The position numbers and the translations under genes are program-made. This document shows positions 1 to 38,101 of a DNA stretch of 38,101 nt, in pieces. The stretch spans positions 1 to 38,101 of the forward strand of contig WRHL01000008.1 of NCBI GenBank assembly GCA_009783245.1, read 5' to 3'. The DNA comes from Coriobacteriia bacterium (lineage in GTDB: Bacteria; Actinomycetota; Coriobacteriia; Coriobacteriales; UBA8131). The stretch's first letter is position 1, and every line of letters starts with the position of its first letter. The notes beneath the pieces are model-generated. The model had not been told where the DNA came from. It made no database searches and was given only the letters and a program-made list of their open reading frames with translations.

Positions 1-806
1 AGCTCCGGGGCGCGCTCCAGGTTGTAGGTCATGTAGTAGGCAAATATCATGGAGATGATGTCCATCGCGACAACAATGCACAGGTACATGGCAACAAAGC
101 GCCTGAAGACCTTCAGGCGCAGAGCCTGGAACATCTCCTTTATAGAGCCCTTCCTCCCCGTTGAGAACTGCTTGCGCTCATCCACCTTGAAGAAGACCAG
201 CAGCAAGGGCAAGGCGAAGAAGAGGCCAAAGGCGATACTCATCACAAGGTATCCGGTGCGCACGTCTACAAACAGGGCGACTATCAGCATGGGGACAACC
301 GCACAGACAATGGAGGAGACTATCGAGACGATCATACGGGTATTGGTAATGGAGGTCCGCTCGTTGTAGTCGGTGGACAATTCGGCGCTCATCGCGAGGA
401 AGGGCACCGACACCACGGTTGAAGCGGTGTTCATAAGGATATAGGCAAAGATGAAGAAGACGATCTTTGAGGTCTCGCTTCCCGTGGAGAGGGGAAACCA
501 CATCATCACAAAGGCGATAAGGATAAGCGGCGCACCCAAGAGGAGGTAGGGGCGTCTTCGGCCAAAGCGCGAGCGTGTGTTGTCTGAGATGATACCCATG
601 GTCGGGTCGGTGACCGCGTCCCAGACCTTGCCAACTAAGAAGACGTTCGCCGCCCATATGGGGTGTATACCTACAACGTCGGTGAGGAAGATGCTGTAGA
701 AGAAGTTCACAATGTTGAAGTAACCGCCCTGGAAGATATCACCCAGGGCGAAGAACCACTTCGTCGAGGTCTTGACCTTCTCGTCAGTCCGCTGGAGCTC
801 AACCAC
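1..806 (-). CDS. GPH-family (MelB-like) sugar:cation symporter, 3' end cut off by window
   Basis: Reading the minus strand from a GTG at 806 gives 268 uninterrupted codons running off the left edge. The protein is a polytopic inner-membrane transporter of the glycoside-pentoside-hexuronide:cation symporter family, which takes up sugars with a cation. The family hallmark is clear around residues 55-85: WDAVTDPTMGIISDNTRSRF followed by GRRRPYLLLGAP, the cytoplasmic loop between helices 2 and 3. At least five further hydrophobic segments follow. The GTG is preceded by GGGAG about 9 bases upstream, and an earlier ATG at the 840 end is out of frame and stops quickly. The gene is divergent from the activase gene at 1079. 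The substrate cannot be read from the sequence. Confidence 0.88.
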   Translation of the reverse strand, partial: MVELQRTDEKVKTSTKWFFALGDIFQGGYFNIVNFFYSIFLTDVVGIHPIWAANVFLVGKVWDAVTDPTMGIISDNTRSRFGRRRPYLLLGAPLILIAFVMMWFPLSTGSETSKIVFFIFAYILMNTASTVVSVPFLAMSAELSTDYNERTSITNTRMIVSIVSSIVCAVVPMLIVALFVDVRTGYLVMSIAFGLFFALPLLLVFFKVDERKQFSTGRKGSIKEMFQALRLKVFRRFVAMYLCIVVAMDIISMIFAYYMTYNLERAPE

Positions 807-900
807 GATCGTCTCCCTTCACCTTTAGTATCGCCGCCATTCCCTTTTCAGCCTATATGATATTTCAATAGCGGAGCTTATTGGTGCGTGCAAGGAGGGT

Positions 901-930
901 TTCTGGCACATTCTGGAACATTCTGGCACA
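901..930. repeat. Three tandem 10-bp repeats (TTCTGGMACA), possible operator
   Basis: TTCTGGCACA, TTCTGGAACA and TTCTGGCACA lie head to tail, followed by a partial TTCA. They sit in the 272-base divergent intergenic region between the symporter and the activase gene. One helical turn per unit puts all copies on the same DNA face, as expected for an array of regulator half-sites. The regulator is unknown. Confidence 0.5.
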
Positions 931-979
931 TTCAGAAAATCAACCAGGCAATCGTGGCTAATAGTATTGTTATTTCTAC

Positions 980-985
980 TATAAT
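980..985 (+). promoter_or_regulatory. Candidate -10 box (TATAAT) for the activase gene
   Basis: A perfect TATAAT lies 93 bases before the chosen ATG at 1079. No good -35 hexamer is present at 16-18 bp, so it may depend on an activator, perhaps bound at the 901-930 repeats. Transcription starting near 992 would exclude the longer reading that begins at GTG 989. Confidence 0.45.
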
Positions 986-1078
986 TTTGTGCGACAACAT
1001 CGCTCTGCCAACGCAGCTAAATCTATAGTCAGATACCTACAGGTAGCACCGTTACGGTTAAGGACGACTTGCATCTTT

Positions 1079-4000
1079 ATGGGAGAAACCACGAGGCGTA
1101 TCAATGTTGGCATTGATGTCGGCTCTACCACCACAAAACTAGTAGCTATCGACGCCTGTACCCACGCGCGTCTGTTTGCGTACTACGGGCGCCATCAGGC
1201 GCGTCAGGTCGAAAGCGTGCTTGCGCTGCTTGAGCAGCTTGAGCAGGGCTTCCCTGGCGCGCTGTTCCGCGCTGCCATCTGTGGGTCCGGCGGCCTCTCC
1301 CTAGCCGAGGCGCTGGGCCTGCCCTACGCGCAGGAGGTGGTTGCGAACGCGATTGCCATCCATGAGCATCACCCAGCAACCAAGGTGGCGATAGAGCTGG
1401 GCGGGCAAGACGCGAAGATAGTGTTCTTCGCGCCCTCAGATAGTGGGGAGCTGCAGGTAGCGAACCTGCGGATGAACGGCGTCTGCGCAGGAGGGACAGG
1501 AGCCTTCATCGATGAGGTCGCCGCCCTGCTCAGCATCCCCGTTGAGTCCTTTGAGGGCCTTGCCTCGCAGGGAAGACAGGTGTTTGAGATCTCGGGGCGC
1601 TGCGGGGTGTTCGCCAAGACAGACATCCAGCCGCTTTTGAACCGCGCCGTCCCCAAGGAGGACATCGCCCTCTCAACACTCCATGCCATCGCAAAGCAGA
1701 CCATCTGTGGCCTGGCCCAGGGTCTGGATATCGAGGCACCCGTGGCCTTCATGGGAGGCCCAACCTCGTTCATCCCCACGCTTGTCACCGTGTTCGCCGA
1801 GCATCTGGGCCTCAAGGCGGAGGACATTGTGATCCCGGATCAGCCGGAGACGGTCATTGCGCTGGGAGCAGCCCTGTCGCTCGACACGTTGTTCAAAGAT
1901 GAGCCGGCCCTGCTGGACCTGGATGCGGCCAGGCAGGCCCTGAGCGCACAGCTGGCCCTCAAGGGGCCAGATCCACAAAAGGGCGCGGCCTTCTTCAGTG
2001 ATGACGAGGAGTACCAGCGCTTCTGCAAGCGGCACGCGCCGTCTGCCATTGCGTCTTTCCAGTTAGCCCCCGGACAGGCCAAGAGGGCCTTTCTGGGCAT
2101 TGACTCGGGCAGTACAACTACCAAGTACGTCCTCATCGACACTGAGGGGGAGCCGTTCGAGTCTTTCTGTACCGCCAACAAGGGGGAACCGCTCGAGCGG
2201 ACCATCAAGGCGCTTTGCGACGTACGGGACAAGTACCGGGATGCCGGCACCCCCCTGGAGATTTTGGGCGTGGGTACAACGGGCTATGGCGAGGAGCTGT
2301 TCGCGCGGGCGCTCTGCGCTGACTACCAGGTGGTTGAGACCGTTGCGCACGCGCGGGCCGCAAGGGAGTTTGTCCCTGACTTGAGCTTTCTTGTGGATAT
2401 CGGCGGGCAGGATATGAAGGCCCTGTGGATCGACAACGGCGTCATCACTGGCATTGTGGTCAACGAGGCCTGCTCATCAGGCTGCGGGTCATTCCTTGAG
2501 AACTACGCCACATCCTTTGGTGTCCCCGTTGAGGATATCGCCACGCTCGCCTTTGGCGCCCAGAGCCCGGCAGAGCTGGGAAGCAGATGCACGGTATTCA
2601 TGAACAGCAGCATTGTCACCCAGATGCGCAACGGCAGGACACAGCCAGACATCATGGCGGGGCTTTGCCGTTCCATTGTGGAGAACGTCTTCACCAAGGT
2701 CATCCGCACCGCCAACCTTGACAGCCTGGGGCCCAGGATAGTTGTTCAGGGCGGGGTGTTCAAGAATGATGCCGTGTTGCGCGCCTTTGAGAGCTATGTA
2801 GGAAAAGAAGTGACACGCTCGCCCTACCCTGACCTCATGGGCGCTCTTGGTGTAGCGCTGCTCACCAGGGAGCAATGGCAAAAACGCAATGACGATAAAA
2901 ACGAGCAGGACGGGTGCCTGGAGAATAGAGAGCTGGCGGCGAAGACGGCGAAGACGGCGCCTACAGCACATGCAGAGGGGCTGTCCACGTTCATCGGCCT
3001 TGAGGCGCTTGATGGTCTCTCGTATACCCAGGAGACCGGCCTTGTCTGTGAGGGTTGCTCCAATCGCTGCGTAAGATCGCGTATCACCTTCTCAAACGGC
3101 CGGACCTGGGTCACGGGGAACCGTTGTGCGAAAGGTGAGGATCCCAGTGGGGCTGACGGTGCTACTGAGGTGCAAACGCAAGAAGTCCCTGACCTGTTCA
3201 AGGAGAGGGAAAGGCTTCTCTTTGGCGATTACCCGGTAAAGGCTCTTGCCCCCAAGCGCGCAGAAAGCATCGGGCTGCCCTGCGTACTCGCGTTTTGGGA
3301 GTTGATGCCCTTCTGGAAGGCGTTCTTCTCGTCTTTGGGCTTCACGGTGATCCTCTCAAAGCCCAGTTCCCACCGACAGTACCAGGCCGCCCTACCTGCC
3401 GTCACGTCTGACACTGCCTGCTTCCCGGCAAAACTGGTGCATGGCCACATCCGCGACCTGGTCCAACAGGGTGTAGACCGGATCTTCCTGCCAGCGATCA
3501 CCACACCTGAGTGGGAGGGCCCTGACAAATCAGAAGAGTCGCTATGTGCCCTGGTAAAGGGCACGCCCCTCATCATCAAGAACTCGGATGACCCCTCTGG
3601 GAATTGGGGGGTGCCCTATGACGCGCCCCTGTTCCACTGGTTCAGCAAGAGGGACCGTGCCCGCCAACTGGCCAGCTTCATGCAGGAGTGTTTTGGGATA
3701 GCACCTGCTCAGACAAGAAAGGCGATCGCCCAGGGCGACGCAGCCCAGGCGCTGTTTACAAAGTGCCTGCTCGAAAAAGGGAAGGCGGTCATCGAGGAGG
3801 TTGAGAAGAACGGCAGCTACGCCGTTGTCCTGGCAGGAAGGCCCTACCATGGCGATGCCCTGGTGAACCACGGGATATCAAGCATCTTCACCGAGCTGGG
3901 GATCCCGGTCTTAAGCGCCGATTCCATCCCTGGCTGGGACAAGGTGGACCTTTCGAAGAGCCGCCTGGACCTCCCAAACACCTATCTTTCCCGGATACTC

Positions 4001-5515
4001 GCCTCCTGTCTGCTGGCAGTACGCAGCCCTCACCTGGAGTTTGTCCAGCTTGTCAGTTTTGGCTGCGGGCACGACGCCTACCTTTCCGATGAGGTCATCC
4101 GCCTCATGAAGGAGGTCGACAATCGCGCACCCCTCATAGTGAAGATCGATGAAAGCGACACCAGGGAGCCCCTGCGCATCCGCGTACGCTCATTCATAGA
4201 GACCATCGCTTTGAGAAGAGGAGAGGGACACAGGGCCCCTGTCCATGCGCTCAGCGAACCGTATCCCGCTAAACTCACCCGTTCATCTCGTAAGAAGATG
4301 ACCGTCCTGCTCCCCAACACCTCGCACGCCTTCAGCCGCCTGATGGCAGCGGTCTTCAACAAGCAGGGCCTGCATGCCATCTCGCTTGCGTATGGGCAGG
4401 ATGAGGCAGTCCGTCTGGGCAAGATGTATGTGCACAATGACATGTGCTTTCCCGTCCAGGTTGTTGTGGGAGAGGTCTTGGAAGCGCTGTCAAGCGGGCA
4501 GTATGACCTGGAGCACACCGCTGTTGCCATCGCGCGGTATACAGACTGCTGTCGGCTGGCCTTCTACTGCGCTATGCTGCGCAAGGCCCTCGATGACGCC
4601 GGGTTTCACCAGGTCCCCATTGTCACCAACGACGACATCGACATACATGCCCTGCATCCCGGCTTCAAGATGTCAAAGCTCTCCCTGGCCCGTATCGCCA
4701 CAACCCTGCCACTGATCGACGTGCTTGAGGAACTGCTCCGCAAGATCCGTCCCTACGAGGTGGTACCCGGTTCGACACAGACGGCGTATGAGGCTGCCTT
4801 CGACCTGGTCATGCAGGGGGTAGAGGCACACGGGATGCGTGGTGCGCGCAGTGGCTTCAGAAAAGCCCTGGAAGTCATGGGCCAAGTGGCCTATGACCGC
4901 AGCACGCTGCGCCCGCGCGTCCACATCATGGGCGAGTTCCTGATGAGCTTCCATCCTGGAGCGAACAACCGGATAGAGTCCTACCTGGAGGGTCACGGCT
5001 TTGAGCTGAGCATGGTCCGGATTACCGACATGATCCACAAGATCTACTTCAGCAGGTATGGTCAGATCAAGGATTTCAGCGTCAGCAGGCCTCTCTCAGA
5101 GAAGCTGTGGTACGCGGTTGTGAACGCCGTTTTCAAGATCGGCAACCAAGCGGCAGACCGCCTGGCCGTAAGGCATCCCCTGCATGAGCCGATCATCCCC
5201 TTGACCGAGCTGGTAAAGGCCAGCGACCCGATCATCCATCACAGCTTTGACACCAGCGAAGGCGTCTTGACCCCCGCGGAGATCCTCTACAAGGCCGCAC
5301 GCGGCGAGAAGGCCTTCATCATCCTGCAGCCTTTCGGGTGCCTGCCAAACCACATAGTGGGCCGAGGAATTGCCAAGCGGATCAAGCAGCTGTACCCCAA
5401 CATCCAGATATTGGCCCTCGACTTCGACCCCGATACCAGCCCGGCCAACATAGAGAACCGCCTGCAGATGTTGATCACCAACAGCAAGGCCACCCGCAAG
5501 CAAGGAGAGGTATGA
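1079..5515 (+). CDS. Giant acyl-CoA dehydratase activase fusion (tandem BcrA/D-type ATPases + DUF2229 + HgdB-like)
   Basis: This 1478-residue cytoplasmic protein belongs to the family combining ATP-driven activases of 2-hydroxyacyl-CoA dehydratases/benzoyl-CoA reductases with dehydratase-like regions. Two ASKHA ATPase domains are visible. Domain 1 (about 9-270) has GIDVGSTTTK, ELGGQDAK, VCAGGTGAF (Cys136) and GRCGVFAKTD (Cys175). Domain 2 (about 338-597) has GIDSGSTTTK, DIGGQDMK, EACSSGCGSF (Cys465, Cys469) and GSRCTVF (Cys504). In characterised activases such cysteines hold an interface [4Fe-4S] cluster. A cysteine-rich knuckle follows (Cys657, 660, 664, 683), then a DUF2229 region (about 733 on) and an HgdB-like C-terminal half. 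GTG 989 is in frame but lies at the likely transcription start, and ATG 1079 has AAGGA 14 bases upstream, so I prefer it. The physiological substrate of these giant fusions is unknown. It overlaps the next gene. Confidence 0.85.
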   Translation: MGETTRRINVGIDVGSTTTKLVAIDACTHARLFAYYGRHQARQVESVLALLEQLEQGFPGALFRAAICGSGGLSLAEALGLPYAQEVVANAIAIHEHHPATKVAIELGGQDAKIVFFAPSDSGELQVANLRMNGVCAGGTGAFIDEVAALLSIPVESFEGLASQGRQVFEISGRCGVFAKTDIQPLLNRAVPKEDIALSTLHAIAKQTICGLAQGLDIEAPVAFMGGPTSFIPTLVTVFAEHLGLKAEDIVIPDQPETVIALGAALSLDTLFKDEPALLDLDAARQALSAQLALKGPDPQKGAAFFSDDEEYQRFCKRHAPSAIASFQLAPGQAKRAFLGIDSGSTTTKYVLIDTEGEPFESFCTANKGEPLERTIKALCDVRDKYRDAGTPLEILGVGTTGYGEELFARALCADYQVVETVAHARAAREFVPDLSFLVDIGGQDMKALWIDNGVITGIVVNEACSSGCGSFLENYATSFGVPVEDIATLAFGAQSPAELGSRCTVFMNSSIVTQMRNGRTQPDIMAGLCRSIVENVFTKVIRTANLDSLGPRIVVQGGVFKNDAVLRAFESYVGKEVTRSPYPDLMGALGVALLTREQWQKRNDDKNEQDGCLENRELAAKTAKTAPTAHAEGLSTFIGLEALDGLSYTQETGLVCEGCSNRCVRSRITFSNGRTWVTGNRCAKGEDPSGADGATEVQTQEVPDLFKERERLLFGDYPVKALAPKRAESIGLPCVLAFWELMPFWKAFFSSLGFTVILSKPSSHRQYQAALPAVTSDTACFPAKLVHGHIRDLVQQGVDRIFLPAITTPEWEGPDKSEESLCALVKGTPLIIKNSDDPSGNWGVPYDAPLFHWFSKRDRARQLASFMQECFGIAPAQTRKAIAQGDAAQALFTKCLLEKGKAVIEEVEKNGSYAVVLAGRPYHGDALVNHGISSIFTELGIPVLSADSIPGWDKVDLSKSRLDLPNTYLSRILASCLLAVRSPHLEFVQLVSFGCGHDAYLSDEVIRLMKEVDNRAPLIVKIDESDTREPLRIRVRSFIETIALRRGEGHRAPVHALSEPYPAKLTRSSRKKMTVLLPNTSHAFSRLMAAVFNKQGLHAISLAYGQDEAVRLGKMYVHNDMCFPVQVVVGEVLEALSSGQYDLEHTAVAIARYTDCCRLAFYCAMLRKALDDAGFHQVPIVTNDDIDIHALHPGFKMSKLSLARIATTLPLIDVLEELLRKIRPYEVVPGSTQTAYEAAFDLVMQGVEAHGMRGARSGFRKALEVMGQVAYDRSTLRPRVHIMGEFLMSFHPGANNRIESYLEGHGFELSMVRITDMIHKIYFSRYGQIKDFSVSRPLSEKLWYAVVNAVFKIGNQAADRLAVRHPLHEPIIPLTELVKASDPIIHHSFDTSEGVLTPAEILYKAARGEKAFIILQPFGCLPNHIVGRGIAKRIKQLYPNIQILALDFDPDTSPANIENRLQMLITNSKATRKQGEV

Positions 5516-6240
5516 CGATGAAAACGGAGAAGGCTCCAAGATGGCCGCTTATCACCCTGACGATAGTCTTCCTGGCGTTTGCGGCGCTGTATCTGACCTT
5601 CATTGCGACGGGGTATGTGCTGGTCCCCTTCAACAGGCTGGCGCCTGCGGTGCTCTCTACCGTCATCACGGCCACGATGGTCCTGCTTTCGGTCATGGGG
5701 GTGAAAAAGGGGAGGAGTGCAGAGAGGAAGCCGATACTCCTTGCTGCCCTCTTACCGCTCTGCGCGATTGTCTTTGTGCTTGGCAAGGCACTGGGGTATG
5801 ACACAGACGGGATAGAGCTGTATCTGCTACCCCTCTATGCCATCATTGCTCTGACCTGCAGCATGGCAGTCTTCTTCACCCTGGTGAGCGTGAAGCCACT
5901 CCGCATCTGGCTGGGTGCGGTGTATTCCGTCATCATGGTGATAATGTTCCTCTGGCTGCTGATCTGGGATTTCAGCCCGCAGCCGGTGATCAAGGCAGAA
6001 GTGTCCCCAAGCGCCACGTATAAGGCAGAGGTCCTGCTCTCAAACCAGGGCAGTCTGAGCAAGAACGCGCTTGTGTATGTCACACCCCAGGGGCAGGATA
6101 TCCCGTTGGCGATCGGCATGCTGAGAAAGGCCCCTCAGCAGGTCTACAAGGGCGACTATGATTCCCCTGAGACCCTGACACTTCACTGGGAGTCAGACAC
6201 CGTCCTTATCGTCAATGAGGAGAGGATAACTCTGCGCTAG
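5512..6240 (+). CDS. Five-helix membrane protein with C-terminal DUF5412-like domain
   Basis: This is a 242-residue protein of unknown function. Five hydrophobic segments fill residues about 10-165. A soluble C-terminal region of about 75 residues follows and begins SPSATYKAEVLLSNQG. Its pattern (Ser-Pro, Tyr, short strands, a late Trp and Asp then DTVLIVNEERITL) recalls the DUF5412 family, from memory. The ATG at 5512 overlaps the activase stop by four bases (ATGA), so the two are translationally coupled. AAGGAGAGG at 5502-5510 could serve this ATG or the ATG at 5518. The coupling suggests a shared operon, but the sequence gives no reason to assign a role in dehydratase activation. Confidence 0.7.
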   Translation: MTMKTEKAPRWPLITLTIVFLAFAALYLTFIATGYVLVPFNRLAPAVLSTVITATMVLLSVMGVKKGRSAERKPILLAALLPLCAIVFVLGKALGYDTDGIELYLLPLYAIIALTCSMAVFFTLVSVKPLRIWLGAVYSVIMVIMFLWLLIWDFSPQPVIKAEVSPSATYKAEVLLSNQGSLSKNALVYVTPQGQDIPLAIGMLRKAPQQVYKGDYDSPETLTLHWESDTVLIVNEERITLR

Positions 6241-6307
6241 AACGCATCAGGAGAGTTTTCCTTTCAGGTACTCGGTAGTCTACGGGATACAATCAGAACG
6301 CTTGCAT

Positions 6308-6313
6308 TACAAT
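6308..6313 (+). promoter_or_regulatory. Candidate -10 box (TACAAT) placed for a leaderless transcript
   Basis: TACAAT ends six bases before the ATG at 6320, which would put the transcription start on or next to the start codon. There is no properly spaced Shine-Dalgarno: AGGGG is only 1-2 bases from the ATG. The -35 region is not convincing. Confidence 0.35.
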
Positions 6314-6319
6314 AGGGGT

Positions 6320-9154
6320 ATGGCTATCGAAGTGATGCAAAGACCGCATGTGGAGGCTGTCCGAGAGGCGGTTTCTGAAGTGCTTGGCATTTCGGCGGTT
6401 CCAGCAGAAGACCCCACACGTTTCCTTATCCTTCCTCACTATGAGGACACAGTCGCTTTCAAGAGATTCCTTGCTCGAGGTAGCGGAGCGCTTGGTGTGG
6501 AAGTCGCTACACTCTCTCGATGGATACGCGATCAATGGGGGCTGTGGGGTGATGGCCGCAGGCTTGTTACCACGCAATTGAGGCGTGCGCTCATCGCTTC
6601 GATACTGAGCGAGCATCCCGGGTTGAGCGCAACACCGGGCGTAGTTGCTCTTGTGGAAGAGCTGGTGCGTGGCTACCTGCCCTATTTACAGGACACTCCA
6701 CTTCTGAATCCGGCTGAACAGGCTGTCATATACTGTACGCAGGTCTACCGTGAGCAAATCGAAAAAATGGGACTATGCGAGGAGTCGCAGGTGGCAAAGC
6801 TCCTGCCCCATGCAATCGAAACCAAAGCCCCTATAGTCGTAGCTGGCTTCTACCTGGATGAGCTTTCCTATCATCACAGGCTTTTATTCGAGGAATTGGA
6901 CGTAACTCTTGTTGAGAATGCCCTGACCCTTCCTACGCCTCAACAGCGGGAAAAGGAATTGACTGAGCTTCAGAGCAGGTTGTTCTCACCTGATCCTTTG
7001 GATCCACTGCAACCACAAGGCACGCTTAGCTTCTGCTTTGCGGCTGGGCCAAGCGCTCAGGCGCAACTGATAACCAATAAGCTGGTGGAGGCGCTGGCAC
7101 AATACCCAAAGGGCATCATATCAGTGGTGAGCAGGGATCCGTCGAGCATGTTCAACCGAGTAGCGTATCGCCTGAAGAAGCAGGGGATAGACAGCAGCTG
7201 TCGCATTACTAAGCACCTGGTAGACACCGATGCTGGGAGGGCAACTGTACAATTGCTCGAGCTTCTCTCATTTGATACTGAAGATACCCTCCATACCAGC
7301 ACAGCAAACACCTTCCTGGCCACCGATCTTGCATTCAATCCTTTGCTTGGGATAAAAAGGTCGCAGGCTTTCCTGAGGGATGCGCAGTGGCGTTCAAACC
7401 GTCTGGCAACCACATCAGGGATAATCGCCGACCTTTCCCATGATCTCCCCAAGGCCCTGCAGGGTTTCCTGGAATCACTTGTGGACAAGCGTGTCACAGA
7501 GGCAGTGGGTCTGCTTACCAACTGGGTCTCGAGCAGGCAGGACTGGGAGGAGTGCTATAGGATAGAGCAACTCTCTGCACTCAATGAGCTTTGTCTTCTT
7601 GCAGAAGCCTTTGAAACGACAAGCTGTCCGATCTCCCTGCTTGCACCCATGATCGAGCAGGTCACAATCAGTTTCCCGCTTTCAACAGGAAGCGCGCAGG
7701 TCGAATTCTGTACCCTTGAAGAGGGATCGCAGAAAGAGCCCGGATCCTGCTCTGTGTTGTTCTTATGCGATGCGACTACAGAGGCTTATCCGCTTAAAGC
7801 GCGTACCGATGCCTTGTCAGAACTGCTGGAAAAGCTGGGCCTTGGCTCGGAGCAGGATGTGACAAGGGAGATTCAAAGGAAGCTTTATCGCGTACTTGAG
7901 ACACCCTGCAACCTCGTTTGCATTGAGCGGACCTTGTCCAATACTGAGGCAGAGCCAACGTACCCATCTTATGCGTATGAAGAGATAGTAGACTGCTATC
8001 GAGGATCTCTGACCGATGCTGATAACCTGGATAAGGTCTTCGCTCTGCCAAAATCCCTGTGTCCCGTTAAGCCTTCCCTGGGTGAGGAAGAGACCATTCT
8101 CAATCTCGCAGGTGTCAGTGAACAGACGATAGTGGAAACCTATCAGAGTCCTGAGCTGGGCATACTCTCTGATCAGAATACCAGGCAGGTCCTTCTGCCC
8201 AGAGGGCGAAGCGCTGGACAGCAGGGTGGATTCAGGGTTTCCCCCTCCACCATAGAAGCCTACCTCAGCTGCCCCTACCGGTGGTTCATTGAGCGGCGCA
8301 TTGGCAGAGAGGCTCCCGATGAGGTTCCTGGTGGCATGGGGCGGGGTAGTTTTGTACACGAGGCTCTACGGGTATTCTATGAGAGCCTGATACAGGCTGG
8401 CCACAGGCGGGTTACTCAGGAGAACCTGGATGTTGCCCAAGAAGGATTCGCCAGGGTATTCGACGCATTGACTTCAGCACAGGACCAACTTTCCCCCTGT
8501 GAGGGTCGTTATCTGCTCCTGACGGCATCGGAGCGGAAAGAGCATGCATTACTACGTACGCAACTATTGGAGCAGATAGAGCGGGAGAGCCGCCTCTTCT
8601 ACGGGTTTGAGCCAAGATACCTGGAGTGGCAATATGGCTACGAGAAACCCTTCTCCTTTGCTGATTGCCTGATTGAGGGAAAGATAGACCGCATTGATAT
8701 CAACCCTGAGGATAATACTGCGATCATCATCGACTATAAGACAGGCTCGCTTGACGGGTATGAGATGGAGATGGTCAAAGACGCAGAGAGTTTCCTGCCT
8801 CGTATGGTGCAGGCGTATATCTATGCAGGTGCTGTACAAGACCTGCTTGGACTCACTATTGCGGCAGTACTCTATCTCAACCCGATCAAAGGCAAGATCA
8901 GTGGCGCCTACGACAGTTCCAGGATAGGGTTGGAATCACTTTCCGGGTTGCTGAAACCTACAAAGAGCGTTTTACCTTCGAGAGGAGTCAGGGACTTCCC
9001 CGATCTGCTCGGGCAAATAGAACGGGAGATAAAGCCCTATCTTGATGGGTTGAAAAGTTGCATCATAGCACCTGAACCACGTTACAGGGAGGTCTGCGAC
9101 TACTGTCCAGTGCAGCATTGTGAGAAAAGGCAGGGAACAGGCAGATGGAACTGA
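6320..9154 (+). CDS. AddB-like PD-(D/E)XK nuclease subunit with Fe-S cysteines
   Basis: This 944-residue protein is the partner of the following helicase-nuclease in an AddAB/RexAB-type double-strand break resection complex. The C-terminal nuclease domain is clear. AYLSCPYRWF carries Cys651, then come GRGSFVHEALRVF, EGKIDRIDI (metal-binding Asp) and IIDYKTG (about 803-809, catalytic Asp/Lys). CDYCPVQHC follows at Cys926, 929 and 934. One upstream cysteine plus a CxxCx4C tail is the layout of AddB/Cas4-type [4Fe-4S] nucleases. The N-terminal half is helicase-like in length, but I see no Walker A in it (it starts near FLILPHYEDT), as in RexB-type subunits. A TTG at 6302 is in frame; I chose ATG 6320. 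The end overlaps addA by 10 bases. Confidence 0.82.
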   Translation: MAIEVMQRPHVEAVREAVSEVLGISAVPAEDPTRFLILPHYEDTVAFKRFLARGSGALGVEVATLSRWIRDQWGLWGDGRRLVTTQLRRALIASILSEHPGLSATPGVVALVEELVRGYLPYLQDTPLLNPAEQAVIYCTQVYREQIEKMGLCEESQVAKLLPHAIETKAPIVVAGFYLDELSYHHRLLFEELDVTLVENALTLPTPQQREKELTELQSRLFSPDPLDPLQPQGTLSFCFAAGPSAQAQLITNKLVEALAQYPKGIISVVSRDPSSMFNRVAYRLKKQGIDSSCRITKHLVDTDAGRATVQLLELLSFDTEDTLHTSTANTFLATDLAFNPLLGIKRSQAFLRDAQWRSNRLATTSGIIADLSHDLPKALQGFLESLVDKRVTEAVGLLTNWVSSRQDWEECYRIEQLSALNELCLLAEAFETTSCPISLLAPMIEQVTISFPLSTGSAQVEFCTLEEGSQKEPGSCSVLFLCDATTEAYPLKARTDALSELLEKLGLGSEQDVTREIQRKLYRVLETPCNLVCIERTLSNTEAEPTYPSYAYEEIVDCYRGSLTDADNLDKVFALPKSLCPVKPSLGEEETILNLAGVSEQTIVETYQSPELGILSDQNTRQVLLPRGRSAGQQGGFRVSPSTIEAYLSCPYRWFIERRIGREAPDEVPGGMGRGSFVHEALRVFYESLIQAGHRRVTQENLDVAQEGFARVFDALTSAQDQLSPCEGRYLLLTASERKEHALLRTQLLEQIERESRLFYGFEPRYLEWQYGYEKPFSFADCLIEGKIDRIDINPEDNTAIIIDYKTGSLDGYEMEMVKDAESFLPRMVQAYIYAGAVQDLLGLTIAAVLYLNPIKGKISGAYDSSRIGLESLSGLLKPTKSVLPSRGVRDFPDLLGQIEREIKPYLDGLKSCIIAPEPRYREVCDYCPVQHCEKRQGTGRWN

Positions 9155-12100
9155 GTGATGAGAGATTCACCCCCAGTCAACAGGATTGCATCCGCCACCT
9201 GGACTCCCTGCTCATCTCTGCAGGGGCTGGTTCAGGGAAGACTTTTACGCTCACCAACAGAATCGCGTATGCACTTTGCACCGAGGACCGCCCTGAAATA
9301 ACCTCGATAAACCAGATCCTGGCAATAACCTTCACTGAGAAGGCGGCTTCTGAGATAAAGAGCCGTGTGCGTTCTGTCTTGCGTGAGCAGGGACTCATCG
9401 ATCAGGCAAGGCTTGTCGATGGGGCGTGGATCTCTACTATCCATGGGCTCAGCCAGCGCATTCTGAGGATACACGCATTGGAGCTTGGGCTAGACCCTGG
9501 TTTCACCGTCCTTGACAACCCTCAGCAACAGCAGTTTCTGGAGGACGCATTCAATACCGTGTTGAGAACCGGGGACGAGGCAGCCCGGCTTTATGAGCGT
9601 CTGGCTGAGGAGTATCGAGGAAAGGATGCTCCATGGGGGATGATCTCAGGAATCATTCATGAGGCAGCATCGGTATCTGGCGGTTTGGCAGCCATCCATC
9701 TTGGCCCAAAGCCGGAAGAGCCTTCCACACTGGCTCGTGAGCTCCTCTGCGCTTACGAGGCCCTCATCGCCATAGCTCCAAGAAAGACTACCTCGCAAAA
9801 GGCAGCTTTAGAGAACAGGCAGAGGTTGATACAGACTCTGGTTGCTTTCATTCAGGGCGGCTCAAATACCTGGAAGGACCTGGAAAGGTTACTCCAAGAT
9901 ATGGAAAGGCCCAGGGTGCAGGGGGAGAGTGCTGCCTGTTCTTTGGCTGTCCAGGTAGCCATAGACAAGGCATACCAAGAGCTGAACCTGGCAAATACGC
10001 TCGAATACAGTAAGGCCCTGCTACAACTGGCAAAAGAGGTACAACAGACATACAAAAGCCTTAAACAAAAGCAGAACTGCATCGATATCTCGGAATCGGT
10101 AGCCCTTGCATTAGAGGCGCTAAAAAAGCACCCCCAGATAGCACAGCGTTACCAAGAGCAGTTCAAGCTTGTAATGGTCGACGAGTTCCAGGACACCAAT
10201 CAGCTGCAGGTAGACTTCATCACCTGCCTGACCCATGACGATAAAAGCAACCTCTGTACAGTTGGTGACGCACAGCAGAGCATCTATCGTTTCCAGGGAG
10301 CAGATGTACAGGTATACCGGAAGCACAAGGAGGATATGAGGAGTAGCAGCGTGAATGCCCGCAGCATTCAGTTGGAAAGGAATTTCAGGAGTCACGAGGA
10401 TGTCCTTTCCTTTGTGCGCACCGTCTGTGGGCAGGAAGGATATTTCCCAGAGGATTTCCTCGATTTGAAGGCAGCCAGGAAGGGCTCAGACTATAAAGGA
10501 AAAACCCCTCGTATTGATGTATCCATGACCACGTATGAGAAGAGGAAGACCGATGCGGTCATCACGGCGGAGGCTCAGGCCATCGCCCGTCGCTTTGATG
10601 AATTGCGCCAGGATGGACACAGCGAGGGAGAGATGGTTCTGCTTTTAGGCAATACTCTCAAAGCAAGAGTTTATGCCCAGGCACTGCGTGATGCAGGTTT
10701 CTCGACGATAGTTGCAGGCGGATCGGGCTTCTACCAAGCACCTGAAGTCCAGCTTTTGGGCCAGTTGCTGCATGCACTCGCAAATCCCGAGAATACGGAG
10801 GCGCTCTATGCGGTTCTCACCAGTGAGCTCTTCACGCTATCTGATGATGACCTATTGGAGATTGCTACGATCATTGATAAAGAGACGGGGTTGGAGAAGA
10901 GAGCCAATTATGGGGCACGCATGTCGGGAGACTCGATCGAAGGAGCTTCCAGCAGGGTGCTTTTCGCTCAAGAACTTCTGAAGGACGCCTGGACTGCTGT
11001 TGGTGCCAGTCGTCCGTCGGATATCCTGCTTGGTGTCCTGGTGGACTCAGGTTGGTTGTTGCGTCTGAAGGGTATGGGGATAGAAGGGCAGGCTGTTTCA
11101 GGTAATCTGCTCAAGTCGCTTCGCACCGTAGAGGACATACAGGCGGAACACGGTTTCGATATTGCTCAAACGGCACAGAGATTCGCTCGACTGGCCGGTG
11201 ACAAGGAGAAGCCGGGGGTATTGGCAACCAGTGAGCACAACGCTGTCCGCATCATGACTATCCATGCGGCAAAAGGCCTGGAATTCCCCCTGGTAGCGGT
11301 CGCGGAGTGTTACGACGTAAGAGGAAAGGAAGAAAGCTTACTTATCGTCAAGGACGGGGAGAGGATCCATCTCTCACTCAAACCCGGTGAGAGCGAAGCT
11401 GAGTGTCCTGTGGTGAAGGACTACCGCTACAACGCGCCTGAAGGCCTGAGCATGGATACCGCTGGTTCGTTAGCTGAGTTCAGAAGTGCGCTGCTGCAAG
11501 GCCAGAGAGAGAACGAGCTTGCTGAACGGAAGCGCGTCCTATACGTCGCGCTTACCCGTGCAAGGGAGGCTTTGTTTGTGTCGATGCGCGCCAAAGCTGA
11601 TAAAAAAGGATTACTACCGGCACCGCTTCAGGAAGTAATCGCTGAGGCGCTGTTCGCAGATGGAGAGTTCCCATATGCGGACGAGCTTGTGGAATATGGC
11701 GGGAGTGAGGCCCTGCGGTATCACTTCCAAGCGACTGACAGTGATTCCAGTGTTTTAGATGAAGATGGATCAGAAGTCGAACAGACAGAGAGGGCAATCC
11801 TGCAGAGGCAGCGGTATATCCTTGAGCTCAGACCTAAGGAAGGGCTCAAATTGTCCATACCTGACAGGCAGACGGGCCTGGTCTCGTACTCCTCGTTAGT
11901 TGCTGGTTATAAAGCTCGGTCTAATAGCGATGCGGCAGAGCTGATTGCAGATACTGATAAGGCGACAGATTTTGGAAGCGCCTTCCATCGACTGGCTCAG
12001 CTGGGCTATCTGCTCTCTCCTGAGCGAGCGCTCGATAAGCTTGAGTCGATTGCCAGGGCCGGTGGGGTGACAGATGTGGCGCGCCTGAGGAGGGCAGCTG

Positions 12101-12474
12101 AGAATTGGTTCTCCTCCAGTGTCTACAGACAGACCCTGGCTTTTGCAGACCCTGCCCCAGAGGTAGCCTTCTGCGTGCCCTACGAGGGAGTGTTCCTGGA
12201 GGGTGCCATCGATCTGCTATGCATGGACAGGGAGAACGCCCGCGCCTTTGTGGTTGATTACAAGACAGGTGGCTCGCCGGACGAAACCCCTGAGGAGCTG
12301 CACAACAGGCATCTTCTCCAGGCACAATGCTACGCTTATTCCCTCCTGAACAGCGGCTTTGAGCAGGTCGACCTGGTATTCGCACGCGTAGAGCAACTTG
12401 ACGGTTTGGGCGATATCCAGCGAGTTGCATATTCTTTCACCGACCTGGGTGGAGGATTCTTGCCTGGAATCTGA
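9145..12474 (+). CDS. addA: AddA-like UvrD/Rep-superfamily helicase-nuclease
   Basis: This 1109-residue ATP-dependent DNA helicase with a RecB-type nuclease tail processes double-strand ends for recombination together with the preceding subunit. Superfamily 1 motifs appear in order: Walker A SAGAGSGKT (25-33), AITFTEKAASEIKSR (Ia), STIHGLSQRIL, MVDEFQDTN (II, about 344-352), GDAQQSIYRFQGAD (III), LERNFRSHEDVL (IV), RIMTIHAAKGLEFPLV (V) and RVLYVALTRARE (VI). The C-terminal nuclease shows EGAIDLL and VVDYKTGG (Asp1038, Lys1040). The length is slightly below Bacillus AddA (about 1230). The ATG lies inside the end of the upstream gene, so the two subunits are co-translated. No Chi-recognition feature can be judged from sequence. 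Confidence 0.9.
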   Translation: MELSDERFTPSQQDCIRHLDSLLISAGAGSGKTFTLTNRIAYALCTEDRPEITSINQILAITFTEKAASEIKSRVRSVLREQGLIDQARLVDGAWISTIHGLSQRILRIHALELGLDPGFTVLDNPQQQQFLEDAFNTVLRTGDEAARLYERLAEEYRGKDAPWGMISGIIHEAASVSGGLAAIHLGPKPEEPSTLARELLCAYEALIAIAPRKTTSQKAALENRQRLIQTLVAFIQGGSNTWKDLERLLQDMERPRVQGESAACSLAVQVAIDKAYQELNLANTLEYSKALLQLAKEVQQTYKSLKQKQNCIDISESVALALEALKKHPQIAQRYQEQFKLVMVDEFQDTNQLQVDFITCLTHDDKSNLCTVGDAQQSIYRFQGADVQVYRKHKEDMRSSSVNARSIQLERNFRSHEDVLSFVRTVCGQEGYFPEDFLDLKAARKGSDYKGKTPRIDVSMTTYEKRKTDAVITAEAQAIARRFDELRQDGHSEGEMVLLLGNTLKARVYAQALRDAGFSTIVAGGSGFYQAPEVQLLGQLLHALANPENTEALYAVLTSELFTLSDDDLLEIATIIDKETGLEKRANYGARMSGDSIEGASSRVLFAQELLKDAWTAVGASRPSDILLGVLVDSGWLLRLKGMGIEGQAVSGNLLKSLRTVEDIQAEHGFDIAQTAQRFARLAGDKEKPGVLATSEHNAVRIMTIHAAKGLEFPLVAVAECYDVRGKEESLLIVKDGERIHLSLKPGESEAECPVVKDYRYNAPEGLSMDTAGSLAEFRSALLQGQRENELAERKRVLYVALTRAREALFVSMRAKADKKGLLPAPLQEVIAEALFADGEFPYADELVEYGGSEALRYHFQATDSDSSVLDEDGSEVEQTERAILQRQRYILELRPKEGLKLSIPDRQTGLVSYSSLVAGYKARSNSDAAELIADTDKATDFGSAFHRLAQLGYLLSPERALDKLESIARAGGVTDVARLRRAAENWFSSSVYRQTLAFADPAPEVAFCVPYEGVFLEGAIDLLCMDRENARAFVVDYKTGGSPDETPEELHNRHLLQAQCYAYSLLNSGFEQVDLVFARVEQLDGLGDIQRVAYSFTDLGGGFLPGI

Positions 12475-12488
12475 CTATCCTATGCAAC

Positions 12489-12513
12489 GATATCAACCGC
12501 GCGGGGTGATATC
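12489..12513. terminator. Hairpin between convergent genes
   Basis: Perfect 7-bp arms GATATCA and TGATATC flank an 11-base GC-rich loop, between the end of addA (12474, plus) and the end of the lipoprotein gene (12520, minus). Neither strand has a clear T-run after it, so it is at best a weak or factor-assisted bidirectional terminator. Confidence 0.35.
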
Positions 12514-12519
12514 AGTGGT

Positions 12520-12960
12520 TTATCTCCAATAATACAGATTAAGCTCTAACAGCAGTTCTGGTACAGGTAGGCCCTCATTCTCCAGATAGCTCTCTTCTAT
12601 CCAGTTACCATTCACCTGTTTGAGGATGTAAATACCGGTATCCCCGCTAATGGCCCAGAGGATATCAGTGCCATCGTCTGCCCAGATGATGTAGTTGTGA
12701 TCGCGATACCTGAATGTGACATCGGAGACATACTCAGAGCCGTCAGCCTGAGAAGCTATCACCATGCGAAAGCAGTTGGTGTTCTCGTTATCGATAAACC
12801 TCATTTCAGAAACAACATAAAGACCTGAGGATGATGTGATAGGGTTGTCCTCACGCAACAGATCGTCAGAGTATCTGGGGTCATCTCGGTTTGTCCCACA
12901 TGAGGCCAAGAGTGACACTGCACAGATCACTACCAGGAGAGCGCACAACGTTTTCTTCAT
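12520..12960 (-). CDS. Small predicted lipoprotein of unknown function
   Basis: This is a 146-residue protein with a typical lipoprotein signal: positively charged MKKT, a hydrophobic stretch, then the lipobox LLASC with the lipidated cysteine at 21. The mature part is about 125 residues and aromatic-rich. It includes FRYRDHNYIIWADDG and ILWAISGDTGIYIL, suggesting a small beta-rich extracytoplasmic domain. I know no family for it. The reading frame extends upstream to 13005, but the signal peptide fixes the start at ATG 12960, which has TGGTGG a few bases upstream. It begins 20 bases after the oleC-like stop codon, so it is probably the last gene of that transcript. A role in the ole pathway is only suggested by position. 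Confidence 0.72.
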   Translation of the reverse strand: MKKTLCALLVVICAVSLLASCGTNRDDPRYSDDLLREDNPITSSSGLYVVSEMRFIDNENTNCFRMVIASQADGSEYVSDVTFRYRDHNYIIWADDGTDILWAISGDTGIYILKQVNGNWIEESYLENEGLPVPELLLELNLYYWR

Positions 12961-12980
12961 GAGTACCACCAAGTCGCAGG

Positions 12981-14501
12981 TTAGGAATGTTGCTCTTCTG
13001 CCCATTTGCAGAGGAGGAGGCTGTCGATCTTGATGTTGTGTCTGACGTCCACGGGGAAGGATCTCTTGAGGTAAAAACGCTCGATCAGGCGGGTATGTTC
13101 GTATCTGTCGCGTATCTCGTGCAGTTCCTTCAGCAGGGTCTCGGTCATCTTGGTGCTGCCGTTCCTTAACTCGACTACCAGGGCAGGGACGATCCGGCCA
13201 TTGATACGGGGACCAACCAGTGCGCTTCGCCTAACCTCAGGATGGCGGTTGAAAACGGTCTCACAGGGAACGGGATACATCCGCTCTTCTCCCACATCCA
13301 CAACATGGCTCCTGCGGCCCCAGAACCATATGTGGCCCTGCTCATCGATCCTGCCTACGTCGCCTACCTTGTGCCAGAGCCTCCCGTCGATATCCAGCTT
13401 ACTCTCTTGTGTCGCCGCTTCCTCGTTGTAGTATTCCCGTGTCACGGTGTCTCCTGCGACTATGATCTCGTCCTTGCCAAAGATCCTCACCTCAACAGAA
13501 GGGACGGCCTTTCCCACACATACGCCAGCGCCCTCAAGCGTCAGTGCAGCCGTATCTTGCAGCACGGTCTGGCCCGAGATGTTCGAGATAGGCAATGACT
13601 CGGTTGCCCCGTAGGGGGTATAAGTGGTTCCATTTGGCAGTATCTTCTCCCACTTCTCATGCATACCCACCTCAACAGGCGCGCCGAACATGACAAGGTA
13701 CCTGAGGGACGGAAGCTGGATACCTCGTGCGTTACAGTAATCGGCAACCTTAGTCCAGATGGCGGGGGAACCCGCCGCAAAGGTGGTCTGCTGCTCCAAC
13801 ATGCCTGCCACCAGCTCCTGAGGGTCGGTTCTTGAGGGGTGGGTCGAATCCATCTGCGGTATGCAGGAGGTCATACCCATGGCTATGGTGAAGAAGCTGA
13901 ACAGGGGGAAACAGGGACAATCAACATCATCGGAAGTCAGGTTGAACATCTCCTGAAGCAGCCTGGTCTGCGTTATGAATATCTTATGGGTATAGACAAC
14001 CCCTTTGGGCTTGCCGGTCCCGCCCGAGGTGAACAGGATGGCCGCCATCTCATCTGCAGGGGCATCGTACTTCTCAAAGCAGGGGCTCTCATCCTTTGAT
14101 GCTTCCAGCAACTTGGTGCAATCCAACTTGATGCTGACCTGCTTGAAGCTTCTCCTGAACACCAGCGACAGTATGCGGATGAAAGGGACAGCGACCATAG
14201 CTTGGGGAACCACTTCAGAAACCGCCCTGAGAAGGTTCTTCAAGCCCATCCCCGGGTCAATGAAGATGGGGATGGCGCCTACCTTGAAGAGGGCGAACGT
14301 GGTAGCAGGAAGTTCTATGGACGGTTGTATGAAGAGCAGGACCTTTGTGCCCTGCCTGATTCCGCGTTTTATGAACAGGTTCGCGAACCGGTTTATGGTC
14401 TCGTCGAGCTCTTTGAAGCTCACCTTCTTGTCGTTAAAGACAATAGCCGTCTTGTGTGGAAGCTCTTCCGCCTGCCTCTCAAGCAATGACGCGGTATTCA
14501 T
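12981..14501 (-). CDS. oleC: OleC-like AMP-dependent ligase (beta-lactone synthetase)
   Basis: This 506-residue ANL-superfamily enzyme has adenylation motifs ILFTSGGTGKPKGVVYTHK (A3), YTPYGATESLPI (A5) and VGDVGRIDEQGHIWFWGRRS (A7/A8). Features I associate with OleC rather than ordinary acyl-CoA ligases are FIDPGMGLKNLL near residue 80, CFPLFSFFTIAMG, VGEERMYPVPCE and the C-terminal FPVDVRHNIKID. OleC activates a long-chain beta-hydroxy acid with ATP and closes it to a beta-lactone, the penultimate step of head-to-head olefin synthesis. Its ATG overlaps the oleB-like stop by four bases, so the two are coupled; in some Actinobacteria they are fused as OleBC. A general fatty-acid ligase is the main alternative, but the OleB neighbour argues against it. 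No OleA or OleD lies in this window. Confidence 0.83.
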   Translation of the reverse strand: MNTASLLERQAEELPHKTAIVFNDKKVSFKELDETINRFANLFIKRGIRQGTKVLLFIQPSIELPATTFALFKVGAIPIFIDPGMGLKNLLRAVSEVVPQAMVAVPFIRILSLVFRRSFKQVSIKLDCTKLLEASKDESPCFEKYDAPADEMAAILFTSGGTGKPKGVVYTHKIFITQTRLLQEMFNLTSDDVDCPCFPLFSFFTIAMGMTSCIPQMDSTHPSRTDPQELVAGMLEQQTTFAAGSPAIWTKVADYCNARGIQLPSLRYLVMFGAPVEVGMHEKWEKILPNGTTYTPYGATESLPISNISGQTVLQDTAALTLEGAGVCVGKAVPSVEVRIFGKDEIIVAGDTVTREYYNEEAATQESKLDIDGRLWHKVGDVGRIDEQGHIWFWGRRSHVVDVGEERMYPVPCETVFNRHPEVRRSALVGPRINGRIVPALVVELRNGSTKMTETLLKELHEIRDRYEHTRLIERFYLKRSFPVDVRHNIKIDSLLLCKWAEEQHS

Positions 14502-15325
14502 CTGATAAACTCCTCGATCTCGCGGAGGGCATCCTCAAAGACATCCTCAAGGATGTAATGCCCGGCGTTCTCAAATAGCCTGGTCTTGGCATGGGGAAAG
14601 TATTCCTTCCAACGGTCAAAGAAATGCTCCGTGAAACAGAAGTCCTGCTTTCCCCAAAGTATCAACAGGTCCGCCTTGATATCAGGGAGCCTGGATTCTA
14701 TGGAGTCAAGCAAAGCCCTGGTCCGGTGCCCTTGCTCCAGAGGGATATCCTGCAAAAAGGAATCAATGCCGATCCTCTCGTCATAGGAGCCATAGGGGAG
14801 CAGGTAAGCCTGCCTCACTTCCTTAGTCAGCTTTGTGGTGGTTGTCATCCGGGTTGCTGCCTGCGCAAACAGGTTCAGTCGCCGTACCAAGAACCGCCCC
14901 AGGACACCTCTGCAAACACTGATCCTCCTGGGAATCTTCGCGTCAAAGAACGCAGAGGAATTCAGGACAACTATCTTCTTGATCTTCTCGCTGTGCTTAA
15001 CCACATAACCAAAACCAATGGGGCCTCCCCAGTCGTGGACAACAAGGATGATGTCCTTCAGACGCAGATGCTCAACGAGCCTTTCGATGTTCTCGATATG
15101 GAAGGCAAGGTGGTAGTCTGCATCCTGCGGTTTATCCGAGAAACCCATACCTATGTGATCAGGGGCAATCACCCTGTTAGTCTTCGAGAGGCTGTTTATA
15201 AGGTTCCGATAAAAGAAAGACCAGGAGGGGTTGCCATGCAAGAGGAGGACGGCATCGCCTACACCCTGGTCGATATAGTGCATGCGCATCCCATCGATAT
15301 TCAGATAGTTAACAGGTTCCACCAT
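14498..15325 (-). CDS. oleB: OleB-like alpha/beta hydrolase (beta-lactone decarboxylase)
   Basis: This 275-residue protein has the haloalkane-dehalogenase type of alpha/beta-hydrolase fold. The oxyanion region is LLLHGNPSWSFFYR (Asn32). The nucleophile elbow is VVHDWGGPIGFG, with Asp98 instead of serine and Trp99 next to it. A possible acid is Asp228 in LWGKQD, and the catalytic His266 is in NAGHYILED. OleB uses this Asp-type fold to decarboxylate cis-beta-lactones to cis-olefins. Alternatives are a haloalkane dehalogenase or epoxide hydrolase. The 4-base coupling to an OleC-like gene makes OleB much more likely. The ATG at 15325 has a poor Shine-Dalgarno. Upstream is a 98-base gap carrying the palindromes at 15351 and 15386, suggesting its own promoter. 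Confidence 0.8.
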   Translation of the reverse strand: MVEPVNYLNIDGMRMHYIDQGVGDAVLLLHGNPSWSFFYRNLINSLSKTNRVIAPDHIGMGFSDKPQDADYHLAFHIENIERLVEHLRLKDIILVVHDWGGPIGFGYVVKHSEKIKKIVVLNSSAFFDAKIPRRISVCRGVLGRFLVRRLNLFAQAATRMTTTTKLTKEVRQAYLLPYGSYDERIGIDSFLQDIPLEQGHRTRALLDSIESRLPDIKADLLILWGKQDFCFTEHFFDRWKEYFPHAKTRLFENAGHYILEDVFEDALREIEEFIR

Positions 15326-15337
15326 TTACAACCACTC

Positions 15338-15343
15338 ATAGTA
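15338..15343 (-). promoter_or_regulatory. Possible -10 box (TACTAT, minus strand) for oleBC
   Basis: On the minus strand TACTAT ends 12 bases before the oleB ATG, predicting a leader of only about 6 bases. The first palindrome (15351-15362) would fall in the -35/-10 spacer. No strong -35 is visible, so this is tentative. Confidence 0.3.
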
Positions 15344-15350
15344 CGGAAAA

Positions 15351-15397
15351 GGAACCGGTTCCCCTCCACCATTTCTGATAAACAGGGAACCGGTTTT
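15351..15397. promoter_or_regulatory. Two palindromic sites (GGAACCGGTTCC-type) upstream of oleB
   Basis: A perfect 12-bp palindrome GGAACCGGTTCC is at 15351-15362. A second copy, GGAACCGGTT followed by TT, is at 15386-15397, with centres 35 bp apart. A half-site GGTTCC is just inside oleB (15315-15320). Neither copy is followed by a T-run, so they look like operator sites for a dimeric repressor or activator rather than terminators. Confidence 0.55.
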
Positions 15398-15423
15398 CAA
15401 TCAGTTTATCCTATTATGGCGTA

Positions 15424-15774
15424 CTAGCTCCACTTGAGGACAACGCCGGTGCCTGCCTCAGGGTAGGACCAGTCGATGGCGCCAACGGTACATACGTACT
15501 GGCAGATGCCACATTCCATGCAGTTTGTCATGCCAAAGGCCCAAACCGCCTTGCCGTCTATCATCTCATAAGCGCCGCCTGGGCAGAGCGTATAGCAGAT
15601 AGCGCAGGCATCACCTATGCATTTATCTGCGTCGACAAAGATATGCTCCTTGGTCTTTGGGATCATCTCGAACTTGCCATCCAGGTAATCGCGAACCTTC
15701 TTACCAGCGAATTTCTCACCATAAAGCAAGCCGGGGTTTCCTCTGTAGTGATCTTTTGCACCTAAAACACTCAT
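15424..15774 (-). CDS. fixX: FixX-type ferredoxin partner of electron-transfer flavoprotein dehydrogenase
   Basis: This 116-residue protein carries two cysteine clusters: C52-x4-C57-x2-C60-x3-C64 (CIGDACAICYTLC) and C85-x2-C88-x2-C91-x3-C95 (CMECGICQYVC). The C-terminal IDWSYPEAGTGVVLKWS fits the FixX signature WxYPxGGxGV. In the FixABCX complex, FixX holds iron-sulfur clusters that pass electrons between FixC and quinone or ferredoxin. Here it follows the FixC-like gene by 47 bases with a good ribosome site (AGGAG, 7 bases before ATG), so the pair is surely an operon. FixA and FixB (EtfBA) are not in this window. Confidence 0.85.
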   Translation of the reverse strand: MSVLGAKDHYRGNPGLLYGEKFAGKKVRDYLDGKFEMIPKTKEHIFVDADKCIGDACAICYTLCPGGAYEMIDGKAVWAFGMTNCMECGICQYVCTVGAIDWSYPEAGTGVVLKWS

Positions 15775-15821
15775 ATTACACTCCTGTTCTCGTAGTCATT
15801 GACCGCTTGACCTCATGGATG

Positions 15822-17174
15822 CTAATCACCGGAGAGAAGGGCCATCATGTCGCCGGCTTTCCTGACGCCGGTCCTCAGGATCCCCTCCATCGCGCCTACT
15901 ATTACCGGCAGCTCGCCCATCACAGGAAGGAACTTCGGCAGCATGCCGCCGATGATGGCCGGATAGGCATAGTTCTCGAACTTCTTCTGGAAGAAGAAGT
16001 TCATGGCCTCGTCCATCGCATCGATTACCACATCGATGCTGCCGTTGCGCATGACCCTGTTGACCTCGGGAACGTTGTCGTCGGCAATCCAGGTCTCTTT
16101 CCAGCGCGCCTCGAACTCAGCGAACTTCTCCAGTGAGTAATCCTTCTCCTTGACCATCTCAGCAGCGAGCTTGCCGGCGATTATGCCCTGCATCTGCGCA
16201 CAGTTTGCGCCGAAGTTGTCCAGAGGCTGGGCGAATCCACCTGCGTCGCCCATGATCATCATGCCCTTCATGTAGCTCTTCTTCACGTAGCCCACCAGGT
16301 CGCCGGAGGCAAGGCAATGGAAGTTGCAATAGACAAAATCAGAGGCATCCAGGATGTTCTTGTACGGTGGCATATTGAGCATCCACTGTGCACGCTGATG
16401 GATGTTGGTCTTGTTGGCGATCATCTCTGCGAGGCATTGGTAGATGATCAGATTGATGGTGCCATCACGTCCCGGCTCGCATACACAGTGAGCGCCCCAG
16501 AACTCTGGCCTGTTGCCCGCAAAGATGGGGAATGCGCCGTAATCGACCTCATTGCCCTCATCATCAAAGTAGGTGTTCATCAGTTTGCGGAGCTCGTCGG
16601 GGTCACCCTTGAAGATGTACTTCAGGCCCAACATGACCTTGTCGGGTCCCCAGTTGGTCAAACCGGTCCTCCGCCCGAGGATGGCGTGCAGACCCGAGCA
16701 GTCCATGACGATAGGAGCCAGGAAGTCGCCCTTGTCGGACTTGACACCGATAACGCGATCGCCGTCCCAGATGGCATCGCTGACCGTAGCACAGACGATC
16801 TCTGCGCCGGATTTCTTGCATTCCTCTGCAACCCAGGGGTCGGTCTCATTGCGGAATACCGTCTGCATCTCATACATGGTCTCAGCGCCAGGCTGAACGA
16901 TCATGCCGTAGAATTTATAGTCGTTATCAGGAGTCCAGGCAAACTGAACGCCCCCGAGCTTGATGTGTCCATCGAGGAAATCCTGATCCTTGAAACCGGG
17001 CCAGCACTCCTCCATGAAGCTCTTGAAGAAATAGCTTCCCGACATGTTCTTCTGGCCAGGGATAGCTGCACGCTCTAAGATGACGACCTTTGCGCCACCC
17101 AGTGCAGCATGTTTAGCCGCCAGTGTTCCCGACGGTCCTGCTCCAACAATAACGACATCGTAGTTCTCTGCCAT
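15822..17174 (-). CDS. fixC: FixC-like FAD-dependent oxidoreductase
   Basis: This 450-residue flavoprotein of the FixC/ETF-quinone oxidoreductase/geranylgeranyl reductase superfamily has an N-terminal Rossmann motif, DVVIVGAGPSGTLAAKHAAL (residues 6-25), and the acidic end of strand 2, VVILERA. A second FAD motif, MGDAGGFAQPLDNFGAN, is at about 307-323. The length fits FixC (about 430). The ATG at 17174 has an ideal AAGGAGG six bases upstream; longer in-frame readings to 17228 lack this. FixX directly downstream marks it as an electron-transfer dehydrogenase rather than a lone lipid reductase, although reduction of a prenyl or unsaturated lipid substrate remains possible, given the SCP2-like gene before it and oleBC after it. 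The electron donor is not evident. Confidence 0.82.
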   Translation of the reverse strand: MAENYDVVIVGAGPSGTLAAKHAALGGAKVVILERAAIPGQKNMSGSYFFKSFMEECWPGFKDQDFLDGHIKLGGVQFAWTPDNDYKFYGMIVQPGAETMYEMQTVFRNETDPWVAEECKKSGAEIVCATVSDAIWDGDRVIGVKSDKGDFLAPIVMDCSGLHAILGRRTGLTNWGPDKVMLGLKYIFKGDPDELRKLMNTYFDDEGNEVDYGAFPIFAGNRPEFWGAHCVCEPGRDGTINLIIYQCLAEMIANKTNIHQRAQWMLNMPPYKNILDASDFVYCNFHCLASGDLVGYVKKSYMKGMMIMGDAGGFAQPLDNFGANCAQMQGIIAGKLAAEMVKEKDYSLEKFAEFEARWKETWIADDNVPEVNRVMRNGSIDVVIDAMDEAMNFFFQKKFENYAYPAIIGGMLPKFLPVMGELPVIVGAMEGILRTGVRKAGDMMALLSGD

Positions 17175-17273
17175 ATTGACCTCCTTCTTGAGGCTCGAAA
17201 CGTATCTCTGTGTGTACGAGCGTTGCATTACCTGAACCGAGGGTTCCCGAATCCTCCTTTCTTCTTTGAAAAT

Positions 17274-17783
17274 TCAGTGAGGTAGTAGATCCATGAATGG
17301 CTTGAAATGAGCCATTGCCCTCTTCTGCATGTCCTTGAGTTCTGATGGTCCCAGTGTTACCAGTGGTGAGAAGATGCCCATGAGGCTCATGACCGCGCCG
17401 GTCTGGCCTTTAAGCCCCTTGAGCGCCTTGAAGATATCGCCTCCAGATGCGCTTTCAACCAGCATCGGAAGATCGTCTACTTGGATGCGGATACCCTTGA
17501 TGCCTTGCTTTGAGACCTCTTCTTCGGTAAGCACCTCCATAAGCAGGGGTTGAGCCAGATTGACTACAATGGGGGGAGTAGGCGTTCCTACAAGCTGGAA
17601 GAAGATCTTCTTCTGGCCACCTTTTGGCATTACCTTGTCGAAGGCCTTCCTCTGCTTATCGCTGAGCTTGGGTAATAACCCGCCAACAAGTCGCGGAACG
17701 AACTTGTTCGACAGGAGGATCATCCCCTTGAGGTTCTTCTTCTTGAGGAATTTAATGAGATCGTTTGATATGCGCGGCGCCAT
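17274..17783 (-). CDS. SCP2-like (sterol-carrier-type) lipid-binding protein
   Basis: This is a 169-residue protein without signal peptide or membrane helix. The basic N-terminal third (LIKFLKKKNLKGMILLSNKF) may be a helical lead. From about residue 70 it resembles the SCP2 fold: KKIFFQLVG and VVNLAQ strands, then GIRIQVDDLPMLVES and a hydrophobic helix KGLKGQTGAVMSLMGIF where SCP2 proteins form a lipid tunnel. Similarity is by pattern, not by a unique motif. The start at ATG 17783 is decided by AAGGAGAG 6 bases upstream; an in-frame extension to 17840 lacks one. It precedes fixC by 99 bases on the same strand and is the likely first gene of the cluster. A lipid or acyl carrier role is inference. 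Confidence 0.6.
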   Translation of the reverse strand: MAPRISNDLIKFLKKKNLKGMILLSNKFVPRLVGGLLPKLSDKQRKAFDKVMPKGGQKKIFFQLVGTPTPPIVVNLAQPLLMEVLTEEEVSKQGIKGIRIQVDDLPMLVESASGGDIFKALKGLKGQTGAVMSLMGIFSPLVTLGPSELKDMQKRAMAHFKPFMDLLPH

Positions 17784-18075
17784 CGAAGCTCTCCTTTCCA
17801 TAGCGTAAATCAAAACAGGAAGCGTTGACCTAACATGCACTCACACAACCGATAACCGGAGCTCTTGTGCCACACACATATACCAAAGCGTAATCAAGCT
17901 TTCATAACACCAAAGGAAACGATATGCTTGCTTACGAAGTGAGCACATTATATGGTCGTCGTTGAGACCCCCTCAATCATCCTGAGGGTGATGAAGAGGG
18001 GTTATTTTAGTTAGGCTTTCTTGAGTTTGTATTGTAGTTGACCTGCTTATCGATCTTCAGGCACATCACTTCTCA
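17784..18075. other. 292-base intergenic region before the SCP2-fixCX genes
   Basis: No ORF or RNA gene is recognised. It holds the hairpin at 17967-18002 and presumably the promoter for the minus-strand SCP2-like gene. I could not pick out a convincing -35/-10 pair. Confidence 0.5.
17967..18002 (+). terminator. Hairpin ACCCC...GGGGT downstream of the LuxR gene
   Basis: Arms ACCCCcTC and GAgGGGT enclose a second short stem (ATCATCC with GGGTGAT). On the plus strand it is followed by TATTTTAG. The only gene reading towards it is the minus-strand LuxR regulator, for which no U-run follows. It is probably a factor-assisted or bidirectional terminator. Confidence 0.4.
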
Positions 18076-20814
18076 TCATTCAACAACAGAACCCGAGATC
18101 GAAAACGCAGCGGTACGTTCGTGTACATCCAGCTTCTTGTAGATATTCTTCACATGGGTTTTCACCGTATTGACTGAGATATGGAGGGAGTCAGCGATCT
18201 CGAGTTTAGTCATACCTTTCTCGAGGAGCTTCAGTATGTCCTTCTCGCGCTTGGTCAGGTTCGTGATAGTCTGCATCTCGTTGATCCTGAGCTCTGGGAA
18301 CAGGGATTTCCTGAGATTCAGCAGGCGCTTGCAAAGCGATCTCCTGGTCTTACGGATGGCAGTCCCGCCCTTCTTCTCACAAAAGAGCCGATAGAGCAAT
18401 TCGCCGATCACCGGAGAATTGTTTATGAAGGGCTGAATATAGTATTCCTTATCCGCAGCATCGACAGCCAATGTGAACTCTATGGCAGCAGCCTTCTTCT
18501 GCTCAAGGGAATGCAGGCAGACTGCCCGCAGAACCATGGCATCGATCATCAGGCTAGGACAGATGATCCTTTCGATTTCCGGAAGGATCTCATTCAAGGA
18601 ACGGAGCGCCTCTTTCGATTTCCCTGTTGCCTGCATGATCGTTGCCTGGATGAGGTCTGTCTGGACCCGATAATACCCTTCATGAGGCGCTATCAGTTCT
18701 CCCAGAGTAGCGCACATCTTCTCTGCGGCGATAGGATCCCCTGAAGAGAGGGATATCCTTGCGTGACAGATAAAGGTCTCCCAGGCTGAGCTTCGAGGGA
18801 CTATCTCCCGATAGGATGAAAGGGCGCGTTCCGATGCAGTCGCGATGATACCCAGAGACTCTGCATAGAAACCCTGCGCTTCAAGAAGATAGGCATGGGC
18901 AGTCTGCAGTTCAAGTTGGCAGAACAGGTTGCCGGTTCTGAAGAGTATCGACTGCGCCTGCTCCAGGTAGCGGCTCGCCTCATCGATATTGCCTCGGATA
19001 GTATGCAATCTGACAAGGGCAACGTTGAGAAGGCCCAAAGTGAAAACCGCCAGCTTCCCTTCGCTCTCATGAAGGGGTATGGCATTACCCCATGTCTCAG
19101 CGGCTCGCTCGAGTTGTCCCCGCTGGAGATACAGCTTGCCGATCTGGTAGGAACAGTATTGCTCCAGCTGCTCTCCCCCAAAGGCAGCGCTCGCTGCCTT
19201 TGCCTGCGCGTACGAACGCATCGACTCGTCGATATCGCCGATTCCCGCCAGCGCCTCACCCAGAAGGCACAAGAGTGTTACCCGAAACCAGATACTTCCC
19301 GCGCGGAGTTGGGATAGTGCGTTGCGGGAAAGCTCAACAGCGCGATCATAGTCCCCATCCATGCTCGCGTTTCCGGCTTCGATGGTCGCAAGTATCTCTT
19401 CAACTCCTGAGATCAGTTGGGGTGCGTCCTTCTCGTTGATAGACCAGGTACTCAGGCTTTGCCTTGTGCGCTGCAGGTAACCCATGCTCTCCTGAGGCCG
19501 GCTTGCTACAAAATTGCTCCATGCATTCAGGAGGAGGAAGGGCAGATCCTCTCCATAACGCTCCGCGGGCAGCGCCTTCAACCAGCCTCTCACCCGCCAC
19601 TCATCAAGGATGAAAGTCTCTCCATCAAGCTGATTGAAGGCTGCGAGCATGGTGCGTTCGAAGAGTCTGATCACCCGGTCATCATCTTTTGCGGACATCG
19701 CATAATCCAGGGCATCGTCAAGATACCTCATCCGCTCCGACCAGGCACTTGCGCGGATATAGAGCTGTGATATCTCTTCTGGTAACACAACTGACAGGTG
19801 TTGTCGCAAGGCCTCAGCGAAAAGAGGGTGATAGCTATACCACTCACCGGTATCATCAAGTGGGGCTACAAAGAGACCGGCTTGGATAAGGGATTCCAGG
19901 GAGTGCCCGTTTTTCTCTGCGCCTGCCACCTCGGCGCAAAGTGACACAGAAAGGCGCTTGAGGATCGATGTCCGCAACAGGAACAGCTTCAAGGAGTCTT
20001 CCTGCTGGTTGAGCACCTCATCTACCATATAGGTGCGGATATGACGGTTAACCCGCGATGAGTCAAGCGATATCCGGGATTCACCATCTTTGCCCTGGAG
20101 TGAGCCTATCGCCAGCTGGAGACCTGCGATCCAACCGCCAGTAAGCTCGAAGAGCGCGTGCACTTCTTCCTGTGATACCTCGAGGCCCTTTGTCTGTCGC
20201 AGGAATCTGGCAGTTCCAGCCAGATCAAGGAAGAGGTCCCTTGATTGTATCTCGACGAGTTGATCCTGTCCTCTCAACCTGGAGAGCGAGAAGGCCGGTG
20301 GCACTCTGCTCGCGATGGCAAGGTGGATAGTATCCGGCATGTGCTCGATCCAGTATATGAGGTCTGTGCTGATCTGCTCTGAGCTGATCTTCTGGTAATC
20401 GTCGAGGACGAAGAATATCTCAAAAGGGAGCGCGGCGATCTGGCCTAAGGGTTGGGAAAGCCAATCCATATCAGCGAATCCCGTCCAGCTGGACTCGCTC
20501 ATAGCGCTCACAGTTGTGGATAGTCCTGGGTCGAGAGAAGCCAGGGCATCCAAAAACGATACCCAGAAACGGGAGCGCTCATTATCGCTTGTATCCAGGG
20601 TCAACCATACAGCCCGTTTATCCGTCCTACTGACTGTCTGGAAGAAGCTGCTCAGACAGGTCGTCTTGCCTGATCCCGCAACAGCGGTCAGCAGGGTAAG
20701 CCGCTTGGAAAGCCCTGTCTGGAGCCTGCTGTGGAGCTTGCCTACTGGCACTAAACGTGGGGGAGGAGGAGGCGGAATGGTCTTGTTTGTCAGATAGCCC
20801 AAAAGAGTCTCCAT
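18076..20814 (-). CDS. MalT-type (LAL family) LuxR transcriptional activator
   Basis: This 912-residue regulator combines an N-terminal NTPase with a C-terminal LuxR DNA-binding domain. The Walker A LTAVAGSGKTTCL is at about 42-54 after a proline run (six consecutive prolines near residue 14). The Walker B-like FFVLDDYQKI follows. The middle is TPR-like helical repeats (for example LLCLLGEALAGIGDIDES). The last 65 residues form the HTH: TNLTKREKDILKLLEKGMTK then NTVKTHVKNIYKKLDVHER. Such proteins sense small inducers through the helical region and bind ATP. ATG 20814 is preferred because conserved sequence begins there, but it has no clear Shine-Dalgarno. The frame stays open to ATG 20952, so the start is uncertain. 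It is divergent from the small gene at 21015 and upstream, on the same strand, of the SCP2-fixCX-oleBC block, which is a plausible target. Confidence 0.85.
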   Translation of the reverse strand: METLLGYLTNKTIPPPPPPRLVPVGKLHSRLQTGLSKRLTLLTAVAGSGKTTCLSSFFQTVSRTDKRAVWLTLDTSDNERSRFWVSFLDALASLDPGLSTTVSAMSESSWTGFADMDWLSQPLGQIAALPFEIFFVLDDYQKISSEQISTDLIYWIEHMPDTIHLAIASRVPPAFSLSRLRGQDQLVEIQSRDLFLDLAGTARFLRQTKGLEVSQEEVHALFELTGGWIAGLQLAIGSLQGKDGESRISLDSSRVNRHIRTYMVDEVLNQQEDSLKLFLLRTSILKRLSVSLCAEVAGAEKNGHSLESLIQAGLFVAPLDDTGEWYSYHPLFAEALRQHLSVVLPEEISQLYIRASAWSERMRYLDDALDYAMSAKDDDRVIRLFERTMLAAFNQLDGETFILDEWRVRGWLKALPAERYGEDLPFLLLNAWSNFVASRPQESMGYLQRTRQSLSTWSINEKDAPQLISGVEEILATIEAGNASMDGDYDRAVELSRNALSQLRAGSIWFRVTLLCLLGEALAGIGDIDESMRSYAQAKAASAAFGGEQLEQYCSYQIGKLYLQRGQLERAAETWGNAIPLHESEGKLAVFTLGLLNVALVRLHTIRGNIDEASRYLEQAQSILFRTGNLFCQLELQTAHAYLLEAQGFYAESLGIIATASERALSSYREIVPRSSAWETFICHARISLSSGDPIAAEKMCATLGELIAPHEGYYRVQTDLIQATIMQATGKSKEALRSLNEILPEIERIICPSLMIDAMVLRAVCLHSLEQKKAAAIEFTLAVDAADKEYYIQPFINNSPVIGELLYRLFCEKKGGTAIRKTRRSLCKRLLNLRKSLFPELRINEMQTITNLTKREKDILKLLEKGMTKLEIADSLHISVNTVKTHVKNIYKKLDVHERTAAFSISGSVVE

Positions 20815-20871
20815 CCGAAACGCAGCTGTGTCCAAAGCTTCTACTTGATAACCCGCGCTTGATGAGTTTGC

Positions 20872-20899
20872 TTGCTTGAAGAAGAATTTGCTGTACACT
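20872..20899 (+). promoter_or_regulatory. Candidate promoter for the 70-residue protein gene
   Basis: TTGCTT (20872-20877), a 16-base spacer and TACACT (20894-20899) make a reasonable plus-strand promoter. The predicted start near 20906 leaves a leader of about 109 bases containing both inverted repeats listed below. Confidence 0.35.
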
Positions 20900-20902
20900 A
20901 TG

Positions 20903-20930
20903 CGGTAGCAGTCCGCATTACCTGCTACCG
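20903..20930. promoter_or_regulatory. Inverted repeat CGGTAGCAG-N10-CTGCTACCG
   Basis: The 9-bp arms are perfect around a 10-base centre, in the divergent region between the LuxR regulator and the small gene. This size and symmetry suit either a dimeric regulator site, perhaps the neighbouring LuxR protein, or a leader hairpin of the plus-strand transcript. Confidence 0.5.
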
Positions 20931-20949
20931 ACAATACTATCACCAGTGT

Positions 20950-20970
20950 CATGCCGTGTGTATCGGCATG
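20950..20970. promoter_or_regulatory. Inverted repeat CATGCCG-N7-CGGCATG
   Basis: The 7-bp arms are perfect, 19 bases beyond the previous inverted repeat and 44 bases before the ATG at 21015. No T-run follows. It is a second candidate operator or leader stem in the same regulatory gap. Confidence 0.45.
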
Positions 20971-21014
20971 CCTGATACGTTATGCAATCACGTGTGAATA
21001 AGGAGGAGATACCT

Positions 21015-21227
21015 ATGTCACTTACGCTGGATACTAAGATAAAGGAAATCAGAGAGAACCCTGAGGCAGTTGCATTGATAAACGAGATAGTCCCCGGGTT
21101 TGCCACTGACCCCAAGATGAAGCTGGTAGCGGGAACGACCTTCAGAAAGCTTTCCGGGATAAAGCAGGCGGGCGTTACCCCGGAGAAGCTAGAGGCGATA
21201 GAGAAGGCCCTGGCTTCCCTCGGCTAA
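21015..21227 (+). CDS. Small conserved-looking helical protein (70 residues)
   Basis: This is a compact soluble protein of 70 residues with no signal peptide or cysteine. Its helical pattern (IKEIRENPEAVALINEIVPG, then TFRKLSGI and TPEKLEAIEKALASL) recalls the small helical domain sometimes found at the C-terminus of glycoside hydrolases and as stand-alone proteins; I cannot name the family with certainty. Expression looks strong: AAGGAGGAG is 6 bases before the ATG and a strong terminator follows 28 bases after the stop. It is a single-gene transcript divergent from the LuxR regulator, so it may be a target of that regulator. The function is unknown. Confidence 0.75.
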   Translation: MSLTLDTKIKEIRENPEAVALINEIVPGFATDPKMKLVAGTTFRKLSGIKQAGVTPEKLEAIEKALASLG

Positions 21228-21254
21228 GAGCAAGTAACGATACTGTACAGACAA

Positions 21255-21295
21255 AACCCCGGCAGGCCAGTGAGGCGCTGTCGGGGTTCTTTGTT
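21255..21295 (+). terminator. Rho-independent terminator
   Basis: The arms AACCCCGGCAG (21255-21265) and CTGTCGGGGTT (21278-21288) form an 11-bp stem with one G-T pair, followed by CTTTGTT. It ends the small gene at 21015-21227. Confidence 0.8.
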
Positions 21296-21321
21296 CGTAT
21301 TACAGCAGAGTTCGCTGGGCA

Positions 21322-21357
21322 GCTGCGCCTGGGTGGTGGGTTCCACGCAGGCGCAGC
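21322..21357 (-). terminator. Long GC-rich hairpin after the NCS2 permease gene
   Basis: Perfect 10-bp arms GCTGCGCCTG and CAGGCGCAGC enclose a further GTGG/CCAC pair. It lies 14 bases past the permease stop on the minus strand. No U-run follows, so it would be a non-canonical terminator or 3' mRNA-stabilising stem. Confidence 0.5.
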
Positions 21358-21370
21358 AATCATTGCTTCC

Positions 21371-22684
21371 CTAGGTGAATATGAAGGTGGCAAGGAAGGC
21401 GAGCGCGGCAACCCACATAAGCGGTTTGACCTCGCGGAACTTGCCCTGGAAGGTTTTGATGACGCAGAAGGAGATGAAGCCGAACCCGATACCATGGGAC
21501 ATCGAGTAGGTCAACGGCATGCCGATTATGGTGATGAAGGCGGGGAACGCGACCGAGATGTCGTTCCATTCGATCTCGCCGATGTCTGACATCATCAAGA
21601 AGCCGACAACCACCAAAGCACCGCAGGTGGCGGCGCCGCTTACCACACCGATAACCGGTGCGAAGAAGGCGAAGACGATGAAACCAAGGCCGATGACCAT
21701 ATTGGAAAGGCCGGTCCGAGCGCCTGCCGCAACACCTGACATCGATTCGACATAGGAGGTAACCGAGCTTGCTCCAACCAATCCACCCACTGCAGCCGCA
21801 GCGGAGTCGACGATCAGGATCTCCTTTGCATTCTTGACATCGCCCTTCTCGTCAACAAAACCAGCCTGGGTACCCACAGCGACTACCGTTCCCACGGTGT
21901 CAAAGAAGTCACTCATCAACAAGCTGAAAGCGAACATCAGAAGCACCGGTGTCATGAATACCTTGACAATGGGAAGTATGCCCTCTTCCGTCATCTGGAA
22001 GGGCGCCCCAAAGGTTGAGAAGTCGGGTAAAGAGAAGATGGCCTCTGGAATGGGCGTCACACCAAAGGGGATCCCTACGATAGTTGCGAAGACAATGGAG
22101 ATAAGCAATCCGCCCCTCACCTTGAGGGCGGTGAGGATGACTGCTGTCAGGATAGAGATGACCGAGACTATGGCGAAGGGAGTGGTGAGGTCTCCCAGTT
22201 CGACAGCGGTAGCGGCACTGGACACTACCACCCCTCCATTCTGGAGGCCGATAAAGGCGATGAAGAGGCCGATACCTATACCGATGGCTCGCCGCAGTGA
22301 CACCGGGATGGCTCGCATGACAGCCTCGCGCAAACCACAGATGACCAGGATCAGGATGATGATTCCCTCAACAAGGATAACAGCCATGGCGACACGCCAG
22401 TCTACGCCAACACCCAGGCTTATGCTGAAGGCCACCACGGCATTGATTCCCATACCTGAGGCAAGCGCGATTGGCCGGTTCGCCCAAAGCCCCATGATGA
22501 TGGTCATGAGAGCGGCTCCAAAGCAGGTGGCCGTCAGCGCCCCCTCAAAGGGCACGCCTGCCACCATCAGGATGCCGGGATTCACCGCGATGATGTAGGC
22601 CATGGCAAGGAAGGTTGTCAGGCCGCCGATCACCTCGGTCGAAACCGAGCTTCCTCTCTGTGAGATCTTAAAGAACTTGTCCAC
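21371..22684 (-). CDS. NCS2 family (AzgA/PbuG-like) purine permease
   Basis: This 437-residue polytopic membrane protein is rich in long hydrophobic helices, as expected for 14-segment nucleobase:cation symporters. Family signatures include the N-terminal EVIGGLTTFLAMAYIIAVNP, then GMGINAVVAFS, FSLLMSDFFDTVGTVVAVG and SVTSYVESMSGVAAGARTGL, which carries the conserved Glu of the substrate site. These match the AzgA-like group that imports adenine, guanine or hypoxanthine. Both a TTG (22687) and a GTG (22684) are possible starts; AAAGGGG is 6 bases before the GTG, so I chose it. It follows the ThrE-type gene by 132 bases, a gap with its own inverted repeats and probable promoter. I found no purine riboswitch core in that leader. 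Confidence 0.88.
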   Translation of the reverse strand: MDKFFKISQRGSSVSTEVIGGLTTFLAMAYIIAVNPGILMVAGVPFEGALTATCFGAALMTIIMGLWANRPIALASGMGINAVVAFSISLGVGVDWRVAMAVILVEGIIILILVICGLREAVMRAIPVSLRRAIGIGIGLFIAFIGLQNGGVVVSSAATAVELGDLTTPFAIVSVISILTAVILTALKVRGGLLISIVFATIVGIPFGVTPIPEAIFSLPDFSTFGAPFQMTEEGILPIVKVFMTPVLLMFAFSLLMSDFFDTVGTVVAVGTQAGFVDEKGDVKNAKEILIVDSAAAAVGGLVGASSVTSYVESMSGVAAGARTGLSNMVIGLGFIVFAFFAPVIGVVSGAATCGALVVVGFLMMSDIGEIEWNDISVAFPAFITIIGMPLTYSMSHGIGFGFISFCVIKTFQGKFREVKPLMWVAALAFLATFIFT

Positions 22685-22711
22685 CAAAATCCCCTTTCAG
22701 TCGTCCAGTGC

Positions 22712-22743
22712 GGTTGTCGCAACTGTTCAGAACGCGGACAACC
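22712..22743. other. Inverted repeat GGTTGTC-N18-GACAACC in the permease leader
   Basis: Perfect 7-bp arms lie 28-59 bases before the GTG start of the NCS2 permease gene. It could fold in the leader mRNA or bind a regulator. It does not match a riboswitch I recognise. Confidence 0.3.
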
Positions 22744-22791
22744 CTGTCAAAAACCCTACTGGGAATTCTATACTTATCTTGTACCGAATTG

Positions 22792-22809
22792 TATTGAGAT
22801 ACCTCAATA
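22792..22809. promoter_or_regulatory. Palindrome TATTGAG-ATAC-CTCAATA upstream of NCS2 permease
   Basis: The 7-bp perfect arms with a 4-base centre lie about 20 bases upstream (minus strand) of a possible -10 TATAGA at 22767-22772, so the site overlaps the -35 position. A repressor or activator site for the permease promoter is likely. Confidence 0.45.
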
Positions 22810-22816
22810 TGTAGTG

Positions 22817-24073
22817 TTATCTTTTCGCCTGACTACGAAATCTATGATAAACCGTTGAGGCGATCCGTGTCAGTGAGATCATCACGAGAAGAGCTACGGC
22901 AATCCCACCCGCTATCAACAGGGCCTCAGAAAGGGCTGAGATCGCAGCGCTTGGATTGCTGTCGATGAATTGCAGCATTGCGTTGTACATGACCTTGCCA
23001 GGCACAAGGGGGAAAATCGCTGGGATGATGAAAAGTGTGGCAGCATCCTTGGTAATGCGTGTCACGATCTCAGCGAGCAGCGCGATGCTGCAGGTTCCCA
23101 GAAAACAACCATAGACACTGGAGCTGCCGTGCTGCACAACCAGCTCATAGATCAGCCAACCACAGGCGGCGATGAGTCCCGCGAGGACCAGGTAGCGGCG
23201 CGGGATGTTGACAATGACCGCCACCCCCATGGTTCCTAAGAAGGCAAACAGGAAGCCGAGTGGCAGGATGAACTGCGAGGGGAAGTCTGCATGGACGGGA
23301 AGCGGTGCGAACCTGAGGCACATGCCAACCCCTCCCGCGATGGCGATTGCGAGCAGCATCGACTCCGCGCTGCGGGCAACACCAGCAAGCATGTCGCCTG
23401 AGAGGAGATCACGTGCGGCATTGGTGATAGCCACACCGGGCAGGAAGACCACGATACTCCCAACGATCATGGCGCCAAGTGATGAGCAGAATCCCAGGTT
23501 GAAGATCAGCAGGGATAAAGCTGCGGCTAAAAAGCAGCTGGCGAAGACCACGATAAAGCCGTTGATGCGTAAACGCTCGACACTGAGGGAGAAGAGGTAG
23601 GTGATGGTGGCGATGGCGATGGTACAGAGGCCGTCGGTGAGGCTTCCTCCGTTCAACATGGTGAAGGCGACGGCAATAACGAACATCGCAAGCAGGCGGA
23701 TCGGCAAGCTGAAGCCACCAATCGCGTCTATGCGTTCAAGCTCTTCCAGGCCCTTGTCAATGTCTTCCTCAGAATGTGTTGGGGCAGCGATGAAGCGACG
23801 CACAAAGGAGTTCACCAGCGAGACCTTCTCCAGGTCGGTTGTCAGACTCTTGACACGCCTGACAACGGTCTGGATCTCCATGCTCCGCTCGTCGTCGCCC
23901 AATGAGGCGAAGATACCGGTTGTGGTGAAGAAGCTCTGCACGTAGGGTATATCACAGGCACGGCAGAGACGCTCGACCGTATCCTCGGCTCGATAGACCT
24001 CAGCTCCACTTTTCAGCATAATCTCGCCGGCTCGCACAGCCAGCATCAGTATCTTGTTATAGCGTGCTTCCAT
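22817..24073 (-). CDS. ThrE-type threonine/serine exporter family protein (fused form)
   Basis: This 418-residue membrane protein joins both halves of the ThrE family. The cytoplasmic N-terminal part (ILMLAVRAGEIMLKSGAEVYRAEDTVERL) is the DUF1212 signature. About ten hydrophobic segments follow from residue 130 on, the last four corresponding to the DUF3815-type half that is a separate small protein in many bacteria. VVFLPGVAITNAARDLLSGD is a typical conserved loop. Corynebacterium ThrE exports threonine and serine; other members move dipeptides or dicarboxylates, so substrate is unproven. The ATG at 24073 has only a weak, distant ribosome site, perhaps because of coupling to the gene that ends 39 bases upstream. 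Confidence 0.85.
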   Translation of the reverse strand: MEARYNKILMLAVRAGEIMLKSGAEVYRAEDTVERLCRACDIPYVQSFFTTTGIFASLGDDERSMEIQTVVRRVKSLTTDLEKVSLVNSFVRRFIAAPTHSEEDIDKGLEELERIDAIGGFSLPIRLLAMFVIAVAFTMLNGGSLTDGLCTIAIATITYLFSLSVERLRINGFIVVFASCFLAAALSLLIFNLGFCSSLGAMIVGSIVVFLPGVAITNAARDLLSGDMLAGVARSAESMLLAIAIAGGVGMCLRFAPLPVHADFPSQFILPLGFLFAFLGTMGVAVIVNIPRRYLVLAGLIAACGWLIYELVVQHGSSSVYGCFLGTCSIALLAEIVTRITKDAATLFIIPAIFPLVPGKVMYNAMLQFIDSNPSAAISALSEALLIAGGIAVALLVMISLTRIASTVYHRFRSQAKR

Positions 24074-24112
24074 ATTTGCAATCGCCCCTGCTCCGCCCCC
24101 AGGAGAGACCCC

Positions 24113-24622
24113 TCACTCCTTAGAGACAGGGGCGACCTGTGGTGCAGTAAAGAAATCAGACATCCCCACCAGGCTCTTCAATGTATCAGCGCTGCTGGTC
24201 TCCTGACCAGGGTTGACAATCACTTTCTGGACGTAGTCAACGTCCGCCTCTTCGATGAACTGTCCCGATGGCCCTGCCCCAACCACGGGAGTAGGATGAT
24301 CAGCCTCAGGAGCGCTGGTAGATAAGACCTCCGGCGTATCCTCTGACGCTGCCATTGCTGTGGTGCTGAGCGCAGCATCGGAGAGGTCCAGCGCCATCTG
24401 CTTAGAGGGCGTCGGCGCCTCTACAGCAGCCTCTTTGTCTGTTGTCACTGTTTCTTCTGGAGTCTCTGGGGCAAGCTCGCCACTGATCAGGTAACGCCTG
24501 ACATCGCGTCGCATCCTCTTGGCTGTCTTCTTCGCGTCGTTCGCGATGAGCACAGCGATGATTGCGACTGCAAGGGATGCGAGAGCGAAGATGAAGAAGA
24601 GGAGGATCATCAAGTCAGTCAT
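24113..24622 (-). CDS. Single-pass membrane protein with low-complexity tail
   Basis: This is a 169-residue protein of unknown function. One N-terminal membrane helix (LMILLFFIFALASLAVAIIA) is followed by a short basic patch (KKTAKRMRRDVRRY). The remaining 120 residues are rich in Ala, Thr, Ser, Pro and acidic residues and look mostly disordered. The basic patch after the helix places the tail in the cytoplasm. ATG 24622 is chosen for AAAGGA six bases upstream; the frame stays open to 24709 without a better start. It precedes the ThrE-type gene by 39 bases and likely shares its transcript. It might be a scaffold or envelope-associated factor, but nothing specific supports that. Confidence 0.65.
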   Translation of the reverse strand: MTDLMILLFFIFALASLAVAIIAVLIANDAKKTAKRMRRDVRRYLISGELAPETPEETVTTDKEAAVEAPTPSKQMALDLSDAALSTTAMAASEDTPEVLSTSAPEADHPTPVVGAGPSGQFIEEADVDYVQKVIVNPGQETSSADTLKSLVGMSDFFTAPQVAPVSKE

Positions 24623-24787
24623 CGTTTTCCTTTCGTAAAAACTGCCGCGCCTATAGTACCACGTAGACTTTGCTTCACCCTGGGTTCCTTGGAAAACTGC
24701 TTGGAGCATAGAGGGTCATTCACGGCAAAACACCTCATTTCCAAGAACTGCTGCAGGCTTTCTCTCTGGAATCAGCCAAGTATGAAA

Positions 24788-24793
24788 TATAAT
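24788..24793 (+). promoter_or_regulatory. Candidate -10 box (TATAAT) of the nucleoside ABC operon
   Basis: A perfect TATAAT lies 91 bases before the start of the BMP lipoprotein gene. No good -35 is present at 16-18 bp. The leader shows no riboswitch that I can recognise. Confidence 0.45.
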
Positions 24794-24884
24794 AACCCCC
24801 ATAGGTAGTAGCGATATAAGGTTGCTGCGACCATATTATGTGTCTTCAGGAGGAAGATACCCAAACAGCGTTAGGAGATACGGA

Positions 24885-26030
24885 ATGAAGAAAAGAGTAC
24901 TTGCAATACTGTTGACGGTGGTGCTTGTGGCGCTTTTGCTGCCAGGTTGCAGCAAGCCGACCACAGCGCAGGGCGACATCACCAAAGACAACATCAAGGT
25001 AGGGTTCGTCCATGTATCCGACCCCAGTGACATGGGCTATACCTACAACCATGACCTGGGAACCAAGGAGATGCAGAAGGCCTTGGGGCTGCGCGATGAC
25101 CAGATCATCAACAAGTTCAACGTGGCGGAGGGGGCGGCATGCGACACAGCGCTGCGCGAGCTCCTCGACGCGGGATGTAACATCATCTTCGCCACCAGCT
25201 TCGGTTTCGAGGATTACGTACTGGAGATCGCCCAGGAGTATCCTGACGTTCAGTTCTGCCACGCCACCGGCTATCAGGCTGCGGGCGCAGACCTTCCCAA
25301 CTTCCACAACTACTTCGCTTCCATCTATGAGGCCCGCTACCTTGCCGGAATCGCTGCTGGCCTCAAGACCGAGACCAACAAGCTGGGCTATGTCGCCGCA
25401 TTCCCCTTCGCCGAGGTCATCAGTGGCTATACCGCCTTCTACCTTGGCGCCAAAAGCGTCAACCCCAAGGTGACCATGGAGATCATGTATACCAACTCCT
25501 GGAATGACCCAACAGTTGAGGCTCAGGTCGCAAAGGCCCTCATCGACAAGGGTTGTGACGTTATCTCACAGCACTCTGACTCTACCGCCCCTGCCACCAC
25601 CGCTGAGGAGAACGGCGTCTGGCAGGTTGGCTATAACAACGACATGATCTCAGCTGCCCCCAACGCCTCCCTCATCTCTGCGCGTATCGACTGGGGCATC
25701 TACGTCACCTTTGCCGTGCAAAGCGTGCTTGCGGGCAAAGAGATCCCGGTTGACTGGTGTGCGGGCCTCGCTGATGGCGCCGTCTACCTCTCTCCCCTGA
25801 ACACTGCAATCGCGGCCCCTGGCACACAGGAGGCGATAGATGAGGCCACCAAGGGCATATTGGACGGCAGCTTGCATGTCTTTGCCGGCCCCCTGAATGG
25901 CAAGGGCTCTGACTTCTCAGGAAATCCCATCACCATAGATGTGGCTGCTGGTGAATACTTCCATGAGCAGGAGGACGCTTCAGCGCCTTCATGGTGTTAT
26001 ATAATCCCGGGTTGTACCGTGCTAGAATAG
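24885..26030 (+). CDS. BMP-family (PnrA-like) nucleoside-binding lipoprotein
   Basis: This 381-residue lipoprotein starts with MKKR, a hydrophobic segment and the lipobox LLPGC (Cys22), which anchors it to the outer face of the membrane. The mature protein shows BMP/PnrA landmarks: IKVGFVHVSDPSDMGYTYNHD at the start of lobe 1, IIFATSFGFEDYVLEIAQEYPDVQFCHATGY, YEARYLAGIAAG, KLGYVAAFPFAEVISGYTAF, TNSWNDP, and DVISQHSDS. These proteins capture purine nucleosides for an ABC importer. The ATG at 24885 has AGGAG 7 bases upstream; the frame extends to 24822 but that would destroy the signal peptide. The next three genes supply the ATPase and two permeases, so function is well supported. The terminator after it probably lets only some transcripts continue. 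Confidence 0.9.
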   Translation: MKKRVLAILLTVVLVALLLPGCSKPTTAQGDITKDNIKVGFVHVSDPSDMGYTYNHDLGTKEMQKALGLRDDQIINKFNVAEGAACDTALRELLDAGCNIIFATSFGFEDYVLEIAQEYPDVQFCHATGYQAAGADLPNFHNYFASIYEARYLAGIAAGLKTETNKLGYVAAFPFAEVISGYTAFYLGAKSVNPKVTMEIMYTNSWNDPTVEAQVAKALIDKGCDVISQHSDSTAPATTAEENGVWQVGYNNDMISAAPNASLISARIDWGIYVTFAVQSVLAGKEIPVDWCAGLADGAVYLSPLNTAIAAPGTQEAIDEATKGILDGSLHVFAGPLNGKGSDFSGNPITIDVAAGEYFHEQEDASAPSWCYIIPGCTVLE

Positions 26031-26065
26031 CAGCAACGGGAGCAAGGTCTTGATAAGACCGATGA

Positions 26066-26103
26066 GGGCGGTGCTGCCATACCTGGTAGTACCGCCCTTT
26101 TTT
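26066..26103 (+). terminator. Attenuating rho-independent terminator inside the ABC operon
   Basis: The arms GGGCGGTGCTGCCA (26066-26079) and TGGTAGTACCGCCC (26084-26097) are joined by TACC and followed by six Ts. This strong terminator sits between the binding-protein gene and the ATPase gene, whose ATG is only 11 bases past the T-run. Partial read-through would make excess binding protein over transporter. Confidence 0.9.
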
Positions 26104-26113
26104 AGGGTGTGTT

Positions 26114-27736
26114 ATGCGGAAGAGAGGGCAGATGGAATCCCCGGCCCACACAGATAGACGAGCCCAGGAACAAGACCTGACCGAGGACGATCCAGGTAAT
26201 CTTGCCGTCAGCATGGAACATGTCTCCAAGTCCTTTGGGAAGGTCCTTGCCAACAAGGATGTACAGCTGCAGCTCAGGCAGGGTGAGATTCTGGCGCTGC
26301 TAGGCGAGAATGGCAGTGGCAAGACAACCCTGATGAATATGCTCTCCGGCATCTATTTCCCTGACTACGGCGATATCCATGTCCATGGCAGGAAGGTGAC
26401 GATAAAATCTCCCAAGGATGCCTTTGATCTTGGTATCGGCATGATCCATCAACACTTCAAGCTCATACCGGTGCTCTCAGCTGCTGAGAATATAGTGCTT
26501 GGCCAACCGGGCGGGGTGGTTGTCTCCAGGCGCTCGCTCAATGCAGATATCCGTGAGTTGGCAACGCGCTATGGCTTTGAGATCGACCCCGCAAAGAAGG
26601 TCTACGACATGTCGGTCTCAGAAAAACAGACAGTCGAGATAGTGAAGGTCCTCTACCGCGGCGCCGACATCCTCATCTTGGACGAGCCCACAGCGGTATT
26701 GACCCCTCACGAGACGGACAAGCTCTTTGCCGTGCTCAGGAATATGAAAGAAGATGGGAAATCCATAGTCATCATCACCCATAAACTCCATGAGGTACTG
26801 GCAATCTCTGACAGGGTGGAGATCCTCAGGAAAGGTGAGTTCATCGGGGTTGTCGAAACCGCTCAGACCGATCAGAGCCAGCTCACCGAGATGATGGTGG
26901 GAAGGCCGGTCAGCTTGAGGATCGACAGGCCAAAGCTGCCGCGTGGCGAGGAGCGGCTCACGGTGCAGGGCTTGACCTGCCTGAGCAGCTATGGGGTGAA
27001 GGTAGTGGATGACGTAGGTTTCTCGGCCTATGGCGGCGAGATACTGGGGATTGCCGGCATCGCAGGCAGTGGTCAGAAGGAGCTGTGCGAGGCCATCGTT
27101 GGGCTTTATCCTGCGACACGTGGCTCTGTTGTTTATCGTGGGACAAAAGACGGGGCGATAGTACGGGAGCAGCTCTTGGGGCGCAGGCCAAAAGAGCTGA
27201 CGAGGAAAGGCGTCTCGATGGCCTTTGTCCCGGAAGACAGGCTGGGGATGGGCCTTGTGGCGAGCATGGATATCACGGATAACGTGATGCTGCGTAGCTA
27301 CCGGGACAACCACAGCGTATTTGTCGACAGGAAGAAGCCCCAGACTCTTGCTGGGCATTTGATAGAAGACTTAGAGATAGTGGCTTCAGGGCCCGAGGCG
27401 ATTGTGGGGAGGCTTTCAGGAGGCAATGTCCAGAAGGTGCTGCTCGGCCGCGAGATCGCACGCAGCCCCGGCGTACTGATTGTCGCCTATCCTGTCAGAG
27501 GGCTTGATATCAACTCCTCCTATAAGATCTACGACCTGCTAAACGAGCAGAAGCGTAAAGGCGCAGCCGTCATCTTTGTAGGCGAGGACCTGGACGTCCT
27601 GATGGAGATATCGGATAGGCTTATGGTGCTTTGTGGTGGAAGGGTAAGCGGTACCGTGGACCCCCAGAAGGCGACCAAGGAGGAAGTAGGTCTCATGATG
27701 ATCCAGCTTGCTGGGAGTGAGGCGGTCGCATCATGA
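26114..27736 (+). CDS. Nucleoside ABC importer, duplicated ATP-binding subunit
   Basis: This 540-residue cytoplasmic ATPase has two ABC domains, as in NupO/YufO and sugar importers. Domain 1 (about 35-265) has Walker A LLGENGSGKTTL, signature VSEKQ and Walker B LILDEPTAVLTP. Domain 2 (about 285-530) has the degenerate Walker A IAGIAGSGQKEL, signature LSGGNVQK and a Walker B variant LIVAYPVRGLD lacking the usual Asp-Glu. One weakened site is normal in this class. ATG 26114 has AGGG six bases upstream; an in-frame ATG at 26132 is an alternative start. The stop overlaps the next permease start by four bases, supporting a tightly coupled transporter operon. Confidence 0.9.
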   Translation: MRKRGQMESPAHTDRRAQEQDLTEDDPGNLAVSMEHVSKSFGKVLANKDVQLQLRQGEILALLGENGSGKTTLMNMLSGIYFPDYGDIHVHGRKVTIKSPKDAFDLGIGMIHQHFKLIPVLSAAENIVLGQPGGVVVSRRSLNADIRELATRYGFEIDPAKKVYDMSVSEKQTVEIVKVLYRGADILILDEPTAVLTPHETDKLFAVLRNMKEDGKSIVIITHKLHEVLAISDRVEILRKGEFIGVVETAQTDQSQLTEMMVGRPVSLRIDRPKLPRGEERLTVQGLTCLSSYGVKVVDDVGFSAYGGEILGIAGIAGSGQKELCEAIVGLYPATRGSVVYRGTKDGAIVREQLLGRRPKELTRKGVSMAFVPEDRLGMGLVASMDITDNVMLRSYRDNHSVFVDRKKPQTLAGHLIEDLEIVASGPEAIVGRLSGGNVQKVLLGREIARSPGVLIVAYPVRGLDINSSYKIYDLLNEQKRKGAAVIFVGEDLDVLMEISDRLMVLCGGRVSGTVDPQKATKEEVGLMMIQLAGSEAVAS

Positions 27737-28830
27737 GTACGAAAGCAGGGGCAAAGCGCGAGCCTTTGTTGCGCATGGTAAAACGTGACGACCTCAGCCC
27801 ACTGAGGGCTTGGGCTTATCGTGGGATCGCATTCATCCTGGCTTTGGTTTGCGGTGGACTGTTGATCCTTGTCTTAGGACACAACCCCATCCTGGTGTAC
27901 CGGGACATGGTTATCGGAGCCTGGGGGTCTTCTACTGTCATCAGGGAGACCATCAAGCTCACGGTACCTCTGCTTGTGACTGCGATTGGCCTCGCTGCCG
28001 CCTTCAAGATGAAGTTCTGGAACATAGGAGGAGAGGGGCAGATCCTGGTCGGCGCCGTTGCTGCGGGCTTCTTTGGGCTCTACACTGCGCAGATATTCCC
28101 CCGTCCTATCTTGATCATCCTGATGATGCTGGCTGGAATGGCGGCCGGTGGGCTCTATGGCCTGATACCGGCGCTCTTCAAGGCCAAGTGGCGGACAAAC
28201 GAGACGCTTGTGACCCTTATGCTGAATTACATAGCGCTTGCCTTTGTGAAATACCTGATGAACGGGCCATGGAAGGCGCCGGGAAGCACGTTCCCAAAGA
28301 TGCCCATGCTTGTTTCCGGCGGGAGGATGACCCAGGTCCTGGGAGTGCATTGGGGCTGGATCCTGGCTCTGGTGATTGTGGTCATCGCCTGGTTCTACTT
28401 CAATAAGACCAAGCAGGGCTACGAGATCTCTGTGGTGGGGGAGAGTGAGAACACGGCGCGCTATGCGGGCATCAGTGTGAAGAAGGTCATTATCCGCACC
28501 ATGTTCATATCAGGTGCGCTCTGTGGCCTGGTAGGCATGATGCAGTTCGCAGGCGCTGACTACACCATCACCGAGGGTACGGCCGGAGGCGTAGGCTTTA
28601 CCGCTATCACCGTTGCCTGGCTTGCCAAGATGAACCCCTTTGGCATGCTGGTTGTCGCCCTCTTCATCGCCATGCTCGGGCGGGGGTCGAACACCATTCA
28701 GACGATATACAAGATCCCGGCCTCTGCCTCCTCTCTGTTGATCGGTATCATCCTCTTCTTCATGCTGGGATGCGAGTTCTTTGTCAGGTACCGGTTGGTG
28801 AAAAGGGGGAAGGAGGTGCCTGATGCTTGA
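27733..28830 (+). CDS. Nucleoside ABC importer permease 1 (NupP-like)
   Basis: This 365-residue inner-membrane permease is of the BPD_transp_2 type. After a basic N-terminus come about nine hydrophobic helices. The family core FKMKFWNIGGEGQILVGAVA is at about 93-112, and the later loop GENTARYAGIS-like stretch (SENTARYAGISVKKV) is the ATPase-contact region. It pairs with the next permease as a heterodimer around the duplicated ATPase. It starts within the stop codon of the ATPase gene (ATGA) and ends 8 bases inside the next gene, so all three are translationally coupled. Confidence 0.9.
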   Translation: MSTKAGAKREPLLRMVKRDDLSPLRAWAYRGIAFILALVCGGLLILVLGHNPILVYRDMVIGAWGSSTVIRETIKLTVPLLVTAIGLAAAFKMKFWNIGGEGQILVGAVAAGFFGLYTAQIFPRPILIILMMLAGMAAGGLYGLIPALFKAKWRTNETLVTLMLNYIALAFVKYLMNGPWKAPGSTFPKMPMLVSGGRMTQVLGVHWGWILALVIVVIAWFYFNKTKQGYEISVVGESENTARYAGISVKKVIIRTMFISGALCGLVGMMQFAGADYTITEGTAGGVGFTAITVAWLAKMNPFGMLVVALFIAMLGRGSNTIQTIYKIPASASSLLIGIILFFMLGCEFFVRYRLVKRGKEVPDA

Positions 28831-29815
28831 CACGACCGTCGCCCTATTGGTGGCAGCTGTACTGGCAGGCACACCCTTGCTCCTTGGGGCGTTGGGCGAG
28901 ATCCTGACCGAGCGCTCAGGTAACCTGAACCTGGGTGTTGAGGGTATGATGTTCATGGGCGCCATCACCGGGCTCATAGGCTCCTTCTTCTACGAGCAGG
29001 CGGTCATTGGCGCTGGCCTTGCCCCCTCAGGGGCGCTCTCGGCTCTCATCGCGCTGCTGGTCAGCTTTCTTGCCGGCGCCTTCGGGGCGCTCATCTATGG
29101 CTTTTTGACTATCACGCTCAGGGCGAACCAGAATGTCACCGGCCTGATCCTGACCATCTTCGGCACCGGCTTTGGGAATTTCTTTGGGGAGTACTTCGGT
29201 TTGAAGGCTGGTGGGTATATAGCCGTCAGCAAGGCCACAAAGTCAGCATTCGCCCCCATCAACATACCCTATCTCTCTGACCTGCCTGTAGTGGGCAAGT
29301 TGTTCTTCTCGTATAACTGGATGGTCTACTTTGCCATTGCGCTTGCGATAGCCATGGCCTGGTTCTTTTTCAAGTCGCGAGTCGGTCTCAACCTCAGGGC
29401 AGTAGGCGAGGATCCCGCTGCGGCAGACGCGGCAGGCATCAATGTGTCCAGGTACCGCTACTTTGCGACCGTCATAGGCGGCGGCATCTGCGGCATAGGT
29501 GGTATGTACATGTGCATGGTGACCACCTCGGGTGTCTGGGTACATGGTTGCGTGAGTGGCTATGGGTGGCTCGCAGTGGCGCTTGTCATCTTTGCGACCT
29601 GGCGTCCCTTGCGCGGCATGGTGCTTGCCGTCATCTTTGGCGGCCTGATGGTCATGCGTATGTACATATCCATTCCGGGCTTGCCCGCGCAGATCTATGA
29701 GATGGTTCCCTATGTCATAACCATCCTGGTGCTGGTCATCACCAGCATACGGCAGAGCAAGGAGCATGCAATGCCTGCCAGCTGCGGCCTCAACTACTTC
29801 CGAGAAGACCGCTGA
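28823..29815 (+). CDS. Nucleoside ABC importer permease 2 (NupQ-like)
   Basis: This 330-residue polytopic permease is the second half of the transporter's membrane pore. ILTERSGNLNLGVEGMMFMG (about 27-46) is the hallmark of the NupQ/YufQ branch, and LRAVGEDPAAADAAGINVSRYRY is cut from the same ATPase-contact loop seen in permease 1. A good GGAGG lies 6 bases before the ATG. It is the last gene of the operon. The next gene, fhs, ends 57 bases away on the opposite strand, with no obvious strong terminator between them. Confidence 0.9.
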   Translation: MLDTTVALLVAAVLAGTPLLLGALGEILTERSGNLNLGVEGMMFMGAITGLIGSFFYEQAVIGAGLAPSGALSALIALLVSFLAGAFGALIYGFLTITLRANQNVTGLILTIFGTGFGNFFGEYFGLKAGGYIAVSKATKSAFAPINIPYLSDLPVVGKLFFSYNWMVYFAIALAIAMAWFFFKSRVGLNLRAVGEDPAAADAAGINVSRYRYFATVIGGGICGIGGMYMCMVTTSGVWVHGCVSGYGWLAVALVIFATWRPLRGMVLAVIFGGLMVMRMYISIPGLPAQIYEMVPYVITILVLVITSIRQSKEHAMPASCGLNYFREDR

Positions 29816-29872
29816 CATACCGGTTCGACTACTGTTGTGCAGACTGCTTCAGTGTGCCGCGCAGCACGGTCA

Positions 29873-31540
29873 TCAGAACAGGCCGGTTATCCTTCCGTCA
29901 TTGTCTACGTCAATGTTCTCGGCAGAGGGGACCCTTGGCAGGCCCGGCAGGGTTATGATGTCGCCGGTGAACGCGATGATGAAGCCCGCACCTGCGGAAA
30001 CGCTGAGGTTGCGGACCGTGATATTGAAGTCCCGGGGAGCGCCAAGCAGGGCCGGGTTATCCGAGAAGGAGAACTGGGTCTTAGCCATGCAGATGGGAAG
30101 CTTTGAGAAACCAAGCTCTGTGAGCCGGGCGGCCTGGTCAACCGCCTTGTGATCCATCTCTACGCAATCAGCCCGGTAGATCCTGGTAGCTATTGTCTCC
30201 AGCTTCTCTACAATGGGCAGGTCGTCCGCATAGCTGAACTGGAAGTCATTGGGGCCCTCAGCAAGGCGTATCACCTCCTGTGCCAAAGCGGCGCCACCCT
30301 CACCGCCCTTCGCCCAGACCTCTGACAAGGCCACTCTGACGCCCAGTCCTGAGAGCTCTTCCTCAATGAGGTCGATCTCAGCCAGGGTATCCGAGGGGAA
30401 CCTGTTGATGGCAACCACGCAGGGAAGCCTGAACACCTGTGTGAGGTTCTCTATATGCTGGAGCAGGTTTGGAAGGCCTTTCTTCAGAGCCTCCAAGTCC
30501 TCCTGCAGAAGGTTGTCCTTTGCCGCGCCACCATGGTGCTTGAGGGCGCGGACCGTAGCGACCACCACAACGGCATCCGGCCTGAATCCGGCACGACGGC
30601 ACTTGATATCCAAGAACTTCTCCGCTCCCAGATCCGCACCAAAGCCTGCCTCGGTGACCACATAGTCGCCGTGCTTAAGGGCCATGCGGGTTGCAGCCAG
30701 GGTGTTGCAGCCGTGGGCGATGTTGGCAAAGGGGCCGCCGTGGATGAAGGCCGGTGTGCCCTCAAGCGTCTGCACCAGGTTTGGTTTGATGGCATCGGTC
30801 AAAAGGGCCGTCATCGCCCCTGCGGCCTTCAGCTGGCCGGCGGTTACCGGCTCGCCTTTCCGGTTATAGGCAACGATGATCCTGGCGATCCGCTGTTTCA
30901 GATCTGAGACTGAATCTGCAAGGCAGAGCACGGCCATGACCTCGGATGCCACGGTGATGTCAAAACCGTCCTCACGGGAGACGCCATTCGCCTTGCCGCC
31001 AAGGCCGTCAACAATGAAGCGGAGTTGACGGTCGTTCATATCCATACAGCGTTTCCAGGTGACGTTCTTGGTATCGACGTCCAGTTGGTTGCTTTGGTAG
31101 ATATGATTATCGAGCATTGCAGCCAGCAGGTTGTTTGCTGCCGCTACAGCATGGAAGTCCCCAGTGAAGTGGAGGTTGATGTCCTCCATGGGAATGACCT
31201 GGGCATAACCGCCGCCGGCAGCGCCGCCCTTCACACCAAAGACGGGGCCCAGTGAGGGTTCGCGCAATGCCACAACGGCATTCTTCCCCAAACGTGACAA
31301 GGCGTCTGCCAGGCCGACTGTTGTGGTGGTCTTCCCTTCACCCGCAGGTGTCGGCGTCAGCGCAGAAACTAGGATGAGCTTACCATTCCGCTTCTTATCG
31401 TCATCTAAGGCCCGCATGTTGACCTTGGCCTTGGACTTGCCAAAGGGCTCCAGGTAATCAAGGTCAAGGCCTAACTTTTGGGCTATCGCCTCTATTGGCA
31501 TGGGTGTCACTGACTGGGCTATCTCAATGTCGCTCTTCAT
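29873..31540 (-). CDS. fhs: Formate-tetrahydrofolate ligase
   Basis: This 555-residue cytoplasmic enzyme makes 10-formyl-THF from formate, THF and ATP. The full length matches the family (about 555-560). The nucleotide-binding motif [20 protein letters not shown] is at about 61-80. Other conserved stretches are [62 protein letters not shown] and the glycine-rich end [13 protein letters not shown]. The ATG is preceded only by a weak purine stretch, but the gene follows metF/V by 30 bases and is probably co-transcribed with it. Together with folD at 36828 it forms the tetrahydrofolate branch used for acetogenesis, formate assimilation or purine and serine metabolism. Confidence 0.97.
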
Positions 31541-31570
31541 GGGTTTTCCATTCTTGTTCTCTTTGTTGGT

Positions 31571-33166
31571 TCACTGTTCTTGTATATGCCGGGCAGCCTC
31601 CGCCCGCATGGCATGAGGTGGCAGGTAGAGGCGGTGTGCGGCGTTGTCTCGGTCATGGGTATAGTTCGCCCAGCCAGAAGTCTCAAAGAGGTCCCAGTTG
31701 TTGGGCGGCGTGATAAAGGTATCGAGTTTCTGCAGTTCCTGGTGCCTCTTAAGGCGATGGTAAGCCTTGAAGTAGATGCAGTAACGCTCTTCAGGGTAGA
31801 CCTCGCACCAGCCGTTGGCGCTTCCACCACAGGGCCCGTTGCGTTGGCACTTGGGGCATTGCGACATGGGGCAGCTGTAGACCGCTGCCTCCAGGCCACA
31901 GTCGCCGCAGTTCAGGCAGCCGTAGAGAAGAGCCTTGCCCGTATGTTCAAGCCCGTGCCTGCGATGCAGGCCCTTCTTGCGCTCCCGCCATCCCATGAGC
32001 TTCTTAAGGATAGGGAAGCCTCGCTTGTTTTTGGTGAGCACCCAATAATGGAAGAAGCGGGAGATGCCGTAATTCCTGAAGATCTTCCCACCCTTTTTCC
32101 TGGAGTCAAGCGTGGCGGGCGCGGCGCTGTTCAAGCCGGTGGGTTGCCCATCAGCATTGGCTGCAGCCTCATAGAGGTAGAAACCCTCCGGTTGGCCGTA
32201 CTGGAGCTCGCGGGCCCATAACCTCCAGTCATCCTGGAGCTCGTCAGCTGTTTGCAGTATGTGGGTGAAGACCTCGGCCGTAAGCCCAATGCCTCCTATG
32301 TGAACGCCCTGATAACCCAGGCCGCGGGCGACGGCTATCATCTTGGCAGCCCTCAGGTAGCGCGCTTCCCGCCCCTTGTCCTCAGACTGCGCCTCCTCTT
32401 GGAGTACGGACATAAGGCTGTCGCTGATATAGGCGCCGGGCACATTGCCCGCTTTCATGTAGCGGGCGATACCAACGGAGGTAAGGTAGATATTCGCTAA
32501 GACTGGCGTGGTATAGCCCCGTTGTCGCAGGTAAAGCAACAGCTCCTCCATCTTGCGCGCGTCAAACCCCACCTGTGTGATGATGAACTGCGCACCTGAC
32601 AGGATCTTCTTCTCCAGCTTGAGGTACTGCATCAGGGTCTCAGCCTCAGTCCATTTGAAGGGGGTCACCACGGTTCCCGCAAAGAAATGCGTTGTCTGCT
32701 CCCGCTTCATATCCTTTGCTCCAACAACCTCCAGGCCCTTGTTCATATCCGTTATCAGCTGGAGCACCTGCACAGAGTCGAGATCGAAAACAGGGCGTGC
32801 CCGCCCGTTCCATCCGGAGTACGTGGAATCACCGGTCATCGTGAGCAGGTTCTCCATACCCCGGCGCTCCATGGAATAGAGCTGGCTGACAAACTGGTTG
32901 CGGTTGCGGTCCTTACAGGTGAAGTGGACTAAGGTGGTCATGCCTTTTGCATGGAGCTCCTCTGCTATGGTGTCTGCTAGCAAAGCTGGGTTGCCGCCGG
33001 GGTTGTCGGTAATCGATATGGCGTGCACGAGCCCGGTCTGGTAGATGCGCTCCGCCTCAGCCAGCTCCCTGAGTTGGATATCCTCATGGGCTCCACGCCC
33101 GGGGATGAACTCAAGCGTGACCAGGAACTCTCCTGTTTCGAGGGCTTCCCTGAAATGATTCGACAT
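31571..33166 (-). CDS. metF: Methylenetetrahydrofolate reductase with fused MetV-like cysteine-rich C-terminus
   Basis: This 531-residue protein's N-terminal 300 residues form the MetF barrel: LVTLEFIPGRG with catalytic-type Glu19, ISITDNPGGNP, HFTCKDRNRNQ, LLTMTGD and QFIITQVGFD. The last 200 residues carry a cysteine-rich cluster: CLNCGDC, CPMSQCPKCQRNGPCGG, then WCEVYPEERYC, from about residue 412. This is the MTHFR C-terminal/MetV-type zinc or iron-sulfur domain, which in many acetogens is a separate protein. ATG 33166 (AAAGG upstream) is chosen over an in-frame start at 33244. The enzyme reduces methylene-THF to methyl-THF. The MetV-type domain suggests coupling to ferredoxin or another electron carrier, as in acetogenic anaerobes. 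Confidence 0.9.
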   Translation of the reverse strand: MSNHFREALETGEFLVTLEFIPGRGAHEDIQLRELAEAERIYQTGLVHAISITDNPGGNPALLADTIAEELHAKGMTTLVHFTCKDRNRNQFVSQLYSMERRGMENLLTMTGDSTYSGWNGRARPVFDLDSVQVLQLITDMNKGLEVVGAKDMKREQTTHFFAGTVVTPFKWTEAETLMQYLKLEKKILSGAQFIITQVGFDARKMEELLLYLRQRGYTTPVLANIYLTSVGIARYMKAGNVPGAYISDSLMSVLQEEAQSEDKGREARYLRAAKMIAVARGLGYQGVHIGGIGLTAEVFTHILQTADELQDDWRLWARELQYGQPEGFYLYEAAANADGQPTGLNSAAPATLDSRKKGGKIFRNYGISRFFHYWVLTKNKRGFPILKKLMGWRERKKGLHRRHGLEHTGKALLYGCLNCGDCGLEAAVYSCPMSQCPKCQRNGPCGGSANGWCEVYPEERYCIYFKAYHRLKRHQELQKLDTFITPPNNWDLFETSGWANYTHDRDNAAHRLYLPPHAMRAEAARHIQEQ

Positions 33167-33223
33167 AAGGCCTTTCCCAATCTGATGCCTGCGGTTTCCA
33201 ACAGTAATTGTACTTGAAATATC

Positions 33224-33229
33224 TATAAT
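33224..33229 (+). promoter_or_regulatory. Candidate -10 box (TATAAT) in the metF/aldo-keto reductase divergent gap
   Basis: TATAAT lies 102 bases before the aldo/keto reductase start. The matching -35 (ACAGTA region) is weak. The 164-base gap must hold promoters for both directions. It also has a GATATCC/GGATATC inverted pair at 33235-33264 of uncertain meaning. Confidence 0.35.
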
Positions 33230-33330
33230 GAGGCTGATATCCATTCCTTCTCTGCTTTGGATATCAAAGCTATTGGCGTCGCAGTCTCATACAACAGCCC
33301 AAAGCGAGATAAACGGAAGAGGGGATGAGA

Positions 33331-34461
33331 ATGGCTGAGTACCTTGGCGAGGACATCGCAAAGCTCGGTTTTGGCCTGATGAGGTTACCGCGTATTGACA
33401 AGGCGATCGACATCAAACAGCTGGAGCAGATGGTCGACCTTTTCCTTGATGCAGGTTTCACCTACTTCGACACAGCTTATGGTTATTCAGACTCTGAGGC
33501 TGCAATCGGGGAGGCCCTGGTAAAGAGGCACCCTCGCAGCAGCTATCAACTGGCGACAAAGCTCCCTGCCTGGACCGTGAAGACAAAAGTCGAGGCAGAG
33601 CGCCTGTTCTGGACCTCGCTTGAGCGCACTGGGTTGGATTATTTCGACTTCTATCTGCTGCACAATGTGAGCGGCCCCCGTATGCCCTTCTTTGATGAAT
33701 ACCGGATTTGGGACTTCCTTGCTGAGCGTAGGGAGGAGGGGCTCATACGTCACTTGGGCTTCTCGTTCCACGATAAACCCGCAGTGCTCGATAAACTGCT
33801 GTTCGACCATCCAGAGATAGAGTTCGTGCAATTGCAGATCAACTATGTCGACTGGGACGACCCTGCCATGGAGGCTGCGAAATGCTATGAGATAGCGCGC
33901 AGCTATGGTAAGCCGGTTGTAGTCATGGAACCGGTCCGGGGTGGAAACCTCATGAAGCTGCCCCCTGCCGCAGTCGAAGCCTTTAAAACGCTTGACCCCA
34001 AGGCCTCTCTAGCATCCTGGGCCTTACGCTACGTGGCCTCACTAGAGGGTATTATCACAGTTTTGTCCGGCATGTCTGACCTCGCACAGATGAAGGACAA
34101 CATAGCGACCATGCTCGATCCCAAGCCGCTTGACCAAAGAGAGCTGGCAGCCATTGAAAGCGCCAAGAAGGAGCTTGCAGAGCTTGATGCCATACCTTGC
34201 ACACGCTGTGATTATTGCATGCCTGTCTGCGAGCAGAAGGTTGCTATTCCCGGCATCTTCGAGGCGATGAACCTCAGGTCGGTCTATGGAGAAGAGCGGG
34301 GTGCGCAGTTCACCTATGGGTGGCATACCAGGGGGAACAACATGAACCCGGCTTCCGCCTGCATAGCTTGCGGAAACTGCGAGGCAGTCTGTACACAGGG
34401 TATACTGATAACCGATGAGCTGAGAAGGGCAAGGGAGCTTTTTGAGCCAGCAGCAAGCTGA
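33331..34461 (+). CDS. Aldo/keto reductase with C-terminal 2x[4Fe-4S] ferredoxin domain
   Basis: This is a 376-residue protein. The N-terminal barrel has the AKR tetrad: Asp47 and Tyr52 in YFDTAYGY, Lys77 in LATKLP and His111 in FYLLHN. After residue 285 come two clusters, CTRCDYCMPVC and CIACGNCEAVC, each CxxCxxCxxxC, the pattern of two [4Fe-4S] clusters. This AKR-ferredoxin fusion is common in strict anaerobes; its substrate is generally unknown. Of two in-frame ATGs (33325 and 33331), the second has GAGGGG at proper distance. It is followed 16 bases later by an ABC exporter gene pair on the same strand. Confidence 0.88.
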   Translation: MAEYLGEDIAKLGFGLMRLPRIDKAIDIKQLEQMVDLFLDAGFTYFDTAYGYSDSEAAIGEALVKRHPRSSYQLATKLPAWTVKTKVEAERLFWTSLERTGLDYFDFYLLHNVSGPRMPFFDEYRIWDFLAERREEGLIRHLGFSFHDKPAVLDKLLFDHPEIEFVQLQINYVDWDDPAMEAAKCYEIARSYGKPVVVMEPVRGGNLMKLPPAAVEAFKTLDPKASLASWALRYVASLEGIITVLSGMSDLAQMKDNIATMLDPKPLDQRELAAIESAKKELAELDAIPCTRCDYCMPVCEQKVAIPGIFEAMNLRSVYGEERGAQFTYGWHTRGNNMNPASACIACGNCEAVCTQGILITDELRRARELFEPAAS

Positions 34462-34477
34462 ATAAGGAGGACAACCG

Positions 34478-35191
34478 ATGAGCGTCATCGAGATCAGTGG
34501 ATTGGTAAAGAGGTTCGGTAAGCTCACCGCGCTGGACGGCGTGGACCTGTGCGTCGAGCAGGGAGAGGTCCATGCCTTCCTTGGGCCTAACGGGGCGGGA
34601 AAGACCACCACCATCCGCTGTCTGCTTGGCATCCTGCGTTGCACGGAGGGATCCGTGCGTATGTTTGGCCAGGACGCCTGGAAGAACGCGGTTGAGCTGC
34701 ACAGGCGGTTGGCCTTTGTCCCGGGCGACGTGAACCTCTGGAGTAACTTCACCGGCGGTGAGGTCATCGACCTGCTGCTCTCCCTGAACGGTGGCAAACA
34801 CAATAGCGCCAAACGGGAAAAGTATCTGGGGCTGTTCGAGCTCGACCCCTCTAAGAAGTGCCGTACCTACAGCAAGGGCAACCGCCAAAAGGTTGCGCTG
34901 GTTGCGGCGCTGGCCTCAGATGCCGAGCTCTTTGTGCTCGATGAGCCCACCAGTGGCCTTGACCCGCTTATGGAGAAGGCCTTCCAGGACAGCATCACCG
35001 AGATCATGCAGGAGGGGCGGACGGTCTTCCTCTCATCACATATCATGAGCGAGGTCGAGAAGCTCGCGGACAGTGTCAGTATCATCCGCGAGGGCAGGAT
35101 AGTGGAGAACGGCTCCATGGCCGACATCGCCGTCAAAGCCAAGGGCCGCACGCTTGAGGAGTTCTTCATCGCCGAGTACGAGGGGAGATGA
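34478..35191 (+). CDS. ABC exporter ATP-binding protein
   Basis: This 237-residue cytoplasmic ATPase has Walker [12 protein letters not shown] (about 34-44), a slightly unusual signature YSKGNRQKV in place of LSGGQ, Walker [14 protein letters not shown] and the H-loop SSHIMSE. It has the drug/polyketide exporter style of NatA-like ATPases and powers the following membrane protein. AAGGAGG lies 7 bases before ATG. The stop is 7 bases before the permease start. Confidence 0.92.
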
Positions 35192-35198
35192 ACCTTCC

Positions 35199-36785
35199 AT
35201 GAGCACTAGTTTCGCGCGGATGGGGACCTACCTTGGATTCCTCATTCGCAGAGAGCGGATAGTCTCGGTCATATGGATTGTCAGTGTTGTAGGCCTGGTG
35301 ATGCTGTTCACCTCGCTTTATCCATCCCTGACACCTGACGAGGCAACCAGGCTTCAACTGGCAACCACCATGAGCAGTCCCGCGATGGTCGCGATGATGG
35401 GCAACGTCTATGGCATGGAACAGCTGAGTCAGGCAAGTATCATGGCGCAGGAATGCCTGATCTGGTATCTCGTGGCAGTGGTGATTATGAACATCTTCCT
35501 GATCAACCGCCACACCCGTGTTGACGAGGAGCTGGGTAGGTTGGAGTTGTTTCGCGCACTACCTGTAGGGCGCCTGACAGGAAGCCTTGCAATCATAGTC
35601 CTTGCTTTTCTCGTCAATCTGATTATCGCGCTACTGTCAGCAGCGGGCCTCATCCTATTGGATATAGGAGGAGTCACAACATCGGGCGCCCTTGCATTTG
35701 GCCTTGCCATTGGGGCAGGCGGCTTTGTGTTTGCGGGACTCACTATGCTGTGTGCTCAGGTCTTCTCAACCTCGCGCAGCGTCAGCGGGGCAGGTTTTGT
35801 CCTGCTCGGCCTGTTCTATATCATGCGTGCCCTGGGCGATGTCAGCGACAACGCCCTGTCTCTCATCTCGCCGCTGGGGCTGGCGCTCAAGGTCGAGGCC
35901 TTCTACAGCGACGCCGTCCTACCGCTGGTCATCCTACTGATCGAAGGACTAGTGCTGGCAGCTGCAGCGCTTGCCATCTGCGCTGTCCGTGACCACGGTG
36001 CCGGGGTGGTGCCCGCAAGAAGGGGGCGTGCCCATGCGACACGTTTCCTGCGCAGCCCGCTGGGCCTTGCCTGGCGCCTCAGCCGTGGCACCTCGTTGGC
36101 CTGGGGTATAGGGCTGTTTGTGTTAGGCGCCTCCTACGGCAGCGTTTGCGCTGATGTCGACAGCTTTATTGAGGGTAATGAACTGATGCAGCAGGTTGTT
36201 GGGGCAGCCGGAACAGGGCTTATCCTTGACAACTATGTTGCGTTGATATTCGCGATCATGTCCATGGTAACCAGCGTTCCCGTGGTCTTGAGCGTCCTGA
36301 GGATCCACAATGAGGAGAAACGAGGAAGACTGGAGCAGATCTTCGCAAAATCCGTGCCACGCCTCAGTCTCTACCGCGGCTTTCTGCTGGTTGCGCTTAT
36401 AGAGAGCCTGGCATTTCAGGTACTGCTGGCTTTGGGTCTGAGCGCAGCGTCTGGTGGGGAGCTTGCCATGGGAGCCGTGATCGGTGCGGCCCTGTGCTAC
36501 CTTCCGGCGATATGGGCCATAGCAGGTTTGGCGATTCTTCTGGTTGGTTACCTGCCAAAGCTGACGGCCCTGGTCTGGGCGGTTTTCGCCTACACCTTTG
36601 TTGCCATGTACTTTGGCAGGATCATGGATGTGCCCGAGTGGGTGCAACGGATAACGCCTTTTGGGAACATCCCCCAACTGCCTATCCAGGATTTCACGCT
36701 GTTACCGCTGGTGCTCCTCACACTGATAGCGATAGTCTTAGCCGTCCCGGGAGCCTGGCGCTTCACTCAACGCGACATTGGTTAG
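35199..36785 (+). CDS. TnrB3-like ABC exporter permease
   Basis: This 528-residue membrane protein has about 12 hydrophobic segments in two similar halves. It is the large two-half permease type of COG3559 (tetronasin/polyketide-antibiotic exporter-like), common in Actinobacteria. Each half repeats a cytoplasmic turn of the form NRHTRVDEELGRLELFRALPV (first) and EEKRGRLEQIFAKSVPRL (second), supporting internal duplication. ATG 35199 lies 7 bases after the ATPase stop; AGGGGAG is about 12 bases upstream. The exported compound is unknown and no biosynthetic cluster is next to it, although the oleBC block lies 20 kb away. Confidence 0.85.
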   Translation: MSTSFARMGTYLGFLIRRERIVSVIWIVSVVGLVMLFTSLYPSLTPDEATRLQLATTMSSPAMVAMMGNVYGMEQLSQASIMAQECLIWYLVAVVIMNIFLINRHTRVDEELGRLELFRALPVGRLTGSLAIIVLAFLVNLIIALLSAAGLILLDIGGVTTSGALAFGLAIGAGGFVFAGLTMLCAQVFSTSRSVSGAGFVLLGLFYIMRALGDVSDNALSLISPLGLALKVEAFYSDAVLPLVILLIEGLVLAAAALAICAVRDHGAGVVPARRGRAHATRFLRSPLGLAWRLSRGTSLAWGIGLFVLGASYGSVCADVDSFIEGNELMQQVVGAAGTGLILDNYVALIFAIMSMVTSVPVVLSVLRIHNEEKRGRLEQIFAKSVPRLSLYRGFLLVALIESLAFQVLLALGLSAASGGELAMGAVIGAALCYLPAIWAIAGLAILLVGYLPKLTALVWAVFAYTFVAMYFGRIMDVPEWVQRITPFGNIPQLPIQDFTLLPLVLLTLIAIVLAVPGAWRFTQRDIG

Positions 36786-36827
36786 CAGCCAAGGTTGGAA
36801 AAGAAAGGATGAGTGAGCTTGAGATCG

Positions 36828-37685
36828 ATGACTCAGATTCTTAGAGGTACAGAAGTCGCCGGAGCCCTGGGTAAAAGGACTGCCGAAAAGATAGAGGCGC
36901 TTGTCGCTTTAGGTGTGACACCTGCCCTGGCGACCCTGCGCGTGGGCGGGCGTGGTGATGATATCGCCTATGAGCGCGGCATATCCAGGCGTGCCGAAGG
37001 GCTGGGTGTCAGGGTCAGGAACCTTGTGCTTCCTGAGGAAGTGTCGCAAGAAGGACTCCAGCAGGAGATAAAGGCGCTTAACGTTGACCCAGAGATACAC
37101 GGGATCCTCCTGTTCAACCCCTTGCCCGCGCACCTGGACAGCCAGGCTGCGGCTGAGCTCCTTGCTGTGGAAAAGGATATCGATGGTATCTGCATGCTCT
37201 CCCATGCGGGGGTCTATACCGATAAGGACAGGGGATATCCGCCCTGTACGGCTTCTGCCTGCCTGGAGGTGCTCGACCACTACGGTATCGAGCTCGCTGG
37301 CAGGCATGCGGTTGTCATAGGCCGCAGCCTGGTTGTTGGCAAACCGTTGGCCATGATGCTCCTGCGGCGAAACGTCACAGTGACTGTCTGCCACTCGCAT
37401 ACGCGCAAACTCAAGGACCTTGTTAAGGCAGCCGACATTGTCATCGCCTGCGCAGGTCAGGCGAAGATGGTAGATGCCTCCTATCTGACAGAGGGGCAGA
37501 CCATCATCGATGTGGGGATCAACGTGGCTGAAGACGGGTCACTTGTGGGGGATGTAGATTATGAAGCCGCCCTGGATAAGGTGGCTGCCATAACGCCGGT
37601 GCCTGGCGGCATAGGCGCGGTAACCACCATGGTGCTGCTTGGCAACGTTGTCGACTCAGCCCTGAAAGCCACGGCTGTCCTCTAG
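36828..37685 (+). CDS. folD: FolD-family methylenetetrahydrofolate dehydrogenase
   Basis: This is a 285-residue cytoplasmic enzyme of the FolD family. Conserved parts are GILLFNPLPAHLD, KDIDG, the glycine-rich NAD(P) site VIGRSLVVGKPLAMMLL, CHSHT, IDVGIN, GDVD and ITPVPGGIGAVTT. By comparison with E. coli FolD (from memory), Tyr52 is kept as Tyr48. The catalytic Lys56 is Ile52 here, and the conserved Gln of the LVQLPLP motif is Phe. This suggests dehydrogenase activity without cyclohydrolase, as in a subgroup of anaerobe enzymes. The start is unsure: GTG 36813 is also in frame and nearer to AAGGA, while ATG 36828 gives the usual FolD N-terminus. It is the last gene of the exporter-side strand. 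Confidence 0.92.
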   Translation: MTQILRGTEVAGALGKRTAEKIEALVALGVTPALATLRVGGRGDDIAYERGISRRAEGLGVRVRNLVLPEEVSQEGLQQEIKALNVDPEIHGILLFNPLPAHLDSQAAAELLAVEKDIDGICMLSHAGVYTDKDRGYPPCTASACLEVLDHYGIELAGRHAVVIGRSLVVGKPLAMMLLRRNVTVTVCHSHTRKLKDLVKAADIVIACAGQAKMVDASYLTEGQTIIDVGINVAEDGSLVGDVDYEAALDKVAAITPVPGGIGAVTTMVLLGNVVDSALKATAVL

Positions 37686-37710
37686 GGGAGTGCGCTCCCA
37701 CTTGGGTTCA

Positions 37711-37734
37711 GCAGGCGCACGTGGGTGCGCCTGC
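37711..37734 (+). terminator. Perfect GC hairpin after folD
   Basis: The arms GCAGGCGCAC and GTGCGCCTGC (10 bp, perfect) enclose a GTGG loop, 26 bases after the folD stop. A weaker stem GGGAG/CTCCC lies just before it. No T-run follows, so termination would not be classical. Confidence 0.5.
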
Positions 37735-37744
37735 CCATAACATC

Positions 37745-38096
37745 CCGTCATTGCGAGCGCAGTGACAACTTGTGTAAAACTTCCGTCATTGCGAGCGGAG
37801 CCGCTAGAGGCGGCGCAGCGTGGCAACCTAGGGCATCAAGCTGCGGTTTTGGGCAGGGCGGCTGAAGTCTGCCTCCATCATACAGTTGATGCATCCACCT
37901 GCGATTCCGTCTACCTCCTCGCAATGACGGGAGTTGTGTGCAGGCCGTCAGCGCTCGCAATGACGGGAGTTGTGTGCAGGCCGTCAGGGCTCGCAATGAC
38001 GGGAGACGGGCTTCAGCCATCACCCACAAAACCGCACACGTGTCGGCTAGGTTGCCACGCTGCGCCGCCTTTGGCGGCTCTGCTCGCAATGACGGA
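37745..38096. repeat. Dispersed-repeat/MITE-like element with CGTCATTGCGAGCG ends
   Basis: The region after folD (37686-38101, 416 bases) has no gene. CCGTCATTGCGAGCG occurs at 37745-37759 and 37783-37797. Its reverse form (CTCGCAATGACGG core) occurs at 37918-37930, 37952-37966, 37989-38003 and 38082-38095. The outer arms 37782-37831 and 38047-38096 are inverted copies over 50 bases with about three mismatches. The similarity continues inward (TGCGGTTTTG and GGCTGAAG in both arms) to about 37871 and 38009. No transposase is present. It resembles the widespread non-coding palindromic repeat with GCAATGACG ends. Confidence 0.8.
37919..38003 (+). repeat. 36-bp tandem repeat inside the element
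   Basis: Two complete 36-base units start at 37919 and 37955 and differ by a single base near the end (GTCAGCGC versus GTCAGGGC). A third partial unit starts at 37991 and diverges after the shared 15 bases TCGCAATGACGGGAG. The units are contiguous, so this is a slippage-type expansion and not a spaced array. Confidence 0.8.
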
Positions 38097-38101
38097 GGGG
38101 T

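Follow-up and report, generated by a model that had tools for sequence, protein, structure and literature searches.

Rickettsia palindromic elements (RPEs), reportedly the subject of papers by Ogata, share one habit with the repeats described here: in the available portions of the sources, they insert in frame into unrelated conserved genes. They belong to another genome and consist of other units, and we liken them by description, not by sequence. GTAG REPs with their RAYT transposases are, like the repeats treated below, short dispersed palindromes located at gene ends and inside genes. The multi-phylum superfamily of CGTC-tagged REPs was surveyed by Di Nocera, De Gregorio and Rocco in 2013 (PMC3733652). 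In the parts of that survey available to us, the units have a stem of 8-9 bp, a loop of 4-5 nt and a short tail, mostly CCA; no dedicated transposase is known and no account of their spread is given. Predominance of HH dimers and rarity of clusters are presented there as a tendency, not as a rule. According to the same portions, RPE-6 and RPE-4 are identical with CGTC-1 and CGTC-4; RPEs are reviewed in PMC10969869. As far as the accessible text of the literature drawn on tells (PMC3733652, PMC10969869, PMC12306157), REPs inserted in frame into genes have been described before, in Rickettsia and in other species. A literature search by core sequence (with the 9-mer, among the matches listed) or for REPs in "Coriobacteri" returned nothing related.

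The window analysed here, the whole of contig C8 (38,101 bp), ends in a cluster of such palindromes. The final gene before it is folD (methylenetetrahydrofolate dehydrogenase/cyclohydrolase; 36813..37685, plus strand), an ORF with the Pfam domains THF_DHG_CYH and THF_DHG_CYH_C; the closest FolD match among 12 chosen genomes is that of an Oscillospiraceae genome (49%). The earlier note had counted six copies of a 13-15 base core in both orientations, and all of them are present: CGTCATTGCGAG occurs in six exact copies within 37746-38094, and GTCATTGCGAG is found exactly on the plus strand at 37747 and 37785 and on the minus strand at 37918, 37954, 37990 and 38083. Thirteen bases, CCGTCATTGCGAG, are common to all six, the full 15-base form to three. 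For comparison, a one-mismatch core search in 100 shuffles gave 0.72 sites on average and 3 at most. The large inverted repeat was likewise described correctly, its arms (37782-37831 and 38047-38096) being 50 nt long, 94% complementary and each provided with a GCCGC/GCGGC hairpin. The further inner homology noticed earlier consists of eight inverted pairs of smaller size, together with three copies of a 36-nt direct repeat, of which the third is just 69% alike.

In the cluster, two B units face opposite ways; truncated units precede them and also lie in the space that separates them. It starts with a truncated CGTC-REP unit serving as left module (37746..37783, plus strand), 38 nt ahead of the first full unit; this 38-nt arrangement recurs at C9 18550/18512 and C33 9224/9186. 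The first full core (37784..37828, plus) contains the CGTC tag, ATTGCGAG, an inner hairpin of 24 nt and GTGGCAACC. It is followed by right-hand module B (37829..37876, plus), delimited by alignment of 34 units with an approximate 3´ border and reading TAGGGCA...GGTTTTGGGC...GCGGCTGAAG..., and by left module L1 (37877..37917, plus), reading ACAGTTGATGCATCCACCTGCG.... L1 is joined to an inverted truncated core (37918..37929, minus) and this attachment probably marks a rearrangement junction. Two further truncated units, each a 36-nt repeat, occupy 37930..37965 and 37966..38001 on the minus strand. Then come module B of the second full unit (38002..38049, minus; border again approximate, from the unit alignment) and the second full core itself (38050..38094, minus), inverted with respect to the first and ending 7 nt from the contig end.

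Because the element touches the contig end, and the last 74 bp of the window recur at the end of contig C84 with 1 mismatch, one might suspect an assembly artefact, that is, a fold-back or a collapsed repeat. The two arms are not identical, however, and neither is the sequence adjoining each of them (GCAACCTAGGGCATCA and GCAACCTAGCCGACAC), an observation that speaks against a simple fold-back, and similar multi-unit clusters lie internally in contigs C9 and C33. We therefore regard an artefact as highly improbable.

The element was suggested in the earlier note to be a REP-type unit, and its core does fit the published CGTC-tagged REP superfamily. A lone copy without relatives, named there as the argument against a dispersed repeat, was looked for; instead, the CGTCATTGCGAG 12-mer is present in 112 dispersed exact copies in the window's genome (a 2.0-Mb draft), 47 forward and 65 reverse, and the reversed-pattern control gave 2. 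The 264,737 bp analysed around the copies cover 109 of the 112 cores, and these cores fall into 71 clusters. Under a relaxed rule, this DNA contains 81 full units and 32 other cores, mostly truncated, a few degenerate or cut by contig ends. In 297 genomes sampled from the order of the window's genome, itself included, the core is present in 83, and the highest counts in the 296 others are 23 (G237), 16 (G022) and 12 (G007). A separate search of 60 genomes for relatives found the core in 17, again with its own included. The whole 367-bp element, by comparison, was matched in 2 of 40 genomes, namely its own and G002, the latter by one 38-bp piece. A 14-mer scan of named genomes returned at least 116 stretches, the carriers among the matches listed including Chloroflexota, Bacteroidota, Omnitrophota and Oscillospiraceae; 97 of these at least 116 loci hold one or more full units, 181 in total among the matches listed. 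The core is thus widespread, and as 112 copies stand against no more than 23 in the 296 other genomes of the order, the window's genome is the outlier in abundance. The element is thus a dispersed repeat of the CGTC REP superfamily, of a kind already known and in an unusually expanded and modular form here.

A full core opens with CGTC-NTTGCGAG, continues with 14-34 nt of inner sequence and closes with GTGGCAATC or a close variant. The CGTC tag is found in all 81 full units, as the search rule itself prescribes. Unit ends read ATTGC..GCAAT in 50 of them; the remaining 31, among them the two full units of the window, end in GCAAC and have lost the first A-T pair. The outer ends pair over about 5 bp; further in, there follow an internal loop and 2-7 bp of inner stem. 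The tail is CTA in 71 own units, CCA in 8 and different in 2 (n=81), while elsewhere CCA was found in 135 of the 181 units of named loci (among the matches listed) and in all 25 units in relatives. Downstream, 44 units carry module A and 34 module B, and 3 were assigned to neither; sorting followed simple rules, and some B rows (C16_14620, C30_4591, C34_20602) align poorly. At 120 GYGGCAAYC sites outside the own genome (relatives' loci and named loci, among the matches listed) the module signature was found in none, by a search that is half-sensitive, as it detects just 41 of the 81 own units. A second covarying hairpin, sought in module B, is not supported: 4 or more consecutive pairs form in 13 of 30 units, and swapping gave a mean of 9.9 and a maximum of 17.

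Compared with the CGTC-tagged REPs, as far as the accessible portions of the survey describe them, the CGTC/TGTC tag, AT stem start, palindromic core, multi-phylum distribution, intragenic copies and, for the two transposase families searched here, absence of a linked transposase are common features. The family described here differs in its core of 35-55 nt, its very variable inner stem, the mostly CTA tail and modules A and B. Whereas predominant HH dimers and few clusters are reported there, here clusters are common and mostly of the same orientation, and inverted dimers are rare. Of 38 pairs of neighbouring cores within 300 bp, 35 have the same orientation and 3 are inverted. Further, 22 non-full cores have a full unit at most 120 bp downstream, and 14 of them sit 34-39 nt before it. 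Two composite elements of about 1.2 kb were also observed, at C9 17320-18562 (L063) and C33 8199-9353 (L080). They share about 700 bp at 88% identity and contain internal inverted repeats of 43 bp.

According to the earlier note, the element might also be a MITE moved by a transposase in trans. On this reading, it would derive from a transposon by deletion, keep the terminal inverted repeats and depend on a classical transposase encoded elsewhere. The large inverted repeat and the dispersed copies would suit such an origin, as would two inverted pairs of about 200 bp with a core at both ends (C13 27736-27936 and C14 32130-32334). The predominance of same-orientation neighbours just described, however, implies that inverted ends do not define the unit, and unit borders are not sharp. 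Neither a target duplication nor a transposition event was seen at the window cluster, and no strain-level empty site was seen for it among the relatives searched, which include no genome of the same genus. The genome-wide transposase search comprised two families, Y1 and IS110. It revealed a single Y1 (IS200-like) gene (L102 2253-3143, C32) whose own inverted repeats (32 nt, 97% alike) are unrelated to the core; no CGTC core lies in the surrounding 6 kb, and none was found at IS110 matches in the two loci examined. In contrast to GTAG REPs with their RAYTs, the tag here is CGTC and the sole Y1 transposase found has inverted repeats of its own, which makes it a TIRYT in the terms used in the available parts of PMC3733652. 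The seven ORFs of the long C9 and C33 elements had no Pfam transposase match, the sole weak match, to RMF, being below cut-off. Neither a core-flanked Y1 or IS110 transposase nor a transposase gene in C9/C33 is supported by these searches, and we consider the MITE explanation quite unlikely.

The most peculiar part of the unit is its inner hairpin. Among the 81 full units, 63 different inner sequences occur, many of which differ little from each other. In 37 of these 63, a perfect stem encloses a loop of 3-5 and measures 5 bp or more, and in 26 it stays below 5 bp; base shuffles gave 2.8 on average (max 8, 200 runs) and swapped halves 5.6 (max 12, 200 runs). The 5´ arms come in 24 different versions, some contained within others, and positions three to five of the stem, counted from the loop, show all four Watson-Crick pairs. 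Thus the arms vary and remain complementary in this genome. The effect is weaker in named loci, where among the matches listed 14 of 54 distinct inner sequences form the stem (swapped mean 3.6, max 9), and not clear in relatives (3 of 14; swapped mean 0.6, max 3). Truncated units share on average 3.9 nt with the arm of the next unit and 0.95 nt with other units (22 cases), a figure driven by two near-full tandem copies (C30, C92), without which it is 2.45. Template switching is able to create and maintain perfect stems, according to the available part of PMC8794818. Selection on RNA or on protein binding could equally maintain paired stems.

The latter possibility leads to another alternative, in which each copy is under selection as a structure, of RNA or DNA, that functions at gene ends, such as a terminator, an mRNA stabiliser or a supercoiling site. 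Complementarity of the inner stem agrees with it. So does the predicted fold, strong on both strands (z -13.8 and -9.5), although any sequence with a large inverted repeat is expected to fold in this manner. Of the folded RNA proposed in the earlier note, the strong fold thus stands (z -13.8), while no Rfam family reached its gathering score in the window and none is supported. The terminator proposed along with it is unsupported as well: 37500-38101 contains 0 sites with a GC-rich hairpin and a T run (shuffle mean 0.3). A convergent setting is probable if C84 continues the window, because the terminal gene of C84, which is RACo/AcsV-like, and folD would converge if the contigs join at the 74 bp that they share. 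The excess of clusters between convergent genes is, however, not significant (11 of the 38 clusters that were placed, compared with 26 out of 162 gene pairs in a baseline that includes the pairs bearing clusters; Fisher p 0.10). Moreover, 18 of the 71 clusters lie inside ORFs as placed by a crude gene finder. Selection on each copy as a gene-end structure is hence unlikely in our opinion. We rather think that the window cluster is probably a passive spacer between genes that would be convergent, with no dedicated regulatory task expected.

The same codon-usage gene finder, which is crude, placed the remaining clusters between same-direction genes (21), convergent genes (11), divergent genes (6) and at contig edges (15). 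Some of the 18 intra-ORF clusters are N-terminal extensions and possibly untranslated. Four in-frame copies have outside support: RsgA, PyrK, CopA and, probably, CobB. In RsgA (C10 7988), residues 227 and 306 flank the insert, which corresponds to 257-262 of PDB 6h4d, a structure in which the two flanks directly adjoin. Of 23 relatives with the gene, 22 contain both flanks, overlapping to 66 nt apart, so the site is empty or holds an unrelated short sequence; in the remaining one (G009) the gene is cut by the contig end. The sequence of this site was read in six relatives, and it contains neither the core nor GGGACSGTCCC in any of them. At the same loop, the RsgA proteins of G007 (L256) and G001 (L257) have short stretches of additional residues of their own, unrelated to the insert, and this suggests that the site tolerates additions. 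Extra residues coincide with the unit also in PyrK (C42), where residues 161 and 217 correspond to 146 and 153 of 5ksw, and in CopA, where 468 and 581 correspond to 655 and 669 of 8q73. In CobB, the alignment to NF002204 pairs residues 12-514 with positions 3-419, which leaves about 86 extra residues, not necessarily all at units. Pfam places further units after the first stretch of U32 peptidase and before MurJ. A HemA-like ORF (L088 1960-3030, C47) has a CGTC unit near its start, and its N-terminal domain match starts at profile position 74. Open-frame selection was not seen in intergenic copies: counts are near those of shuffles, the exceptions being one frame with 31 of 62 (shuffle max 30) and one with 0 of 62. 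Given that no frame is open as a rule in intergenic copies, those found in frame within genes probably represent survivors and not designed inserts.

Other palindromes accompany the CGTC clusters. GGGACSGTCCC, embedded in sequence resembling TGACAAAGGGGACGGTCCCTTTTGTCA, was counted at 158 sites in the genome (3 for the reversed control) and is present in the RsgA and PyrK inserts too. Sixteen of its sites are at most 300 bp from CGTC clusters (10 of 71 clusters), where an even spread would give 3.9. This proximity could stem in part from a preference for non-coding DNA common to both. A third palindrome, CCCCGGGTCAAGCCCGGGG, found for example near 8315 in C9 and near 9000 in C33, has 9 sites, 6 of them within 300 bp of CGTC clusters, a count biased by the fact that the DNA searched was centred on these clusters.

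Taken together, we propose that the element after folD is a composite CGTC-tagged REP cluster of two opposed full and four truncated units with side modules. It would belong to a non-autonomous family that spreads as small palindromic DNA and is tolerated between genes and in frame inside genes, its ends being kept and its inner hairpin often replaced yet complementary. We give this reading a probability of roughly three in four. The explanation we favour is that of a non-autonomous palindromic parasite with stems re-made by template switching. In such a scheme, hairpins would form in single-stranded DNA during replication, template switching might re-make one arm from the other, and slippage would produce local duplicates. 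Dispersal could be accomplished by an enzyme acting in trans or by recombination. A bolder idea is that the family propagates by structure and not by sequence: nothing but the ends and the palindromic shape would be recognised or maintained, inner arms would turn over quickly via template switching and copies would gain private paired stems. This is a tentative proposal, and we think it somewhat unlikely. If true, one genome would offer a natural record of hairpin re-making, inside as well as outside genes.

Less ordinary in this genome are the copy number, the side modules with same-orientation clusters, the variable paired hairpin and the insertions into housekeeping genes. A caution for annotators is that repeats can be the source of stretches like PSLRAEPPKAAQRGNL within conserved proteins. 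With many copies, variable stems and in-frame inserts in enzymes with known structures, the origin of the repeats, maintenance of their stems and tolerance of proteins towards them are testable in one lineage.
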